Source of the DNA: Leifsonia shinshuensis
GTDB lineage: Bacteria; Actinomycetota; Actinomycetes; Actinomycetales; Microbacteriaceae
Assembly: GCF_022606355.1 (NCBI RefSeq)
Contig: NZ_JAHHZQ010000006.1
Location: 1 to 64,000, forward strand
Direction of reading: 5' to 3'
DNA length: 64,000 nucleotides
Part shown: piece by piece, positions 1 to 64,000 of the stretch
How positions within the stretch are numbered: position 1 is the first letter of the stretch
How the letters are laid out: every line of letters begins with the position of its first letter
The notes under the pieces: model-generated
The model's database searches: none
Told to the model about the DNA's origin: nothing
The model's input: only the letters and a program-made list of their open reading frames with translations
Made by a program: the position numbers and the translations under genes

Positions 1-39
1 CGACGGAAATTCTCACTGAATCGTTCTCCTCAAATGCCG

Positions 40-97
40 GTTGTGGTCGTGGGGCCCGTTGTGGTCATGGGGCCCCTTCGTGGTCGTGGGATGGCCC
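40..97. repeat. Short imperfect tandem repeat
   Basis: Three imperfect consecutive copies (about 40-57, 58-75 and 76-97) share the core GTGGTC-rTGGGGCCC; the third copy has a small insertion. No convincing gene overlaps it. The GGGGCCC palindromes inside each unit could fold, but no function is inferred. Confidence 0.6.
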
Positions 98-482
98 GAC
101 GGAACACACGTCGAACGTGGCCGGTGCGGGTGCCGCTCGATGTCAGGGGAGGCACCCGCACCACTCGCCGCCGGAGGGGATGATGGTGGCGGCGGGCCGA
201 CCGCGGCGATTCCCGAAATTCGTCGCGATGTGTGAAATTGTGTGCTCCAGTCCGCCTCCATCGCAATGGCCGGAGCGGGAATTCACCCACCTTCCGAGCG
301 AAGATCACCCGATTCCACGCAATGCACGTTTTGCATGCATTTCACCTCGTTCTCGCCCGGGTGCTCACCCGATGCGCAGCTACCGTGAACCGCACGTTCG
401 GGGAACGACGCTCGACCGGGTCCTGCAGATCCGACCTCTCCGATCGACAGAGGAACTCATCAGAGAACGGTTGGAGAGATCG
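98..482. other. Noncoding leader upstream of surface cluster A
   Basis: No reading frame here looks coding. The stretch contains three TCACCC hexamers (283-288, 305-310, 365-370); the last two share TCACCCGAT and are 60 bases apart. The same hexamer, or its complement GGGTGA, recurs upstream of both LAL regulators and of the big wall protein of cluster B. GGAGAG at 473-478 is the likely ribosome binding site of the first gene. Confidence 0.5.
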
Positions 483-1016
483 ATGAACAGACTCACGAAA
501 GGGTTGATCGCCGGTGGCGCGGGCTTGGCGCTGCTGATCGGATCGGCCGGCACCTTGGCGCTCTGGAACGATGCGGCGACGCTCAACGCGGGCGCCGTCG
601 ACTCCGGTGTGCTGACGGTGAGCGCGACGGGAGGCGCGTGGGACAACACGATCACCGCGTGGTCGCCGGGCGACACCGCGACGTACACCGCCGACGTGTC
701 GATCGTCGCGCAGGGCGACAACCTGCACTCCCAGCTCTCCATCGACCCGTCATCCATCACGGGAGACCCGGAGCTGCTCGCCGCTCTGCAGATCACGATG
801 ACGGTCGGCACGAGCTCCGGCGGCACACTCACCCCGGTCGCAGGACAGCCGAACACGTTCGACGTCGTCTCGGCGACACCGACGACCACGGCGCCGATCA
901 CGGCACCGGTGACGGTCACCGTCACCTTCCCCGCCGACTCGGTCACCGGAACGGTGGCGCAGGCCCAGTCCGTTCAGCTCGGCGGGCTTCAGTTCCTGTT
1001 GCAGCAGACACCCTGA
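483..1016 (+). CDS. SipW-type exported surface protein
   Basis: Predicted exported protein of 177 residues with a SipW-dependent (alternate-type) signal peptide: a basic N-terminus, a hydrophobic stretch at about residues 10-28, then the diagnostic ALWND motif and a DSGVL segment. The rest is Thr/Ser/Val-rich and probably an all-beta fold. The ATG at 483 was chosen over in-frame upstream codons because it follows GGAGAG and puts the signal peptide at the N-terminus. It is first in a run of four exported proteins followed by a signal peptidase (3403-4026), the presumed processing enzyme. TasA-type fibre subunits carry this kind of signal in Firmicutes; whether this one polymerises is unknown. 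Confidence 0.85.
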   Translation: MNRLTKGLIAGGAGLALLIGSAGTLALWNDAATLNAGAVDSGVLTVSATGGAWDNTITAWSPGDTATYTADVSIVAQGDNLHSQLSIDPSSITGDPELLAALQITMTVGTSSGGTLTPVAGQPNTFDVVSATPTTTAPITAPVTVTVTFPADSVTGTVAQAQSVQLGGLQFLLQQTP

Positions 1017-1055
1017 CGACGGCACGATCGAGCGGATTCGACGGGAGGGGTGGTG

Positions 1056-1613
1056 ATGAGAGAACGACGGGCACGACGATCGCTGTTGTCTCCCGCCCTC
1101 CTGACCGCGTCGATCGCGCTCGTCGCAGGCGTCAGCGTCGGGGGGAGCTACGCCCTGTGGAACGGGGGAGCTCCCATATCCGAGACGGAGGTCCGTTCCG
1201 GAACCCTGACGGCGACGGTCGCGGTCGGCGATACAGGCTCGCCGACCGCGACCTCGGCCGCGTTCGACCCGGCCGCGTTCGACGGGATGCTCCCGGGCGA
1301 GACGCGAACGCAGACGCTCACGGTGGGGAACACCGGGACGACGGCTTTCCTGGTCGCCGCCTCCCTGGACGCGGCGTCGTCGGCGAGTGCCGACGTGTCC
1401 TGGACGCTCGCCCCCGGCAGCTGCGCCGCACCGGGTGGGGTGGGAGTCCCGCTCGGCGCGACCGCGGCGAACGTCGGCGGCCCGCTGGCCGGGAGCACGT
1501 TCTCGTCCTACTGCCTGAGCGTCACGCTCGGGCCCGACGTCCCAGCGGACGTCGCGGGGACGACCGTGGCCGACTTCACCCTCCTCCTCGACGCGAATCA
1601 GGACCGGCCATGA
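1056..1613 (+). CDS. SipW-type exported surface protein
   Basis: Predicted exported protein of 185 residues. Basic N-terminus, hydrophobic segment at about residues 13-32, then the SipW-type YALWNGG motif followed by a RSGTL segment, as in the preceding gene. The ATG at 1056 sits 5 bases after GGGAGGGG; GTG codons at 1050 and 1053 are in-frame alternatives. The remainder is Ala/Thr/Val-rich with a Cys pair in the C-terminal half (SCAAPG, YCLSV). Its stop overlaps the next start (ATGA), so it is probably co-translated with it. Likely a secreted beta-sandwich surface protein; no enzymatic motif is visible. Confidence 0.83.
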   Translation: MRERRARRSLLSPALLTASIALVAGVSVGGSYALWNGGAPISETEVRSGTLTATVAVGDTGSPTATSAAFDPAAFDGMLPGETRTQTLTVGNTGTTAFLVAASLDAASSASADVSWTLAPGSCAAPGGVGVPLGATAANVGGPLAGSTFSSYCLSVTLGPDVPADVAGTTVADFTLLLDANQDRP

Positions 1614-2677
1614 CCCGGGAACCTCGCCCGCGCCGACGCTTCCGGGCCGCCCTCATCGCTTCGGCGGTCGGTGGCCTGCTGGCCGGCATCCTCGCCGGCC
1701 CCGCCGCAGTGGCGCTGTGGAGCGCGCAGGTGACCGTCTCCGGGCACGTCACGGCCGGGCAGGTCGCCGCCTCCGCCGACGTCGCACCGCAGGCCGTGAC
1801 CTTCGCCAATGGGGCGCGCACGCGCGCGGCACTGGTGACGATCAGCAACACGACGTCCGGTCCGACGACGGTGCCGGCCGGGGTGCGGGCGGAGCTCTCG
1901 GTCCCCTCCGCACTCGATGCGGGGATCCTCGCCACGGCGTGGCCGGTTCCCGCACCCGCCGACTGCACCGACGACGCCGTGGCTCCTCCGGACGCGGTGA
2001 CAGGCGCCTGGACGGATGGGCTCACCGTCGCGGGCGATCCCGTCGCACCAGGAGCCCAGACCTACCTCTGCGTGCAGACCACCGGCTCGGCCCGGGCTTT
2101 CGGAGTCACCGGTGGAACTCAGACGTTCGATCCCGCCGTCGCCGTGACCCTGTCGGTGCACGGTCTCTCCGCGACGGCGACGGCGACGGCGACCTTCACG
2201 ACGCAGCTGATCTTTCCCGTCAGCCTCTGGAACGACGGGCGCGTCCAGCAGATCCGGCCCGACCGCGACAGGACCCTGTGCCTGGACGTCGGGGCCACGA
2301 TGGGCGGGCCGGTCTCGCTGGCGGCCTGCCAGGGCTCCCCCTCCGCCCCGGGCCCGAACCAGTTCTTCGTCTGGAACACGGTGGCCCCCGACTTCTCGAC
2401 GCTGACGGCGGGCAGAGCGGCGGGCGGACGTGTGACGATCGACCCCGATGGCACGCTGAGCACGCGCGATGCCGGAGCTGCGGGCGTCCAGACCTGGCAA
2501 CTGCAGGTCCAGGGCACCAGCATCGTCCAGCTCGTGTCGGAGAGTGGTCTGTGCTGGACGGCTCCGGCTGCAGCGGGCCCGGTGACGGCGGCGGTCTGCG
2601 ACGGGTCGGCGGCGCAGCAGTGGGCCTTCTATCTCGTCTCGACGGGAACGACCGACACGCCGGGCGGTACCGGATGA
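1610..2677 (+). CDS. SipW-type exported protein with ricin-like lectin domain
   Basis: Predicted exported protein of 355 residues. Residues 1-40 form a basic then hydrophobic alternate-type signal ending in VALWSAQ. A Ser/Thr-rich beta domain follows to about residue 205. Residues about 215-345 look like a ricin B-type beta-trefoil: TLCLDVG and VSLAACQG segments and QxW-like triads (QFFVW, QTWQL, QQWAF). Such domains bind carbohydrate in other proteins, so surface or polysaccharide adhesion is inferred. Start and stop overlap both neighbours by 4 bases, placing it firmly in the cluster A operon. The lectin assignment rests on motif reading only. Confidence 0.78.
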   Translation: MTREPRPRRRFRAALIASAVGGLLAGILAGPAAVALWSAQVTVSGHVTAGQVAASADVAPQAVTFANGARTRAALVTISNTTSGPTTVPAGVRAELSVPSALDAGILATAWPVPAPADCTDDAVAPPDAVTGAWTDGLTVAGDPVAPGAQTYLCVQTTGSARAFGVTGGTQTFDPAVAVTLSVHGLSATATATATFTTQLIFPVSLWNDGRVQQIRPDRDRTLCLDVGATMGGPVSLAACQGSPSAPGPNQFFVWNTVAPDFSTLTAGRAAGGRVTIDPDGTLSTRDAGAAGVQTWQLQVQGTSIVQLVSESGLCWTAPAAAGPVTAAVCDGSAAQQWAFYLVSTGTTDTPGGTG

Positions 2678-3399
2678 ACGCTCTCGCCGCCGCTCTCGCG
2701 CTCGCCCTCGCCGGTGTGACCGGTGCCTCTGGGCTGGGTGCACAGGCCACCTCGCCGTCCGTCGCTTCGCCGGTCTACGTCCTCACGGCCCAGGCGAACA
2801 GCATCGTGCGGACCCCGCAGGCGCTCTTCGACGGCTCGATCCTGGTGCCGCGCACGAGCGCGCACGATCGCTTCGCCGTGCAGAACGGCTCGGGCGGCGT
2901 CGCCTACCTCCGCGTCGCGCTGACGTCGGTCGACGTTCCTCACGACGATCTGCGTCGGTCGCTCTCGCTCGACGTCTCGACGGCGACGGGCTCCGGTCCG
3001 GCGGTGTCCCTCGACTCGCCCGGCTCGTGCGTCACCCTGCTCGCGCCGCTGCCCGTGGCGCCCGGCGCGACCGTGAACGTCTTCGCCGCTCTTGCGCTGG
3101 GCGACCTGGCAGGGACCGTCGCCCAGTCCGAGCCGATCGACTTCTCGCTCCTGGTGGTGCTGGACGCCGACCCGGCCGGTTCGGGCTGTGACACCGGAGG
3201 CTCGGGTGGGGGCGGCGTGGCCCCTCCCGGTTCCGCTGACCGTCCTGGCAGGGATCCGCTCGCGGCGACCGGGTCCGACATCCTGGCCGCAAGCTGGCTC
3301 GTCGCGGCTCTCGGAGCGGCCGGCGCGGCTGCCCTGGCCGCTCGTGCGCACGGGGCCGCGCGCCGGACGACAGGTCGCGGCCCGCGAGGAAGGGGATGA
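2674..3399 (+). CDS. LAxTG-anchored surface protein
   Basis: Predicted wall-anchored protein of 241 residues. It begins with a Sec-type hydrophobic signal (about residues 3-22, no ALW motif). A beta-rich ectodomain follows, then a Gly/Pro-rich linker, LAATG near residue 197, a hydrophobic segment and a basic tail (ARAHGAARR). LAxTG is the recognition form associated with class E sortases in high-GC actinobacteria; no sortase gene is present in this window, so that enzyme must be encoded elsewhere. The start overlaps the previous stop (ATGA). It may be the wall anchor for the three preceding SipW-type proteins (inference from gene order). Confidence 0.8.
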   Translation: MNALAAALALALAGVTGASGLGAQATSPSVASPVYVLTAQANSIVRTPQALFDGSILVPRTSAHDRFAVQNGSGGVAYLRVALTSVDVPHDDLRRSLSLDVSTATGSGPAVSLDSPGSCVTLLAPLPVAPGATVNVFAALALGDLAGTVAQSEPIDFSLLVVLDADPAGSGCDTGGSGGGGVAPPGSADRPGRDPLAATGSDILAASWLVAALGAAGAAALAARAHGAARRTTGRGPRGRG

Positions 3400-3402
3400 G
3401 GC

Positions 3403-4026
3403 ATGGACATCGCCGAAACGAAGCACGGACGCCGGTCCTCCCGGTCGCACCGCCGGATCGCGGTGCCGCGGATCGCACGCGCGGCCGGAAAGGCCGTCGC
3501 CGCCGGATTGCTGATCCTGGTCTGCGGACTGCTCGTGGCGGCGGTCGGCGTCCCCATCGCGACGGGATCCGACACCTACACGGTGCTCACACGGTCGATG
3601 GAACCCGGCCTGCCGCCCGGCACGCTCCTCGTCGTGCGTCCCGCGGCCCGGAACAGCCTCCACGTCGGCGACGTGGTGACCTATCAGCTCCATTCCGGCA
3701 AACCCGATGTCGTCACCCACCGCATCGTCCGCGTGGAGGCGAGCTCCGACGGGACCAAGCGATACATCACCCGGGGCGATGCCAACGCCGTCGCCGACGC
3801 GGCGCCGGTGCGCGCCGAGCAAGTGCGGGGTCGGGTCTGGTACGCGATTCCGGCCATCGGTTGGCTGGCGGTCGTGAAGAACAGCGCATCACTGCAACCG
3901 TGGCTGATCGGGGTCGGCGCGCTCCTGGTCCTCTACTCCCTCGTCTCGATCGCCGCGTGGCTGCGGAACAAGAGGCGCAGGGACTCCTCGCCCGTCGTCC
4001 ATCGGGAGACGTACATCCCGCTCTAG
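3403..4026 (+). CDS. Signal peptidase I, SipW/ER type
   Basis: Membrane serine peptidase of 207 residues that would cleave signal peptides at the outer face of the membrane. A transmembrane segment lies at about residues 31-52, the catalytic Ser is Ser65 in TRSMEPG, and the ER/archaeal-type His is His106 in VVTHRIV (His instead of the usual bacterial Lys). A GDAN box lies near residue 126 and a second hydrophobic segment near the C-terminus. It starts 3 bases after the preceding gene. By known SipW/TasA logic it should process the ALW-motif proteins encoded just upstream. Its stop overlaps the convergent regulator gene by 4 bases. Confidence 0.93.
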   Translation: MDIAETKHGRRSSRSHRRIAVPRIARAAGKAVAAGLLILVCGLLVAAVGVPIATGSDTYTVLTRSMEPGLPPGTLLVVRPAARNSLHVGDVVTYQLHSGKPDVVTHRIVRVEASSDGTKRYITRGDANAVADAAPVRAEQVRGRVWYAIPAIGWLAVVKNSASLQPWLIGVGALLVLYSLVSIAAWLRNKRRRDSSPVVHRETYIPL

Positions 4027-4451
4027 GGGTGCAGGCGCGCCAGCGGCTCGAGTGCCGCGACCACGTCGGCGAGCACGTTGGGCGCGAGGTCGAGCAGATG
4101 CCGATCCGCGACCTCCCGCACACGGCGGGCACGCAGTGTGAGGATCGCCCCGGCCATCGACGCCAGTGCCGGCGGGAGCGCGCCTCCCTCGAGCAGGAAC
4201 GACGTGGGAACACCGAAGACGCGCGCGAGTCCGGCGATCACATCGTCCGGGGGGAGGACGCCGCAGCCGCCGCCGACCAGCCGCGACCACTCGGACGGGC
4301 GCAATGACAGGTTCTGGGGACGGAGCGAGCCCACCAGTTCCGCGTAGGAGAACGGGGAGCCTCTGACCACCTCGGCGAAGTCCTGCAGCAGCTGGATCCG
4401 TCGGGCCAGGCCGGCTCTGGAGGGGTCGCCGGGAACGGTGTGCTCTGTCAT
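4023..4451 (-). CDS. XRE-type helix-turn-helix regulator (EspR-like)
   Basis: Predicted DNA-binding protein of 142 residues. A helix-turn-helix is visible in the first half: SPFSYAELVG, LRPSEWSRLVGG, DDVIAGLARVFGV, FLLEGG. This arrangement resembles the EspR/XRE regulators of actinobacteria, in which the N-terminal HTH is followed by a dimerising helical tail. The ATG at 4451 was chosen over upstream in-frame codons because GAGGAGG lies just ahead of it. It converges on the signal peptidase gene and is divergent from the LAL regulator at 4932, so it may regulate cluster A (inference). Confidence 0.78.
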   Translation of the reverse strand: MTEHTVPGDPSRAGLARRIQLLQDFAEVVRGSPFSYAELVGSLRPQNLSLRPSEWSRLVGGGCGVLPPDDVIAGLARVFGVPTSFLLEGGALPPALASMAGAILTLRARRVREVADRHLLDLAPNVLADVVAALEPLARLHP

Positions 4452-4931
4452 CGAGCCTCCTCGCTGCCGGTGCGCCGGACGCGTCCACGGTTGCACGGGA
4501 AGCGTGCGGCAACGGGTTCCCCCGGGCGTTCGGCGTCGACTTTCACCCGGCGATTCGTCCCGGTGTGGAGGATCCACCCAGTGGGCCAGCGGGTGAACGT
4601 ACAGGTGATGCTAAGGAACACGGCGTATGATCTTTGCAATGTTACCCACACACCTTGGGTGATTCGTCGGATGAAGACCCCCAGATGTGGGGGCGCAGAC
4701 CACCGTGATGGTCTTCCGCTGAGCGGTATCGCTTGTAATCGGCCTGCGATCATCGCACATGCGCTCTTGGCGGCGCCCGACCGAATGGGGGCCGGGAGTT
4801 GAAGACCGGGGCGGATCACGAGGGGGGCGACAAGGGATGAGTAAGAGAAGGGTCGCGTCGCGACATGTGCGCGTTACGTTCCGCGCGGTAGCCGGATCGT
4901 ACGCAGTGACACCCAGCCGAAGGAGTCCAGC
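4452..4931. other. Divergent intergenic control region
   Basis: About 480 noncoding bases separate the XRE gene (leftward) from the LAL regulator (rightward). It holds TCACCC at 4543-4548, GGGTGA at 4591-4596 and an imperfect inverted repeat TTACCC-N9-GGGTGA at 4642-4662. AGGAG at about 4920-4924 precedes the LAL start. No open frame here looks like a gene. Confidence 0.5.
4678..4693. other. Short perfect hairpin CCCCCA-GATG-TGGGGG
   Basis: A 6-bp perfect stem with a GATG tetraloop lies 239 bases before the LAL start. It has no U-run on either strand, so it is not a canonical terminator. It may be an operator or part of a leader; its role is unknown. Confidence 0.4.
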
Positions 4932-7568
4932 ATGACCACCACGCACCCGCACGAGACACGAGTGCAGGAAACCGCCGCAGAGTCGTCGCGGCTTCCGCGC
5001 CTGTCGCGCTACACGATCGAGCGGCCGGCGCTCTTCGATCGCCTCGACCGCGCGCTCCGCGAACAGGCGACCATCGTCCGGGCCCCCGCGGGCTACGGCA
5101 AGACATCGCTCGTCCGCAAATGGCTCGACCGGGCGCACGACGCGAATCGCCCGTCGGCGACCTGGGTCGACCTCGACCTCGTCAGCGGAGGCATGGACGG
5201 GTTCTGGGGCGCCATGCGCACGGCGTTCGACCCGCGAGACGAATCGGCACTCTGGGACGCCGACCCGCTCGCAGCGACGCACGACGGCATCGGCCGGCAC
5301 ATCGGGACGGTCGTCCTGGTCCTCGACGGCTACACACGCAGGTGGGACGGCCTGCTCTCGGGCGAGCTCGTCCAGCTGCTCCGCCGCACGCCCAACCTCC
5401 ACGTCATGGTCCTCACCCGGGCCCTGACCTCCTTCGAGGCCCCTGCTCTCGCGGCGGTGCTCGACCTGGTCGTCGTGCAGAACGACGATCTGGCGTTCGA
5501 GCGTCGGGAGCTCGACGAGGTCGTTCAGCTCCTGGGCACCGAGGTCGAGGCGCGCCTGCTCGACCACGTGTGGAAACGCAGCCACGGCTGGCCGCTGGCG
5601 GCGCGGGCGATGATCCGCGTCTTCGACGACCCGCGGGCCGTCCTGCCCGAGCCCGTCGTGGCACGGGCCCTGGAAGAGATCTCCGAGACGGTGGTCTCCG
5701 AACTGCTCGCACAGGCTCCGCTCGGCGCCACAGCGCGGACCAGCCTCCAGCGCGCTGCCGTCGCGCCGTACCTCGCGCCGCACATCGTCGCTCGGATCGG
5801 GCCCGACGGCGCCGACGACGGTGCGCTCTCCCTGGCGGAGTCGGCAGGACTCGGCATCTGGACGTACGCGCGAGGGCAAGGGCGTCTGGTCTACGAGTTC
5901 CTCGACCCGGTGCGCGCCGTCCTCCGTTCGCAGCTCGAGGCCGAGTCGCCCGGCGAAGGCGATCGGCTGGCGGGTGAACTCCTCGACGTGCTCGAAGCGA
6001 ACGGCGATCCGATCACGGCGCTGCGCCAGGCGCTGCGGAGCAACGAGATCGTGGCGGCGGAGACCATCCTGGCTCGCAACTGGACGTCGGCCTTCACCGA
6101 GGAGGCGGACGACTACCTGCAGGAGCTCAGCGCCCTCGAGCTCGGTGCACTGCGCTCGTCGGTCATCCTGCTGACGGTGACGGGCCTGCTCCGCGAGAAC
6201 GCCGGCGGCGACCCGCTGGGCGCCCTCGACTACTACCACGCCGCCGCGGAACCGCAGGCACTGCGTGGTCGGCGGCTGGAGCCGGTGCGGCAGTACTGGA
6301 CCGACCTGACCAGCATGATCGCGCTGCGCAAGGTGGGCAGGCTCTCACAGGCCGACGACTTCCTCGCCGCGCTGTCCGCCCCCGACATCTCCGTGGCCGA
6401 ACCGCCGCTGGCCTGGCTCGAGATCGGGCTCACCCAGCTGCGCCTGGGTCGCGACCAGGAGGCCGCCACCGCGTTCGAGCGCGCGGCCATCGGAGCCGCG
6501 GACGATCCGAACCTCTACACCTACTCGACCGGAGCCGCGTCCCTCGCGTACGCCCTGCACGGCGAGATCGACAGGGCACAGGCCGTGGCGACCCGCATCG
6601 AGGCCTTCGTCGTCGGCGACCACACCCTGCGACCGAGCGCCTTCATCCCCGTGGCTGTCGCGTCGCGCCTGATCGGCACGGAGGCGCACCCGGACGGCGC
6701 GGTGGAGCCGCTCTCCCCGTGGGCGAACTTCGAGGCCGACCTCGGCGAGCTGCACAGCTACTCCGCCTACGCCGCAGCGCTCGGCGCGCTGGCGTCGGGC
6801 GAACTGGAGCAGGCGCAGCAGGTCATCGACGCCGAGCTGCTCAGCAAGTCCGCCCACTCTCCGAGCAACAGCGAACGGGCGCGCTTCGTGGCGTTGGAGG
6901 CAGACCTCCTGATGTCGCAGGGCAACCTCGTGGCCGCGCAGAAGCTCATCAAGTCGTTTCCGGACGGCACGAACGCCCTGCGTCCCGTGTCGGCCCGCCT
7001 CTTGCTCATGTTCCGCGAGTACCGGAGCGCCCAGCTGCTGGCAGAGGCGGTGCTCGGGGAGGGCGCCGGGCCGCGGACGCGGGTCGAGATGCTCCTCGTG
7101 CAGGCCGAGGCGCTGCAGCGGCTGAAGAGCGCCCGGGCGACGACGATCCGCCTCAACGCCCGTCAGGTCGCCGAGGCCAACAACCTCCTCACCCCGTTCG
7201 TGCTGACGATCGCGGGCCACCCCGCACCCCCACTCGCGATGTCGGTCGATGGCGACGGCGACGCGTCGTCCGAGACCGCGCTGGCCAAGGTCAAGCCGCT
7301 CTTCTCGGAGGCCGCGATGGCGGCGCAACTGACCCAGCGCGAACGCATCGTGCTCGACCGCCTGCAGTCGACGGCGAGCCTGGAGTACATCGCACGGTCG
7401 CTGGTGGTCTCCATCAACACGGTGAAGACCCAGACGCGGAGCATCTACCGCAAGCTCGGGGCGAACTCCCGCGACGAGGCCGTCCGCATCGCCTACGACC
7501 TCGGGCTGCTGAGGCCGCGGCTTCCTCTCGGACGCAACCGCTACGAGGGTGACGACCGGATCGCCTGA
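4932..7568 (+). CDS. LAL-type LuxR transcriptional regulator
   Basis: Large ATP-binding LuxR-family regulator of 878 residues, the usual MalT/LAL size. The N-terminal ATPase has a clear Walker A (APAGYGKTS, about residues 51-59) and a Walker B-like VLVLDG. A long helical TPR-like middle follows. The C-terminus carries the LuxR helix-turn-helix (LTQRERIVLDRL to VSINTVKTQTRSIYRKLGA). Such proteins activate nearby genes after ligand and ATP binding. It lies next to cluster A, and a distant counterpart (35760-38279) lies next to cluster B, which suggests it controls surface-protein expression. The ATG follows AGGAG. Confidence 0.92.
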   Translation: MTTTHPHETRVQETAAESSRLPRLSRYTIERPALFDRLDRALREQATIVRAPAGYGKTSLVRKWLDRAHDANRPSATWVDLDLVSGGMDGFWGAMRTAFDPRDESALWDADPLAATHDGIGRHIGTVVLVLDGYTRRWDGLLSGELVQLLRRTPNLHVMVLTRALTSFEAPALAAVLDLVVVQNDDLAFERRELDEVVQLLGTEVEARLLDHVWKRSHGWPLAARAMIRVFDDPRAVLPEPVVARALEEISETVVSELLAQAPLGATARTSLQRAAVAPYLAPHIVARIGPDGADDGALSLAESAGLGIWTYARGQGRLVYEFLDPVRAVLRSQLEAESPGEGDRLAGELLDVLEANGDPITALRQALRSNEIVAAETILARNWTSAFTEEADDYLQELSALELGALRSSVILLTVTGLLRENAGGDPLGALDYYHAAAEPQALRGRRLEPVRQYWTDLTSMIALRKVGRLSQADDFLAALSAPDISVAEPPLAWLEIGLTQLRLGRDQEAATAFERAAIGAADDPNLYTYSTGAASLAYALHGEIDRAQAVATRIEAFVVGDHTLRPSAFIPVAVASRLIGTEAHPDGAVEPLSPWANFEADLGELHSYSAYAAALGALASGELEQAQQVIDAELLSKSAHSPSNSERARFVALEADLLMSQGNLVAAQKLIKSFPDGTNALRPVSARLLLMFREYRSAQLLAEAVLGEGAGPRTRVEMLLVQAEALQRLKSARATTIRLNARQVAEANNLLTPFVLTIAGHPAPPLAMSVDGDGDASSETALAKVKPLFSEAAMAAQLTQRERIVLDRLQSTASLEYIARSLVVSINTVKTQTRSIYRKLGANSRDEAVRIAYDLGLLRPRLPLGRNRYEGDDRIA

Positions 7569-7591
7569 TCCGGTCGGGGAGGAGTGGTCGA

Positions 7592-7975
7592 ATGTTCGGG
7601 AACCTCTTCAGCGGATGGCACCTCGTCATCCTCGTCGCACTGGTGCTGCTGCTGTTCGGTGCCACCAAGCTCCCCGCCCTGGCGAAAGGTCTAGGCGAGT
7701 CGATCCGCATTCTGCGCAAGGAGACGAAGCCATCGGGGTCCGAGCCCGGTGACGGCGGCGCCGGGGCGGCCACGGAGGCGGGCCCGAGCACGGTGGCGGC
7801 CGGCGCGGCGGAGGCCGGCGCGACCGAACCGGGCGCGACCGAACCGGGCGCGAGCACAGCCGTGCCGAGCCCGACGGATGAGGCGACGCCCGAGAGTTCA
7901 GCGCCGGTACGGCCCTCAGCCGCGGGCGACCGCGTGGCGGACGATCCGGCGGAGCGTCCGCCTCAGCGCGACTGA
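7592..7975 (+). CDS. tatA: Twin-arginine translocase subunit TatA
   Basis: Pore-forming subunit of the Tat pathway, which exports folded proteins. Of 127 residues, the first 50 are a typical TatA: a short periplasmic start, transmembrane helix LVILVALVLLLFG, hinge GATKLPALAKGLG and amphipathic helix ESIRILRKE. The tail is unusually long and Ala/Gly/Thr/Pro-rich, with a direct GATEPGATEPGA repeat (a 15-base DNA repeat). GGGGAGGAG precedes the start, 23 bases after the LAL gene, so co-transcription is possible. Its 3' end overlaps the convergent MarR gene by 13 bases. tatC is not in the window. Confidence 0.93.
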   Translation: MFGNLFSGWHLVILVALVLLLFGATKLPALAKGLGESIRILRKETKPSGSEPGDGGAGAATEAGPSTVAAGAAEAGATEPGATEPGASTAVPSPTDEATPESSAPVRPSAAGDRVADDPAERPPQRD

Positions 7976-8493
7976 CGCGGCGGGGACGCGCTGACGATCT
8001 GGATCAACGCGGCGCGCAGCGCTTCGGGGTCGTCGACTCGCGGGAACACCTCGTCCTCCAGCCCGCGTACCGCCTCGAATGCCGACCGGCCCTGCGGTGT
8101 CATCGTCACGATGTGGCGTCGGCGGTCGGCCGGATCGGGCTCGCGGGTGACGAGCCCTTCGCGTTCCAGCCGGTCGACGGTGCGCGACATGGTCTGCGCC
8201 TCCACCTGGGCGACCCGGGCGAGGTCGCTCTGGGAGCGGATCCCGAGCTCGACGAAGTGCAGCACGATGAGGCCGGCGTGGGTGAGCCCGCGCGCCTCGA
8301 GGGCCTCGTACCAAGCGCGCTCCACGGCGCGGGAGGCGGCGCCGAGCAGGCGTCCCAGAGGCCAGTCGCCCGGGCCGTGCGCCTCGGGCTTCAGCTCCTC
8401 GAGCTTCAGCTCCTCGGCCTCCAGCGCCTCGGGGTTCGGCGCCGTCGGCTCCTGCACCTCCGGTTCGCCGTCCGCCCTCGGCGCGCGCGCCAC
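7963..8493 (-). CDS. MarR-family regulator with acidic N-terminal extension
   Basis: Predicted winged-helix repressor of 176 residues. A disordered acidic region (about residues 10-50, with repeated EAEELKLEELKPEA) precedes the MarR fold: SQSDLARVAQVEAQTMSRTVDRLEREGLV, then the wing DPADRRRHIVTMT. No ATG is available, so the start was placed at the GTG at 8493, which follows AGGAA at ideal distance. It begins 8 bases after argG on the same strand and is probably co-transcribed with it. The ligand is unknown; an arginine link is only a positional guess. Confidence 0.82.
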   Translation of the reverse strand: MARAPRADGEPEVQEPTAPNPEALEAEELKLEELKPEAHGPGDWPLGRLLGAASRAVERAWYEALEARGLTHAGLIVLHFVELGIRSQSDLARVAQVEAQTMSRTVDRLEREGLVTREPDPADRRRHIVTMTPQGRSAFEAVRGLEDEVFPRVDDPEALRAALIQIVSASPPRQSR

Positions 8494-8501
8494 TGTCGTT
8501 C

Positions 8502-9995
<1,494 letters not shown>

Positions 9996-10484
9996 TCAGT
10001 GCGCGGACCCGAGCCCCGGATGAACCCCGGCCCGATATCCGGCGGACGCGACCAGCCGGGTCAGGGTCGCGATCAGCGCCGCGCGTTCTTCGGCGCTGAG
10101 CTCGCCGAGCATGGCCTCCTCCTGCTCGTCGGCGAGCCGGTCGCCGGCGGCGAGGACCTCCCGTGCCGAGGGGGTGAGGTGGATGGCGTACGCGCGGCGG
10201 TCGTCCGGGTGGCGGCGGCGCTCGACGAGGCCCCTCGCCTCGAGGTCGTCGATCAGGCCGACCATGGAGTTGCGGTGCAGGCCGAGTGCGGTGGCCAGCT
10301 CCTGCTGCGTCCGGCCTTCCTGCCTCGCGAGGTGGGCGAGCACCCCGAACCGGTTGGGTGTGATTCCGAGTGGGGCGAGCGCGGCGGTGAAGCGCTGCGC
10401 GCTCTGGAGCCCGAGCTGGGAGAGAAGGAAGCTGGCGCGCGTCTCGAGGGCGGGCACGTCGTGCTGGTCATCCGGGGCGGGCAT
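9996..10484 (-). CDS. MarR-family regulator
   Basis: Winged-helix regulator of 162 residues: dimerisation helix ETRASFLLSQLGLQSAQRF, HTH RTQQELATALGLHRNSMVGLIDDLEARGLV and wing RRHPDDRRAYAIHLT. The ATG at 10484 has no Shine-Dalgarno sequence but is preceded by TACGAT and 6 bases, a leaderless pattern. It is divergent from the NAD(P)-binding protein gene, and the inverted repeat at 10504-10530 lies between their two -10 boxes, so autorepression plus control of the neighbour is likely (inference). Confidence 0.9.
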   Translation of the reverse strand: MPAPDDQHDVPALETRASFLLSQLGLQSAQRFTAALAPLGITPNRFGVLAHLARQEGRTQQELATALGLHRNSMVGLIDDLEARGLVERRRHPDDRRAYAIHLTPSAREVLAAGDRLADEQEEAMLGELSAEERAALIATLTRLVASAGYRAGVHPGLGSAH

Positions 10485-10503
10485 CCCGATATCGTACCAA
10501 TCC

Positions 10504-10530
10504 GTGATTGCACAGCACTGTGATTATCAC
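10504..10530. promoter_or_regulatory. Probable MarR operator between divergent promoters
   Basis: Nested inverted repeats: outer GTGAT (10504-10508) with ATCAC (10526-10530), and inner CACAG-CA-CTGTG (10511-10522). Divergent -10 boxes flank it: complement of TACGAT at 10491-10496 for the MarR gene and TACCAT at 10532-10537 for the oxidoreductase. A bound repressor would cover both -35 regions. Confidence 0.65.
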
Positions 10531-10543
10531 TTACCATGGCGAT

Positions 10544-11161
10544 ATGAAGCTCACCATCTTCGGCGCCAGCGGCCGCACCGGCGCACAGCTCGTCCGTCAG
10601 GCGCTCGAACGCGGCGACGAGGTCACCGCGGTGATCCGGAGGCCCGGCGACCTCGACCCGCGGGTCGAGGTGCGGGTCGTCCCCGACTTCTCCGACACGG
10701 CCGCACTGAGCGCGGCGATCGCCGACGCCGACGCCGTGCTCTCGGCCATCGGCCCGCGCTCGCGCAAGGACGCTCCGGTCGCGGCGCCCGCCACCCGCAG
10801 GATCCTGGCCGCGGCGCCGCGCCGGTTCGTCGTCATCAGCGCGGCGCCGGTCGGGCCGCCCGCCGCCGACGACAGCCTCATCAGCCGCAGGGTCGCCCTC
10901 CCGATCGTGAGCAGGGTGCTGCGCCCGGTCTACGACGACCTGCGCGAGATGGAGGCGGCGCTCGCCGCGTCCGACGCCGTCTGGACGGCCTTCCGGCCGC
11001 CCATGCTCACCAACGGCACGGCGACGGGCCGCTATCAGACGCGGGTGGGTGGCAGCGTGCCGCGCAGCTTCACCGTGTCGCGGGCGGACCTCGCCGCCGC
11101 GATGCTCGCCAGCCTGGGGCGTCCGGAGACGGAGCGGCAGGCGGTCGGCGTCGCGGGGTGA
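10544..11161 (+). CDS. NAD(P)-binding oxidoreductase (atypical SDR)
   Basis: Predicted NAD(P)-binding Rossmann protein of 205 residues of the NmrA-like/atypical SDR group: KLTIFGASGRTGAQLVRQAL is the dinucleotide loop (residues 2-21), followed by VTAVIRR, AVLSAIGP and FVVISAAPVG segments. Such proteins act as flavin reductases or redox sensors; the substrate cannot be read from sequence. The ATG at 10544 lies 6 bases after TACCAT with no ribosome binding site, suggesting leaderless translation. It is divergent from, and probably repressed by, the MarR protein at 9996-10484. Confidence 0.85.
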   Translation: MKLTIFGASGRTGAQLVRQALERGDEVTAVIRRPGDLDPRVEVRVVPDFSDTAALSAAIADADAVLSAIGPRSRKDAPVAAPATRRILAAAPRRFVVISAAPVGPPAADDSLISRRVALPIVSRVLRPVYDDLREMEAALAASDAVWTAFRPPMLTNGTATGRYQTRVGGSVPRSFTVSRADLAAAMLASLGRPETERQAVGVAG

Positions 11162-11204
11162 GGTGACCGGGGTCGCCGGTGGAGGGGGTGGCTTGGCCCG
11201 GCTC

Positions 11205-12296
11205 TCAGCTCGGCGCGAGCCGCGCCGCGCCGTTCCGCACCGCGAGCCCGGGCCGGGTCGCCGGCACCAGCAGCGCGGCGCCGAGCCGTGCGCCGCGCTG
11301 ATGGCGCTCCACCACCGGCCGGTGCGCGCGCTCGTAGGTGGCAAGAGCCGTGGGGAGGTCGGTGCCGGCCTCCAGCGCAGCGCTCAGGGTGCGGGCGCCG
11401 GCGACCGCCATGCTCGACCCTTCGCCGAGGATCGTGATGCTCGAGGCGGCGTCGCCGAGGAGGGTGACCGTCGCGCGTGACCAGCGCGTCGTGCGGACAC
11501 GCGACACGGTGTCGTAATAGACGTCGTCGGAGTCGCGGACGCGGGCGAGCAGCTCCGGCGCGCGCCAGCCCATGTCGGCGTAACGCCGGGTCAGCAGCTC
11601 CGCGCGGAGTTCGGCGGTCGCCGGGGCGGGCTGCCGCCCGGTGCGCAGGATGAACGCCGCCACGGCGGAGCCGCCCGCGGGATGCACCGACAGAGACACG
11701 CCAGGGCGGTTGTGCATCAGCAGCGTCGCGGGGTCGTCGACCGCTCCGGCCCGGACGGTGGCGATGGTCAGCCCGACCGGCCGCTCCGTGGCCTCCTCTG
11801 GCCGCCAGAGCAGACGCCGCACGGTCGAGTGCTGCCCGTCCGCGCCGATCAGCAGGTCTGCGGCGAGCATCCGGCCGTCGGCGAGCCCGACCTCCACGCC
11901 CGTGCGGTCGGCGGTGATGGAGGTCGGGCCCGACCCGAGCCGCAGTTCGGCCAGCTCCGCGGCGCGGTCGGCGAGGATGCGTCCGAGCGCCGTCCGGGAG
12001 AGCTCGATGTCGGGGCTGTCGGGCCGCCGGAGCCGCACGTCGGCGATGCCCCGGCCTCCCGCGTCGACCAGTCGCATCCGGCGCACGCCGGTGTCGGCCT
12101 CCCGGAGCTCGGGCTCGAGCCCCAGCGAACGCACCGCGTCGAGGGCGTCGCCGCGGAGATCGACGGGGCTGCCGCTCGTGCGCAGGACGGAGGCGCGCTC
12201 GAGCAGGGTCACGCGGTGCCCGGCCCTGGCGAGGAAGAGCGCGGCCGTGCTGCCGGCGATCCCGGCGCCGACGACGATGACAGAATATTTTCGCAT
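11205..12296 (-). CDS. FAD-dependent monooxygenase
   Basis: Flavoprotein hydroxylase of 363 residues (PHBH/UbiH fold). GAGIAGSTAALFLARAGH binds FAD (about residues 10-27), DLLIGADGQHSTVR is the DG motif and VTLLGDAASSITILGEG is the second FAD motif. The substrate is probably an aromatic or polyketide-like compound; TetX-type drug-modifying enzymes also look like this, so antibiotic inactivation is possible but unproven. The start at 12296 puts the FAD motif near the N-terminus; TATTTT lies 7 bases ahead. It is divergent from a TetR gene with a palindromic operator region between them. Confidence 0.87.
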   Translation of the reverse strand: MRKYSVIVVGAGIAGSTAALFLARAGHRVTLLERASVLRTSGSPVDLRGDALDAVRSLGLEPELREADTGVRRMRLVDAGGRGIADVRLRRPDSPDIELSRTALGRILADRAAELAELRLGSGPTSITADRTGVEVGLADGRMLAADLLIGADGQHSTVRRLLWRPEEATERPVGLTIATVRAGAVDDPATLLMHNRPGVSLSVHPAGGSAVAAFILRTGRQPAPATAELRAELLTRRYADMGWRAPELLARVRDSDDVYYDTVSRVRTTRWSRATVTLLGDAASSITILGEGSSMAVAGARTLSAALEAGTDLPTALATYERAHRPVVERHQRGARLGAALLVPATRPGLAVRNGAARLAPS

Positions 12297-12343
12297 ACAT
12301 TGCAAAATAGCAGTGACTGCTGAAAAGCAGCAAGTGCGAAAAT
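12287..12343. promoter_or_regulatory. Nested palindromes, probable TetR operators
   Basis: ATTTTCGCA (12287-12295) is repeated inverted as TGCGAAAAT (12335-12343). Between them lies a perfect 13-base palindrome AGCAGT-G-ACTGCT (12309-12321) and then GCTG-AAAA-GCAGC. The region spans the -10 box of the leftward monooxygenase gene (complement of TATTTT at 12304-12309) and lies upstream of TATCCT (12355-12360) for the rightward TetR gene. Confidence 0.6.
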
Positions 12344-12366
12344 GCATCGGTTGCTATCCTGCTGTC

Positions 12367-12993
12367 ATGACGACCCTGCGAGAGCGCAAACGCGACCGCA
12401 CCAGGGAGGCCCTGGTCGCCTCCGCCAATCGGCTGTTCGCCGAGCGCGGGTTCGACGGCGTGACGGTGGCGGAGATCGCCGAGGAAGCGGATGTCGGCGC
12501 CCGGACCTTCTTCGCGTACTTCCCGACGAAGGAGGACCTGCTGTTCCCGGACGCGGGCGGGCGGGTGGACGCCGCCGTCGCGGCGCTGCGCGAGCATGCA
12601 CCCGACGACGATCCGCTCCCCGCACTCATGCGTGCGCTCGACAGCGTGGGCGTCACCGGTGGCGACCTCACCTCCGAGCGCGCGCGCCTCCGGCTGCGTC
12701 TGATCGCGGAGCATCCCGCGGTGCAGAGCCGTGCCCTCCGCTTCCAGGCGGACGCGGAGACGGCCATCGCCGCCGCACTGCGGGAGAGCTATCCCGACCG
12801 GTACGACGCGGTCGAGGCGGCGGCGCTGGTCGGTGCGTTCATGGGCGCGGTCACCGCTGCGCTGCGTGCGGCCTTCGCCGAGGTCGCCGGCGAGGTGGAC
12901 GAGGAGCGGATCCGGGCCCGCGTGCGTGCGGCCGCCGAGCTCGCGCTCGCGCCCTGGCTGGGCGCGGCCGGGCCCACCCCCGAGGCGCGCTAG
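12367..12993 (+). CDS. TetR-family regulator
   Basis: TetR-type repressor of 208 residues. The N-terminal HTH is clear (TREALVASANRLFAERGF, VTVAEIAEEADVGARTFFAYF, PTKEDLL) and a helical ligand domain follows. The GARTFFAYFPTKEDLLF sequence is typical of actinobacterial TetR regulators. The ATG at 12367 follows TATCCT by 6 bases without a Shine-Dalgarno sequence, so translation is probably leaderless. It is divergent from the monooxygenase gene, presumably its target. Its stop overlaps the stop of the convergent peptidase gene. Confidence 0.92.
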   Translation: MTTLRERKRDRTREALVASANRLFAERGFDGVTVAEIAEEADVGARTFFAYFPTKEDLLFPDAGGRVDAAVAALREHAPDDDPLPALMRALDSVGVTGGDLTSERARLRLRLIAEHPAVQSRALRFQADAETAIAAALRESYPDRYDAVEAAALVGAFMGAVTAALRAAFAEVAGEVDEERIRARVRAAAELALAPWLGAAGPTPEAR

Positions 12994-13580
12994 CCGCGGC
13001 CGTCGGCCCGCATCGCCGGGCACTCGCCGCCGGGCGTCGTCGCCAGCTCGAAGTGCCAGGCCTCGTTCGCGTAGATCTGGCAGATCCCCCACTCGGAGCC
13101 GAAGCGGCTCAGGAAGTCCATCGCGTCCGCGGTGCCGATGTCCACGGCGTGGCCGGAGACATGGGCGGAGTCCGCGCCGCGCTTGACCCAGCGCTCGGCC
13201 TCGTGCTCGCTTCCGTACTTCTGCACGGCCTGTTCGAAGAGGAACTCCTGGTAGCGCAGCGAGCGCCAGCCGTCCACGATCGTGATCGTCGTCCCCCGCT
13301 CGTCGACGGCGGCCCGGTCGGCTTCGCGCAACGCCTCCAGCAGGTTCGGGTCGAGCCGCTGGATCGCGGGCAGCCGACTGTCGAGCGTGAGCGACGTGCC
13401 GTCGGCGATGTACCCGTCGTCATCGGTCAACTGCGAGACATCGGTCGGGACCGGAGCGACGCCGACGGCGGACGTCGCCGCGGTGCAGCCGGTGAGGGCG
13501 AAGAGGGCGGACAGCGTGAGAGCGACGGGGAGGAGGCCGCGACGCGCGGAGGCGACGGAGGCACGACGGGGGAGACGCAT
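12990..13580 (-). CDS. D-alanyl-D-alanine carboxypeptidase-like lipoprotein (VanY/M15)
   Basis: Predicted zinc carboxypeptidase of 196 residues acting on peptidoglycan stem peptides. A signal with lipobox LTGC at about residues 29-32 would tether it to the membrane as a lipoprotein. M15B motifs are present: VDGWRSLRYQEFL, SAHVSGHAVDIG (His and Asp zinc ligands) and EAWHFE (catalytic Glu and third ligand His). It may trim the wall or recycle peptides. It runs tail-to-tail with the TetR gene and lies downstream of the amidase operon, separated by a repeat element. Confidence 0.88.
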   Translation of the reverse strand: MRLPRRASVASARRGLLPVALTLSALFALTGCTAATSAVGVAPVPTDVSQLTDDDGYIADGTSLTLDSRLPAIQRLDPNLLEALREADRAAVDERGTTITIVDGWRSLRYQEFLFEQAVQKYGSEHEAERWVKRGADSAHVSGHAVDIGTADAMDFLSRFGSEWGICQIYANEAWHFELATTPGGECPAMRADGRG

Positions 13581-13675
13581 GCTCCCACCGTCTCAAGGCC
13601 GCCGCACGGGCGTCGTCGCCCCTGCGAGGTACTCGCATCCACCGTCAGGGGTATCACGTCCCCGCAGGCACGAAG

Positions 13676-13728
13676 ATTCGTCACGAATCCCGACCTTCGT
13701 GCCACGAGACTCGGGATTCGTGACGAAT
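13676..13728. repeat. Intergenic palindrome element, family A copy 1
   Basis: Contains the 13-base palindrome-like unit ATTCGTCACGAAT (13676-13688), a central TTCGTGCCACGA (13696-13707) and ATTCGTGACGAAT (13716-13728). Related elements occur at 48301-48361 and 54469-54521. It lies between the amidase stop and the peptidase start, outside any gene. The arms CTCGGGATTCGTGACGAAT-like and ATTCGTCACGAATCCCGA-like can pair over the whole element. Confidence 0.75.
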
Positions 13729-13746
13729 GTGCGCTCGCGGAGGGCG

Positions 13747-15462
13747 CTACGTGAGCCGCGGGGTGCGCGGCGGTTCGGTGCGGCGCCGTCCCGTCGCCTC
13801 GAACGCCGCCGCCAGAGCGAGGAGCGCCGTGTCGTCGTACGCCCTGCCCGCGAAGGTGAGCCCGACCGGCATCCCGATGTCGGCCATGGTGCCCATCGGC
13901 ACGGTGACGGTCGGGATGCCCAGGTGCCGGGGCACCAGGTTGCCGTTGGCCACCCACACGCCGTTGCGCCAGCCCAGGTCGGCGGAGGCCGGGTTCACAT
14001 CCATGTCGGCAGGTCCCACGTCGGCGGAGGCGGGGAAGACGACGGCATCGAGGCCGAGTGCATCCATCCACTCCTCCAGGTCGACGCGCCGGGTCTCCTC
14101 GAGTCCGCGCAGGCCGTCGGCGAGACCGGGGATGGAGGTCGGCGTCGTGCCGGGGTGCGCGCGCACCCAGCCCGGGTATTCGGCGATGTCGTCGTCGAAC
14201 CCGTCGTAGCGGTCGGGAAGCGCGCCCTCCGGTGCCGGGAAGATGCGGGCGCCGTCGACGTCGGCCAGCGTGTCGAGTGCGGGATCGCCGTTCGCGGCGA
14301 GGAAGTCGTCCCAGGCCCACGCCGAGAGGTCGATGATCTCCCGCCGCAGGTACTCCGGCGAGACGAGCCCGCGGGTGGCGATCGTCGGGGCGCCCGGCCG
14401 GTCGCCCTCGTAGTTCGAGACCACGGGGAAGTCGGTCTCCACGACCTCGGCACCGGCCGCCTCGAGGTCGCGGCGCGCGGCCTCCCACAGGGCGATGATG
14501 CTCGCCCGCGTCTCGATGCGGCGACCGGTCGGGCCGCCGATGCCGCCGTGCTCGGCCGTGCCCGCCTCGTCGTCGCGGTTGATGTACATGCGCGGGATGG
14601 CGATGCGCTTGCCGGCCAGGGCAGTGCCGGCCACGGCCGCGGTGCCCAGCGCGGGGTACGACGCCGGGCGCAGCCGCGACGCGGGCGGGATCGGGACCCA
14701 CGGCTGGGCGCGCCAGAAGTCGCCGCGCGTCTCGGTGTCGTCGGCCACGATGACATCGAGGACCTCCAGGAGGTCGGCCATGGTGCGGGTGTGCGGAACG
14801 ACGACGTCCATCGTCGGCACGAGCGGCCAGTTGCCGCGCACCGAGATCACGCCGCGCGACGGTGTGTAGGCGCAGAGGGCGTTGTTGGAGGCCGGGGCCC
14901 GCCCCGACGACCAGGTCTCCTCGCCGAGCCCGAACGCGGCGAAGCTCGCCGCGGTCGCGGTGCCGGAGCCGTTGGACGACCCCGAGCCGAACGCAGCCGT
15001 CAGGTAGTCGCCGTTGTACGGGCTCTCGGCACGGCCGTAGACACCGCGCTGCATTCCGCCGTTCGCCATTGGCGGCATGTTCGTGAGCCCGAGCAGGATC
15101 GCGCCGCCCGCGCGGAGCCGCTCGATCGTGAAGGCGTCGCGCTGCGCGACGAGATGCTCGAAAGCGGGGGAACCGGCGGCGGCGGTGAGGCCGCGTGCCA
15201 GGTAACTGTCTTTGGCGGTGTAGGGGATGCCGTCGAGCGGGCCCCGAGTCTCGCCGCGTGCACGGCGCTCGTCGGAGGCCGCGGCCTCGGCGCGCGCGTC
15301 CGGGTTGCGGACGATCACGGCATTGAGGGTGGGCCCGGCGATGTCATAGGCGTCGATGCGGGCGAGGTAGGCGTCGACCAGCTCGACGCTGGTGGTCTCA
15401 CCGGCCTCCAGTGCCCTCCGCAGGTCGGCGATGCCGGCCTCGACGACGTCGAATCGTGTCAT
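13747..15462 (-). CDS. Amidase signature family protein
   Basis: Amidase-signature hydrolase of 571 residues that would hydrolyse an amide with a Ser-cisSer-Lys triad. The Lys is in DGIPYTAKDSY (about residue 84) and the Ser pair in the Gly/Ser-rich loop FGSGSSNGSGTATAASF (about residues 160-176). The start at 15462 gives a compact N-terminus; longer frames upstream are not supported. It follows the agmatine deiminase gene by 136 bases on the same strand. It might act on the product N-carbamoylputrescine or a related amide, but the usual enzyme for that is a nitrilase-type AguB, so this link is tentative. Confidence 0.85.
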   Translation of the reverse strand: MTRFDVVEAGIADLRRALEAGETTSVELVDAYLARIDAYDIAGPTLNAVIVRNPDARAEAAASDERRARGETRGPLDGIPYTAKDSYLARGLTAAAGSPAFEHLVAQRDAFTIERLRAGGAILLGLTNMPPMANGGMQRGVYGRAESPYNGDYLTAAFGSGSSNGSGTATAASFAAFGLGEETWSSGRAPASNNALCAYTPSRGVISVRGNWPLVPTMDVVVPHTRTMADLLEVLDVIVADDTETRGDFWRAQPWVPIPPASRLRPASYPALGTAAVAGTALAGKRIAIPRMYINRDDEAGTAEHGGIGGPTGRRIETRASIIALWEAARRDLEAAGAEVVETDFPVVSNYEGDRPGAPTIATRGLVSPEYLRREIIDLSAWAWDDFLAANGDPALDTLADVDGARIFPAPEGALPDRYDGFDDDIAEYPGWVRAHPGTTPTSIPGLADGLRGLEETRRVDLEEWMDALGLDAVVFPASADVGPADMDVNPASADLGWRNGVWVANGNLVPRHLGIPTVTVPMGTMADIGMPVGLTFAGRAYDDTALLALAAAFEATGRRRTEPPRTPRLT

Positions 15463-15598
15463 GCGTCGACCTCCGTCGCCCTGTGCGAGCTCCGGGCGCC
15501 CGCTGCGACACACCGGCGAGCCGACCGTCCGTACGGCGTTGCGGGCCGGGTGGCGCCGCGAACCCCGGAACCGGTGACGCGTTCGGCGGGCGCGCACA

Positions 15599-16630
15599 TC
15601 AGGCGACCGCCGGCTGCTGCTGCGTGATGCAGTGGATGCCGCCGCCACGGGCGAAGATCGGCCGCGAGTCCACCATGCTCACCCGGCGGCCGGGGTAGGC
15701 GGCCTCCAGGATCTCGGTCGCCTCGGCGTCGGCGCGCTCCTCGCCGAAGCCGCACGCGATCACGCCGTCGTTGACGACGAGGTGGTTCACGTAGCTCCAG
15801 TCGACGAAGCCCTCCTCGTCACGGACGGTCGCGGGAGCGGGAAGGTCGACGATGTCCCACGGGCGGCCCGCGGCATCGGTCGTGCCGGAGAGGAACGCCC
15901 GCAGCTCGCGCGAGACCTCGTAGTCGGGGTGCTCGGGGTTGCGCTGCGTGTGCAGCAGCAGCCGCCCGGGCGAGGGGATCGTGGCCACGATGTCGACGTG
16001 CCCGTTGGTGCCGAAGTCGTCGTAGTCGCGTGTCAGCCCGCGGGGGAGCCAGACCGCGTGGGTGGCTCCGATGGTGCGGGCGAGCTCGGCCTCCACCCGC
16101 GCCCGGTCGGCGTACGGGTTGCGGCGCGGGTCGAGCTGGACCGTCTCGGTGAGCAGCACGGTGCCGTCGCCGTCGACGTGGATGCCGCCGCCCTCGTTCA
16201 CGAGCACGGAGCTGATCAGCTCCGCGCCGGTGCGCTCGGCGACGAAGCGGGCGATCTCCGCCGACTTGCGCCATTCCGACCAGGCGGGGTCGCCCCAGCC
16301 GTTGAACGTCCAGTCGACCGCGCCGAGCACGCCCGGGCGCTCGTCGTCGACCACGAACGTGGGACCGAAGTCGCGCATCCAGAACTCGTCGAGCGGTGCC
16401 TCCACCTGCTCGACGTGCGAGCCCAGCATGCGTGCGGCGCGCTCGCGTTCCGACGGGTCGACCACCATCGTCACGGGCTCGAACTCCGCGACCGCGTGCG
16501 CGACGGCGGTCCAGGCGGCGTAGGCCTCCTCGGCCGAGGCCGCGTCGTCGCCGAGGGTGATCCCGGCGCGCGGGAAGGCCATCCAGGTGCGCTCGTGCTG
16601 TGCGGTCTCGGCAGGCATTCGCCAGGTCAT
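15599..16630 (-). CDS. aguA: Agmatine deiminase
   Basis: Hydrolyses agmatine to N-carbamoylputrescine and ammonia, in polyamine/arginine catabolism. It is 343 residues, the normal length. Family landmarks: WMRDFGPTFV (about residues 84-93), VNEGGGIHVDGDGT, GTNGHVDIV and the catalytic Cys in ARGGGIHCITQQQ near the C-terminus. GGAGG precedes the ATG at 16630. It is divergent from a TetR gene, and the 20-base inverted repeat at 16648-16667 lies between them, so expression is probably repressed until an inducer appears. Confidence 0.94.
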   Translation of the reverse strand: MTWRMPAETAQHERTWMAFPRAGITLGDDAASAEEAYAAWTAVAHAVAEFEPVTMVVDPSERERAARMLGSHVEQVEAPLDEFWMRDFGPTFVVDDERPGVLGAVDWTFNGWGDPAWSEWRKSAEIARFVAERTGAELISSVLVNEGGGIHVDGDGTVLLTETVQLDPRRNPYADRARVEAELARTIGATHAVWLPRGLTRDYDDFGTNGHVDIVATIPSPGRLLLHTQRNPEHPDYEVSRELRAFLSGTTDAAGRPWDIVDLPAPATVRDEEGFVDWSYVNHLVVNDGVIACGFGEERADAEATEILEAAYPGRRVSMVDSRPIFARGGGIHCITQQQPAVA

Positions 16631-16647
16631 CGTGAACCTCCGGGCTC

Positions 16648-16667
16648 TATTGATCGGATGATCAATA
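16648..16667. promoter_or_regulatory. Perfect inverted-repeat operator and leaderless tetR promoter
   Basis: TATTGATC-GGAT-GATCAATA is a perfect 8+8 inverted repeat. For the rightward TetR gene it overlaps a -35-like TTGATC (16650-16655); an 18-base spacer leads to -10 TATACT (16674-16679), 9 bases before the ATG at 16689. The operator therefore sits inside the tetR promoter and immediately upstream of aguA. Confidence 0.78.
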
Positions 16668-16688
16668 AATACCTATACTGGACCCACG

Positions 16689-17300
16689 ATGTCAAGAGCA
16701 GCCCGCAAACCGCCCGCCGAACGCCGCGCCGAACTGGCTGCGGCCGCGCGCGCTGTCGCCCTCGACGAGGGGCTCGCGGCGGTGACGCTGCGCGCGGTCG
16801 CGGCGCGCGCCGGGGTGACGCCGGCCCTCGTCGCGCACTACCACGAGTCGATGGACGGGCTGGTGGCCGAGACGTTCGTCAGCGTGGTGGCTGCGGAGCT
16901 CGACGAGTTGCGAGCGCTCCTCGCCGCGGAGCCGGACCCCGTCTCCCGGCTCGCGGGTCTGGTGGGCACCCTCCTCGACGGGTCGCGCGACGACGTGACG
17001 GTGATCTGGGTGGAGGCCTACGCGCTGGGCCGCCGCAACCCTGAGCTGGGCTCGGCCGTGCGTGACCAGATGGACGCCTGGAGCGACGTCATCGAAGGCG
17101 TCATCGAGAGCGGGGTCGCGTCGGGCGACTTCCGCACGGACGACCCGCGTGCGGCGGCCTGGCAGCTGCTCGGCATGATCGACGGCCTCAACGCCCAGGC
17201 CCTGGTGCGCTGGGGAGGCGCCGCCGAGCGCGGATCGCTGCTCGCCCACGCCCTCGAAGGGATGCTGGGGCTCGGCCGCGGGGTGCTCCTGGCGGGGTGA
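16689..17300 (+). CDS. TetR-family regulator of the agmatine deiminase operon
   Basis: TetR repressor of 203 residues: HTH RRAELAAAARAVALDEGL, VTLRAVAARAGVTPALVAHY with the recognition helix ending HYHESMDGLVAE, then a helical ligand domain. No Shine-Dalgarno sequence precedes the ATG; TATACT lies 9 bases upstream, so the transcript is probably leaderless. It is divergent from aguA with the perfect operator in between. The inducer may be agmatine, a product or another amine (inference). Confidence 0.9.
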   Translation: MSRAARKPPAERRAELAAAARAVALDEGLAAVTLRAVAARAGVTPALVAHYHESMDGLVAETFVSVVAAELDELRALLAAEPDPVSRLAGLVGTLLDGSRDDVTVIWVEAYALGRRNPELGSAVRDQMDAWSDVIEGVIESGVASGDFRTDDPRAAAWQLLGMIDGLNAQALVRWGGAAERGSLLAHALEGMLGLGRGVLLAG

Positions 17301-17328
17301 TCGACTTGCGCGTGCCCCTCGGCGAGCC

Positions 17329-18384
17329 TCACCCCACCCACGCCGTGAGCTCGGCCAGGAACTCCTCGGGGCGCTCGATGTGCGGGGAGTGGCCGCAGTC
17401 CTCGAAGACGACCTCCCTGGTGGCGCCGCCGGCCGCGGCGTAGCGCTCGAGCACCGAGCGGATCTGCGCGAGCATCGGCTGCGGGGGCGCGACCTCCTCG
17501 CCGGGCCAGCCGGGGATGATGCCGGCCGCGCCGAGCTGGTTGAGGTCGAAGAAGGACGCGTCGTTGACGATGGCGTCGACCGCCCCGTGGATCCACAGGA
17601 TGGGTGGCTTGGCGGCCGCGTCCACGATCCCGGTGGTGTCGAAATAGGTCGGCGCCATCGTGTTGAGCACACCGCGCGTCCCCGGCGCGAAGCCCGGCCA
17701 TTCGGCCGTCGCGGTCGCGTCGCCGGGGTAGTTGTCCTCGCCCGTCGCGGTGGACAGCATCGACTCCACCCAGATGTCTTCGTACTCGGTCGTGAAACCG
17801 GGTGCGACGTACGCCGAACGGTAGACGGCGCGGGGGGAGGTCGGGGAGTCCTCACCGGTGTCGCCGGCCGCGAGACGCGCCACGAAGTCCGGGTTCGCGC
17901 CGCCGCCACCGGTGCCGGACGCGTCGGCGTTGAGCAGGCCGCCGTCGGACGCCGTGCCGCCGAAACCGTACGGCGAGACCGTGGACACCAGGGTGAGGCT
18001 GCGCACCAGGTCGGGGCGGTCGAGCAGCAGCTGCATGACCACGCCGCCGCCCATGCTCCAGCCGACCAGGTGCACCGCACCGGTCCCGAGCTCGTCGAGA
18101 ACGGCGGCCACGTCGTCGGAGAAGTCGGCGACCCCGCGCGTCGCGTCGACCGGCAGGGTCTCGCTGTCGCCGAAACCGCGGAGGTCGACGGCGAGCGCCC
18201 TGATGCCTTCCGGGAGCGACAGCATCAGCGGCTGCCAGAACAGCGACGACGACACGTTGCCGTGCACGAACACGATGGTCGTTCCCGCGTCGTCGGGGTC
18301 GGCGGCGCGCTTCAGCACGTTCGCGGTGTAGCGGGAGGTCGGGATGCGGCGGGCGACGATGCCCGGCAGCAGGGTTCCGGTCAC
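17329..18384 (-). CDS. Alpha/beta hydrolase
   Basis: Alpha/beta-fold hydrolase of 351 residues. VFVHGNVSSSLFWQ is the oxyanion strand, LVGWSMGGGVVMQ the nucleophile elbow (Ser), WIHGAVDAIVND carries the acid, and EDCGHSPHIERPEEF the His. An insertion of about 80 residues with SPYGFGGTASDGG and EYEDIWVESM forms an enlarged lid. The GTG start at 18384 follows AAGGAG and overlaps the stop of the upstream gene by 4 bases (GTGA). It is third in an operon with a 3-hydroxybutyrate-dehydrogenase-like SDR, so a hydroxyester or oligomer substrate is possible. Confidence 0.86.
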   Translation of the reverse strand: MTGTLLPGIVARRIPTSRYTANVLKRAADPDDAGTTIVFVHGNVSSSLFWQPLMLSLPEGIRALAVDLRGFGDSETLPVDATRGVADFSDDVAAVLDELGTGAVHLVGWSMGGGVVMQLLLDRPDLVRSLTLVSTVSPYGFGGTASDGGLLNADASGTGGGGANPDFVARLAAGDTGEDSPTSPRAVYRSAYVAPGFTTEYEDIWVESMLSTATGEDNYPGDATATAEWPGFAPGTRGVLNTMAPTYFDTTGIVDAAAKPPILWIHGAVDAIVNDASFFDLNQLGAAGIIPGWPGEEVAPPQPMLAQIRSVLERYAAAGGATREVVFEDCGHSPHIERPEEFLAELTAWVG

Positions 18385-19268
18385 TGCGGTCTCCTTCGGG
18401 TGGTGGTGGAGCGGGGAGGGTGCGGCGGGTACGCGCCGGGGAGGTGCGGCGAGAGCTGGCGGACCCCGGCCTGCGTCATCACGATCGTGTAGTGGTTCAC
18501 GTCGTCGGCCTCGTACGCCTCGAACCACGGCAGGCGCGCCCGCCACTCGGCGACCTCGTCCGGCAGGTACAGCGGGTCGGTGTCGAGAAGCCCGCGGGGC
18601 ACCCGCACGAACGCGATCGGGAGGGTCAGCCCGGCGAGCGCTTCCGCGTAGCCGCCGCCGCCGTCCATCTCGAGCGCATTGACCGACATCGCCTCCTCGG
18701 ACACGCTCGACCGCAGCTCGGGTGCGGAGCCGACCAGGTCGTAGAGCGCGTACCGCTCGACGTCGTCGTTCCACCAGGGCCCGAGGGCGGGATGCCGGCG
18801 CCAGAACGCGAGGTAGTCCTGCGCGCTCGCGAAGGTCATCCGCAGCCGGTCGCGCGCCGGGCCGAGGTCGGCGGTGCGCGAAATCGGGAGGCCGCCATCG
18901 ATGAGCACGAGACGCTCCACCCTGTCGGGGTGCCGTGCGGCGAGCCAGACGGCGACGAACCCGCCCATCGAGTGGCCTGCGACCACGGCGCGCTCGATCC
19001 CGAGAGCGTCCATCATGCGCGCGACGTCGTCGGCGTGACCGGCCATCCCGTACGGCCCCGGCAGGTCACCGCTGCGGCCGCGGCCGCGCAGGTCGGGGGC
19101 GACGAGCCGCACGCCGGGCAGCGCCTCGGCGACGACGGCCCAGGAGAGGTGGTTGGCGGTGATGCCGTGGATGCCGACCAGCGGCATCCCTGCCGCTTCG
19201 GCATGCCACTGGCCGCCGGCGAGCTCGCCGCCGTCGACCGCGACACGGAACGGAGTGGGGGCGGTCAC
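18381..19268 (-). CDS. Alpha/beta hydrolase
   Basis: Alpha/beta-fold hydrolase of 295 residues: LVGIHGITANHLSW (oxyanion), DLRGRGRSGDLPGPYGM, VVAGHSMGGFVAVWLA (nucleophile elbow) and a C-terminal VNHYTIVM segment carrying the probable catalytic His. It starts at GTG 19268, overlapping the stop of the SDR gene (GTGA), and its own stop overlaps the next hydrolase start the same way. Such tight coupling implies fixed stoichiometry. The C-terminus is Pro/Arg/Thr-rich, likely disordered. Substrate unknown. Confidence 0.86.
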   Translation of the reverse strand: MTAPTPFRVAVDGGELAGGQWHAEAAGMPLVGIHGITANHLSWAVVAEALPGVRLVAPDLRGRGRSGDLPGPYGMAGHADDVARMMDALGIERAVVAGHSMGGFVAVWLAARHPDRVERLVLIDGGLPISRTADLGPARDRLRMTFASAQDYLAFWRRHPALGPWWNDDVERYALYDLVGSAPELRSSVSEEAMSVNALEMDGGGGYAEALAGLTLPIAFVRVPRGLLDTDPLYLPDEVAEWRARLPWFEAYEADDVNHYTIVMTQAGVRQLSPHLPGAYPPHPPRSTTTRRRPQ

Positions 19269-20011
19269 CGTGCGCTCCAGCCGCCGTCGATCGTGTAGCT
19301 CGCACCGGTGACCATGCGCGCGCCCTCCCCGGCCAGCCAGAGGGCGAGTCCGGCGACCTCCTCCGGTTCGACCAGGCTCTTGATCGCCGGCTCGGTGAGC
19401 ATGATCTTCTCGACCACCTCGTCTTCGGGAATGCCGTGCAGCCGCGCCTGGTCGGCGATCTGCTTCTCGACCAGCGGTGTGCGCACATAGCTCGGCTCGA
19501 TGCAGTTGGAGGTGACGCCGTGCACGGCGCCCTCCAGCGCCGTCACCTTCGACAGGCCCTCGAGCCCGTGCTTGGCGGCGACGTACGCCGACTTGAACTC
19601 GGACGCACGCAGACCGTGCACGCTCGACACGTTGATGATGCGCCCGAAGCCGCGATCGTACATCCCGGGCAGGGCCGCGCGGATGAGGAGGAACGGCGCC
19701 TCCAGCATGATCCGCAGGAGGAGCGCGAAGCTCTCCGGCTCGAACTCGGGGATCGGGCGCACGTGCTGGAGGCCGGCGTTGTTGACGAGGATGTCGGTGT
19801 CGAGCCGCAGGTCGCCGAGCGTCGCGGTCTGCGAGAGGTCGACCTCCCACGCCTCGCCGCCCAGCCGGTCGGCGACCGCGCGCGCCGCCTCGCCGTTCAG
19901 GTCGGCGATCGTGACGCGCGCACCCGCGGCGGCGAACGCCTCTGCGCAGGCGAGACCGATCCCGCTGGCTCCGCCGGTGATGAGCGCTCTGCGCCCCGAG
20001 AGGTCCGCCAT
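19265..20011 (-). CDS. 3-hydroxybutyrate dehydrogenase-like SDR
   Basis: NAD-dependent short-chain dehydrogenase of 248 residues. ALITGGASGIGLACAEAF is the cofactor loop, NNAG is at about residues 80-83, and the catalytic Ser, Tyr and Lys lie in NVSSVHGL and SAYVAAKHG. The HGLRASEFKSAYVAAKHGLEGL stretch (shown here in parts) and YVRTPLVEKQI match 3-hydroxybutyrate dehydrogenases, which interconvert 3-hydroxybutyrate and acetoacetate. The ATG at 20011 follows GGAAGG. It heads a coupled operon with two hydrolases, which might release the hydroxy acid from esters or polyhydroxybutyrate oligomers (inference). Confidence 0.87.
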   Translation of the reverse strand: MADLSGRRALITGGASGIGLACAEAFAAAGARVTIADLNGEAARAVADRLGGEAWEVDLSQTATLGDLRLDTDILVNNAGLQHVRPIPEFEPESFALLLRIMLEAPFLLIRAALPGMYDRGFGRIINVSSVHGLRASEFKSAYVAAKHGLEGLSKVTALEGAVHGVTSNCIEPSYVRTPLVEKQIADQARLHGIPEDEVVEKIMLTEPAIKSLVEPEEVAGLALWLAGEGARMVTGASYTIDGGWSAR

Positions 20012-20090
20012 CGCGTGCTTCCTTCCCGAGCGGTCCCGCCCACACCCGCACCCTACCCGCGGCCTCCCGCGCAGCGGAAGGAGCAGCCGC

Positions 20091-20147
20091 CGAGGGGCAC
20101 GCAAACGCCCCCAAAAGCGCGTTTTGGGGGCGTCTACGTGCCCTTCG
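20091..20147. repeat. Long hairpin element, family B copy 1
   Basis: CGAGGGGCACG...ACGCCCCCAAAA pairs with TTTTGGGGGCGT...CGTGCCCTTCG around a GCGCG loop. The stem is about 24 bp with two mismatches and one G-T pair. It lies between the GH3 gene and the SDR gene. It has the same layout and orientation as copies at 27050-27106 and 28038-28094. No U-run follows on either strand, so a plain terminator is unlikely. Confidence 0.85.
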
Positions 20148-20191
20148 GCGAAAGGGCGGAAGGGCGGAAGGGCGGCGGAAGGGGCGGGAGG

Positions 20192-22504
20192 TCAGGCCAG
20201 GGGTGCGGGGGCGGGGGCGGAGACCTGCACGGCGACGAGGCGGCCGTCGGCCGGCGTGACGGCGTGCACGGGGCCGGTGATCTCGATCGACGTCGCCGTC
20301 TCGCGCACGTCGCACGACGGGCCGACCCACAACTCCACGTCGCCGGGCTCGACGATGCGGTCGCCGTCGCGGCCGGTGAACGCCAGCCGCGCGGTCGGCA
20401 CCCGGAGGGCGACGACCGCCTCCTCGCCGGGCTCCAGGCTCACGCGCGCGTAGCCGAGCAGCTGGGCGACCGGACGCGTGACGCTCGCGAACACGTCGCG
20501 TGCGTACAGCTGCACCAGGTCGGTTCCTGCCCGCTCGCCGGTGTTGCGCACGGTCACGCGCGCCTCGAACACGCCGCCGGCGCTGACGGTCGTGTCGGCC
20601 TCCAGCGCGCTGCGCTCGAACGTCGTGTAGCTCAGTCCGTGCCCGAACGGGAGCACCGGAGTGCTGTCGGCGCTCGTGACGTCAGACGGGCCGCCGAGCA
20701 GCGGGTGCAGGTACGAGAACGGCTGCGCCCCGGCCGAACGCGGCAGCGACACCGGGAGGTGACCTGAGGGTGCGACGCGTCCGGAGAGCACGGCGGCGAT
20801 CGCGCGGCCGCCCTCCTCGCCGGGGAAGAACGCCTGGAGCACGGCGGCGGGGGCGTCCGGCCCCTCCACGGCCCAGTCGATCGCGTACGGGCGACCCGAC
20901 AGCACGATCACGACCGTCGGTGTGCCGGTGCGGACGACGGCCTCCACCAGCTCGCGCTGCACGCCGGGCAGCTCCAGGCTCTCGACGTCGTTGCCCTCGC
21001 CGACCGTGCCGCGGCCGAAGAGGCCGGCGCGGTCGCCCACCACGACGAGGGCGACGTCGGCGTCGGCCGCCGCGCTCACCGCGGTGACGATGCCGGAGCG
21101 GTCGTCGCCCTCCACATCGCAGCCGCGGGCGTGCACCAGCTCGGCGGCGGGGAACTCCTCGTGCAACGCCTCCAGCACCGAGGGCAGCTCGAACCCGAGC
21201 GGCACCTCCGGGTGGTGCGCGAGCACATGGTTGGCGAACGAGTAGCAGCCCATCAGCGCCTCGGCGGCGTCGGCGTTGGGCCCGACGACGGCGATCCGCG
21301 CGGCGGCGCGGTCGCCCTCGAGCGGCAGCGTGCCGTCGTTCGTCAGCAGCACGAGGGATTCCTCGGCCAGCCGCAGCGCCAGCTCCCGATGTGCGGGGGA
21401 GTCCAGTTCGACCAACGTGGGGGGCGTGTCGAAGGTCTCGTCGAGCAGGCCGAGCTCCTCCTTCTGGGCGAGCAGCCGCAGAACGGCCCGGTCGACCAGT
21501 GCCTCGTCGGTGAGACCCTCGCGGATCCGCGCCGCCAGCGGGGCCAGGTAGGCGTCGCCGGTGGGGAGCTCGACGTCGATCCCGGCCGACAGGGCCAGCT
21601 CGGCCGCCTCGCCGCGATCGGCCGCGATGCGATGCATCGTGTGCAGGAACGCGACGGAGAAGTAGTCGGCCACGACCGTCCCGTCGAAGCCCCACTCGTC
21701 GCGCAGCACACCGGTCAGGTATTCGGCGTTGGCGCCGACCGGCACGCCGTCGATCTCGGCGTAGGAGTTCATCACCGAGCGCACGCCGCCGTCGCGGATC
21801 GCCATCTCGAACGGAGGCAGCAGCACGTCGCGCACCTCCCGGGTGCCGGCGTGCACCGGGGCGTGGTTGCGGCCCGCCTGCGACGCCGAGTAGCCGACGA
21901 AGTGCTTGAGCGTCGCGTGCACCCCGGACGACTGCAGGCCGCGGACGTACGCGGTGCCGATCGTCCCGACGACGTACGGATCCTCGGCGATGCACTCGTC
22001 AACGCGGCCCCAGCGCGGGTCGCGGATCACGTCGAGCACCGGCGCGAGACCCTGGTGGATGCCGAGCTCGCGCATCGAAGCGCCGATCGCGGCGCCCACC
22101 TCCTGCACCAGCTCCGGGTCGAACGCGGCGCCCCACGCGAGCGGCGTCGGGAACGTCGCCGCCTTCCACGCCGCCAGCCCGGTCAGGCACTCCTCGTGCA
22201 CGAGCGCCGGGATGCCGAGCCTGGTCTGCTCGCGCAGCCTCCGCTGCTCCGACCACAGCCAGCCGGCACGCTCCACGGGGTCGACGGGACGGGTGCCGTA
22301 GACGCGGGTGAGGTGCCCGATCCCCTGAGCGGTCGCGTCCTCGTAGCTCTGGCCGGTGGTCATCTCGCCGTCGAGCGGCGCGACGTTGTCGTCGCCCTTG
22401 TCGACCCAGTAGCCGACGATCTGCGCGAGCTTCTCGTCGAGCGTCATCCTGGCGTGCAGTGCGCGCACGCGCTCGGAGACGGTGGGGAGGTTGTCAGTAG
22501 TCAT
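20192..22504 (-). CDS. Glycoside hydrolase family 3 beta-glycosidase
   Basis: Retaining beta-glycosidase of 770 residues. The GH3 N-terminal barrel shows GLAPVLDVIRDPRWGRVDE and KHFVGYS; the nucleophile is Asp281 in GTVVADYFS. The alpha/beta sandwich domain and a C-terminal fibronectin-III-like domain (VTVRNTGERAGTDLVQLY) follow. There is no signal peptide, so it is cytoplasmic and acts on imported oligosaccharides, most likely beta-glucosides or xylo-oligosaccharides. AGGAAAGAAG precedes the start. It is last in the ABC importer operon. Confidence 0.93.
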   Translation of the reverse strand: MTTDNLPTVSERVRALHARMTLDEKLAQIVGYWVDKGDDNVAPLDGEMTTGQSYEDATAQGIGHLTRVYGTRPVDPVERAGWLWSEQRRLREQTRLGIPALVHEECLTGLAAWKAATFPTPLAWGAAFDPELVQEVGAAIGASMRELGIHQGLAPVLDVIRDPRWGRVDECIAEDPYVVGTIGTAYVRGLQSSGVHATLKHFVGYSASQAGRNHAPVHAGTREVRDVLLPPFEMAIRDGGVRSVMNSYAEIDGVPVGANAEYLTGVLRDEWGFDGTVVADYFSVAFLHTMHRIAADRGEAAELALSAGIDVELPTGDAYLAPLAARIREGLTDEALVDRAVLRLLAQKEELGLLDETFDTPPTLVELDSPAHRELALRLAEESLVLLTNDGTLPLEGDRAAARIAVVGPNADAAEALMGCYSFANHVLAHHPEVPLGFELPSVLEALHEEFPAAELVHARGCDVEGDDRSGIVTAVSAAADADVALVVVGDRAGLFGRGTVGEGNDVESLELPGVQRELVEAVVRTGTPTVVIVLSGRPYAIDWAVEGPDAPAAVLQAFFPGEEGGRAIAAVLSGRVAPSGHLPVSLPRSAGAQPFSYLHPLLGGPSDVTSADSTPVLPFGHGLSYTTFERSALEADTTVSAGGVFEARVTVRNTGERAGTDLVQLYARDVFASVTRPVAQLLGYARVSLEPGEEAVVALRVPTARLAFTGRDGDRIVEPGDVELWVGPSCDVRETATSIEITGPVHAVTPADGRLVAVQVSAPAPAPLA

Positions 22505-22548
22505 GCTTCTTTCCTGCGTACGGGGTTGTGCGTGGAGCCGGAGCCGGC

Positions 22549-23430
22549 TCAGCCCTTGACCGCGCCGGTCAGACCGCCGACGATGCGGCGCTCGAACAGG
22601 CTGAAGAAGATCAGGGCGGGAATCATCGAGAGCGACGTGAAGGCGAGCACCTTCGAGGTGTCCGTCGCGTACTGCGACGAGAACGCCTGCACGCCCAGCG
22701 GGAGGGTGAAGCTGGCCTGGTCGTTCAGGATGAAGAGCGGGAGCAGGTAGCTGTTCCAGCTCGCGATGAACGCCAGGATGCCGACCGTGATCACGCCGGG
22801 GAGCGACAGCCGCAGCACCATGCGGAAGAAGAAGCCCAGGCGGCTGCAGCCGTCGATGAAGGCGGCCTCCTGGATCTCATCGGGGATCGCGCGCAGGAAC
22901 GGCACCAGGATGATGATGGTCGTCGGCAGCGCGAACGCGATCTGCGGGATGATCACGCCCGCGAGCGAGTTCATCAGGCCGAGGTTGCGCACCACGATGT
23001 AGAGCGGCGTGATGGCGACCGTGATCGGGAACATCAGGCCGGCGGCGAACAGCGCGTAGAGGAAGCCGCTGCCCCGGAAGGTGTACCGGGCGAGCACATA
23101 GCTGGCCATCAGCCCGAGCGCGACGGCGCCGACCGTGGTCACGAGCGCGGTGATCGTCGAGTTGAGCACCTGGCCCCAGAACACACCGCCCGTGAGCACG
23201 TCGAGGTAGTTCGCCGGGTTCCACGGGTTCGGGAAGCCGGCGGGGTCGACGGTGATCTGCGAGTTGGTGCGGAAGCCGCCGATGATGATGTACGCGATCG
23301 GCACGATCATCAGGGCGATGACGATCAGCGCGATGAAGTAGACCAGCGGTGAGCCCCAGGGCAGGCTCTTCCGCTCGGCACGGCGCGCTGCGCGCGAGGA
23401 ACGGGTGGAGGGAGCGGTGAGGGTGGTCAT
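22549..23430 (-). CDS. Carbohydrate ABC transporter permease (MalG type)
   Basis: Inner-membrane permease of 293 residues with six predicted helices. The EAA loop, which contacts the ATPase, is IPDEIQEAAFIDGCSRLGFFFRMVL (seen in parts). The C-terminal FERRIVGGLTGAVKG is characteristic of MalG-type sugar permeases. It overlaps the preceding permease stop by one base (TGATG); an in-frame GTG at 23433 is an alternative start. The ATPase subunit is not encoded nearby and is probably a shared MsmK-like protein. Confidence 0.93.
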   Translation of the reverse strand: MTTLTAPSTRSSRAARRAERKSLPWGSPLVYFIALIVIALMIVPIAYIIIGGFRTNSQITVDPAGFPNPWNPANYLDVLTGGVFWGQVLNSTITALVTTVGAVALGLMASYVLARYTFRGSGFLYALFAAGLMFPITVAITPLYIVVRNLGLMNSLAGVIIPQIAFALPTTIIILVPFLRAIPDEIQEAAFIDGCSRLGFFFRMVLRLSLPGVITVGILAFIASWNSYLLPLFILNDQASFTLPLGVQAFSSQYATDTSKVLAFTSLSMIPALIFFSLFERRIVGGLTGAVKG

Positions 23431-24497
23431 CACGCCGTCCTTTCTTTCGCGGCAGCGTTGCGGCGGCGCTTGCGGTCGGCGTTCTTCGCGGTGGTCACAG
23501 CGCCTGCGGTGTCGCGGCGGAGGACGAAACGCTGGTAGATGAGCGCGACGACCAGGGAGATGAGGAAGATCACGACCGCGACGGCGTTGCCGTAGCCGTA
23601 GTTGCCGGCGTTGCGGCCGTTGGCGACCATGTAGGTCGCCATCGTCGAAGTGCCGGCGGTGGAGGCCACGTACTGACCCCAGATGATGTAGACCAGGTCG
23701 AACAGCTGGAGCGCGCCGATGATCGAGAGGAACGCCCAGATCCGCAGCGTCGGTGCGAGCAGCGGGAGGGTGATCCTGCGCTGGATCTGCCAGTACGACG
23801 CGCCGTCGAGGGCGGCGGCCTCGTAGAGTTCCTCGGGGATGCCCTGCAGGCCGGCGAGGAAGAGGATGACGGCGAAGCCGACGTACTTCCAGGTCAGGAT
23901 GGCCATCAGGGTCCAGATGGCGATGTTCGGGTCGGACAGCCAGTCGTGCGCCAGCCCGCCGAGGCCGACGTTGTGCAGGAAGCCGTTGAGCGCGCCGTTG
24001 GTGGCGAGCATCAGGCTCCAGCCCGTGCCGACGACGACCTCCGAGATGACGTAGGGCACGAAGATCAGCACGCGGATGATCGACTGGCCCTTCATCCTCC
24101 TGTTGAGGAGGAGCGCCAGGAGGATGGCGATCGGCCCCTGGATGACGATGGACATCACGACGATGAACGCGTTGTGTCCGAGCGCCGCCTGGAAGGCCGG
24201 GTCGGTGAGGATGACGAAGTAGTTCTGGAGTCCGACGAAGTCGGTGGGCGTTCCGTATCCGGCCCAGCGGAAGAAGCCGTAGTACGCGGCCATCACGACG
24301 GGGAAGATGACGAACGCCAGGAAGACGATGACGGCGGGGCCGGCCAGGAGGAGGATCTCGGCGCGGAGGCCCCAGCCCGCGCCGCGGCGGCGGCGCTGCG
24401 GCGACGGGAGCGACGCGGCTGCGCCGCTCCCGTCGTGCTGCGCGAGATCCGCCGTCGACAGGTGCTCGGTCGAGGTTGACTCGCGGGTGTTGCTCAC
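23430..24497 (-). CDS. Carbohydrate ABC transporter permease (MalF type)
   Basis: Inner-membrane sugar permease of 355 residues. It has a long Ser/Thr/Arg-rich cytoplasmic N-terminus (about 55 residues), then six predicted helices. The EAA loop IPEELYEAAALDGASYWQIQ precedes RRITLPLLAP. The GTG at 24497 was chosen as start because it lies 11 bases after the binding-protein stop and follows GAGAGG. The C-terminal tail is strongly basic. It works with the MalG-type partner downstream. Confidence 0.92.
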   Translation of the reverse strand: MSNTRESTSTEHLSTADLAQHDGSGAAASLPSPQRRRRGAGWGLRAEILLLAGPAVIVFLAFVIFPVVMAAYYGFFRWAGYGTPTDFVGLQNYFVILTDPAFQAALGHNAFIVVMSIVIQGPIAILLALLLNRRMKGQSIIRVLIFVPYVISEVVVGTGWSLMLATNGALNGFLHNVGLGGLAHDWLSDPNIAIWTLMAILTWKYVGFAVILFLAGLQGIPEELYEAAALDGASYWQIQRRITLPLLAPTLRIWAFLSIIGALQLFDLVYIIWGQYVASTAGTSTMATYMVANGRNAGNYGYGNAVAVVIFLISLVVALIYQRFVLRRDTAGAVTTAKNADRKRRRNAAAKERTA

Positions 24498-24508
24498 AGT
24501 GCGGCCTC

Positions 24509-25795
24509 TCAGCCCTTCTTCGCGGCGTCGTTCGCGGCCTGGATCATGCCCTTGGCGTCGGTCTTGCCGGCGAGCATGTCGACCACGGCGACGTTCAGCG
24601 CGTTGCCGATGTTCTGGCCGAGCACCGTGTCGAGCCACTGCGAGACGTACGGAGCCTTGTTGTAGGCGGCGAGGACGTCCTTCAGGTAGGGCTCGGTGAC
24701 CTCCTTCTGCGCGTCGGTGTTGACCGGCGGCGAGTTGAAGGCCTTGTAGTAGTTGATCTGCTGCGGCGTGGTGGCGATGAAGTTGAGGAAGTCGGCGCAC
24801 TCCTTCGGAGCCTTCACCGAGCACGAGTAGCCGTCGACGCCACCCATGATCGAGCCGGGCTCGCCCTTGCCGCCGGACAGCTCAGGGAACGGGTAGAAGC
24901 CGAGGTCGGGCAGGGGCTTCTGGTCGGGGGTCAGGGAGGCGATCACGCCCGGGTCCCACGCTCCCATGAGCTCCATCGCGGCCTTGTGGTTGGCCACCAG
25001 GCCGGCGGAGGAGCCGGCGCCCTGCTGGGCGGAGGTGGTCAGGAAGCCGTCGTTGAACGGCTTCTGAGCGGCGAAGTCCTGGAGGTCCTGAGCGGCCTTC
25101 GTCCAGCAGGGGTCGCTGAAGCTCTTCGAGTCGGCGGTCTTCTGCATCGTGGCGCCGGAGCACTCGCGGAGGGCGAACCAGTAGAACCAGTGCGCGGCCG
25201 GCCAGGCGTCCTTCGCGCCGAGGGCGATCGGGGCGACGCCCGTGCCCTTCAGCTTCTGGACGTCGGCGCTGAGGTCGTCGATGGTCTTGGGAGCCTCGGT
25301 GATCCCGGCCGCGTTGAAGAGGTCCTTGCTGTAGAAGAGGCCGCCGGGAAGGACCGCGAGCGGCATGGCCCAGACCTTGTCCTGATAGGTCTCCGCCTTG
25401 AACGAGCCGGACGAGATGACCTTCTTGGTGTCGGAGGATACCTTGTCGGTGAGGTCCATCAGCTGGCCCGCCTGCACCATCGCTGCCATCTTGCCGCCGC
25501 CGCGCTGCAGGAAGATGTCGGGGGCGTCACCCGAGTTGAGCGCCGTCTGGAGCTTGCCGTCGAGGTCCTCGTTCTGGATCGACTGCATCTTGATGGTGAC
25601 GTTCGGGTTGGCCTTCTCGAAGGCCGCGATCGCGTCCTTCCAGTACTGCTGACCGGGGCCGGTCGTCGAGTTCTGCCAGAGCGTCATGCTGACTTTGCCG
25701 TTGCTGGAGCTGTCGGAGGTGCCGCTGCAGGCGGTGAGCGCGAGCGAGCCGGCGGCCAGGACAGCTGCTCCGATGAGGAGCTTCTTGGCTTTCAT
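24509..25795 (-). CDS. Sugar ABC transporter substrate-binding lipoprotein
   Basis: Extracellular solute-binding protein (family 1 type) of 428 residues. The signal peptide ends at lipobox LTAC (about residues 20-23), after which the Cys would be lipidated. VSMTLWQNSTTGPGQQYW and LNSGDAPDIFLQRGGGKM are typical of oligosaccharide-binding proteins. It is the first gene of the importer operon, divergent from a LacI gene whose tandem operator-like repeats lie in the shared promoter region. The substrate is probably the oligosaccharide cut by the GH3 enzyme. Confidence 0.92.
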   Translation of the reverse strand: MKAKKLLIGAAVLAAGSLALTACSGTSDSSSNGKVSMTLWQNSTTGPGQQYWKDAIAAFEKANPNVTIKMQSIQNEDLDGKLQTALNSGDAPDIFLQRGGGKMAAMVQAGQLMDLTDKVSSDTKKVISSGSFKAETYQDKVWAMPLAVLPGGLFYSKDLFNAAGITEAPKTIDDLSADVQKLKGTGVAPIALGAKDAWPAAHWFYWFALRECSGATMQKTADSKSFSDPCWTKAAQDLQDFAAQKPFNDGFLTTSAQQGAGSSAGLVANHKAAMELMGAWDPGVIASLTPDQKPLPDLGFYPFPELSGGKGEPGSIMGGVDGYSCSVKAPKECADFLNFIATTPQQINYYKAFNSPPVNTDAQKEVTEPYLKDVLAAYNKAPYVSQWLDTVLGQNIGNALNVAVVDMLAGKTDAKGMIQAANDAAKKG

Positions 25796-25979
25796 GTGAT
25801 TCCAACCTGTTCTCTTCGTTGAGCGGCATCCACGTGATCGTCGATGCCCGGTGACGTGTCCGTGCGGGGGGTTTCGGTCGGGCGAAGCCTCTCGCCTGGG
25901 CCGATCCACGGTCTCGTCGGGGTCCGGGAGGCTGACCGGACCGTGTCAGTGTCGCAAGGCCACCTGGGAGTGTCAAACG

Positions 25980-26003
25980 TTTTCGAAATCCTTTTCGAAA
26001 TCC
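25980..26003. promoter_or_regulatory. Tandem LacI operator-like repeats
   Basis: Two back-to-back copies of TTTTCGAAATCC (25980-25991, 25992-26003), each with a TTTCGAAA palindrome, followed by a partial TTTTCC. They lie just upstream of TATGCT (26017-26022), the likely -10 of the LacI gene, and in the divergent region of the importer operon. Confidence 0.65.
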
Positions 26004-26030
26004 TTTTCCATCTTGCTATGCTGCACGGTC

Positions 26031-27029
26031 ATGGGACGACGACCAACCATCAACGACGTAGCGGAAGCGGCGGGCGTTTCCGCCGCGACCGTGTCGAAAG
26101 CGGTCAACGGCCGCTACGGCGTCGCCTCCCACACGGCCGAGCGCGTGCTGCAGGTCGTGGAGGAGCTCGGCTACGAGTCCAGCCTGGTCGCGAGCAGCAT
26201 GCGGTCACGCCAGACCGGCGTGATCGGAGTGCTGGTCGCCGACTTCGAACCGTTCAGCGCAGAGGTCTTGAAGGGCGTCGGGGCGGCGCTCGCCGACTCC
26301 CGCTACGACCTCCTCGCCTACAGCGGCTCGCGCCAGCTCTCCCCCGAGGGGTGGGAGCGGCGCTCGCTCAGCCGGCTGAGCGGCACACTGATCGACGGCG
26401 TCATCATGGTGACCCCCACGGTCGTCAACGCGAACGCCGACGTCCCGATCGTCGCCGTCGACCCGCACACCGGCCGCGCCGACCTGCCCACCGTGGAGTC
26501 GGACAGCTTCGGAGGGGCGCGCAGCGCTGCCGACTTCCTGATCGGGCTGGGGCACCGCCGCATCGGCTTCGTCGCCGGCCGCCCCGACCTGCGGTCGTCG
26601 GCGGCGCGCGACGCCGGCTACCGGCGCGCGCTCAGCGAGGCCGGGATCGCGTACGACCCCGCGATCGTCGGCGTCGGCAACTACGAGCAGGAGAGCGCCA
26701 GGGAGGCCGCCCGCCGGCTCCTCGCCGCCCCGGAACGTCCCAGCGCGATCTTCGCCGCCAACGACCTGTCGGCCATCGTCGTCATCGAGGTGGCGCACGA
26801 GCTGGGCCTGGAGGTGCCGCGCGACCTCTCCGTGGTCGGCTTCGACGACATCCCCGAGGCCTCGCGATACTCGACGCCGCTGACCACCATCCGGCAGCCG
26901 ATGGGACGCCTCGGCGCGGCCGCGGCCGAGATGGTCGTCGCGCTGATGTCGGGCGAGACCCCCGACCCGACCCACGTGCGTCTCCCGACGCGCCTCATCC
27001 GCCGGGCGAGCACCGCCCCGCCCGCCTAG
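26031..27029 (+). CDS. LacI-family regulator
   Basis: LacI/GalR repressor of 332 residues. The N-terminal HTH is clear (PTINDVAEAAGVSAATVSKAVNG) and the hinge is YESSLVASSMRSRQTGVIGV. A periplasmic-binding-like ligand domain follows with GLGHRRIGFVAG and LSVVGFDDIPEASRYSTPLTT (seen in parts). The ATG at 26031 lies 8 bases after TATGCT without a Shine-Dalgarno sequence. It is divergent from the sugar importer and is most likely its local repressor, with the imported sugar or a GH3 product as inducer. Confidence 0.94.
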   Translation: MGRRPTINDVAEAAGVSAATVSKAVNGRYGVASHTAERVLQVVEELGYESSLVASSMRSRQTGVIGVLVADFEPFSAEVLKGVGAALADSRYDLLAYSGSRQLSPEGWERRSLSRLSGTLIDGVIMVTPTVVNANADVPIVAVDPHTGRADLPTVESDSFGGARSAADFLIGLGHRRIGFVAGRPDLRSSAARDAGYRRALSEAGIAYDPAIVGVGNYEQESAREAARRLLAAPERPSAIFAANDLSAIVVIEVAHELGLEVPRDLSVVGFDDIPEASRYSTPLTTIRQPMGRLGAAAAEMVVALMSGETPDPTHVRLPTRLIRRASTAPPA

Positions 27030-27049
27030 CCGCCCCCTTCCTGCGACAT

Positions 27050-27106
27050 CGAAGGGCACCCAAACGCCCCAAAAACCGTGTTTTAGGGGCGTTTGGGTGC
27101 CCCTCG
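27050..27106. repeat. Long hairpin element, family B copy 2
   Basis: A perfect 17-bp arm pair, GGGCACCCAAACGCCCC (27054-27070) and its complement at 27086-27102, is extended inward by AAAAC/GTTTT and outward by CGA/TCG. It lies 21 bases after the LacI stop and 60 bases before the endonuclease gene. It is in the same orientation as the copy that ends that gene. Confidence 0.9.
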
Positions 27107-27165
27107 GCGGGTGGGGTTGTGGATAACTCGGGAGGGCGGGCGGCTCTTGTGCGAGGGTGGCGGGC

Positions 27166-28074
27166 ATGCCACGACAGCGCAGCGCCCTTCCTGCCGGACT
27201 CCGGGACTCCTCGTTCACGACTGCCGAGGCGACCGCGCTCGGCGTCGGCAGCAAGCGTCTGCGCGGCGGCGACCTCGTGACGCCGATCCGGGGCACCCGG
27301 CTCACCCGGGAGGCCGACGGGCTGATCGCACGGTGCCGCGCCTACGCGCTGCACCGTCGCGTCGACTTCGCCTTCAGCCACGCGACCGCCGCGAGCCTGT
27401 ACGGCGTCCCGTTGCCGCGCACGGACGACCGCATCCACGTGAGCGTGCGTGCGCCGGGCCGGGCGCCGGACATCCGGGGTCACGTCGGGCACAAGCTCTC
27501 GCGCTGGGAGACGCGCACCGTCCACGGTCTGCCGGTCACGACGCCGGAACAGACCTGGCTCGACCTGGCCCAGCTGTTCCCGCGCGATGCGCTCGTGGTC
27601 GCGGGCGACTTCTTCGTCGGCGGCGATGCACCGCTCACCGATCGGATTGCGTTGGCCCGCGCGATCGCTGCGTCGCCGGGGCGTCGAGGCATCGGCCGGG
27701 CGCGGGAGGCGATCCACTCGATCCGCCACGGAGCGGAGTCGCCGGGAGAGTCACGGCTGCGTCTGCTCCTGGCTGATGCCGGCCTGCCGGTTCCGCTGCT
27801 CAACCATGAGCTGCGGGATGCGTCGGGAGGATTCGTCGCACGTATCGACCTCGCCTATGAGCACGCACGGGTCGCGCTCGAGTACGAGGGCGACATCCAC
27901 CGCGTCGACCGCCGGGTCTGGCAGAAGGACATCCGCCGCCGCGAGCGCGTCGAGGATCTCGGTTGGCGCATGGTCCGCGTCACCGCGGACGACCTCCACA
28001 CTCCGGCAGTGCTCGTCCACCGCGTCCGAAAGCTCATCGAGGGGCACGCAAACGCCCCTACACGCGGGTTTTAG
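27166..28074 (+). CDS. AbiEi-like HTH plus DUF559/Vsr-like endonuclease
   Basis: Predicted nuclease of 302 residues. The N-terminus (about residues 15-60: FTTAEATALGVGSKRLRGGDLVTPIRGTRL, seen in parts) resembles the AbiEi-type winged helix. The C-terminus (about residues 210-290) is a DUF559/Vsr-like PD-(D/E)xK domain: ARIDLAYEHARVALEYEGD, then HRVDRRVWQKDIRRRERVEDLGWR and VRVTADDL. ATG 27166 follows GAGGG; GTG 27157 is possible. The gene is bracketed by family B hairpins, and its last ten codons and stop lie inside the downstream copy, so the repeat has supplied its C-terminus. Function is unknown. Confidence 0.82.
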   Translation: MPRQRSALPAGLRDSSFTTAEATALGVGSKRLRGGDLVTPIRGTRLTREADGLIARCRAYALHRRVDFAFSHATAASLYGVPLPRTDDRIHVSVRAPGRAPDIRGHVGHKLSRWETRTVHGLPVTTPEQTWLDLAQLFPRDALVVAGDFFVGGDAPLTDRIALARAIAASPGRRGIGRAREAIHSIRHGAESPGESRLRLLLADAGLPVPLLNHELRDASGGFVARIDLAYEHARVALEYEGDIHRVDRRVWQKDIRRRERVEDLGWRMVRVTADDLHTPAVLVHRVRKLIEGHANAPTRGF

Positions 28075-28094
28075 GGGCGCTTGCGTGCCCCTCG
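28038..28094. repeat. Long hairpin element, family B copy 3
   Basis: Arm GGGGCACGCAAACGCCCCTA (28041-28060) pairs with 28072-28091 over 20 bp with one mismatch, extended by CGA/TCG on the outside. It covers the 3' end of the endonuclease gene, whose stop is at 28072-28074. GC-rich direct GGAGG runs follow at 28100-28125. Confidence 0.9.
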
Positions 28095-28137
28095 GTGGAC
28101 GGAGGGGAGGGGAGGGGAGGGGAGGGCGCGGCGCCCG

Positions 28138-28740
28138 TCAGAGCGTGGTGGGGGCGCCGAGGCCGTCGGCGGCGGCCCGCATCGCGGCCTCGGCGCTCGC
28201 GACCGTGATCAGCGAGTTGCCCGCGACGATGTGCAGCCCGTAGGCGTCTTCGAGCGCGACCAGGTTCATCGCCAGGGTCTCCAGGGGCAGCGCGGGAGCG
28301 AACACCCCCGCCGCGATGCCGCGCTCCAGGATGCCCGCGTAGGTCGCGAGCTGGCGCCGGTACATCCGTTCGACCAGTTCGTCGTGGAGGGTGGAGGTGC
28401 CCGCCAGCACGTCGAACTCGTAGAGCAGGCGCATCAGCGCGTCGTCCGGCCCGCTCGGGAGGCCCTCCCGGATGGCGGCGGCGAGCTGCAGCTGCGGCTC
28501 GGCGATGCCGGCGACGACTGCGTCGCGGTGGTCGCAGAAGCGTTCCAGACCGGCGCGGTGGGCCTCCACCAGCAGTTGGTCGAGGTCCTCGTAGTAGTAC
28601 AGGATCGCGCCGCGGGTCAGCCCGGCCTTCGCCGCCACATCGGCGAGCGAGAGCGAGCGGAGGCCGCGCTCGCCGACGGCGCTCAGCGCCGCCTCGATGA
28701 GGTCGGCGCGCCGCTCGTCCTGCTTGCGGGGTCGGGCCAT
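28138..28740 (-). CDS. TetR-family regulator
   Basis: TetR repressor of 200 residues. The HTH reads RRADLIEAALSAVGERGL, LSLADVAAKAGLTRGAILYYY, EDLDQLLVE; the C-terminal half is a BetI-like helical ligand domain. TAGTGT lies 6 bases before the ATG with no Shine-Dalgarno sequence, so translation is probably leaderless. It lies downstream of, and on the same strand as, the cluster B surface genes (30 bases after the small Ig-like gene), but its own promoter-like sequence suggests independent control. Confidence 0.9.
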   Translation of the reverse strand: MARPRKQDERRADLIEAALSAVGERGLRSLSLADVAAKAGLTRGAILYYYEDLDQLLVEAHRAGLERFCDHRDAVVAGIAEPQLQLAAAIREGLPSGPDDALMRLLYEFDVLAGTSTLHDELVERMYRRQLATYAGILERGIAAGVFAPALPLETLAMNLVALEDAYGLHIVAGNSLITVASAEAAMRAAADGLGAPTTL

Positions 28741-28770
28741 GCCTCGACACTACCGGCGCCCGCGCCGCGG

Positions 28771-29241
28771 TCAGGCGCACGTCCACAGCAGCACGACGCC
28801 GCCCACGCCGAGCACTGTGGTGATCGTGCGGGTCTGCAGGGAGGGCGGCGATGTCCAGCCCGCGGCGTTCGCCGTCACGGTGACCGTCGAGGTGCCGAGC
28901 AGCGACAGTGTCGCGCCGGTGACGCTCCCGCTCGTCCCCGACACGGTCGCGGAGCCGCTCCCCGCCGTCCCCGTCCAGGTGAGCGTGTAGCTCTGCGGTG
29001 TCAGCGCGCTCCCACCGGAGGCCGGGGCCGTCCACGTGAACGGGACGCCGCCGGAGAGGAGGCCGCTCGCCGACCCGCAGCTGAGCGTCGGCACCGGGTT
29101 GATGGTCGCCGATGAGACTAACGCCGTCGTGAAGCTGCTGCGCGACCATCCGGCGTCCGCGCGCGGAAGAGACGCCGTCGCCGACGGCAGGAGTAGCCCG
29201 GCGGCGAGGCCGACGACGAGGAGGACGACGCGGCGCTTCAC
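28771..29241 (-). CDS. Small exported Ig-like/FN3-like protein
   Basis: Predicted exported protein of 156 residues. A short basic start and hydrophobic segment (about residues 4-22) is followed by GWSRSSFTTALVSSATI, which resembles a degenerate SipW-type mature start. A single beta-sandwich follows with PTLSCGSASG and PFTWTAPASGG, suggesting an Ig or fibronectin-III fold, and a hydrophobic C-terminal strand. The GTG at 29241 overlaps the signal-peptidase-fusion stop (GTGA), so it is the last coupled gene of cluster B. Confidence 0.7.
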   Translation of the reverse strand: MKRRVVLLVVGLAAGLLLPSATASLPRADAGWSRSSFTTALVSSATINPVPTLSCGSASGLLSGGVPFTWTAPASGGSALTPQSYTLTWTGTAGSGSATVSGTSGSVTGATLSLLGTSTVTVTANAAGWTSPPSLQTRTITTVLGVGGVVLLWTCA

Positions 29242-30419
29242 GACGGCCGCCTCCTGGACCGGGCGAACGCGGCCGCGGTGGTGCCCGCCGCTATGGCGCC
29301 GCCGGCGAGCAGGAGCGGAAGCTCGGGGACGCCCGCCCCGGTGTCCGCCAGCTCGTTCGGCCGGGTGGAGGCGCTGACGGAGTCGCCGGCTCCCCACGCC
29401 CAGACCGCCAGTTCTGCGGAACCGCGCGACGTGGAGCCGGGGGCGACGACCACGTCCACCGCCAGCCAGCGCTGAGCGGTGGAGGGCATGGAGCCGATGG
29501 GGCGCGGAGCGGAGCCGGGGAGCGCCGCGGCCGGCGTGGCTTGGAGCAGTGTCTCCGGCGCGCCGGGGCAGGTGGTGCCCGCCCACGGCGCGGGGCAGGC
29601 GATGACAGAGACGATGAGTGACGGGGTGAGTGCGCCGGTCGCGGTCAACCCGAGCCGGATCGTCGCGGGGGTCGGCGGGTGCGCGGAGATTCCGACCGTC
29701 CATCGGACCGGGGCGCCGGGACGGAGCGCAGCGAAGCGCTCGGGATCGGCGACGGAGGTGAGCGTGAGGTAGCGGCTCGACGTGGTGGTGACGACGGTCG
29801 CGGCGTGCGCTCCCGGGGCCGGCCCGGCGACCAGGGCGCAGACCGCGATGCCGGTCCCGGCCAGGATGACGGCGACGGCCGCCGCGCCGGAACCGGGCGT
29901 GCGGTGCCGGCCGCGGGCCGCCCGCCGCGCGCGGTCCTCCCTCGGCCAGAACGCCCATCCCACCAGGGCGGCCGCTCCCAGCGTCGCGGCCCCGAGGAAG
30001 ACCGGGCTCGACGCGAACGCCACCGCCTGCGCGCCTCCTGGCACGCTCGCCACGACGATCCGCACCTGGGTCACCCGGTAGGGGGCCGGATCGTCTGCCG
30101 CGTTCGCATCTCCGCGCAGCACGAGTTCGGTGATGCCGTTGCCCGCCGGGATCGCGCTGACGACGCGATGGGTGATCGGGAGCTCGCCAGGCCGGTCGAC
30201 GGTCACGACGTCGCCCGGCCGCACCTCCGACGCGGGGATCGCCCGGACGAGGGCGACGGCGCCGGCAGGGATGGTCGGGCTCATCGAGCCGGTGCTGAAC
30301 AGGATCAGACCGACGTGGAAGACGACGGCGAGGATCGCGCCCACGATGCACAGCGCGCCCGCGGCCGCCGCGAGCGTCAGCAGCGCGTCGGCAGTTCTGG
30401 GGACCAGTCGTGTCGTCAT
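29238..30419 (-). CDS. Signal peptidase I fused to an LAxTG-anchored ectodomain
   Basis: Protein of 393 residues with an unusual layout. Residues 1-135 are an ER-type signal peptidase: helix at about 15-41, catalytic Ser45 in STGSMSPTIP, GDVV at 70-73, His84 in PITHRVV, and GDAN at 103-106. Two more hydrophobic segments (about 138-158, 180-206) lead to a Thr/Ala-rich ectodomain, then LADTG near 357, a hydrophobic stretch and the basic tail ARSRRRPS. It overlaps both neighbours by 4 bases. It should process the two SipW-type proteins of cluster B; the sorting signal suggests the protease or its ectodomain becomes wall-linked. Confidence 0.85.
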   Translation of the reverse strand: MTTRLVPRTADALLTLAAAAGALCIVGAILAVVFHVGLILFSTGSMSPTIPAGAVALVRAIPASEVRPGDVVTVDRPGELPITHRVVSAIPAGNGITELVLRGDANAADDPAPYRVTQVRIVVASVPGGAQAVAFASSPVFLGAATLGAAALVGWAFWPREDRARRAARGRHRTPGSGAAAVAVILAGTGIAVCALVAGPAPGAHAATVVTTTSSRYLTLTSVADPERFAALRPGAPVRWTVGISAHPPTPATIRLGLTATGALTPSLIVSVIACPAPWAGTTCPGAPETLLQATPAAALPGSAPRPIGSMPSTAQRWLAVDVVVAPGSTSRGSAELAVWAWGAGDSVSASTRPNELADTGAGVPELPLLLAGGAIAAGTTAAAFARSRRRPS

Positions 30420-31054
30420 CCCGACACCGCCGTGAACTGCCAGGTCGCGGAGGCCGACCTGCCCTGGAGGCTGTTCGCCGCGCCGGTCGGGAGGGTGACC
30501 TCGAAGCAGAATCCGGTGGGGCTGCCGGGCGCGCCGGCGGTGGCGGCGGCCAAGGGGTTGACCACTCCCGCCTCCTGACCGGCGGTGAGCGGTCGCGTCG
30601 TACCTGCTGACCCGACGACGAAGGCCGGCGTGCCGGAGAACGCCGACGCGGCGCACGTCCCCGTCGTGCGCACGACCCGGTACACGAGCGCCCCGCCCAG
30701 CGTGGCCGCGTCCGTGCCGCCGAGCGTCGCCCCGTTCAGTGTCACCGTGCCGGCGACCGACGCGGCCGTCGTGCGGATGAGCACGGGCAGATACGCGGAG
30801 ACTCCGGGGGCGAACGCACCGGAGATGGTCGCGCTCGCGCCGGGGGCCGTGGCGTTGGCGGCGTAGGGGGAGCCGCCGACGCTCGACTCGGTGGCGAACA
30901 CCGAGCCGGTGAACGACGCGGTGCCGTACTCGACATCCGTCCAGCTGGCGAGCGTCATCCCGGCTCCCGATCCGAGTACGACGCCCGCAGCCAGCACCGC
31001 CCGCAGCCGGAGCGCCCGAACACTCCGGCTGCGCGGCGGCGGCTCGAGGGGCAT
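30416..31054 (-). CDS. SipW-type exported surface protein
   Basis: Predicted exported protein of 212 residues. A basic N-terminus (RSRSVRALRLR) and hydrophobic segment end in MTLASWTD, the SipW-type signature in ASW form, followed by TASFTGSVFATES. The mature part is Ala/Thr/Gly-rich beta structure with two Cys (GTCAAS, GFCFEV). The ATG at 31054 gives the normal signal length. Its stop overlaps the start of the signal peptidase fusion (ATGA). It ends in SATWQFTAVSG, nearly the same as the SATWQFQAASQ end of its neighbour, so the two are paralogues. Confidence 0.83.
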   Translation of the reverse strand: MPLEPPPRSRSVRALRLRAVLAAGVVLGSGAGMTLASWTDVEYGTASFTGSVFATESSVGGSPYAANATAPGASATISGAFAPGVSAYLPVLIRTTAASVAGTVTLNGATLGGTDAATLGGALVYRVVRTTGTCAASAFSGTPAFVVGSAGTTRPLTAGQEAGVVNPLAAATAGAPGSPTGFCFEVTLPTGAANSLQGRSASATWQFTAVSG

Positions 31055-31059
31055 CGGCG

Positions 31060-31668
31060 CTACTGGCTCGCCGCCTGGAACTGCCAGGTCGCGCTGCCGC
31101 TCTGGCCCTGGGCGAGCCCCGGGCCCGCCGTCACCTTGAAGCACAAGTAGACCGGCGCCCCTGCCGAGCCGCCCGTGCCCGCCGCCAGAGAGAACGTCGT
31201 CGAGGCCGGGACCGTGCTCAGCGCCGTTCCCGCGGGGACGAGCGTGGTGCCGGTCGTCGCCGCGGTGCAGCCGAAGGTGGTCGTCTGCAGCAGCTGGTAG
31301 GTCAGGTTGGTCACGGTGCCGGCGGTGCCGGCACTGGTGACGGTCACCGTGGCGTTGTTCGTCGTGTTCGCCGCGAGCTCCACCGCGAACGGCGCGGCTG
31401 CGACGTCGGTCGGTGACAGGGATGCGGCGTTCACGGTGAAGGGCAGAGTCGCCGCCGTGCCGGCGGTGGCGTGATCGGTGAAGGTGGTCCCGTCGGTGCT
31501 GCCGACCAGGTTGAACGTCCCGGCGGTGAACGTGCCGGTCGCGAACTCCGAGTCGTTCCAGGCGGCGAGTGTCACGGCGGCGCCGGCGCCGAGCACGAGC
31601 CCGGCGGCCAGCACGGCCCTCACTTTGCGGCGGCGTCCGGAGGCGCGCACCGCTGGGGTGTCGGTCAT
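31060..31668 (-). CDS. SipW-type exported surface protein
   Basis: Predicted exported protein of 202 residues, paralogous to the next gene. Its signal is RRRKVRAVLAAGLVLGAG then VTLAAWNDSEF, with the mature motif TGTFTAGTFNLVGS typical of SipW-processed proteins. Thr/Ala/Val-rich beta strands carry a Cys pair (TTFGCTA, YLCFKV), and the chain ends SATWQFQAASQ. AAGGAAGAGAG precedes the ATG. Only 5 bases separate it from the following paralogue. It may be the main repeating subunit of a surface fibre, by analogy with TasA (inference). Confidence 0.85.
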   Translation of the reverse strand: MTDTPAVRASGRRRKVRAVLAAGLVLGAGAAVTLAAWNDSEFATGTFTAGTFNLVGSTDGTTFTDHATAGTAATLPFTVNAASLSPTDVAAAPFAVELAANTTNNATVTVTSAGTAGTVTNLTYQLLQTTTFGCTAATTGTTLVPAGTALSTVPASTTFSLAAGTGGSAGAPVYLCFKVTAGPGLAQGQSGSATWQFQAASQ

Positions 31669-31712
31669 GGTCTCTCTTCCTTCTGCTTGGTGCGTTTCTG
31701 GCAGGCGCGTTT

Positions 31713-34700
31713 CTACTGAGCGCGCCGGGTTCGACGCAGGACGATCACGGCGCCGCCCAGAGTGAGCAGCAGGCCGAGGCCGGCGAGCAGCATGGCGCCG
31801 CCGGTGTCGGACCCGGTGTCGGCGAGGCCGCTCGGGTCGGAGCCTGTCGCTGCGGAGCCGGTCGATCCGCCTCCCGCCGGGGGATCGACGTAGCGGAACC
31901 CGCCGGAGAGCGTCCCGGTGCCGCAGGCCGCCGTGCCCACCACGGTGACATCCACCGTGCCGGCGCCGGCCGGGCTGACCGCCGTGAGCGTGGCGTCGTC
32001 GATCACGGCGAACGAGGTCGCCGGTGTCGTCCCGAACAGCACGGCGGTCGCGCCGGTGAAGCAGCCGCCCGTCACCGTGACGGTGGTGCCTCCGCCGTTC
32101 GGTCCGGAGCCCGGCGTCACCCCGTCGACGGTCGTCCCGGGGTCGTAGGTGAAGGTCGCGGGGGGCGTCGAACCGACCGGTGTCGTCGCCACGATCGGGA
32201 CGGCGCCGGCGGCGTGCGCCGGTGTCGTGATCGTGATGGTACCGTCACCGACGACCGTGAACGGGACGGACTGACCGTCGACGGTGACGCCCGTGGTTCC
32301 CGTGAACCCGCTTCCCGAGATTGTCACGGTCGTGCCGCCGCGCGCCGGTCCGTGATCGGGTGCGAGTCCGGAGATCGCGGGTGCGCCCGGGACGACGTCG
32401 AAGGTGAACGTCCCGGGGGAGGACGCTCCGTTCGGGTGCTGCACGATCACTCCCACCGCTCCCGGCGCATGGGCCGGTGTCGTGACGGTGATCGTGGTGT
32501 CGTTCACGACGGTGAAGGCGGTGCCGGGAGCGCCTCCGAAGGTCACGCCGGTGGCTCCCGTGAACCCGGTACCCGTGAGGGTGACGGTCGTGCCTCCGGT
32601 CTGCGGCCCGTGCGTCGGGGTGAGGCTCGTGATCGCCGGCACGGCGAGGTAGGTGAAGGTGCCGGGAGCGGAGTCTGCGACGGGGGAGAGTACGACCACG
32701 TCCACCGGGCCCGGGGTCCCCGCAGGCGTGGTGGCCGTGATCGTGGTGTCGTTCACCACGGTGACCCCGGTCGCCGGCGCGCCGCCGACCGTCACGCCGG
32801 TGGCCCCGGTGAACCCGGCACCCGTGATGGTGATCGCCGTGCCTCCGGTCTGCGGTCCGCTGTTCGGCGTGATGCCGGTGATGGCCGGGACGGCGAGGTA
32901 GGTGAAGGTGCCGGGCGCGGAGTTCGCGACCGGGTGCTGCACCACGACGTTCACCGCCCCAGGAGCGTGAGCCGGTGTCGCGACGGTGATCGTGGTGTCG
33001 TTCACCACCGTGAACCCCACCCCGGGGATGCCGTCGAACGTGACCCCGGTGGCACCCGTGAATCCGCTGCCGGTGATGGTCACGGCGGTGCCGCCGGTCT
33101 GCGGGCCCTGGGCGGGGGCGATGCCGGTGATGGCCGGGACCGGGAGATAGGTGAAGGTGCCAGGCGCGGAGTCGGCCGCCGGGTTCTGCACCACGACGTC
33201 CACGGCGCCCGGCGCTCCGGGCGGCGTCGTGGCCGTGATGGTGGTGTCGTTCACGACGGTGACCCCCGTGGCCGGGACGCCGTCGAACGTGACGCCCGTC
33301 GAGCCGGTGAAGCCGGATCCCGTGATCGTGACGGTGGTGCCTCCGGTCTGCGGTCCGCTGTTCGGCGTGATCGAGGTGATGGCCGGGACGGCGAGGTAGG
33401 TGAAGGCGCCAGGGGCCGAGTCCGCGACCGGGGACTGCACGACCACGTCGACCGCCCCGGGCGCGCCGGGCGGTGTCGTCGCGGTGATGGTGGTGTCGTT
33501 CACGACAGTGAACGCGGTACCGGGGTTCCCGCCGAAGGTGACGCCGGTCGCGCCCGTGAAACCGGAACCGGTGATGGTGACGGCCGTCCCTCCCGTGGCC
33601 GGTCCGCTGGCGGGGGCGATCGAGGTGATCGCGGGGACGGGCAGGAACGTGAAGTCCCCGGGGACGGACTGGCCGCCGGGAGCAGTCACCACCACGCCGA
33701 CCGGGCCGACGGCGTGCGCCGGCGTGGTCGCGGTGATCGTGCCGTCATTCACCACGGTGACGCCCGCGGCCGGGGTGCCGCCGAAAGTGACGGTCGTCGC
33801 GCCGGTGAAACCGGAGCCCGTGATGGTGACCGGCGTCCCTCCCGTCTGCGGGCCGCTGGCTGGGGCCACCGCGGTGATGGCCGGAGCGGCGAGGAAGGTG
33901 TAGGTCAGCGGAGCCGTCGCGCCCAGCGGATGCTGCACCACGACGTTCACCGCCCCGGGTGCGTGCGCCGGGGTGGTCACCGTGATCGTGGTGTCGTTCA
34001 CGACGGTGAACGTGCCGCCGGCGATCCCGTCGAAGGTGACGCCGGTCGCGCCGGTGAAGCCCGTGCCGGTGATCGTCACGGTCGTGCCTCCCGCCTGCGG
34101 CCCCTGCGCCGGTGTGATGCCGGTCGCGGTCGGCGGAGCGGCGAGCGTGTCGGGGCCGACGCTCGCGTTCGCGACGTCGAGCACCAGAGCTGATGCCGCT
34201 GGCAGGACGGTCGCGCGCAGGGCGGTCTCGGTGAACACCCCACCCGTGGTCGACTGGTTGTTGGCGGTCAGCGTCACCACCTGGCTCAACACGGGGTCGA
34301 GCGCGGGGACGAGCGTGTTCGCGACCGGCGCGATCACCGCGGGGCCGAGCGCCGTGACGAGGGAACCCACCGCGCTCAGCGGACCGGTCAGCGCGCTCAG
34401 GACCGTTCCCAGCGGGAGTCCGAGCCCGATGCCGGCGAGAGCGATCCCGGAGGTGTCGCCGCCGAGGAGCGCCCCGACGGTGGAGTTCACGGTGACGACC
34501 GGCACGCCGAGCACACTCACGCCGGCGGTCACGCCGAGCCCGTCGATGGCGGTGGTGAGGGTGTTCTGCACGCGCGTCAGGAGCGACCCGACGACGCCGG
34601 TGATGCGGTTGCCGATCTCGGCGATGACCGGGCCGCTGAGGAGGTTCGTGTCGGGGGCGAGACCTTCGAGGGCCGTGATCGCGCCGAGATCGACGGTGAC

Positions 34701-35615
34701 CGTCCCTGTCCCGAGGTCGATGGCGATACCGGGATAAGCGGGGTCGGTGATCGTGCCGGTGAGGAGCGGCGCGACGGACGCCTGCAGGTTCGCGGCGCCG
34801 ACGGTGGCCGAGGTGGTGAGCACACCGGCGAGCGGGAGACCGGCGAGGGAGGTCGCGAGCGTGCCGCCCGGCCCAGAGAGACCGTCGACGGCCGTCTGCA
34901 CGGTCGCCACCTGGCTGGTGATGGCGCTGGTCAGTGCGGCGAGGGTGGGGCTCTGGAAGCTGACCCCGGCGTCGGCGATCGAGTACGAGCCTGTCGCTGC
35001 ACCCGGCGCGGTCTGGGCCGCCCGCGCGGCTGTGATGCCGACACTGAGGTCGAGCTGTGCCACTTCGTTCAGGGTGGCGGTCGGGAGACCGAGCGAGGAG
35101 ACCGCTTGCGCGAGGTTCAGGTGCAGTGGACCCGGCGCGACACCCGGGGCGGGGGTGATCCCCGTTCCGATGTCGCCGGTGGCGGAGGTGAGACCGGACG
35201 CGCCGACCGACGACCCGTTCTGCAGCGCGGAGGCGTACTGCCCGACCACTCCTGCGCTGCCGAGGTCGAGCGGCAGCTGGATGCCGCCGGGAGCGGTGAG
35301 TGTCACCGCGCCGAGCACGCCGACGTTGAGATTGTTCGCGTTCGTCTGATCGGCTGTGCCGTCGCTGACGGCCGTCTCTCCGCCGAGCGAGGCGACGAGG
35401 GCGGCATCGAGCCCGAGCAGCGAGCCGCTCAGGTAGTGCCCGGTCGCCGCGGAACTGTCGCCGGCCGCCGCCTGTGCCGGAAGTGCCCAGATGCCCGCGC
35501 CCGTGAGCAGCAGGGCGAGCGAGGTGCCGATCGCGGCCGGCCGCAACCCTCGGTGCCCTCCCTTGCCCTCGGTGATCGGTGCGTGTGCGCGGAGACTGCT
35601 GAGACCGGAACTCAC
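31713..35615 (-). CDS. Choice-of-anchor G wall protein with nine IPT/TIG repeats
   Basis: Wall protein of 1300 residues. A signal peptide (about residues 30-50, ending LPAQA) leads to a region that begins GDSSAATGHYLSGSLLGLDA and runs to about residue 490, like actinobacterial choice-of-anchor G proteins. Nine IPT/TIG Ig-like repeats of about 83 residues follow (to about 1245), then GLADTG, a hydrophobic helix and basic tail RRTRRAQ. GTG 35615 was chosen for GGGGGAAA ahead of it; ATG 35681 is the longer alternative. Likely a long stalk or adhesin linked to the wall by a class E sortase. It lies 44 bases after (downstream side of) no other gene and is upstream of the SipW-type paralogue on the same strand. 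Confidence 0.87.
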   Translation of the reverse strand: MSSGLSSLRAHAPITEGKGGHRGLRPAAIGTSLALLLTGAGIWALPAQAAAGDSSAATGHYLSGSLLGLDAALVASLGGETAVSDGTADQTNANNLNVGVLGAVTLTAPGGIQLPLDLGSAGVVGQYASALQNGSSVGASGLTSATGDIGTGITPAPGVAPGPLHLNLAQAVSSLGLPTATLNEVAQLDLSVGITAARAAQTAPGAATGSYSIADAGVSFQSPTLAALTSAITSQVATVQTAVDGLSGPGGTLATSLAGLPLAGVLTTSATVGAANLQASVAPLLTGTITDPAYPGIAIDLGTGTVTVDLGAITALEGLAPDTNLLSGPVIAEIGNRITGVVGSLLTRVQNTLTTAIDGLGVTAGVSVLGVPVVTVNSTVGALLGGDTSGIALAGIGLGLPLGTVLSALTGPLSAVGSLVTALGPAVIAPVANTLVPALDPVLSQVVTLTANNQSTTGGVFTETALRATVLPAASALVLDVANASVGPDTLAAPPTATGITPAQGPQAGGTTVTITGTGFTGATGVTFDGIAGGTFTVVNDTTITVTTPAHAPGAVNVVVQHPLGATAPLTYTFLAAPAITAVAPASGPQTGGTPVTITGSGFTGATTVTFGGTPAAGVTVVNDGTITATTPAHAVGPVGVVVTAPGGQSVPGDFTFLPVPAITSIAPASGPATGGTAVTITGSGFTGATGVTFGGNPGTAFTVVNDTTITATTPPGAPGAVDVVVQSPVADSAPGAFTYLAVPAITSITPNSGPQTGGTTVTITGSGFTGSTGVTFDGVPATGVTVVNDTTITATTPPGAPGAVDVVVQNPAADSAPGTFTYLPVPAITGIAPAQGPQTGGTAVTITGSGFTGATGVTFDGIPGVGFTVVNDTTITVATPAHAPGAVNVVVQHPVANSAPGTFTYLAVPAITGITPNSGPQTGGTAITITGAGFTGATGVTVGGAPATGVTVVNDTTITATTPAGTPGPVDVVVLSPVADSAPGTFTYLAVPAITSLTPTHGPQTGGTTVTLTGTGFTGATGVTFGGAPGTAFTVVNDTTITVTTPAHAPGAVGVIVQHPNGASSPGTFTFDVVPGAPAISGLAPDHGPARGGTTVTISGSGFTGTTGVTVDGQSVPFTVVGDGTITITTPAHAAGAVPIVATTPVGSTPPATFTYDPGTTVDGVTPGSGPNGGGTTVTVTGGCFTGATAVLFGTTPATSFAVIDDATLTAVSPAGAGTVDVTVVGTAACGTGTLSGGFRYVDPPAGGGSTGSAATGSDPSGLADTGSDTGGAMLLAGLGLLLTLGGAVIVLRRTRRAQ
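31883..34135 (-). repeat. Nine IPT/TIG-coding repeats of about 249 bp
   Basis: Coding repeats inside the wall protein gene with a period of about 249 bases. Each unit encodes a GPqtGGTtVTITGsGFTGATgVTF core followed by VVNDtTITvTTPAHAPGAV (given in parts). The middle units are highly similar at DNA level, with recurrent gtggtgtcgttcac blocks. The first and last two units are more divergent; the last carries Cys residues. Unit gain or loss by recombination is likely. Confidence 0.88.
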
Positions 35616-35677
35616 GATGTTTCCCCCAACGGTTGAGACGTTGAGTGGATCCTGTACACCGGCGGGTCGGTCTCGGC

Positions 35678-35694
35678 TCACCTGAATCGGGTGA
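35678..35694. promoter_or_regulatory. Inverted repeat TCACCT-N5-GGGTGA
   Basis: A 6+6 inverted repeat with one mismatch and a 5-base spacer (GAATC). It lies 63 bases upstream of the wall protein's GTG start, where a regulator or promoter element would sit. The same arrangement (TCACCC-N5-GGGTGA) occurs at 38358-38374. Confidence 0.55.
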
Positions 35695-35759
35695 TTTCTC
35701 CGGTCGGGCGCTGATCACCGCATCGATCGGCCCGTCACGTGCGGTCGGGTGCCCGCGGA

Positions 35760-38279
35760 TCAGAGCAGGCCGAGCTCGCGAGCGCGGCGCACGGCATCCG
35801 TCCGGCCGCTCGCCCCGACCTTCGCGTAGATCGACCGCAGGTGCGTCTTGACGGTGTTGATGCTCACGCTGTGCTTGGCCGCGATCTCCAGGACGGTCTG
35901 GTGCAGCGGGAGCTCCCGCAGGAGGTCGCGCTCGCGCGTCGTCAGGCTCTTGTGCGGGACGCTGCCGGTGTCGGAGGAGATTCCGGCGTCGGACGCCGCC
36001 GTCAGGATGGAGGCCGCGAATGCCTCCGACGCGCCGAACGTCCCGTGTCGTTCCGCCACCAGCCGCACGAACGCCGGGCGCGCGAGGAACGGCCGCCTGG
36101 CGCGCATCCGCTCGGCGATGGTCACAGCCTTCGACAGCCGGAGACGCGCGCGGGCGTCGTCCCCGCTCTCGGCCGACCAGTGGGCGAGCAGGAGCCAGCC
36201 GGCAACCACGTTCGTGCCTTCGAGCACGCGCGCACCGCTGGAGAGGGCGTGTTCGAGGGCGGCGGCCCCGGCGTCCTGGGCGACGGTGCCCTCGCGGAGG
36301 AGCGCCGCGCCGAGGATGGAGCCGAGGGTGTCCGGCCCGAGTGCTGTCGTCAGCTGCTCCACGTAGTCTCGGGCGACGCTCCTCCCGCGATACAGAAGCG
36401 CGAGGTCGAGGAACCGGAAGGCGCCGAGGGCGATGGTCTCCGGCCGGCGGCGCAGGCTCACCGTGAACAGCTGCTCCATCTCCTCGAAGACGGCGCGCGG
36501 GTCGGCGCCCTCGTCGAGCCGGAAGAGCAGGCGCAGAGCGCGCGGAGCGAGGACCCCCACCGCGTCGAGCGCCCGCCACTGCACGCTGATGATGTCGTCG
36601 AGCTGCGAGAGGCGGAACGGCTCGCACGATCGGTAGGCGGACGCGGCGGTGCGCAGGAGGGCGCTCGCGTCGACGAGGCTCTCCGGTTCGGCGGATCGGC
36701 TGCCCAGCAGGGCGATGCGCCGCTCCAGGATACCGACGAGAGGCCAGTTGCCGCGGGCGTTCGCGGCGCTCGCCGCGGTGTCGAGCGCGAGCAGCTCCAG
36801 CCAGGGGAGGTGAGATTCGTCGGCGGCGTCGCTCGCGGCGATCGCGCGCGTCAGTGCGCGCTCGAAGTGACCGGTCGAGAGCTCGACCCGGGCTCTGGCG
36901 CCCTCGGCGAACACGCGCGCGGCGAGGACGGCGAGCGGGCCGCCCTCGCCCACCGGATGCGCTGCCGTCACCGCTTCTGCGTCGTCCAGCCGTGCCAGCG
37001 CACGGGCGGTCTCGGGTCCGGTGCGCGCGTGGAGCGCGTGAAGTGCGGCCACGACGAGGTCGCGCTCCGGAGCGCGGGGAGCGCCCTCGTCCTCCGCGAG
37101 CGCCAGGAAGTGGTCGACCCGGACGGACTCCGCCAGCTGCGGCGAGGAGACGAGGGCGCCGAGGAGCCCGGTCGTCGGGGTGAGGACGCCGCGGTCCTCC
37201 TGGTCCGCGAGGGCGGTCCGGACGCTCAGCGTGGATCCCCCGAAGACCAGGGCGAGGCCGAACCGTCGCAGCAGATCCTCGACCAGCTCCGACGAGTCCG
37301 ATTGGCGCGCCTGATCGAGCGCCGCCTCGATGTCGCCGTGGGCGACGTGCCACTCGGCGGCGATGCCGTGGAGCCGGAGGAGCCCGATCGCGTCCCTGCT
37401 GAAGAACTCGGTCAGGATCCCGTCGCGGAACGTCGGCTCGAGCCGGTATCGCGGGCGCCGTTCGGACGGGGCGGCGCCGTCCGCCCGGCAGACGAGGCCC
37501 GGCCCGAGGCCGATCCGCTCGAGGGCGGCGATGGCGTCAGGGTGCCCGCTGAGCACCGCGGCGAGTTCGGCGTCGAACTCCGGAACAGTCGACAACGCCA
37601 GGAGCAACCGGGACTGCGCCGGCGTGAGCTCGTCGAGCAGGAGCCGGGCCAGCACTGCGGTGAAACTCCCCGGAGACCCGTTGACGGCGGAGAGCGTCGC
37701 GGTGCGGTCGCGGGAGCGGGCGATCGTGTCGGCGGCGAGGGTCAGCGTCGCGGCGCGGCCCGCTGCGCGGTCGACGAGGGTGAGGAGGGTGGGATGGGGA
37801 AGCACGATGCCGCGGGAGCGCATCAGCTCGTCGGCTTCGCCCGCACCGAACGCCAGCTCGCCAGGGCCGACCGCGACGAACGGACGACTCCCGGTCGTGG
37901 CGAGGTGCGCGAAGGGGACGTCGCGTCCGCTGAGGACGACGGCGCCGGATCCGGCCACGAACTCCTGGAGGCGCTCCCTGCTCGCCCTCGCGCGAACGGC
38001 CTCGACCGAGTCGATCACCACGGTGCGGCCATCCCCGGTGGCGGAGTGCCCACCGAGACGATCGAGCCAGTCCGTCTCGGCGGCGGAGTCGACGTACATC
38101 CGTCGACCGGGTTGCTCGTCGCACCAGGAGCGCAGAAGTGTCGACTTGCCCGTGCCGGCCGAGGCGGTGACGCCGATCAGGGCGGAGGCGCGCTCGCCAC
38201 TGTCGAGGAGGTCGAACAGGCTCCTCCGCACGACCATCCGTCCACGCGCTTCCCACGCGTCTCCTGCGACACGGACCAT
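35760..38279 (-). CDS. LAL-type LuxR transcriptional regulator
   Basis: Large LuxR-family regulator of 839 residues. Walker A is GVTASAGTGKSTLL (about residues 36-49) and Walker B-like TVVIDS follows near 87. A long helical repeat region leads to the C-terminal LuxR HTH: LTTRERDLLREL, HQTVLEIAAKHSVSINTVKTHLRSIYAKVGAS (in parts). GGAGG precedes the ATG. It is upstream of cluster B on the same strand, 144 bases from the wall protein start, and is the functional counterpart of the LAL gene beside cluster A. Its own promoter region contains TCACCC-N5-GGGTGA, suggesting autoregulation. Confidence 0.92.
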   Translation of the reverse strand: MVRVAGDAWEARGRMVVRRSLFDLLDSGERASALIGVTASAGTGKSTLLRSWCDEQPGRRMYVDSAAETDWLDRLGGHSATGDGRTVVIDSVEAVRARASRERLQEFVAGSGAVVLSGRDVPFAHLATTGSRPFVAVGPGELAFGAGEADELMRSRGIVLPHPTLLTLVDRAAGRAATLTLAADTIARSRDRTATLSAVNGSPGSFTAVLARLLLDELTPAQSRLLLALSTVPEFDAELAAVLSGHPDAIAALERIGLGPGLVCRADGAAPSERRPRYRLEPTFRDGILTEFFSRDAIGLLRLHGIAAEWHVAHGDIEAALDQARQSDSSELVEDLLRRFGLALVFGGSTLSVRTALADQEDRGVLTPTTGLLGALVSSPQLAESVRVDHFLALAEDEGAPRAPERDLVVAALHALHARTGPETARALARLDDAEAVTAAHPVGEGGPLAVLAARVFAEGARARVELSTGHFERALTRAIAASDAADESHLPWLELLALDTAASAANARGNWPLVGILERRIALLGSRSAEPESLVDASALLRTAASAYRSCEPFRLSQLDDIISVQWRALDAVGVLAPRALRLLFRLDEGADPRAVFEEMEQLFTVSLRRRPETIALGAFRFLDLALLYRGRSVARDYVEQLTTALGPDTLGSILGAALLREGTVAQDAGAAALEHALSSGARVLEGTNVVAGWLLLAHWSAESGDDARARLRLSKAVTIAERMRARRPFLARPAFVRLVAERHGTFGASEAFAASILTAASDAGISSDTGSVPHKSLTTRERDLLRELPLHQTVLEIAAKHSVSINTVKTHLRSIYAKVGASGRTDAVRRARELGLL

Positions 38280-38357
38280 GCGACCTCCAGCGAAGGGCTT
38301 CCCGTTGCACGGTGCCCGCCGGGATCGCGGGCCGTACGTAGACCGGATGGTTCACTA

Positions 38358-38374
38358 TCACCCCTTCCGGGTGA
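38358..38374. promoter_or_regulatory. Inverted repeat TCACCC-N5-GGGTGA
   Basis: A perfect 6+6 inverted repeat with a 5-base spacer, 79 bases upstream of the second LAL gene. It matches the element at 35678-35694 in half-site and spacing, so both may bind the same regulator. Confidence 0.6.
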
Positions 38375-38418
38375 AATCGCTCCTCTTGACATTGGGAGCG
38401 AAGGCGTGGAACACTGCT

Positions 38419-38450
38419 GGAATTCTTTGACACATGTGTCAAAGAATTCC
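38419..38450. promoter_or_regulatory. Perfect 32-bp palindrome in amidohydrolase promoter
   Basis: GGAATTCTTTGACACA is followed directly by its exact reverse complement. A TTGACA at 38386-38391 and AACACT near 38410 form a possible promoter whose start point would lie within the palindrome, so a bound repressor would block initiation. Half-site TGACAC recurs at 43208-43229. It ends 21 bases before the GTG start at 38472. Confidence 0.8.
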
Positions 38451-38471
38451 TTCACCGTCGATGGGACCACC

Positions 38472-40160
38472 GTGACCGCACTGCAGAACACCGATCTCCT
38501 CCTCACCGGAGCCCGCGTCCGCACGTTCGACGACGCCCGGCCCTGGGCCGAGGCGGTGGGCGTCACCGACGGGCGGATCAGCTACGTCGGCCCGGCGGCC
38601 GATGCCCCCGCGGCCCGCGAGACACGTGACCTCGGCGGCGCACTGGTGACCCCCGGCGTCATCGACAGCCACAACCACCTCCTGCTCGGCTTCGACCCCG
38701 ACGCGGTCAGCCTGGAGGGCGCGGAGACGCTCGAGGAGGTGCGGCGACGCATCCGCGACCTCGCCGACCGCCGCCCCGACCTCGACTGGGTCTGCGCCGA
38801 GAACGCGGTCTACTCGGTGGTGACCGGGCGCCGGCCGAACGCGGCCGACCTCGCCGGCCTCACCGACCGCCCGGTGTTCGTCACCACCTACGACCAGCAC
38901 TCGGTCTGGCTCAACGACGCCGCGCTCCGCGCGCTCGGCATCGCGTCTGGAGGCGACATCCCGTGGGGTCGGCCCGAGCGCGACGAGCACGGGGAGCCGA
39001 CCGGCTGGGTCACCGATTTCTACACCAGCGCGATGACGACCGCGGGACTCGCGGGGCTCCAGCGCGACATCCCGATGTACTCGCCGGAGCGCCGCTACCG
39101 CAAGCTGCTCGGCAGCCTCGCGCTCGCCACCGCGAGCGGTATCACCACCGTCGTCGAGCCGCAGGTGCCGCTCGCCGAGCTGGGCCTCTTCGACCGGGCA
39201 CGCGACGCCGGGCTGCTCTCGTCGCGTGTCATCGCCGCGCTGTTCCACCCGATCGACGCCGAGGCCTCCTTCCGGAGCGAGCTGCGGGAGGCCGTCGACG
39301 GCGCGACCGCGAGCGACCTGCTGCGGTTCGGGCCCGTGAAGCTCTACGCCGACGATGTGATCGAGCCGCACACCGCCTGGATGCTCGACGACTACGCCGA
39401 CCGGCCGGGCCACAGAGGCCACCCCTCCGCACCCATCGGCGAGCTGACCCGCATCGTCACGGAGCTCGACAGGCTCGGCTTCCAGACCCACACGCATGCC
39501 ACGGGCGACGGCGGCATACGCCTCGCCCTCGACGCGATCGAGGCGGCAGCGCGCACGAACGGGACGCGCGACCGCCGGCACGGGATCGTGCACGTCGAGT
39601 GCCTCCACCCCGACGACCTCCCGCGCTTCGCCGCCCTGGGCGTCACCGCTGCGATGCAGCCGCGGCACTGCTCGCCCGACCTCGTCGCCGGCACGTGGAT
39701 GGAGAACGTCGGCGAGCAGCGCTGGGACCGCGCCTGGCGTTTCCGGTCGCTGATGGCCTCCGGCGCCCACGTGGCCCTGTCGAGCGACTGGCAGGTCGGC
39801 GAGATGGACCCGCTCGTCGGCCTCTACTCCGCGCTGACCCGCGCGGGCCTCGACGGCCGCGACGCGTGGACGCCCGCCGAGCGCCTCGGACTCGACGACG
39901 CCCTCCGCGGCTACACCCGCGAGGGGGCCTGGGCCTGGCACGCCGAGGACGACCTCGGCGTGCTCCGGGTCGGCGCACGTGCCGACATCGTCGCCTGGTC
40001 GGCCGACCTGTACGAGCACGAGGCCGACCCGGCCGCGCTGCTCGACCAGCGCGCCGCGCTCACCGTCGTGGGCGGAGCGATCGTGCACGACGCCGACCGC
40101 GACGCTCCCCTCCCCGAGCAGCACGGCGCCCTCGCCCACTGCTCGGCCGCCGCTCACTGA
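38472..40160 (+). CDS. YtcJ-like metal-dependent amidohydrolase
   Basis: Amidohydrolase-superfamily protein of 562 residues (amidohydrolase 3/YtcJ type). Metal ligands appear in TPGVIDSHNHLL (HxH, about residues 66-77), KLYADDVI (Lys), THTHATGDGG (His) and LSSDWQVG (Asp). Such enzymes hydrolyse cyclic or acyl amides; formamides and hydantoin-like compounds are examples. GTG 38472 is preferred because it places LLLTGARVRTFD at the N-terminus; GTG 38436 lies inside the palindrome. An APC permease follows 97 bases later, presumably importing the substrate. Confidence 0.87.
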   Translation: MTALQNTDLLLTGARVRTFDDARPWAEAVGVTDGRISYVGPAADAPAARETRDLGGALVTPGVIDSHNHLLLGFDPDAVSLEGAETLEEVRRRIRDLADRRPDLDWVCAENAVYSVVTGRRPNAADLAGLTDRPVFVTTYDQHSVWLNDAALRALGIASGGDIPWGRPERDEHGEPTGWVTDFYTSAMTTAGLAGLQRDIPMYSPERRYRKLLGSLALATASGITTVVEPQVPLAELGLFDRARDAGLLSSRVIAALFHPIDAEASFRSELREAVDGATASDLLRFGPVKLYADDVIEPHTAWMLDDYADRPGHRGHPSAPIGELTRIVTELDRLGFQTHTHATGDGGIRLALDAIEAAARTNGTRDRRHGIVHVECLHPDDLPRFAALGVTAAMQPRHCSPDLVAGTWMENVGEQRWDRAWRFRSLMASGAHVALSSDWQVGEMDPLVGLYSALTRAGLDGRDAWTPAERLGLDDALRGYTREGAWAWHAEDDLGVLRVGARADIVAWSADLYEHEADPAALLDQRAALTVVGGAIVHDADRDAPLPEQHGALAHCSAAAH

Positions 40161-40257
40161 CCCGGCCCTCGGCCCCCGGCTCCGGCCCGCGGCTCCGCAG
40201 CCTCCACCCGGACCAGCCGCCCCGTCCTCTCCCGCCGCCGCGAAAGGATCCACCCGA

Positions 40258-41649
40258 ATGTCCCAGCTCGACCCCTCCATCGCTCCCGCCCGCTCCGCCG
40301 AGACGCCGAGCGATCTGGAGGCCGCCGGTCTCCGCCGCAGCCTCACCCTGCGTCACATCGTGTTCCTCGGGCTCGCGTACATGGCCCCGCTCGCGGTCTT
40401 CGACACGTTCGGGATCGTCGCCGACATCACGCACGGGCACGTGCCGCTGTCGTACCTGCTCGTGCTCGTCGCCGTGCTGATCACCGCGCTCAGCTACGCG
40501 AAGATGGTGCGCTTCTACCCGCGCGCCGGCTCCGCCTACACGTACACGCGCGAGGCGATCAACCCGCACCTCGGGTTCCTCGTGGGCTGGGCGGCCACGC
40601 TCGACTACCTGCTGCTCCCGATGATCAACGCGCTCCTGTCGGCGATCTACATGACGGCGGCGTTCCCGGAGGTGCCGTCGTGGGTGTGGATCCTGTCCAC
40701 GATCGTCGTCTGCACGGTGCTCAACCTCATCGGCGTGCGGATCGCGGCCAAGGTCAACGTCATCCTGGTCGTCATCCAGGTGGTCGTCGCCGTCGCGTTC
40801 GTCGCGTTCACGATCAAGAACATCGCGGAGGGCGCGAACGGCTCGTCGTTCTCGCTGACGCCGTTCTTCTCGTCGGGGATCGACGCCGGTGCGATCGCAT
40901 CCGGCGCGGCCATCCTCGCCCTGTCGTTCCTCGGCTTCGACGCGGTGAGCACCCTGGCCGAGGAGGCCGAGCACCCGCGCAGGGACATCCCGCGCGCGAT
41001 CCTCATCATCGTCGGCGTCGCCGGGCTGTTCTTCGTGAGCGTCACCTACGTCATGCAGGTGCTGTTCCCCGACGTGTCCGCCGTCGGCAACATCGTGGGC
41101 GCGTCCCCGGAGATCGCGAAGTACATCGGCGGGGCCGCCTTCCAGGCCGTGTTCATCGGCGGCTACATGGTGGCGGTGCTGGGCTGCGGGATCACCCAGC
41201 AGATGAGCGCGGCGCGCCTCCTCTACGCGATGGGCCGCGACGGCGCGCTGCCCCGGCGGTTCTTCGGACGGCTGAACCGGGCGGGCGTTCCGGCCGGCAA
41301 CGTGCTGCTGATCGCGGCGCTGGCGTGCTCCGCGGTGTTCCTCGACCTGAGCCGCGCGGCCTCCCTCATCAACTTTGGCGCGTTCGTGGCGTTCATCTTC
41401 GTGAACCTGTCGGTGATCTTCACCTACGTGCGCTTCGTGAAGGAACGCGGCTGGAGGGCGGCGATCGGCTTCGTGGTGCTGCCGGCGCTCGGAGTCGCGA
41501 TCAACATCGCGCTCTGGTTCAGCCTGGAGCCGAGCGCGATGGTCGTCGGCGCGGTGTGGGTCGCGCTCGGTCTCGGCTACCTCCTGTGGCGGACGCGGTT
41601 CTTCCGGGTCGCGCCGCCGGCGCTCGCCGGCCCCGTCGAGCAGCGCTGA
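40258..41649 (+). CDS. APC-family amino acid/amine permease
   Basis: Membrane transporter of 463 residues with about 12 hydrophobic segments. LGLAYMAPLAVFDTFG, PRAGSAYTYTREAINPHLGFLVGW (in parts) and ALSFLGFDAVSTLAEEAEHPRRDIPRAI (in parts) are the APC signature regions, close to the putrescine/amino acid importers of the PuuP type. AAAGGATC precedes the start region. It probably forms an operon with the amidohydrolase and imports the compound that the enzyme hydrolyses. Confidence 0.92.
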   Translation: MSQLDPSIAPARSAETPSDLEAAGLRRSLTLRHIVFLGLAYMAPLAVFDTFGIVADITHGHVPLSYLLVLVAVLITALSYAKMVRFYPRAGSAYTYTREAINPHLGFLVGWAATLDYLLLPMINALLSAIYMTAAFPEVPSWVWILSTIVVCTVLNLIGVRIAAKVNVILVVIQVVVAVAFVAFTIKNIAEGANGSSFSLTPFFSSGIDAGAIASGAAILALSFLGFDAVSTLAEEAEHPRRDIPRAILIIVGVAGLFFVSVTYVMQVLFPDVSAVGNIVGASPEIAKYIGGAAFQAVFIGGYMVAVLGCGITQQMSAARLLYAMGRDGALPRRFFGRLNRAGVPAGNVLLIAALACSAVFLDLSRAASLINFGAFVAFIFVNLSVIFTYVRFVKERGWRAAIGFVVLPALGVAINIALWFSLEPSAMVVGAVWVALGLGYLLWRTRFFRVAPPALAGPVEQR

Positions 41650-41713
41650 CACCCGCCGAGCGCTCCTATCCAGCCTCTCGGGGGCAGGGCGCGCGGGGCA
41701 GGGCGCGCGGGTA

Positions 41714-43195
41714 TTACGGCTCGGTGACGAAGGCGCGGCGACGGCGGGCCCGCCGGGGGAGCGCGGCGATCACGAGGCCGGCGACGGCGAGCCCCGCGCT
41801 CAGGTACAGGCCGGGGCGGTAGTGCGCGAGCTGCTCGGCGAGGGCGGCGGAACCTCCCGCGCCCGAGCCGGCCGGCCCTCCCGCAATCAACGCGGTGGTC
41901 ACCGCCAGCGCGAGCGCGCCGCCGACCTGCGAGCTGGTCTGCACGAGTCCGGCCGCCAGGCCCTGCTCGTCGTCGTGGACGCCGGTCGTCGCCTGCACCT
42001 GGATGGCGGGGAAGCCGATCCCGAAACCGACGCCGAGCAGCACGACGGGGGGCAGCACGTCCGACCAGTACACGGGCGCGGTGCCGAGCCGGAGGAACAG
42101 CAGGTAGCCGGCCGAGAGCGAGCCCAGCCCGATGACGATCAGCACGGTCGACCCGAAGCGGTCGATCAGCCGGTCGGTGAAGGGCGCGCTCAGCACCACG
42201 ACCAGTCCCGTCGGCAGCAGCGCGAGCGCCATGGCGAGCGGCGACCAGCCGAGCACGTCCTGCAGGTAGAGGGTGAGCACGAACTGGAACGAGACGTACG
42301 AGCCGAACAGCGTGATCGCCGTGAGGTTGGCCCGCAGCACGGACGCGACCCGGAAGATCCCGAACCGGATCAGCGGATGCCGCACCCGCAGCTCCAGCAC
42401 GACGAACGCGGCGAGGAGCGCGGCCGCGACGACGAAACCGAGGATCGTCTGCAGCGAGCCCCAGCCGGCGCCGGGAGCCGACACGACCGTGTAGACCAGC
42501 AGCAGCATCCCGGCGGCCAGGAGGACCGCGCCGGGGATGTCGTGTCCAGCGCCGCGCTCGCGGCGGTCCTTCGGAACGAAGAAGAAGCCGAGCACGAGCG
42601 CGAGCACCGCGAGCGGCACGGAGAAGAGGAACGTCCAGCGCCAGCTGAGGGACGTCATCAGGCCGCTCATGATCAGGCCGAGCGAGAACCCGCTCGCGGC
42701 GAACGTCGTGAAGATCGAGATGGCCTTGTTGCGCTCCGGCCCCTCCTCGAAGTTGGTGGTGATCAGCGAGAAGGCGGCCGGAGCGGTGAAGGCGGCCGCC
42801 ACTCCCTTGACGAACCGGCTGGCGATGAGCAGTCCGGCGTCGGCGGACAGGCCTCCGGCGAGGGAGGCGATGGTGAAGACGCTCAGCGCGACCAGGAGGA
42901 CGGTGCGGCGACCGAGCAGGTCGGCCATCCGGCCGCCGAGCAGCAGGAGGCTGCCGTAGCCCAGCACGTAGCCGGAGACGATCCACTGCAGAGCGCCGGG
43001 CTCGAGCCCCAGCTCCTTGCCGATGGAGGGGAGGGCGACGCCGACCATGGAGACGTCGAGGCCGTCGAGGGCGATCACGATGCAGGTGGCGAAGAGGAGG
43101 AGCCAGCGGGCGCGGCTCCAGGTGACGCGGGTGGATCCGGCGGGCGTCGCCGGCGGCCGGACGGCGGGGCGGGAGGCGGTATCGGAGTTCAGCAC
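41714..43195 (-). CDS. MFS drug exporter (DHA2/EmrB-QacA type)
   Basis: Major facilitator of 493 residues with about 14 hydrophobic segments. Motif C-like FSLGLIMSGLM and motif A GGRMADLLGRR are present, and LDGLDVSMVGVALPSIGKEL (first helix) is typical of the proton-driven EmrB/QacA multidrug exporters. The start is GTG at 43195, preceded by TAGACT and 6 bases, a leaderless arrangement. It is divergent from a MarR gene, which probably represses it; TGACAC-N10-GTGTCA lies between the two. Confidence 0.91.
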   Translation of the reverse strand: MLNSDTASRPAVRPPATPAGSTRVTWSRARWLLLFATCIVIALDGLDVSMVGVALPSIGKELGLEPGALQWIVSGYVLGYGSLLLLGGRMADLLGRRTVLLVALSVFTIASLAGGLSADAGLLIASRFVKGVAAAFTAPAAFSLITTNFEEGPERNKAISIFTTFAASGFSLGLIMSGLMTSLSWRWTFLFSVPLAVLALVLGFFFVPKDRRERGAGHDIPGAVLLAAGMLLLVYTVVSAPGAGWGSLQTILGFVVAAALLAAFVVLELRVRHPLIRFGIFRVASVLRANLTAITLFGSYVSFQFVLTLYLQDVLGWSPLAMALALLPTGLVVVLSAPFTDRLIDRFGSTVLIVIGLGSLSAGYLLFLRLGTAPVYWSDVLPPVVLLGVGFGIGFPAIQVQATTGVHDDEQGLAAGLVQTSSQVGGALALAVTTALIAGGPAGSGAGGSAALAEQLAHYRPGLYLSAGLAVAGLVIAALPRRARRRRAFVTEP

Positions 43196-43207
43196 CCGGC
43201 AAGTCTA

Positions 43208-43229
43208 TGACACGGAATAGATTGTGTCA
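43208..43229. promoter_or_regulatory. Inverted repeat TGACAC-N10-GTGTCA
   Basis: A perfect 6+6 inverted repeat in the region between the MFS exporter and MarR genes, adjoining the exporter's -10 (complement of TAGACT at 43202-43207). The half-sites equal the core of the 32-bp palindrome at 38419-38450. Confidence 0.6.
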
Positions 43230-43283
43230 GCAAAGTATGCACATTCATCTAATTCGCATGAAAACGCGCGTATCATTGCAGCC

Positions 43284-43673
43284 GTGAACGAACCGGTCGA
43301 TGTCTCGGCCCGCTGGCGAGAGCTGCAGGGCCTCTACCTCAGCACGGCCGCTGAGCTCGAGCGCACTCTTCAGCAGGCGCACCAGCTCGGCCTGAGCGAG
43401 TACGAAGTGCTCGACCTCGTCGCCGGCTACGCGAACGAGTCGTGCACCATGCGCAACCTCGTCGACCTCACGCCGATGACGCAGAGCGCGCTCTCCCGGA
43501 TCGTCGAGCGACTGGTGAAGGCGGGCCTCGTCGAGCGGAACACGTGCGACTACGACCGCCGCGCGCTCTTCGTGGGCATCACGGCCGAAGGCGCGCGCGT
43601 GCACGACGACGCCAAGCGGGCCTACGAGGGGATGCTCGAGAAGGCCCTCGCCGGTGCGGGCTCGCCCGCCTAG
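43284..43673 (+). CDS. MarR-family regulator
   Basis: Winged-helix regulator of 129 residues: dimer helices LQGLYLSTAAELERTLQQAH, HTH TMRNLVDLTPMTQSALSRIVERLVKAGLV (in parts), wing RNTCDYDRRALFVGIT. The GTG at 43284 follows TATCAT (43271-43276) by 7 bases and lacks a Shine-Dalgarno sequence. It is divergent from the MFS exporter and 10 bases upstream of an oxidoreductase gene, so it probably regulates both. Because the half-site TGACAC also forms the amidohydrolase palindrome, it may also control that operon (inference). Confidence 0.9.
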   Translation: MNEPVDVSARWRELQGLYLSTAAELERTLQQAHQLGLSEYEVLDLVAGYANESCTMRNLVDLTPMTQSALSRIVERLVKAGLVERNTCDYDRRALFVGITAEGARVHDDAKRAYEGMLEKALAGAGSPA

Positions 43674-43683
43674 GCTGGGGGCT

Positions 43684-44661
43684 ATGCGCGCGATCGTCCA
43701 GGACGAGTTCGGCGACCCGGCCCGGGTCCTGAAGGTGGAGGAGCGGCCGCTCCCCGAACCGGGAGTGAAACAGGTGCGTGTGCGCACCGTGCTCTCGCCC
43801 ATCCACAACCACGACCTGTGGACCATCCGCGGCACTTACGGGTTCAAGCCGGCACTGCCCGCTGCGACCGGAACCGAGGCCGTCGGCATCGTCGACGCGG
43901 TCGGCGAGGGCGTGGAGGGGCTCGCCGTCGGCCAGCGCGTGGTCACCGGCGGCACGTTCGGCGTGTGGGCGGAGGCGTTCATCGCCCCGGCCGGCGCCCT
44001 GATCCCCGTGCCGGACGGGCTGAGCGACGAGGTCGCCTCCCAGCTGGTCGCGATGCCGTTCAGCGCCCTCAGCCTGCTCGACTTCCTCGAGGTGAAGCCG
44101 GGGGAGGTCGTGCTGCAGAACGCGGCGAACGGCGCGGTCGGCCGGTTGCTCGCCCAGTTCGCGCTCGAACGCGGCGAGAAGGTCATCGGCCTGGTGCGCC
44201 GCCGGCGCGACGCGGACGCGCTGGCCGCGCAGGGCATCCCGAACCTGGTGGCGACGAGCGACGACGACTGGCGCGACCGCGTGCGCGCCCTCGCCGACGG
44301 AGCGCCCATCGCGGTCGCTGTCGACTCGGTCGGCGGGGAATCGAGCGGCGACCTCCTGTCGCTGCTGGCGGAGAACGGCACCCTCGTCTCCTTCGGCGCG
44401 ATGGGCAGCGACGGGATGCAGATGTCGTCGGGTGACCTGATCTTCAAGCAGGCGACGGTCAAGGGGTTCTGGGGCAGCAAGGTGAGCGCTGCGATGGCGC
44501 CGGCGAAGCGCGGCGAGCTGTTCGGCGAGCTGATCCGCGCCGCGTCGACCGGGGCGATCACCCTCCCGGTGGAGGCCGTGTTCGGCTTCGACCGGGTGCG
44601 CGAGGCGGTGGAGGTGGCGGCCCGGTCGGGCCGCACCGGCAAGGTGCTGTTGCGGCCGTAG
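43684..44661 (+). CDS. Quinone-oxidoreductase/enoyl-reductase-like MDR protein
   Basis: Zinc-independent medium-chain dehydrogenase/reductase of 325 residues, using NADPH. The N-terminal GroES-like domain has SPIHNHDLWTIRGTYG and TGTEAVGIVDAVGEGV; the Rossmann part has VVLQNAANGAVGRLLAQFA. The layout resembles trans-2-enoyl-CoA reductase and quinone reductase groups. No zinc-binding Cys cluster is present. It is co-directional with, and 10 bases after, the MarR gene, suggesting an electrophile or quinone stress response along with the exporter. Confidence 0.87.
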   Translation: MRAIVQDEFGDPARVLKVEERPLPEPGVKQVRVRTVLSPIHNHDLWTIRGTYGFKPALPAATGTEAVGIVDAVGEGVEGLAVGQRVVTGGTFGVWAEAFIAPAGALIPVPDGLSDEVASQLVAMPFSALSLLDFLEVKPGEVVLQNAANGAVGRLLAQFALERGEKVIGLVRRRRDADALAAQGIPNLVATSDDDWRDRVRALADGAPIAVAVDSVGGESSGDLLSLLAENGTLVSFGAMGSDGMQMSSGDLIFKQATVKGFWGSKVSAAMAPAKRGELFGELIRAASTGAITLPVEAVFGFDRVREAVEVAARSGRTGKVLLRP

Positions 44662-44681
44662 GTCGGGGCGGGGGCCGGTTG

Positions 44682-44887
44682 GCAACTCCGGAGGTCGCGG
44701 GCGACACGCCGCCGCGTTGTCCGTTCCTCCGGAGATCTCGCGCGCCAGCGGCCGATTCTCCGGAGTTCCGGAACGGCGTGAGTGTCGCGTGTGCGTTCCG
44801 TGGGTCCGGAGATGTGGCTGGTCAGGGTCGAAATCTCCGGAGTTGCGGAGCGGCGGGCGGCGTGTCGCCCGCGACCTCCGGAGTTGC
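44682..44887. repeat. Element with 32-bp inverted repeats and CTCCGGAG units
   Basis: The arm GCAACTCCGGAGGTCGCGGG...GCC at 44682-44713 is matched exactly, inverted, at 44856-44887. Inside, the 8-base palindrome CTCCGGAG occurs at 44686, 44727, 44758, 44834 and 44876, with TCCGGAG also near 44804. There is no gene in it, no target duplication was seen at its ends, and the interior is too short for a transposase. It may be a miniature mobile element, a long RNA hairpin or a protein-binding array. Confidence 0.85.
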
Positions 44888-45046
44888 GCCCGGCGAGGCC
44901 GCGCGTGTCGCCCGATTTGGGGGACAAATTCCTGTCCTCCAAACAACCTACAGACCGTTCTTTCTAGCTATGCTCCTCACTGACGCATCGCAGCGTCACC
45001 AGCTACAGCCTTTTGCACCGACCCGACGCAAGCGGAAGGACGTACC
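44888..45046. promoter_or_regulatory. Promoter region of orphan gene
   Basis: This locally AT-richer stretch precedes the gene at 45047. TAGCTATGCT at about 44966-44975 contains a -10-like TATGCT, with TACAGA upstream as a weak -35. GGAAGGA at about 45035-45041 is the probable ribosome binding site. Confidence 0.45.
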
Positions 45047-45520
45047 ATGAACCAGCCCTACGGCGCCGTCGACCCCGAGACGGCAGCGGAGCGCGCACAC
45101 GTGCTCCTCGAATCCGAGATCACCGCGCGACTCGACGCCGTGCGTGAGCTCGCCAAGCGACTCAACGGCCTGGATGCCGCCATCGCCGACTACCTGTCGG
45201 CCTGGCAGAGCGCCACTCGAGCCGGCTGGACGGACGGCACGCTCGCCGACATCGGCCTGCGCTCGCCCGAATCCCTGCCGACCCCGAGCGGACGCCGCGC
45301 AGCGGACGTGGGCGTTCCGGCCGCGTCCGTCCCGTCTGCGACGGCCGCACCCGTGCTCGCTCCGGTCGTGGCGCTCACCCCGCCTCCCGCGCCGGCGTCG
45401 ACCGCGACCGCGCCCGCGTTCGGGCCCGCTCCGACGCTCGCCTCGGTGGCGCCGCTCTCCGCGCCGACGGCGCCGGGTGCGCCGGCCTCCCCCTCGGTGG
45501 TCTCGACCCCAGCCCGCTGA
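45047..45520 (+). CDS. Unrecognised Ala/Pro-rich protein
   Basis: Protein of 157 residues that I do not recognise. Residues 1-70 are predicted helical and mixed-charge (ETAAERAHVLLESEITARLD, VRELAKRLNGLDAAIADYL). From about residue 80 the chain is Ala/Pro/Thr/Val-rich and probably disordered. There is no signal peptide or membrane helix. A Shine-Dalgarno (GGAAGGA) precedes the ATG. It is followed by another small membrane protein gene of unknown role 103 bases later. Confidence 0.7.
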   Translation: MNQPYGAVDPETAAERAHVLLESEITARLDAVRELAKRLNGLDAAIADYLSAWQSATRAGWTDGTLADIGLRSPESLPTPSGRRAADVGVPAASVPSATAAPVLAPVVALTPPPAPASTATAPAFGPAPTLASVAPLSAPTAPGAPASPSVVSTPAR

Positions 45521-45623
45521 CGCCGCGCCCGGCCGCGACGGGCGCCCTCCGCAGCACCACGCGCATCCGCGCACCCCGCACCACCCACCCGATGACAGTC
45601 ACGTCTACCCGAAGGACACGTCT

Positions 45624-46100
45624 GTGAACACTCTGCCTGCCTACGATCGCGCCCACGACGACGCGCAACGGCTCGCCCGCCGCCACGAGCGTGACCTCCA
45701 CTGGGCCAAGGAGCGCCGCCGCCAGCAGGAGCGCGAGATCGCCGAGGCCGCGGCGCTGCTCGCGATCCCGGCGCTCACGCTGGCGCGGCGCACCCTCGTC
45801 GCCTCCGCCGTGCTGCTGGCATCGACCGGTGTCGCCCTGGATCTCGCCCTCGGCGCAGGGCTCACTCCCGGCTGGCTGCTGATGGCCGGCGCGGCGGCGG
45901 GAGCAGCGGTGCTGACCGTCGTCATCTGCGCCGCCGTCTCGTTGTTCGGAATCCGGTCCCGCAGGGCCGCCGCCCGCGCTGTGCTGCACTCGCGCGACGC
46001 GCGGCTGTCGCACACGCAGTACCACATCCACGAGAGCGTGCACTCGTTCATCGACTCGCACGTGGAGGTCGTCAACACCCGACCCGCCAACGTGGCCTGA
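45624..46100 (+). CDS. Unrecognised two-helix membrane protein
   Basis: Protein of 158 residues. A charged helical N-terminus (RLARRHERDLHWAKERRRQQ) precedes two hydrophobic segments (about residues 62-82 and 87-112) and a His-rich C-terminal tail (SHTQYHIHESVHSFIDSHVE). The GTG at 45624 follows GAAGGA. No known family was recognised. The His-rich tail might bind metal, but this is speculation. It sits in the same direction as the orphan gene upstream. Confidence 0.72.
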   Translation: MNTLPAYDRAHDDAQRLARRHERDLHWAKERRRQQEREIAEAAALLAIPALTLARRTLVASAVLLASTGVALDLALGAGLTPGWLLMAGAAAGAAVLTVVICAAVSLFGIRSRRAAARAVLHSRDARLSHTQYHIHESVHSFIDSHVEVVNTRPANVA

Positions 46101-46179
46101 GGGCTCCGCCTGGGCGCTCCAGCTGGGCGCTCCACGTCCGGTGCTGGCGATAGTCATGCAACATGAGTATCATGCCAGC

Positions 46180-46533
46180 ATGACCATCGAACTCCGCGAG
46201 CCCTCGTTCCTCGTCCTGGCCGCCCTCGCCGATGGCCCGAAGCACGGCTACGCGCTCCTCTCCGAAGTGGCCGACCTCTCGGACGGGCGTATCTCGCTGA
46301 AGGTCGGCTCGCTCTACGCGATCGTCGAGCGGGTCGAGAGCGCGGGGCTGGTCGAGCATGTGCGCGACGAGATCGTCAACGGGCGGCTGCGGCGCTACTT
46401 CGCCCTGACGGACTCCGGCCGCGAGCGGGTGGCCGAGGAGGCGACCCGGCTCGAAGAGAACGCCAGACGGGCGCGCGAGCGGTTGCGCCGACGGGCGGGC
46501 GCCACGATCGCGGCGGCGGTGGTGGCCGAGTGA
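46180..46533 (+). CDS. PadR-family regulator
   Basis: Winged-helix repressor of 117 residues: EPSFLVLAALADGPKHGYALLSEV, LKVGSLYAIVERVESAGLVE and RRYFALTDSGRERV are standard PadR features. The ATG at 46180 is 6 bases after TATCAT (46168-46173), a leaderless pattern. Its stop overlaps the start of the next membrane protein gene by 4 bases (GTGA). PadR genes often precede such membrane partners in actinobacteria, and the regulator probably controls its own operon. Confidence 0.93.
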   Translation: MTIELREPSFLVLAALADGPKHGYALLSEVADLSDGRISLKVGSLYAIVERVESAGLVEHVRDEIVNGRLRRYFALTDSGRERVAEEATRLEENARRARERLRRRAGATIAAAVVAE

Positions 46534-47510
46534 CGCGGGAGCTCGAGGCTCGGTACCGGACGGCACTGCGGTGGTATCCGGAGTCGTGGCGGCAGCGCAA
46601 TGCCGACGCGGTGCTGGGGATGCTACTCGACGGGGCGGACCACGACGGCCGCACGGAGCCCGCACCCGGCGAGCGGGCAGACCTGGCGTTCCGCGGCTTG
46701 GCGGAGCGCGCCGCCGTCGTCCTCCCGGCCGGCGTGCGCTCCGGGGCGGCGACGCTCGCGTTCGGTTACGGGCTCGCGTTCTCGCTCATCGCGTTCTGGA
46801 GCAGCTGGTGGGCGCCGCTCTCCCGCTATCGGTCGTGGCTGCGGGGGACCACGCCCGACGTGAGCACGTTCGGGCCGTTCCTCAGCCCGGGCGTGGTGCT
46901 GACCGTGCTCTGGTCGGCTGCGCTGGTGCTGTTCCTCCTCGGCTCGGGTCGTGCGTCGCGGGTGATCCTCGTGGTGAGCGGCGTCGTCGCGATTCTGCTG
47001 CCGTCGGTGAACGCGATCGTCCCGGGATGGGACGGTCCGAGCGCGACGAACCTGGTGTTCTTCGCACTCGCCGCCTTCGTCGCCGCCTCGGCCGCGCCGG
47101 CCCGCCGCGCTCTCGCGATCGGCGTGCCGCTCTGGATCCTGCTCTTCGTCGGCGTCTACGCGTGGAACGCGATGCTGATGCCGGACGTCCCCTCCGATCG
47201 CCAGTTCTGGTACGTCTTCGCTGCGCGCGTGCCGCCGTCGGTCCTGGTCGCGCTGCTGATCCTCGCCGCCATCGTCCTTCTCCTGCTGCGCCGGCCCGGC
47301 GCGGTCGGGATGTTCGCCCTGGCGGCCGTACCGTGGACGGCCGGCTGGTATCTGGCGACGATCCGCGACAACCCGGCAGGCGCGGCCGGCTGGGCTCTGG
47401 CGGCGGGGCTCGCCTGCGCCGTGGGCGCGGTGCTCCTGGTGGCGCTGCGCCGGTCGGGTGTCCGGATCGTGCTCGAGCGCCCGGACCGCGCGGCGCGCAA
47501 GACGCGCTAG
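46530..47510 (+). CDS. Multi-pass membrane protein coupled to PadR
   Basis: Membrane protein of 326 residues with about eight hydrophobic segments. It starts with the cytoplasmic segment ELEARYRTALRWYPESWRQR, a recurrent N-terminal module of proteins encoded right after PadR genes (HAAS/permease-prefix-like). The GTG start overlaps the padR stop. No transport or enzymatic motif was recognised; a sensing or efflux role linked to the envelope is possible. The C-terminus is basic (RPDRAARKTR). Confidence 0.75.
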   Translation: MTRELEARYRTALRWYPESWRQRNADAVLGMLLDGADHDGRTEPAPGERADLAFRGLAERAAVVLPAGVRSGAATLAFGYGLAFSLIAFWSSWWAPLSRYRSWLRGTTPDVSTFGPFLSPGVVLTVLWSAALVLFLLGSGRASRVILVVSGVVAILLPSVNAIVPGWDGPSATNLVFFALAAFVAASAAPARRALAIGVPLWILLFVGVYAWNAMLMPDVPSDRQFWYVFAARVPPSVLVALLILAAIVLLLLRRPGAVGMFALAAVPWTAGWYLATIRDNPAGAAGWALAAGLACAVGAVLLVALRRSGVRIVLERPDRAARKTR

Positions 47511-47619
47511 CCCGGCCGCGCGGCGACTGCGGAAACGCTCAGGTCCGCCTCCCCCTCTTAGAAGTTACTGAGCCGTACAGTGATTGACTGGCAGTTCCGC
47601 TCGAGAGGAGTCTCCGCCC

Positions 47620-48288
47620 GTGAAGCCAGCCCAGCTCCGCATCCCCCGTCACTGGATCGTCTGGACCGTGGTCCTGTTCGCCCTGACCTTCGCGCTCGGC
47701 TTCGCGGCCAAGTGGATCGCCGCGCTTCGGATGGAGTCGCTCGGCGCCTCCATCAACCGGGTGAACTCACCGCTGCTCGACAAGCTCGCTCTGGTGCTCG
47801 ACAAGCTCGACCAGGTGACCGTCGTGGGCGTCATCCTGGTCATCGTCTTCATCATCCTGCTGTTCGTGAAGGGCTGGAGGCTCGCCCTCGGCACCGTGGT
47901 CGTCACCGGTCTCGGCTGGATCACCACGCTGGTCGTGAAGACCGTCGTCGCCGAGCCGCGCCCGAGCACCGCCGGGTTGACCCATCTGCTGCACGTGAAT
48001 CCCGCGACCCTCAGCTACCCGAGCGGTCACGTGGTCTTCGCGACGGCGCTGGTCACGGCGCTCGCGATGGTCTGTCGGGGAACCCTCGCGCGCACGATCG
48101 TCCTGGTGATCGGCGCGGTCTTCGTCCTGCTCGTGATGTGGTCGCGGCTCTACGTCGGCGTGCACTACGGCTCGGACGTCGTCGGCGGTGTGCTCAACGG
48201 TGTCGCCGGCGTCCTCCTGTTCGCCGGGCTCTGGAACCTGGTGGCGTCCCGCGTCTTCGCCGGCCGGGGCCGCCGCGTCGCGGCGTAG
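47620..48288 (+). CDS. PAP2-family membrane phosphatase
   Basis: Integral membrane lipid or polyprenyl phosphatase of 222 residues with about six helices. The three PAP2 motifs are intact: KTVVAEPRP (about residues 102-110), SYPSGH and SRLYVGVHYGSDVVGG. Members dephosphorylate phosphatidic acid, undecaprenyl pyrophosphate or similar lipids at the outer face. GTG 47620 follows GAGAGGAG and places the first helix normally; an in-frame ATG-like start at 47584 is less likely. Confidence 0.9.
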   Translation: MKPAQLRIPRHWIVWTVVLFALTFALGFAAKWIAALRMESLGASINRVNSPLLDKLALVLDKLDQVTVVGVILVIVFIILLFVKGWRLALGTVVVTGLGWITTLVVKTVVAEPRPSTAGLTHLLHVNPATLSYPSGHVVFATALVTALAMVCRGTLARTIVLVIGAVFVLLVMWSRLYVGVHYGSDVVGGVLNGVAGVLLFAGLWNLVASRVFAGRGRRVAA

Positions 48289-48300
48289 TGCCCCGCGGCG

Positions 48301-48361
48301 TCACGAATCTCGAGATTCGTGACGAATGTGCCGATTCGTGCCACGAATCTCGAGATTCGTG
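48301..48361. repeat. Intergenic palindrome element, family A copy 2
   Basis: Two perfect palindromes: 22 bases at 48301-48322 (arm TCACGAATCTC) and 20 bases at 48342-48361 (arm CACGAATCTC), linked by CGAATGTGCCGATTCGTGC-like sequence. It lies 12 bases after the PAP2 stop and 36 bases before the end of the convergent PhzF gene, where it could serve both transcripts as a stem-loop. Confidence 0.85.
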
Positions 48362-48396
48362 ACGAATGTCAGTGACCCTCCGAGGTACGGCACCGC

Positions 48397-49278
48397 TCAG
48401 AGGTGCAGCGTGCCGGTTGCGGTGACGATGCCGGAGCCGGTCAGCGTCACGCGCGGGCCGTCGACGGCGACCGTCAGCAGGCTCGGCCTCCCGAGTGCAC
48501 GCCCCTGCTCGATGCGGACCGGCGACCCGACCGCCGCGACGCCGTCGCGCACCAGCAGGGCGGCGAGCGGCCCCGCAGCCGTGCCGGTCGCCGGGTCCTC
48601 CGCGATGCCGACCGTCGGGTTGAAGAAGCGCGCGTACGCGTGGAGGCCGGCGCCCGCGTCGAGGGTGTAGACGTAGCAGCCTTCGCCGCCCGCGTCCGCC
48701 AGCAGCGTCGCCAGCGCCGCGCTGTCGGGGCGGGCCGCATCCACCGCGGCGATCCCCGCCACCCGCACGAGGAGGTGCGCGGCGCCGGTCGAGCCGACCT
48801 CCGGCGCCGATGACGCGACGACGTCGTCGACCGGAAGACCCAGCGCCGCCGCGAGCAGCGCGACATCGACCGGAGGCGTCGGCGGAAACACCGGAGGCGA
48901 CTGTCGCATCGACACCACCGGCCGGCCGTCCTCGGCCCGTGAGACCGTGACCTCCAGCAGGTCGTCGCCGATCTGCTGCACGAACCGATCCTCCCCGGGG
49001 GCGAGCCGCCCGGACCCGGCCAGCCAGATCCACGCACCCATCGCGTTGTGGCCGGCACCGCCGACCTCCACGCCCGCCGGGGTGAACGAGCGGAGGCGCA
49101 CCGCTGCACCGGCCGCTGTCGGAGCGCACAGGAACGTCGTCTCCGACTGGTTGAACTCGCGCGCGATGGCGCGCAGCCGCGGCTCGGCCAGCGCGTCCGC
49201 ATCGGGGACGAGTGCGAGCGGGTTGCCCTCCAGGGGGCGCTCGGCGAACACATCGATCCAGAAGAACGGGACGTCCAT
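48397..49278 (-). CDS. PhzF-family isomerase/epimerase
   Basis: PhzF/DapF-fold protein of 293 residues. The catalytic Glu lies in NQSETTFL (about residues 42-49), and GVEVGGAGHNAMG and GIAEDPATGTAAGPLAAL are the two family signatures. Unlike DapF it lacks the Cys pair and uses Glu as base. PhzF itself isomerises a phenazine precursor, but most family members have unknown substrates and no phenazine genes are nearby. The ATG at 49278 starts at MDVPFFWIDVFAERPLEGN, a normal N-terminus. Confidence 0.92.
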   Translation of the reverse strand: MDVPFFWIDVFAERPLEGNPLALVPDADALAEPRLRAIAREFNQSETTFLCAPTAAGAAVRLRSFTPAGVEVGGAGHNAMGAWIWLAGSGRLAPGEDRFVQQIGDDLLEVTVSRAEDGRPVVSMRQSPPVFPPTPPVDVALLAAALGLPVDDVVASSAPEVGSTGAAHLLVRVAGIAAVDAARPDSAALATLLADAGGEGCYVYTLDAGAGLHAYARFFNPTVGIAEDPATGTAAGPLAALLVRDGVAAVGSPVRIEQGRALGRPSLLTVAVDGPRVTLTGSGIVTATGTLHL

Positions 49279-49412
49279 GCGCCCATAGTGCCGCACCTCG
49301 CCCGTGCGCCTCTCACGTTACGGCGCATTGCGGCCGAACCGCGGGAGGCCGACCCCGGGCGATAGCGTTCTGCGCAACGGAACCCGTCCCGAGACCCTCC
49401 CGAGGTAGCAGC

Positions 49413-50636
49413 ATGCCCAGCGACACCGCCGTCAGCCCCGCGATCGCGCGCCAGAGCGCGCCGGCCCACGTCATCTCCTCCGACGCGGAGGCGCGCACCG
49501 CCGCCCGCGACTTCGCCGAGACCGTGCGCCCCTACGCGGCGCAGATCGACGCAGAGCGGCGCATCCCGATCGAGGTGGTCGACGCGTTCAGTGCGACGGG
49601 GCTCTGGGCCATCACCATCCCGCGCGAGTTCGGCGGCGCCGAGGTCTCGCACGCGACCCTCGCCGACGTCATCGCGACCGTGTCGGCGGTGGAGCCGTCG
49701 CTCGGGCAGATCCCGCAGAACCACTTCTGCCTGGTGGAGGACATCCGCCTCTCCGGAACACCGGAGCAGAAGGCGTTCTTCTTCGGGCTGGTGCTGTCGG
49801 GCGCCCGCTTCGCGAACGCGTTCTCAGAGGCCGGCGGCAAGAACGTCGCCGAGATCCAGACCCGGCTCGTCCACGAGGGTGACGAGGTCGTGGTCACCGG
49901 GCGCAAGTTCTACTCGACCGGCTCCGCGTACGCGCACTGGATCCCGGTGCTGGCCGTCGACGAGGAGGGCCTCGAGCAGCTGGTCTTCACCGAGCGCGAC
50001 TCCGAGGGCCTCACCGTCGTCGACGACTGGTCGGCGTTCGGGCAGCGGGCGACCTCCAGCGGCTCGGTCGTGCTGGACGGTCTCCGCGTGCCGGCCGAGC
50101 GCGTCTTCCCGATGCACACCGAGTACGAGAACCCGACCATCGCCGGTCCGTTCGCGCAGCTCACCACCGCTGCGGTCGACCTCGGGATCGCGCGAGGCGC
50201 CATCCGCGAGACGCACGAGGCCGTGCGGGCGGCGCGGCCCTGGATCGACAGCGGCGTCGACTCCGCCGCGAAGGACCCGCTGACCCTGGAGCGCCTGGGC
50301 CGACTCGACATCGACCTGGCCGCCGCCGAGGCTCTCACCGAGAAGGCCGGAGAGGCCATCGATGCCGCCAAGCCGGCCGCAGACGAGGCCAACGTCGCCT
50401 CGGCCTCCATCGCCGTCGCCCGCGCCAAGGTGCTCACCACCGAACTGTCACTGGAGGCCTCCACGCGACTGCTGGAGCTCGGCGGCACCCGCTCGGCGCT
50501 CGGCGCGAAGGCGCTCGACCGCTACTGGCGCAACGCGCGCGTGCACACGCTGCACGACCCCGTCCGCTGGAAGCCGGTCATCATCGGCGACTACGCGCTC
50601 AACGGCACGCTGCCCGCGCGGCACTCCTGGATCTGA
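49413..50636 (+). CDS. SfnB-like acyl-CoA-dehydrogenase-fold monooxygenase
   Basis: Flavin enzyme of 407 residues with the acyl-CoA dehydrogenase fold. IPQNHFCLVEDIRLSGTPEQK, ARFANAFSEAGGKN and GRKFYSTGSAYAHW match the SfnB/DszC group, in which reduced flavin and oxygen attack organosulfur compounds. No acyl-CoA catalytic Glu context is apparent. GAGG precedes the ATG. It leads an operon with an LLM monooxygenase 14 bases downstream, the usual SfnB partner type, so scavenging sulfur from sulfones or sulfonates is the likely role. Confidence 0.87.
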   Translation: MPSDTAVSPAIARQSAPAHVISSDAEARTAARDFAETVRPYAAQIDAERRIPIEVVDAFSATGLWAITIPREFGGAEVSHATLADVIATVSAVEPSLGQIPQNHFCLVEDIRLSGTPEQKAFFFGLVLSGARFANAFSEAGGKNVAEIQTRLVHEGDEVVVTGRKFYSTGSAYAHWIPVLAVDEEGLEQLVFTERDSEGLTVVDDWSAFGQRATSSGSVVLDGLRVPAERVFPMHTEYENPTIAGPFAQLTTAAVDLGIARGAIRETHEAVRAARPWIDSGVDSAAKDPLTLERLGRLDIDLAAAEALTEKAGEAIDAAKPAADEANVASASIAVARAKVLTTELSLEASTRLLELGGTRSALGAKALDRYWRNARVHTLHDPVRWKPVIIGDYALNGTLPARHSWI

Positions 50637-50650
50637 GCGGCGGCGACGGC

Positions 50651-52039
50651 ATGGCCCAGCAGATCCGGCTCAACGCGTTCACGATGAACACGGTCGGGCA
50701 CCTCTCGCCCGGCCTCTGGCGGCACCCGCGCGACGAGTCCCGCCGCTATCTCGACCTCGACTACTGGATCGAGCTCGCACAGACCCTGGAACGCGGTCTC
50801 ATCGACGCCGTGTTCCTCGCGGACGTGCTCGGCGTCTACGACGTCTACGGCGGCAGCCGGGATGCGGCCCTGCGCGGCGGCGTGCAGGTGCCGGTCAACG
50901 ACCCGCTGCAGCTCATCCCGGCGATGGCCGCGGCGACCGAGCACCTCGGGTTCGGTGTGACCGCCAGTGTCTCCTTCGAGCACCCGTACCCGTTCGCCCG
51001 CCGGATGTCGACGCTCGACCACCTGACGAACGGCCGCATCGGCTGGAACATCGTCACCTCCTACCTCAACAGCGGCGCCCTGAACCTCGGCGTGAGCGGC
51101 CAGGAGGCACACGACCGGAGGTACGAGATCGCCGAGGAGTACCTCGAGGTGGTCTACAAGCTCTGGCAGGCCAGCTGGGACGACGATGCCGTGATCGCCG
51201 ACCCCGTCACGGGCGTCTACGCCGACCCGTCCCGGGTGCGGCCGATCGCGCACGAGGGCGAGTTCTTCCGCGTGCCGGGGATCCACCTCAGCGAGCCGAG
51301 CCCGCAGCGCACGCCGTTCCTGTTCCAGGCCGGCGCCTCGGCGCGCGGCCTCGCGTTCGCGGCCAAGCACGCCGAGAACGTGTTCGTCGCAGCGCCCAGC
51401 CGCGCGGTGCTGACCAGGCAGGTCGCCGGGCTCCGGGAGGCCGTCGCGGCCGCCGGCCGTGACGCCGCCTCCGTGGCCGTCATCAACCAGCAGACGGTGA
51501 TCGTCGCCGAGACCGACGCCGAAGCGCAGCGGCGGCTCGAGGAGTACCTGGAGGTCGCCTCCTCCGTCGGCGCGCTCACCCTGATGTCGGGCTGGACCGG
51601 CATCGACTTCAGCACGCTCGACGCCGACGCGGTGCTGCGCGACCAGGACTCCAACGCCATCCAGTCCGTGGTCACGGCGTTCAGCGCAGCCGACCCCGAT
51701 CGCGAGTGGACCGTGCGCGAGATCGCCGAGTACGCGCGCATCGGCGGCGACGGCCCGGTGATCGCCGGCTCGGCCTCCACCGTGGCGGATGCCCTCGAGG
51801 AGTGGGTGGACGAGACCGGCGTCGACGGCTTCAACCTCGCCGCCGCTGCCGTACCGGAGACCTTCGAGGGCGTGGTCGACCTGCTCGTGCCCGAGCTGCA
51901 GAAGCGCGGGCGTTACCAGACCGCGTACCGTCCGGGCACGCTGCGCGAGAAGCTCGGCGGGGCCAGCGCCCGGCCGTCCGAACCGCACCCGGCCGCGCGC
52001 GTCACGCTGGGCGATCCCGTGGGGACGCCGGTCGGTTGA
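50651..52039 (+). CDS. NtaA/SnaA/DszA-type FMN-dependent monooxygenase
   Basis: Luciferase-like flavin monooxygenase of 462 residues: LNAFTMNTVGHLSPGLWRHP start, VFLADVLGVYDVYGG, FEHPYPFARRMSTLDHLTNGRIGWNIVTSY (in parts) and YEIAEEYLEVVYKLW are the NtaA/SnaA/DszA signature segments. It uses FMNH2 from a separate reductase to oxidise organosulfur or amine substrates. The start is 14 bases after the SfnB-like gene. A permease follows. No flavin reductase gene is adjacent. Confidence 0.9.
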   Translation: MAQQIRLNAFTMNTVGHLSPGLWRHPRDESRRYLDLDYWIELAQTLERGLIDAVFLADVLGVYDVYGGSRDAALRGGVQVPVNDPLQLIPAMAAATEHLGFGVTASVSFEHPYPFARRMSTLDHLTNGRIGWNIVTSYLNSGALNLGVSGQEAHDRRYEIAEEYLEVVYKLWQASWDDDAVIADPVTGVYADPSRVRPIAHEGEFFRVPGIHLSEPSPQRTPFLFQAGASARGLAFAAKHAENVFVAAPSRAVLTRQVAGLREAVAAAGRDAASVAVINQQTVIVAETDAEAQRRLEEYLEVASSVGALTLMSGWTGIDFSTLDADAVLRDQDSNAIQSVVTAFSAADPDREWTVREIAEYARIGGDGPVIAGSASTVADALEEWVDETGVDGFNLAAAAVPETFEGVVDLLVPELQKRGRYQTAYRPGTLREKLGGASARPSEPHPAARVTLGDPVGTPVG

Positions 52040-52172
52040 CGCCGCGTCGCCGGCCTGTCCGCTGACCGCGGACACATTCGGTAATCCATCGCGACACGGG
52101 ACTCCCGGCGTCGCTAGTCTCTGCTCCACCCGCCCCGCCCCGCTTGCTTCCTCCTCCCCGAAAGAGCCCCTC

Positions 52173-53657
52173 ATGGCCATCGAAGACCAGACCAGCTCCG
52201 CCCCGGCATCCTCCACGGCTCCCGGCGCATCCGCCGCCGCGACCCGCACGCGCCTGCGCGGCAACCTCGGCGTCGCCTCGATCGTGTTCATGGTGGTCGC
52301 CGCCGCGTCGCCGCTCGGCGTGATCGGCGGACCCGTGCCGCTCGGCATCGCCATCGGCAACGGCACCGGCTTCCCCTTCACCTTCGTGATCGCGACCGTC
52401 GTGCTGCTGCTGTTCGCCGTCGGGTTCACGACCATGACCCCGTACGTGAAGTCGGCCGGCGCGTTCTACTCGTACGTCGACCGGAGCCTGGGTCGCGCCG
52501 CCGGCCTCGGCACCGGGTTCGCCGCCCTGCTGTCGTACATCACGCTGGAGGCCGCGGTCTTCGGGCTCATCGGTCCCGGCGTGAACTCCCTGCTCGGGTC
52601 GTACGGCGTCCCCAGCCTCCCGTGGTGGATCTACGCGGCCGTCGCGTTCGGCGTCGTCGTGTTCCTCGGCTACCGCAACATCGAGCTCTCCGGCCGCGTG
52701 CTCGCGGTGCTGCTCGTCGCCGAGGTGCTCATCGTGCTCGTGCTCGACGCCGTCATCGTGTTCGGCGGCAACACGCCCGAGGGCCTGTCGACCGGCATCG
52801 TCACGCCGTCGGCGATCCTGTCGGGTGCGCCGGGCATCGGCATCCTGTTCGCCATCCTGAGCTTCATCGGCTTCGAGGCGACCGCGGTGTTCCGCGACGA
52901 GGCGCGCGACCCCGACCGCACCATCCCGCGCGCCACCTACCTGTCGCTCGTGCTCATCGGCGTGTTCTACGCGCTCTCCAGCTGGGCGCTGATCAGCGCC
53001 GTGGGCGATTCGAAGGCGGTCAAGACGGCGACCGACCACGGCGGCACGCTGCTCGCGGACGTCACGCAGAAGTACCTCGGCACCGTCGGCGAGCACATCA
53101 TCCAGGTGCTGTTCGTCACCAGTCTGTTCGCGTGCATCCTGTCGTTCCACAACATCGTGTCCCGCTACGTGTTCACTCTGTCGGGCCGCTCCGCACTGCC
53201 GCAGCGTCTCGGCCACGCGCACGCCCGCCTCGGCTCGCCGCACCGCGCCTCGGTCGCGACCGGAGTCGTCGTCGGGGTGCTGCTGCTGGTCGGCGTGGTC
53301 ACCGGTCTCGACCCGATCAACCAGTTCTACACGTGGCTGGCGGGCTTCTCGTCGGTGGGAATCGTGCTGCTGCTCGGCATCACGAGCGTGGCGGTGCTGG
53401 TGTTCTTCGCCCGCAACCGCGGCACGGGCGTCTCGCTGTGGCGACGCGCGATCGCGCCGGCGCTCGGCCTCGCCGGGCTGCTCCTCTTCCTCGTGCTCAT
53501 CCTCCAGAACCTGCCCACCCTGGTCGGCGGCAGCCTCCCCCTCGCGATCGGGATCGTCGTGCTGCTCCTGGCCGCCTTCGCGCTCGGCCCCGTGGTGGCC
53601 CGGCTGCGGGCGCACGCGGGCGTGGCGGCGGACGAGGACGCTCCTCCCCACCCCTGA
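52173..53657 (+). CDS. APC-family permease
   Basis: Amino acid/polyamine/organocation transporter of 494 residues with about 12 helices. AAASPLGVIGGPVPLGIAIGNGTG, KSAGAFYSYVDRSLGRAAGLG (in parts) and SFIGFEATAVFRDEARDPDRTIPRATYLS (in parts) are family landmarks. The N-terminus (about 28 residues) is Ser/Ala/Thr-rich and cytoplasmic. It follows the two monooxygenases by 133 bases and may import their substrate, though its gap allows a separate promoter. Confidence 0.9.
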   Translation: MAIEDQTSSAPASSTAPGASAAATRTRLRGNLGVASIVFMVVAAASPLGVIGGPVPLGIAIGNGTGFPFTFVIATVVLLLFAVGFTTMTPYVKSAGAFYSYVDRSLGRAAGLGTGFAALLSYITLEAAVFGLIGPGVNSLLGSYGVPSLPWWIYAAVAFGVVVFLGYRNIELSGRVLAVLLVAEVLIVLVLDAVIVFGGNTPEGLSTGIVTPSAILSGAPGIGILFAILSFIGFEATAVFRDEARDPDRTIPRATYLSLVLIGVFYALSSWALISAVGDSKAVKTATDHGGTLLADVTQKYLGTVGEHIIQVLFVTSLFACILSFHNIVSRYVFTLSGRSALPQRLGHAHARLGSPHRASVATGVVVGVLLLVGVVTGLDPINQFYTWLAGFSSVGIVLLLGITSVAVLVFFARNRGTGVSLWRRAIAPALGLAGLLLFLVLILQNLPTLVGGSLPLAIGIVVLLLAAFALGPVVARLRAHAGVAADEDAPPHP

Positions 53658-53715
53658 CCCGCCGCGGCGCGCGGCGACCGCGTGACGATTCCGGCCTCCC
53701 GCGGTCTACCCGGGT

Positions 53716-54459
53716 ATGGATGTTGGCAGCGCGGCCGTGGCCCCACCTCTCACCGGCGTGTCGGTGGTGGTCCCGACCTTCAACGAGGCGGGGTCCATCG
53801 CGGAGCTCCTCCACCGGCTCTCGGTGCTGCTCGACCCGGAGTACAGCGAGGTGCTGGTCGTCGACGACTCGACGGACGACACGGTGCGGGAGGCCACGGC
53901 CGAGGCCGAGCGTCTGCCGCACGTCATCCGGATCATCCACCGTTCGCATCCCGACGGCGGCCTGTCCGGTGCGGTGATCACCGGGATGCGGTTGGCGGCG
54001 CGGCGCTGGGTGGTGGTCATGGACGGTGACCTCCAGCACCCTCCGGAGGCCGTGCCGCGGCTCGTCATCACGGGTCGGGAGCGCGACGCCGGGATCGTCC
54101 TGGGCTCCCGCTACTGCGCCGGAGGCCGGGCGTCGGGGCTCGACGGGCGCTTCCGCCACGTCGTGTCGTCGGCGAGCACCGTCGCCGCCCGCGTGCTCTT
54201 CCCGCGTCGGCTGCACGGGTGCAGCGACCCGATGTCGGGGTTCTTCGCGGTGCGGCTCGACGCACTCGATCTGGACGCGCTGCAGCCGCGGGGCTTCAAG
54301 ATCCTGCTGGAGGTGCTGGTGCGGCACCGCCTCGCTCTCGTAGAGGTGCCGTACGACTTCGGCGCGCGCCACGGCGGCGTCTCCAAGGCGTCGCTGGCGA
54401 ACGGCGGCGCCTACCTCCGCCAGCTCGTGTCGCTGCGCTTCCACCTCGCCCGCCGCTAG
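53716..54459 (+). CDS. GT2 glycosyltransferase, dolichol-phosphate-mannose-synthase type
   Basis: Glycosyltransferase family 2 enzyme of 247 residues without the usual C-terminal membrane segments. VVVPTFNEAGSIAELLHRL binds nucleotide, VLVVDDSTDDT and MDGDLQHPPEAVP carry the metal-binding Asp residues, and DPMSGFFAVR and RHGGVSKAS follow. It resembles polyprenol-monophosphomannose synthases, which transfer a sugar from a nucleotide donor to a polyprenyl phosphate. It precedes the family A palindrome element and converges on the DUF3237 gene. Confidence 0.88.
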   Translation: MDVGSAAVAPPLTGVSVVVPTFNEAGSIAELLHRLSVLLDPEYSEVLVVDDSTDDTVREATAEAERLPHVIRIIHRSHPDGGLSGAVITGMRLAARRWVVVMDGDLQHPPEAVPRLVITGRERDAGIVLGSRYCAGGRASGLDGRFRHVVSSASTVAARVLFPRRLHGCSDPMSGFFAVRLDALDLDALQPRGFKILLEVLVRHRLALVEVPYDFGARHGGVSKASLANGGAYLRQLVSLRFHLARR

Positions 54460-54468
54460 CCCCGCGAC

Positions 54469-54521
54469 ATTCGTCACGAATCGCGACATTCGTGCCACGA
54501 ATCGCGACATTCGTCACGAAT
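54469..54521. repeat. Intergenic palindrome element, family A copy 3
   Basis: Three regularly spaced units: ATTCGTCACGAAT (54469-54481), ATTCGTGCCACGAAT (54488-54502) and ATTCGTCACGAAT (54509-54521), separated by CGCGAC. It lies between convergent stops (54459 and 54528), as copy 2 does. Confidence 0.88.
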
Positions 54522-54527
54522 CTGCCC

Positions 54528-54989
54528 CTACGAGACGCGATAGGCGGTGTAGACGACCTCGGCGCGGTGGCGGGCGCACGCCGCCACGAAGAGGCGGTTC
54601 GCCAGGTCTGGACGGGAGGACGACTCCAGCCAGACCGTCGTGCGGAAGTAGTAGCTGCGCGGATCGACCTGCTCGCCGCTGCCGAGCGCGGCCAGCACCT
54701 CGGCGGGACCGGTGCGCAGCCCGATCGCGCGGATGTAGAGCAGGGAGCCGTCGTCGCCGCGCGCCGAGTAGCGCGAGTCGATCTCGATCGTGCCGTCGTC
54801 GCGCACGACCTGCCAGTCCGCTCCGCCCGGGAGGATCACGCCGGTGAAGTCGCCGCTGATGCTGCCCCCGATGATCGGGACCACCCGGCGGTGACCGGCG
54901 GCGGTCCGGCCGTGGTCCTCCGGCTCTGCCAATTCGACGCGAACCTGCAGCGACGGGACGAGCCCGGGGACCGGAAGTGTCTCGGTCAT
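54528..54989 (-). CDS. DUF3237-family protein
   Basis: Protein of 153 residues of the DUF3237 type: a beta-barrel fold is predicted, with RVVPIIGGSISGDFTGVILPGGADWQ (in parts), EIDSRYSARGDDGSLLYIRAIG and YYFRTTVWLESSS segments. Family members are found in catabolic operons but their activity is not established. The start overlaps the stop of the MarR gene upstream (ATGA), making it the third member of a coupled operon with a FAD monooxygenase. Confidence 0.85.
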   Translation of the reverse strand: MTETLPVPGLVPSLQVRVELAEPEDHGRTAAGHRRVVPIIGGSISGDFTGVILPGGADWQVVRDDGTIEIDSRYSARGDDGSLLYIRAIGLRTGPAEVLAALGSGEQVDPRSYYFRTTVWLESSSRPDLANRLFVAACARHRAEVVYTAYRVS

Positions 54990-55459
54990 CGGTCGTCCCC
55001 GTCGATCGTGCGCCGGCGCCGGTCGGCGAGGGCGTCGCCCAGGCGCTCGAGTGCGGGCACCGCAGCGGCCAGGGCGGAGAGGTCGTCCGCGCGGAGGGTC
55101 GCAGCGGCCTGCGCGAGTAGCTGCGCGCTGGTCGCGTCGAAGCGGTCGAAGATGCTGAGCGCGTGGGGGCTGGCCAGCACCTCCACGCGCCGCCGGTCGT
55201 CCGGGCTCGGGCGTCGCACCACCAGCCCTGCAGCCTCCATCGCCGTCAGCAGGTTGCTCATCGTCGACTTGCGGAGGCCGAGCCGGCGGGCGAGCGCGCC
55301 CGGCGTGCTCACGGTGCCGCGGGGGAGGGCGCGCAGCACCTCCACCTGCGAGTCGGGAACGTCCGGAAGCCCCGCCGTCTCGCGGCTGAGGGCGAGGAGG
55401 TTGCGGCGCAGCGGCGAGATCAGGGCGGCGAGCCGGCGGGTGTCGACGGAGTCGCTCAT
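54986..55459 (-). CDS. MarR-family regulator
   Basis: Winged-helix regulator of 157 residues: VSTPGALARRLGLRKSTMSNLLTAMEAAGLVVRR (in parts) is the HTH and SPDDRRRVEVLASP the wing. It overlaps its neighbours by 4 bases on each side (ATGA), so it is expressed together with the monooxygenase and the DUF3237 protein and may autorepress the operon. The ligand is probably the monooxygenase substrate. Confidence 0.9.
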   Translation of the reverse strand: MSDSVDTRRLAALISPLRRNLLALSRETAGLPDVPDSQVEVLRALPRGTVSTPGALARRLGLRKSTMSNLLTAMEAAGLVVRRPSPDDRRRVEVLASPHALSIFDRFDATSAQLLAQAAATLRADDLSALAAAVPALERLGDALADRRRRTIDGDDR

Positions 55460-56715
55460 GAGCCCTGCCCCAGCCGCGCGTCGAGTGACGCCCGGGTGTT
55501 GAGCGCCTCGGGATGGAATCCCGCGGCACGCTTGTACCCGTCGGCGATCTCCTGCAGTTCGGCGGCGGGGATGACGTCGGTGATGTCGGCGAAGCCCTCC
55601 GGTGCCCGCTCGTGCGCCAGCACCATGACGCGCTCCGGACCCTGCTGCCGGGTGAGCGCGAGGAGGTCGGCCGTCGCCGGTCGCCTGGCCTCCTCGTAGC
55701 GGTGGAGTCCCTCGGCGAAATCGCCCGCCGTGGCGAGCGCGTGCGCGAGCGTCCGGGCGTCCAGGATCGCCTGCGAGGCGCCGTTCGACCCGTTCGGGTA
55801 CATGGCGTGCGCCGCGTCGCCGAGCAGGGTCGAGCATCCGAACGTCCATCGCGGCAGTGGGTCGCGGTCGACCATCGGGTACTCGAGCAGCTCGCGCGCG
55901 CTCGCGATGACGGCGGGCACGTCGAGCCAGTCGAACCGCCACGCGCCGAACAGTTCGGCGATCGGGGCGATCTGCACCTGGCGGTTCCAGTCGACGGTCT
56001 CGGCGCGCGACCCGTCGGAGCGCTGCTCTGCGATGAAGTTCACGGTCAGCGACCCGTCGGCCTCCCGCCGCAGCGGGTACGCGACGAACTTGAGCTGGTC
56101 GTCGCCGGCCATGATCATCGTCGTTCCGTCGAGGAAGGCCGGGACGACCGCCGTGCCGCGCCAGAGCGTGAGGCCGTTCCAGCGCGGCGCGCCCTCGTCG
56201 GGGTAGCGCAGCGCCCGCACCGCCGAGTGGATGCCGTCGGCGCCGATCACGAGATCGGCGTCGGCCGACACCGAGCCGTCGGAGGTCTCGAAGACCGCGC
56301 GAGCGCGCTCGTCCGTCGTGTCGAGCCCGGTCAGCCGGTGGCCGAGGCGGATCGTCTCGGCTCCGAGCCGCTCGCGCACGGCCTCCACCAGCGCCAGCTG
56401 GAGCTCGCCGCGGTGCACCGAGAGCTGCGGCCAGCGGTAACCGGCCGCGGTGCCGCGGGGTTCGCTCCAGATCGGCTGGCCGTGGCGGTTGTAGTAGCTC
56501 AGTCGGTGCGGAGCGGCGGCGATGGCCTCGACGTCGTCGCGCAGCCCGAGCTCGGTCAGCTCGCGCACGGCGTGCGGCAGGAGGTTGATGCCGACGCCCA
56601 GCGGTCGCAGCTCCCGCACCCGCTCGTAGACCCGGACGTCGTCGAAGCCCGCTCTGTGCAGGCTGAGCGCCGTCACGAGCCCGCCGATGCCGGCCCCGAT
56701 GATCGCAATGGTCAT
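55456..56715 (-). CDS. FAD-dependent aromatic hydroxylase-like monooxygenase
   Basis: Flavoprotein monooxygenase of 419 residues. IAIIGAGIGGLVTALSLHRAG is the N-terminal FAD motif (seen in parts), DLVIGADGIHSAVR the DG motif and STLLGDAAHAMYPNGSNGASQ the GD motif. The sequence resembles salicylate or 3-hydroxybenzoate 6-hydroxylase-type enzymes that hydroxylate aromatic rings with NAD(P)H and oxygen. GAGGAG precedes the ATG at 56715. First gene of the coupled MarR-DUF3237 operon. Confidence 0.9.
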   Translation of the reverse strand: MTIAIIGAGIGGLVTALSLHRAGFDDVRVYERVRELRPLGVGINLLPHAVRELTELGLRDDVEAIAAAPHRLSYYNRHGQPIWSEPRGTAAGYRWPQLSVHRGELQLALVEAVRERLGAETIRLGHRLTGLDTTDERARAVFETSDGSVSADADLVIGADGIHSAVRALRYPDEGAPRWNGLTLWRGTAVVPAFLDGTTMIMAGDDQLKFVAYPLRREADGSLTVNFIAEQRSDGSRAETVDWNRQVQIAPIAELFGAWRFDWLDVPAVIASARELLEYPMVDRDPLPRWTFGCSTLLGDAAHAMYPNGSNGASQAILDARTLAHALATAGDFAEGLHRYEEARRPATADLLALTRQQGPERVMVLAHERAPEGFADITDVIPAAELQEIADGYKRAAGFHPEALNTRASLDARLGQGS

Positions 56716-56808
56716 GGACGACTCCTCTGTCGTGGATCCCGCTGCCGGGGAAGACTATCCACATGGTACGGGGACAAAACCATTAACGCCAGAGGTGCGG
56801 CCGATCGG

Positions 56809-58005
56809 TCAGAGCACGCCGACGAACACGATCACCGCCAGCGGCACGGCGACGAACACCGTGCCCAGGTAGACGGCGACGACCCACTTGTGTCGGGAGG
56901 CGATCCGGGCAAAGGTCTGCGCGAGGAACAGCGGCACCGGCCGCAGGATCGGGATGACGTAGATCGCGACGATCGCGAACACGTTGTAGAGGAGGTGCAC
57001 GAACGCCGCCTGGAGGCCGATCCGCGCGTCCTGACCGACGACGGCGAAGGCGGCGAACACCACCGTGAACGTCGTCCCGAGGTTGGCGCCGACCGTGACC
57101 GGATAGATCTGGGCCGGGGTGAGGATGCCCGCCCCGGCGAACGGCACCAGCACCGACGTGGTGATCGTCGACGACTGCGTCACGACGGTCACGGCCATCC
57201 CGGAGCCCATCGCCAGGTAGGGGTTGCGGCCGACCGCCCTGATGAGGATGTCGCGCGCACGGCCGACCATCAGCAGCTTCAGGAGCTTGCCGAGGTACCG
57301 CACCGCCACGAAGATCAGGGCGGCGCCGATCACGATGGTGAAGACCGGCCCGACCGCGCCGGGAAGGTGAGAGGTGGCGCCGGTCACGACGTCGACGACC
57401 GGCGTGGTCATCGCGCGGATGAGATTGAACCGGGACGGGTCGGGCAGCCACCCGGTTCCGTACAGCTCATACGTGATCGCGCCGCTGAGCCGCTCCAGTG
57501 GATGCCAGATCAGCTCGATCGGGAAGAAGATGAGCAGCGCGAGCCAGTTGTAGAAGTCGTGGATGGACGACGCCGCCAGTGCACGGCGGAACTCCTCCCG
57601 GTTGCCGATGAAGGTGAGCGCGACGAGGGTCGTCGTGACCGTGGTCCCCACGTTCGCGCCGAGGATGATCGGCACGGTGCCCTGGATGGCCAGCGCACCG
57701 GAGCCGACAGCGGTGACCGCGATCGCGGTCGTGGTGGTCGACGACTGGATCAGCACGGTGCCGAGCACCCCGACGAACAGCCCGACCCACGGGTTCGCGG
57801 CGAACGCGAACATGCTGTGCGCGGCGTCCCCGCCGAGACCGGCGAAGCCGCGGCTGATGATGCTGACCGCGCAGATCAGCAGGTAGATCAGCCCGGCGAC
57901 ACCGCACCAGCCGAGCACCCGGGTCCAGCTGCCGAGCCCGGCGCCCTCCCGGCCCGACGGGGCGCGGACGTCCCCGGCGTCGTGCTCGGTCGCTGCGTCC
58001 TCCAT
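56809..58005 (-). CDS. Na/phosphate cotransporter family protein (NptA type)
   Basis: Membrane protein of 398 residues with two inverted halves. The duplicated core motif appears as VLIQSSTTTTAI and VVTQSSTITTSV, each followed by a GANVGTT/GANLGTT segment, the hallmark of NptA/SLC34-type sodium-phosphate cotransporters. It lacks the C-terminal PhoU domain of some relatives. ATG 58005 was chosen; ATG 58056 gives 17 more residues and cannot be excluded, as neither has a strong ribosome binding site. Confidence 0.88.
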   Translation of the reverse strand: MEDAATEHDAGDVRAPSGREGAGLGSWTRVLGWCGVAGLIYLLICAVSIISRGFAGLGGDAAHSMFAFAANPWVGLFVGVLGTVLIQSSTTTTAIAVTAVGSGALAIQGTVPIILGANVGTTVTTTLVALTFIGNREEFRRALAASSIHDFYNWLALLIFFPIELIWHPLERLSGAITYELYGTGWLPDPSRFNLIRAMTTPVVDVVTGATSHLPGAVGPVFTIVIGAALIFVAVRYLGKLLKLLMVGRARDILIRAVGRNPYLAMGSGMAVTVVTQSSTITTSVLVPFAGAGILTPAQIYPVTVGANLGTTFTVVFAAFAVVGQDARIGLQAAFVHLLYNVFAIVAIYVIPILRPVPLFLAQTFARIASRHKWVVAVYLGTVFVAVPLAVIVFVGVL

Positions 58006-58103
58006 GCCTGCACCACCGGGACGGAGCTCCGCCGCCCGGCCTTCCCCGGCATCCATGGAAGCACCGGGGGGTCTTGCCCGGCGCGGTGCTCCTGGAGGAT
58101 GCT

Positions 58104-59390
58104 GTGCGCATGGTGCCCAGCCTGCTCGGTGGTGCCGGCTCCCGTCTTCCCGTCGAACAGCAGCTCGCCCCGAGGGAGTTCAGTTCCGACGCGGCCGCTC
58201 GCGAGCTCGCCGGCTGGTCGACGGATCAGCTGGTGCGAACCGTCGCGTGGGGTGTCCGGTTCCTGTTGTGGTCGGCGTTCGAGGTCGAGGAGCTGGTGCG
58301 ATTCCAGGCGGACTACCGCGCGGGGATCAGCCGTCTGTTCCCGGGAGAGCAGCTCGTCTGGTCCGCTGACGGCCACTACCTGTGGGAGGACGACAGGGGC
58401 CGAGGGGTGACGCGAACCAGCCCGCCGGAGGGCATCCCCGCCGAGCGTGTCTTCGCGCTGCCCGACCTCGGCGACCCGGCGTTCGAACCGCGCATCTGGA
58501 ACCGCGTATCGGACGCCCTCGCCGAGCTGGTGCGTCGATGGGGGACGGACCCCTCCGATGAAGCGGAACGACAGCTGCTGCTGACCGCCGACTACGGATT
58601 GAACGCGGGACGAACGCCGCAGCGGCGGGTGATCATGCGCCGGCTGATGCAGAGTCTCGCTCGGCTGCCCGATCGCGAGGCGACCGCGGACCGCGTCGTG
58701 GAGGAGGTGGATGCCTGGGCGGACTGGCTGACGAGCGAGCACGCGCTGCTACGGGTCGACGGTGAGACCACGGCCGCCGGGCTCCTCGCGCAGATCGTGG
58801 CGCGGTTCGCGTTCGACGAGCCCGCCGTCCTCCACGAGTTCCGTACCAGGGTGCGTGCCGCGCACAGACGCGCGGATGGCTCGCTGCCCCTCCTCGAGCC
58901 CTTCGTCGGTGCCTTCACACGGTGGGTCATCGCGGAGGGGCACGGCACCGGGCTGGTCTACGCCGGGGTCGCGATGTGCGACGCCGTCGACGGCCTGGTG
59001 TCGGATGCGCGCCGCAGGGAGGCGGTGGATCCGTACCTCCGGAGGCTCTACGCCATCTGGCCGTGCGCCTACGCCACGGAGTCCCTCGGGATCCTCCTCG
59101 ATTCGGAAGGCGCGAGCCTCACCGAGACCGAGCGGCGCCGCTTTCACCACGTCGAGGAGGTGAGGGTCCGGCTCCAGGATGTCCAGCGCTTCCACCTCGA
59201 CCCCCTGCTCACGTCGGCGGCCCAGCAACGGACGGTGTCCCGCCTCGTCGAAGCCGGTCGGGCGACAGGGGAGCGCGGACTGAAGCGCGCGCTGACGGAG
59301 CTGCTCGACGTGCGACTCCTGTGGCCAGCGCCGATGCGTGGCGAGCTGCTTCGGCTCGCCGTCACCGCCCAGGAAGGGAGCAGCCCGTGA
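58104..59390 (+). CDS. Unrecognised large cytoplasmic protein
   Basis: Protein of 428 residues that matches no family I recognise. It appears alpha-helical and rich in charged residues, with no signal peptide or membrane helix. Notable segments are ELAGWSTDQLVRTVAWGVRFL, EAERQLLLTADYGLNAGRTPQ and YAIWPCAYATESLGILLDS. GTG 58104 was chosen for the GGAGG 5 bases ahead; ATG 58110 is an alternative. Its stop overlaps the next gene (GTGA), so the two probably work together. Confidence 0.68.
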   Translation: MRMVPSLLGGAGSRLPVEQQLAPREFSSDAAARELAGWSTDQLVRTVAWGVRFLLWSAFEVEELVRFQADYRAGISRLFPGEQLVWSADGHYLWEDDRGRGVTRTSPPEGIPAERVFALPDLGDPAFEPRIWNRVSDALAELVRRWGTDPSDEAERQLLLTADYGLNAGRTPQRRVIMRRLMQSLARLPDREATADRVVEEVDAWADWLTSEHALLRVDGETTAAGLLAQIVARFAFDEPAVLHEFRTRVRAAHRRADGSLPLLEPFVGAFTRWVIAEGHGTGLVYAGVAMCDAVDGLVSDARRREAVDPYLRRLYAIWPCAYATESLGILLDSEGASLTETERRRFHHVEEVRVRLQDVQRFHLDPLLTSAAQQRTVSRLVEAGRATGERGLKRALTELLDVRLLWPAPMRGELLRLAVTAQEGSSP

Positions 59391-59857
59391 GCGACCAGGA
59401 TGACGGGGTCATCGACGCCGTCGACGAGATCGCAGCAGCGATCGGTCCGGACATCACCTACGTGGCGCCCTTGGACGAGAAGCACTTCGACCCGCTGAGC
59501 GCGCTGTTCGTCTTCGGGGGCATACTGCTGTACCGGTTCCTGACCGGTGCAGGCAAAGAGATCGAGGAGCGGAGCGAGAAACTCGGGCAGCGTGCAGCTG
59601 CACGCCTCCTCGACAGCGTCACGACACTCTTCCGGCGCCACGAGGACGACTCGGAAGAGCGGGTCGCGGGGCTCATCACGGGCACCCTCGAACGCGAAGA
59701 CCTGTCGGTGGCATCGGTGCTGGAGGTCGCGGACGTCGTCTCCGCCGAGCTCGTGGCGGCGCTCGCCGAGACCGGCATGCCGATGCTCCGAGCGGAGGGG
59801 TTGACCTCCCGGGTCCGGGCAGCCGCCCTGGAGGTGCTCGCCGAACGCGAGGGCTGA
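59387..59857 (+). CDS. Unrecognised single-helix membrane protein
   Basis: Protein of 156 residues translationally coupled to the gene before it (GTGA). An acidic N-terminus (DQDDGVIDAVDEIAAAI) precedes one hydrophobic segment (SALFVFGGILLYRFLTGAG, about residues 42-60) and a charged helical C-terminal part. No family was recognised. Inference: it anchors the preceding protein to the membrane. Confidence 0.65.
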   Translation: MSDQDDGVIDAVDEIAAAIGPDITYVAPLDEKHFDPLSALFVFGGILLYRFLTGAGKEIEERSEKLGQRAAARLLDSVTTLFRRHEDDSEERVAGLITGTLEREDLSVASVLEVADVVSAELVAALAETGMPMLRAEGLTSRVRAAALEVLAEREG

Positions 59858-59970
59858 TCCTCCCTCGGGGTCTGTGATGGAGGTGGGCGCAGGCTTCGCA
59901 GCACAGGATCATTCATGCGGGTGTTTCTCAATCCCCTGTCCAGGTTTTCTCGCGAGGGGATCGTGGGGGC

Positions 59971-60099
59971 ATGCGCAAGAACCTCCTCATCCTCGTCATC
60001 GTCGCGATCGAGGCCTACACCGTCGGAGTCGAATCCGCGAAGGCACGGGGACGGCACTACGAAGACCTCCGCCGGTCCATCGACAAGAAGCTCTCGTGA
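59971..60099 (+). CDS. Small membrane-associated protein
   Basis: A 42-residue open frame with good features: a hydrophobic start (KNLLILVIVAIEAYTVGV) and a charged tail (ESAKARGRHYEDLRRSIDKK). It begins with ATG after a G-rich stretch and its stop overlaps the next small gene by 4 bases (GTGA). The coupled arrangement supports both being real. Function unknown. Confidence 0.55.
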   Translation: MRKNLLILVIVAIEAYTVGVESAKARGRHYEDLRRSIDKKLS

Positions 60100-60320
60100 C
60101 CTCGGCGGCAAGCGCGCGAAGGGGCACCGCCGACGAGGTCTGCCCGGTGTGCGGCTCGCCCCGGAAGGCGGAGCGGAGGCTGATGCCGTCGCTGGGCGGC
60201 GCCTGGGTGGTCGCGACCCTGCCGGTCCGCTGTGCCGACCCGCGGTGCGTACGCGGACCCGGTCCGGACTCGGTGCCGCTCGACCGCGCCCGATGCGCGC
60301 CTGACTCAGTGGCGGCCTGA
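60096..60320 (+). CDS. Small Cys-rich zinc-ribbon-like protein
   Basis: A 74-residue protein with EVCPVCGSPRKAERR (CxxC) and VRCADPRCVRG (Cx4C), spaced like a treble-clef or zinc-ribbon site. It starts at GTG overlapping the 42-residue gene and stops exactly where the convergent anti-sigma-like gene ends. No family was recognised beyond the probable metal site. Confidence 0.55.
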   Translation: MTSAASARRGTADEVCPVCGSPRKAERRLMPSLGGAWVVATLPVRCADPRCVRGPGPDSVPLDRARCAPDSVAA

Positions 60321-60533
60321 CTACGCTCGGAGCGCCGCCAGCAATCCGGCGTAGTCGTCGCCGCAGGCGGCGCAGCGCGACAGGTGGAGGGCGACACCGG
60401 GATAGCGGGCGGCCGCGTCCGCTCCGGCCAAGACGAGCTCGGCGAAGATGTGCATGACCGACATCGTCTCGGCGCAGCCGGCGTCGGGCTCGCCGGATCC
60501 CAGGAAGTCCCGTATCCGCGTTCGCGCGCTCAT
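60321..60533 (-). CDS. Zinc-finger anti-sigma-like small protein
   Basis: A 70-residue protein with HLSRCAACGDDYAGLL (Hx3Cx2C), the ZAS-type zinc motif of anti-sigma factors, and an upstream Cys (DAGCAET). It lacks a membrane segment, so it would be a cytoplasmic binder. It follows the sigma factor gene with an ATGA overlap and has GAGGAGG ahead of the start. Its role in holding the sigma factor inactive is inferred from motif and order. Confidence 0.72.
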   Translation of the reverse strand: MSARTRIRDFLGSGEPDAGCAETMSVMHIFAELVLAGADAAARYPGVALHLSRCAACGDDYAGLLAALRA

Positions 60534-61243
60534 CTCGCCTCCTCGGTGTGCTGGTCGGGTCCGTCGTGGTCCGGACTCTCGTCGTCCAGACCCTTCTCGT
60601 CCAGATAATGATGAGTGACAAGGTAGTCCCGCAACTTCCGTCGCGCGTCGAAGACCACTTTGTAGAGCGCTCCGCGGGTGGTCCTGCGCGTGACGGCCAG
60701 TGCCTCCAGCGGGACCCCCTCGACGATCACCGCGAGGAGGACCTCCCGCTGCCGCCGTGACAGAACCGAGTCGATGGCGTGCCGCAGGGCGCCCAGCAGC
60801 TCGCTCGCCGCGCCGGCCTCCTCCGGTGAGATGCCGAGCCGGTCGGGCAGGCGGTCCCAGCCGGCGGCGTCGAGCGAGAGGGTGCGGTGCTGCCAGAAGT
60901 GACGGCCGGTCTTCGTCGACACCTCGAAGATCGCGAAGGTGTACGCCCACGTCGTGAAGCGGCTCTCGCCGCGGAACTCGTGCAGGCGCCGCAGCACACC
61001 CAGCGTCGCGTCGGCGGCCGCCTGGTGGGCGACGTCGTCGAGTTCGGGCCCGGCGAAGGGCAGGGAGGCCGCCCGGCGGTGCACCTCGCCCCGCGCGACG
61101 CGCAGAAGCAGCTCGTACAGCTGGCCCTCCGCGTCGCGCTGCACCGGACCTCCGGCGGTCAGCCTCCGCCTCCAGTCGTCGGTCTCCGCCTGCTCGGCGT
61201 CGGAGGGGCGCCATCGCTCCGGCAGCGCGTCACCGACCTCCAT
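60530..61243 (-). CDS. Sigma-70 family (ECF-like) RNA polymerase sigma factor
   Basis: Alternative sigma factor of 237 residues. Region 2 includes DDVAHQAAADATLGVLRRL, FRGESRFTTWAYTFAIFEV (in parts); region 4 includes SVLSRRQREVLLAVIVEGV and TTRGALYKVVFDARRKLRD. The ATG at 61243 lies 6 bases after TACGAT with no Shine-Dalgarno sequence, a leaderless start. The C-terminal tail is long, Asp/His-rich and probably disordered. It is coupled to the anti-sigma-like gene and divergent from a secreted beta-propeller gene that may be its target. Confidence 0.87.
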   Translation of the reverse strand: MEVGDALPERWRPSDAEQAETDDWRRRLTAGGPVQRDAEGQLYELLLRVARGEVHRRAASLPFAGPELDDVAHQAAADATLGVLRRLHEFRGESRFTTWAYTFAIFEVSTKTGRHFWQHRTLSLDAAGWDRLPDRLGISPEEAGAASELLGALRHAIDSVLSRRQREVLLAVIVEGVPLEALAVTRRTTRGALYKVVFDARRKLRDYLVTHHYLDEKGLDDESPDHDGPDQHTEEAR

Positions 61244-61416
61244 GGGTCGATCGTAGGGCCTCGCGTCCGATCGACACCGCTGCCCCGACGCAGAAAGTCC
61301 CGGGCTCGGGGTAAGCATCCGGCGCGGACCGACACTCACCCCTCGAACGCGTCGTCTGCGTCGCGCTCGGTGGCCGGGACCTCCGGCATCTGGAACGGAT
61401 CGATCGAAGGAGAATC

Positions 61417-62562
61417 ATGAGAACACCAGTTCGGCTCGCTCTCGCGTCGGCGGCCGCCGTCGCCGCGACGGCGCTCTTCGCCGCCCCCGTGCTCGCCGCA
61501 CCCGCCGGATCCGGCGGCATCACCGACGACGGAGGCGCCACCTCCGCGGTCTTCGTCCAGACCGACGGCGTGGGCGGAAACGCCGTCGTCGCCTACGACC
61601 GGGCACGTGACGGCTCCCTCCACCAGGCCGGAACCTATCCGACGGGCGGCCTCGGGGGAGCGCTCACCGGCTCGGTCGTGGATCACCTCGCGTCCCAGGG
61701 GTCGCTCGTGCTCGATCGCGGGCTCCTCTACGCGGTCAATGCCGGAAGCGACACGGTGACCGTCTTCGCCGTGCACGGCGACCACCTCGTCCGCCGCGAG
61801 GTGGTCGGGTCGGGCGGATCGTTCCCGGTCAGCATCGCGACGCACGGCGCGCTCGTCTACGTCCTCGACGCGCGGTCGGGAGGCGCCGTGCAGGGGTTCG
61901 TGCGCATCGCCGACTATCTGGTCCGCATCCCGGTCTGGAACCGGCCGCTCGGGCTCGACCCGACGCTGACGCCCGAGTTCACGCACACCCCCGGCCAGGT
62001 CGCCTTCACCCCGGACGGCTCGAAGCTCGTCGTCACCACGAAGGGCAACGGCAGCGCGGTCGACATCTTCGGCGTCGACCGGTTCGGCGGGCTCTCCGCA
62101 CACCCGGTGACGACCGTGGAGCCGGGGGCCGTGCCGTTCGCGGTCAGCTTCGACGCGGGCGGCCACCTGGTGGTCGCCGAGGCGGGGACCAACTCCGTCG
62201 CGACCTTCTCGATCGCTCCGAGCGGCGCGCTCGTGCCGATCGCGACCTCCGCGACAGGCCAGGCGGCGACCTGCTGGATCGTCCGCGACGGTTCAGGGTT
62301 CTACGTGTCCAACGCGGGCAGCGGCAGCCTCTCGGGCTACGCCGACGCGGGGGCAGGCGGGCTGAGCGCGCTCGGCACGACGCCGGCGGGGGCCGGAACC
62401 GTGGATGCCGCCGTCACCGCCGACGGTCGGTATCTGTACGTGCAGACCGGTGCGGCCGGAGGGGTCGCCGCGTTCCGTGTGAACGTCGACGGCAGCCTGA
62501 CGGGTCTCGGATCGGTGGTCGTGCCCGGTGCTGCGGGTGGCGAGGGGATCGCGGCGCAGTAG
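61417..62562 (+). CDS. Secreted beta-propeller (lactonase-like) protein
   Basis: Exported protein of 381 residues. The signal peptide ends at APVLAAPA (about residues 22-29). Repeated blades follow: VFVQTDGVGGNAVVAYDR, LLYAVNAGSDTVTVFAV, GALVYVLDA, FTPDGSKLVVTTKGNGSAVDIF (in parts), HLVVAEAGTNSVATFSI and GFYVSNAGSGSLSGY. This is the seven-bladed propeller of 6-phosphogluconolactonase-like proteins, but secreted relatives need not be enzymes. GAAGGAGAATC precedes the ATG. Divergent from the sigma factor. Confidence 0.86.
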   Translation: MRTPVRLALASAAAVAATALFAAPVLAAPAGSGGITDDGGATSAVFVQTDGVGGNAVVAYDRARDGSLHQAGTYPTGGLGGALTGSVVDHLASQGSLVLDRGLLYAVNAGSDTVTVFAVHGDHLVRREVVGSGGSFPVSIATHGALVYVLDARSGGAVQGFVRIADYLVRIPVWNRPLGLDPTLTPEFTHTPGQVAFTPDGSKLVVTTKGNGSAVDIFGVDRFGGLSAHPVTTVEPGAVPFAVSFDAGGHLVVAEAGTNSVATFSIAPSGALVPIATSATGQAATCWIVRDGSGFYVSNAGSGSLSGYADAGAGGLSALGTTPAGAGTVDAAVTADGRYLYVQTGAAGGVAAFRVNVDGSLTGLGSVVVPGAAGGEGIAAQ

Positions 62563-62664
62563 CACGGTCAGAATCGGCGGCCGGCGATCCGGCCGGCACG
62601 CGCATCATCGCGCGGGCCGGCCGGATGGCCGCGCCCGGGGAATCGCCGTGCCTCACGCTGAGCG

Positions 62665-63252
62665 CTACCCGCCGAGCGCACCGACGATGGTCTGCGCCGC
62701 ATCCCAGTACTGCCTGTAGTAGTCGGGGTCGGCGTTGACCTGCACCGCGTGTGCGAGGGCGGAGGGTGCCATCGTCTGCCAGCCCTGGACGGTGATGAGC
62801 TTGTCGAAGAAGTGGGTGGCCGCGGTGTACGGGTCCATCCGGTCGGCCAGGGTTCCCCACGCTCCGTTGTCGCGCTGCTGGAAGAGCCCGCGGCTGTCCG
62901 GGCCGGCCGCGTCACCATAGTCGAGGTTGCGGAGCCCGGTCTCCCCGATCGCGGTCATGACGCCGACGGCTTGGGTGTGCGCGCCGATGCCCTGGTCGCG
63001 CGCGGCGTTCATGATGTGGGCGGCCATGACGAGTTCGGGCTGGCAGAATCCGGCGACCGGCCCCGCGGGCACGACGATCGTGCCGATCGTGACCGGTGCT
63101 GCCGCCGGGCAGGTCTGGGTGGAGGCCGTGCGCGCACTCGAACCCGATTCCGACGCGCCGGCGATCAGCGCGGGGGCGACGTACGCAGCGGCGAACCAAC
63201 CGCCCACGAGGACGAGCGCGGTCGCGATCATCCCGACGAGCAGCTTTCGCAT
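62665..63252 (-). CDS. Secreted lysozyme-like protein
   Basis: Protein of 195 residues with an N-terminal hydrophobic signal or anchor (about residues 7-33) and a Cys pair (QTCPAA, GFCQPE). The C-terminal part has GIGAHTQAVGVMTAIGETGL, SRGLFQQRDNGAWGT, DPYTAATHFFDKL and ALAHAVQVNADPDYYRQYW. This resembles lysozyme/transglycosylase-like domains found in actinobacterial wall peptidases and conjugation loci; the Glu in IGETGL is the likely catalytic residue. GAAGGAGG precedes the start. It stands alone, so wall remodelling is the best guess. Confidence 0.78.
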   Translation of the reverse strand: MRKLLVGMIATALVLVGGWFAAAYVAPALIAGASESGSSARTASTQTCPAAAPVTIGTIVVPAGPVAGFCQPELVMAAHIMNAARDQGIGAHTQAVGVMTAIGETGLRNLDYGDAAGPDSRGLFQQRDNGAWGTLADRMDPYTAATHFFDKLITVQGWQTMAPSALAHAVQVNADPDYYRQYWDAAQTIVGALGG

Positions 63253-63445
63253 CGCCCCCTCCTTCCTCCCGGCGTGGGCCGGTGCCGCGACCGTAGGCGC
63301 GCAAGCTGCATGCGGATTGTGCGCCGGCTGAGTGCGCGCCGACTCGTGCGGTGACGTCTTTCTTAGCGGCCCCTTGGGGTGCGGACCCTAGCGTTCGAAG
63401 GGTTCCGACCCGATCAGTCGATCCGATCCTTCGAAGGGGAGCCCC

Positions 63446-64000
63446 ATGACCGAGCCGAACCGTCCCGCTCTGCGCGAGAACAAGGTGCCGGAGCCCACCG
63501 TATCGTTCTGGGCGATCAAGATCCTCGCCACCACGGTCGGCGAGACCGCCGCCGACCTGCTGTCCTCCAGCCTCCACCTCGGCACCCAGCTGACCAGCCT
63601 GATGATGGCGGTCGTGTTCCTGATCGTGTTTGTGGTGCAGTTCCGGAGCGCGCGGTACATCCCCGGCGTCTACTGGCTGACGGTCGTGCTGATCAGCGTC
63701 GTCGGCACGCTCATCACGGACAACCTGACCGACGGGCTGGGCGTCCCGCTCGTCGTGTCCACGGCGGTGTTCGCGATCGCGCTGATCGCGACGTTCGCGA
63801 TCTGGTACGGGTTCGAGCGCACGCTCTCGATCCACGACATCGTGACCCGCCGCCGGGAGGCGTTCTACTGGCTGGCCGTGCTGTTCACCTTCGCCCTGGG
63901 CACCGCAGCCGGCGATCTCGTCGCCGAGCAGCTGAACCTGGGCTACCTGGTCTCGGTGGTCGTCTTCGCGGTCGCCATCGGCGCGGTGGCGCTGGCCCAC
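63446..64000 (+). CDS. COG4705-like multi-pass membrane protein (partial)
   Basis: The visible 185 residues of a gene that runs beyond the window. KVPEPTVSFWAIKILATTVGE at about residues 13-33 (seen in parts) is the signature of a conserved membrane protein family of unknown function (COG4705 type), followed by repeated halves of hydrophobic segments with FYWLAVLFTFALGTAAGDL as the second copy. AAGGGGAG precedes the ATG. No biochemical role is known for the family. Confidence 0.82.
   Translation, partial: MTEPNRPALRENKVPEPTVSFWAIKILATTVGETAADLLSSSLHLGTQLTSLMMAVVFLIVFVVQFRSARYIPGVYWLTVVLISVVGTLITDNLTDGLGVPLVVSTAVFAIALIATFAIWYGFERTLSIHDIVTRRREAFYWLAVLFTFALGTAAGDLVAEQLNLGYLVSVVVFAVAIGAVALAH

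Follow-up and report, generated by a model that had tools for sequence, protein, structure and literature searches.

The window analysed here, a stretch of 64,000 nucleotides from Leifsonia shinshuensis, holds a gene for a nuclease of 302 residues with one palindrome of ~57 bp on either side. The question raised by this locus is whether nuclease and palindrome merely happen to be neighbours or belong together functionally, as the initial annotation, made from the sequence without database searches, had proposed by analogy to REP elements and their dedicated transposases.

The palindrome-bracketed gene

The long hairpins initially described at three places in the window (Table 1) are real according to the inverted-repeat list, shuffled sequences and genome-wide pattern counts. 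They constitute entries 2 to 4 among the 32 inverted repeats of the window, and the pattern GGGCACN{20,46}GTGCCC has three window matches versus 0.48 expected, with three or more reached by 1 of 100 shuffles. These palindromes, designated type P1, have constant outer arms (CGARGGGCAC / GTGCCCYTCG) and occur with two inner-stem variants, A (GTTGTTGTC-like) and B (GCAAACGCCCC-like). Among 23 P1 copies chosen by outer arms and spacing alone, each of the inner positions 11-27 is Watson-Crick paired in 15 to 23 copies, and more than one kind of Watson-Crick pair occurs at 15 of these 17 positions. As the inner positions pair with varied Watson-Crick pairs, the symmetry of P1 is maintained through two-sided change.

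The nuclease reading frame, which has an alternative GTG start at 27157, indeed terminates within the downstream hairpin; while this overlap stands, the hairpin encodes the last 11 sense codons and the stop codon, not ten codons and the stop as first counted. Between the two palindromes lies this one gene and no partner gene, and, as noted before, no nuclease gene adjoins the third P1 copy. A second palindrome type, S4, with three copies in the window, had been missed. The window also contains a perfect 16-bp inverted repeat with zero spacer (38419-38450), which is unlike both the P1 and the S4 family.

Table 1. Positions in the window of the nuclease gene, its parts and the palindromes
Feature	Position	Strand	Remark
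Upstream palindrome, type P1, inner variant B	27050..27106	.	27-nt arms, 93% complementary
Palindrome-bracketed nuclease gene, 302 aa	27166..28074	+	ORF
AbiEi-like part, residues 4-187	27175..27726	+	probable DNA binding
Vsr / EDxHD-type nuclease part, residues 190-296	27733..28053	+	
Downstream palindrome, type P1, inner variant B	28038..28094	.	inverted-repeat search, pattern match
Dispersed P1 palindrome without nuclease gene	20091..20147	.	inverted-repeat search, pattern match
Dispersed S4 palindrome (type flanking paralog L033)	13676..13728	.	
Dispersed S4 palindrome	48315..48367	.	in gap of convergent genes
Dispersed S4 palindrome	54469..54521	.	in gap of convergent genes

An AbiEi-like part joined to a Vsr-type nuclease

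The sequence scores of the window protein are weak, with a sub-threshold profile match to PF18741 (28.1 bits, cut-off 38.2), 15.3 bits against DUF559 (cut-off 20.6) and an E-value of 3.5e-10 against the PADLOC AbiEi model. It is the fold comparison that decides the domain assignment and proves the original AbiEi-HTH/DUF559 (Vsr-like) call right: a part with AbiEi-like fold, which is the probable DNA-binding part, is followed by a nuclease of the Vsr / I-Bth0305I type, the homing enzyme I-Bth0305I having the nearest nuclease fold. In the family of the window protein, the Vsr / EDxHD fold comes with conserved acidic and histidine residues, particular ones of which are presumably catalytic, and the nuclease residues are invariant. 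As judged from dN/dS ratios of 0.10-0.34 over nine pairs of relatives (0.13 for the window gene versus L050), the nuclease protein is under purifying selection.

AbiEi proteins are described as binding inverted repeats, through which they autoregulate (PMC7319586), while I-Bth0305I is reported to act as a dimer, its target spanning nearly 60 bp (PMC3943268); a palindrome of ~57 bp would suit both modes of binding. Unlike I-Bth0305I and the Vsr, MTES_1575 and DUF559 proteins, the palindrome nuclease is not intronic, possesses an AbiEi-like part and is flanked by palindromes. Unlike in AbiEi antitoxins of type IV toxin-antitoxin systems, where the nucleotidyltransferase toxin AbiEii is encoded next to AbiEi in the operon, the AbiEi-like part is here fused to a nuclease, and the window cassette consists of one gene. 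For a DUF559 protein, VsrA of Caulobacter, a role in mismatch repair has been put forward (PMC12907096).

Bracketing by palindromes within and beyond the genus

The 28 genomes of the genus yielded 104 homolog matches, spread over 27 genomes, of which 103 were scored, the omitted one being the second piece of the broken nuclease gene in genome G016. With a strong palindrome defined by a fixed threshold (stem score 13 or more), and with many of the loci orthologous, so that the counts are not independent, an upstream palindrome is present at 63 loci and a downstream one at 61; both occur at 47 loci and at least one at 77. The corresponding numbers are 15, 22, 2 and hence 35 for 232 control ORFs with a minimum length of 600 nt, taken from a 400-kb region of the window's genome that includes paralog L033. 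Enrichment beside these genes, which had been suggested as a check, is therefore found, and the gene is not commonly hairpin-free: just 26 loci have no palindrome at the threshold, some truncated genes and contig ends among them. A local similarity score between upstream and downstream flank, calculated without requirement for a palindrome, exceeded 22.5, the 99th percentile of 1500 random gene-to-gene pairings, at 76 of the 103 loci as compared to 3 of the 232 control genes.

Beyond the genus, nuclease homologs are present in 188 of 297 sampled genomes of the order, representing 62 of 95 genera. At 29 loci from 14 other genera, which were chosen as the best-scoring ones and are thus not a random draw, palindromes stand on both sides in 12 cases and on neither in 2, and the flanks match in 16. 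A 240-kb stretch of a genome from another family of the order (G258) contains two nuclease genes, each bracketed by its own palindrome, with one more dispersed copy of each palindrome; in 160 kb of genome G031, one additional near-copy of the nuclease palindrome was observed. The window locus is one case of a broader pattern.

Given the autoregulation by AbiEi proteins through inverted repeats (PMC7319586) and the AbiEi-like part of the nuclease, the palindromes might be operators, with the dispersed copies as regulon or decoys that are not spread by the nuclease. The upstream palindrome, where found, ends 28-181 bp ahead of the matched protein start, as would fit an operator. However, a palindrome of the same type is located at the 3' end too, where it overlaps the stop codon in 42 of 64 scorable loci, and the invariant nuclease residues would be left unexplained. 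The stop codon within the hairpin is not essential, since in the relative L053 it falls 10 bp short of the palindrome.

Each nuclease clade has its own palindrome

The window genome encodes three nuclease genes, that of the window and its paralogs L032 and L033, with three unlike palindromes. Among those of the first 72 loci that had a palindrome, none of 55 pairs of same-genome paralogs share it. On the other hand, homologs at the same site in different genomes have similar palindromes in 20 of 20 pairs above 75% protein identity, a share that is 0.79 at 65-75% (24 pairs), 0.27 at 60-65% (66 pairs) and 0.18 or less per band under 60% identity, compared to 0.09 or less in all identity bands for homologs at different sites.

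The nuclease might also serve defence or addiction, with the palindromes as its self-marks or as harmless parking sites, in line with the resemblance to AbiEi models of the defence library and with the invariant nuclease residues. Such a role is nevertheless very improbable in view of the single gene without partner between the window palindromes, the many nuclease genes at shared chromosomal sites and the drift of the palindromes along with the protein.

Dispersed copies track the cognate gene

In the 4.78-Mb window genome, a stricter P1 pattern matches 116 times on the forward strand and 120 times on the reverse strand, as compared to 0 and 2 times for the control pattern; among the matches listed, those of P1 mostly mark the same places on the two strands. 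Across the 28 genomes, which are related and whose counts are hence not independent, P1 reaches 18 or more matches per strand in six genomes and 7 or fewer in the other 22. The P1-rich genomes G000, G007, G010, G016, G020 and G023 are those with gene-adjacent P1, the flanking copies of G010 and G023 having one or two outer-arm mismatches and the broken nuclease gene of G016 having a P1 match on one side; the exact probability of this co-occurrence, computed by hand and ignoring relatedness, is 2.7e-6. As forecast from the gene flanks, type S1 is found in two genomes, G002 and G017 alone (three places in G002, two of them adjoining the gene, and one in G017), and type S2 likewise in G019 and G021 alone.

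S4 is more widespread, with matches in 22 of the 28 genomes. S4 half-sites adjoin a nuclease gene or remnant in 17 of these 22, a count that includes the truncated gene L308 (G017), where one side alone has a complete S4 palindrome, and excludes L059 (G024), where one half-site is accompanied by a complete palindrome of a different type. The S4-positive genomes G008, G019, G021, G024 and G025 possess a gene of the same clade, the palindrome of which has become GATTTG-type by drift. No S4 half-site was found beside the nuclease genes sampled from the six S4-negative genomes, and the tree, outside of which L310 to L313 lie, contains no S4-clade gene from them; L313, a locus of G004 in this S4-negative set, has a palindrome that is S4-like in part and escapes the S4 pattern. 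For certain nucleases, dispersed copies are apparently scarce or lacking: S1 has only the few places given above, and in a 400-kb stretch of G000 none of the 19 palindromes scored as strong was classed as L032-type.

Cumulatively, that the nuclease gene is associated with the palindrome, and specifically with that of its cognate type, can be regarded as practically certain. With this, the functional link between gene and repeat proposed by the initial annotation has gained support, and neither of the two outcomes that it had named as speaking against the link, lack of enrichment and common hairpin-free genes, was observed.

The number of S4 matches is highest in G022, with 349 per strand, and several S4 units are located upstream of its nuclease gene L304. 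In G016 (C34; joined stretches L195-L208, 201143-201392), overlapping S4 palindromes follow each other at ~40-bp steps as a tandem array 3' of the S4 nuclease gene. The inner arms of P1 and S4 apparently derive from a small set of variants and are often unlike within one palindrome, as if arms had been exchanged.

Placement and turnover of dispersed palindromes

According to gene calls by our own codon-usage script, all 14 dispersed P1 and S4 copies in 464 kb of G000 are located outside predicted genes, 11 of them in gaps between convergent genes, mostly <50 bp from stop codons, and the remaining three between one gene start and one gene end. Of all gaps, 20% are convergent, corresponding to 31% of the total gap length, and against these shares the binomial p is 3.8e-6 and 3.1e-4, respectively. 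No promoter is expected in convergent gaps, which, together with the 3' palindromes and the invariant nuclease residues, makes the interpretation of the palindromes as operators unlikely.

Placement in convergent gaps close to stop codons, strong stems and compensatory change would all be expected of palindromes selected as two-way transcription terminators, which would then merely insulate the nuclease gene. Such terminators account neither for palindromes on both sides of the nuclease that are each clade's own nor for genome-wide copies that track the nuclease gene; moreover, no run of T follows any of the three window P1 copies, and palindrome presence differs between close species. Insulation by terminators as the whole explanation is thus very unlikely.

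The turnover is evident from genomes G000 and G016, which are collinear over ~265 kb with most long blocks at 91-94% identity. Of seven P1 sites in this synteny, two are common, four are restricted to G000 (one at 103378) and one to G016, and at one of the common sites the inner arms differ on both sides. Palindromes are consequently gained or lost between close species; a clean target-site duplication was found at none of the polymorphic palindrome sites inspected.

A probable repeat-and-enzyme partnership

The explanation that we favour, and hold to be somewhat more probable than not, is a partnership of repeat and enzyme which resembles REP/RAYT in its working and relies on an unrelated AbiEi-Vsr enzyme. 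The two flanking palindromes would be the cognate sites of the nuclease and at the same time the ends of the cassette. The nuclease, probably as a dimer, would recognise the outer arms, be they in duplex, cruciform or single-strand hairpin form, and nick or cut at these arms or at a target, whereupon repair would deposit palindrome copies, mostly in convergent-gene gaps, where they would be tolerated and may act as two-way terminators. That the protein acts on the palindrome at all is probable; that it also propagates the palindrome has, in our estimation, an even chance of being true.

REP elements are described as dispersed extragenic palindromes with a dedicated flanked gene and repeat types tied to genes (PMC8049555; PMC3116915; PMC3733652), where the enzyme is single-copy and vertically inherited and the palindromes are non-autonomous (PMC8049555; PMC3116915). 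The nuclease-palindrome system shares with REP/REPIN-RAYT systems (REPtrons) the dispersed extragenic palindromes, the dedicated palindrome-flanked gene, which is single-copy and mostly vertically inherited, and the tie of repeat types to particular genes. In contrast, the enzyme is an AbiEi-Vsr nuclease, while RAYT is an HUH/Y1 protein. A Y1 transposase (PF01797, E<=0.001) was detected in 0 of 11 genomes, but in 5 of 14 control genomes. As the HUH enzyme by which REP/RAYT is defined is absent from these 11 genomes, the system is not a member of REP/RAYT; for the same reason, mobilisation of the palindromes by an IS200/RAYT enzyme was rejected. The analogy to a REP element with dedicated enzyme is nonetheless sustained by the clade-specific palindromes, the copies matching the cognate gene and this absence of Y1. 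Like MITEs and insertion sequences with terminal inverted repeats, the palindromes occur as a gene-bearing copy and many short copies, but each cassette end is a full hairpin rather than half of an inverted pair, and the polymorphic sites inspected have no clean target duplication.

Other candidates were dismissed. Comparison to known RNA families gave only sub-threshold microRNA models, taken as chance matches to long hairpins; integron attC sites were rejected on general criteria; and cargo of plasmids or phages was discarded with 5 of 72,556 plasmid and 1 of 50,697 phage records matching, all below 60% identity. The titles and abstract openings of the best-ranked matches in one open-access library contained no link of DUF559, MTES_1575 or Vsr-like proteins to extragenic palindromes, and the annotation names of the best 120 of 280 homologs indicated no palindrome-related role.

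With respect to significance, the linking of homologs to cognate palindromes provides a widespread family with a testable role and explains palindromes that can number in the hundreds in a single genome. It suggests that HUH transposases are not the only enzymes around which a REP-like partnership can arise. Some REP families have been described without a dedicated transposase (PMC3733652), for which the AbiEi-Vsr nuclease is a candidate enzyme type. It may equally well be true as not that the large actinobacterial family annotated as hypothetical, DUF559 or very-short-patch-repair proteins provides the enzymes for a REP-like class that would be the second of its kind and of independent origin. 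In such a class, each AbiEi-Vsr nuclease would recognise and propagate its own ~57-bp palindrome, and co-evolution of recognition code and palindrome would lead to parallel palindrome populations per genome, here P1 and S4, each with its enzyme. The natural pairs of protein and palindrome would also be a resource for deciphering the DNA recognition code.

Chromosomal sites and movement of the cassette

The nuclease gene itself rarely moves, as close homologs usually share flanking genes: among 163 homolog pairs of at least 60% identity, flanking genes are shared on both sides in 124, on one in 5 and on neither in 34. The flank of one core site, beside L053, is present in 28 of 28 genomes, and 21 of these have a member of the nuclease family there, with palindromes differing by clade. 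The window's group (G000, G007, G010 and G023) occupies a different position, the LacI-TetR site, while its nearest relatives are at the core site. By the branching order of the tree, this group, represented by L031, is the sister of L053 inside the core-site clade. With 1.5 kb extra on each side included, L031 and L053 align only at 1432-2363 and 1430-2360, respectively, that is from inside the first palindrome to shortly before the second. The sister placement and the ends of this homology imply that the cassette has relocated at least once with the palindromes as limits. The clearly common part of the L031 and L053 palindromes is the 10-bp outer arm only (score 11.0).

The closest nuclease fold being that of the homing enzyme I-Bth0305I and one core site having family members in 21 of 28 genomes, a free-standing homing-type endonuclease might be considered, which would cut the cassette-free core locus to have the cassette copied in by repair, with dispersed palindromes as by-products. 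As the cassette is located between two entire palindromes with no split target, and as dispersed copies at unrelated sites are not accounted for, homing is extremely improbable as compared to the partnership with the palindrome as cognate site.

Comparison with empty sites, which the initial annotation had recommended, revealed cassette-free sites, namely the LacI-TetR site of G006 and G016 and the core site of G000. A clean insertion site was not obtained, additional indels being present at the polymorphic sites as well as at both sites of the cassette. At the G000 core site, the A-type cassette has been lost and the outer arm of the right palindrome apparently remains, so that this empty site resembles a deletion and not a pristine target; the core site of G016 holds the broken nuclease gene. 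A-type palindromes are still present in the genomes of both G000 and G016.

A peculiar arrangement is displayed by L151 at the LacI-TetR site of G020, where a B-type P1 palindrome is split by ~0.9 kb of other DNA with a ~10-bp stretch of the arm at both ends; here, either foreign DNA was inserted into one palindrome or the DNA between two palindromes was replaced.
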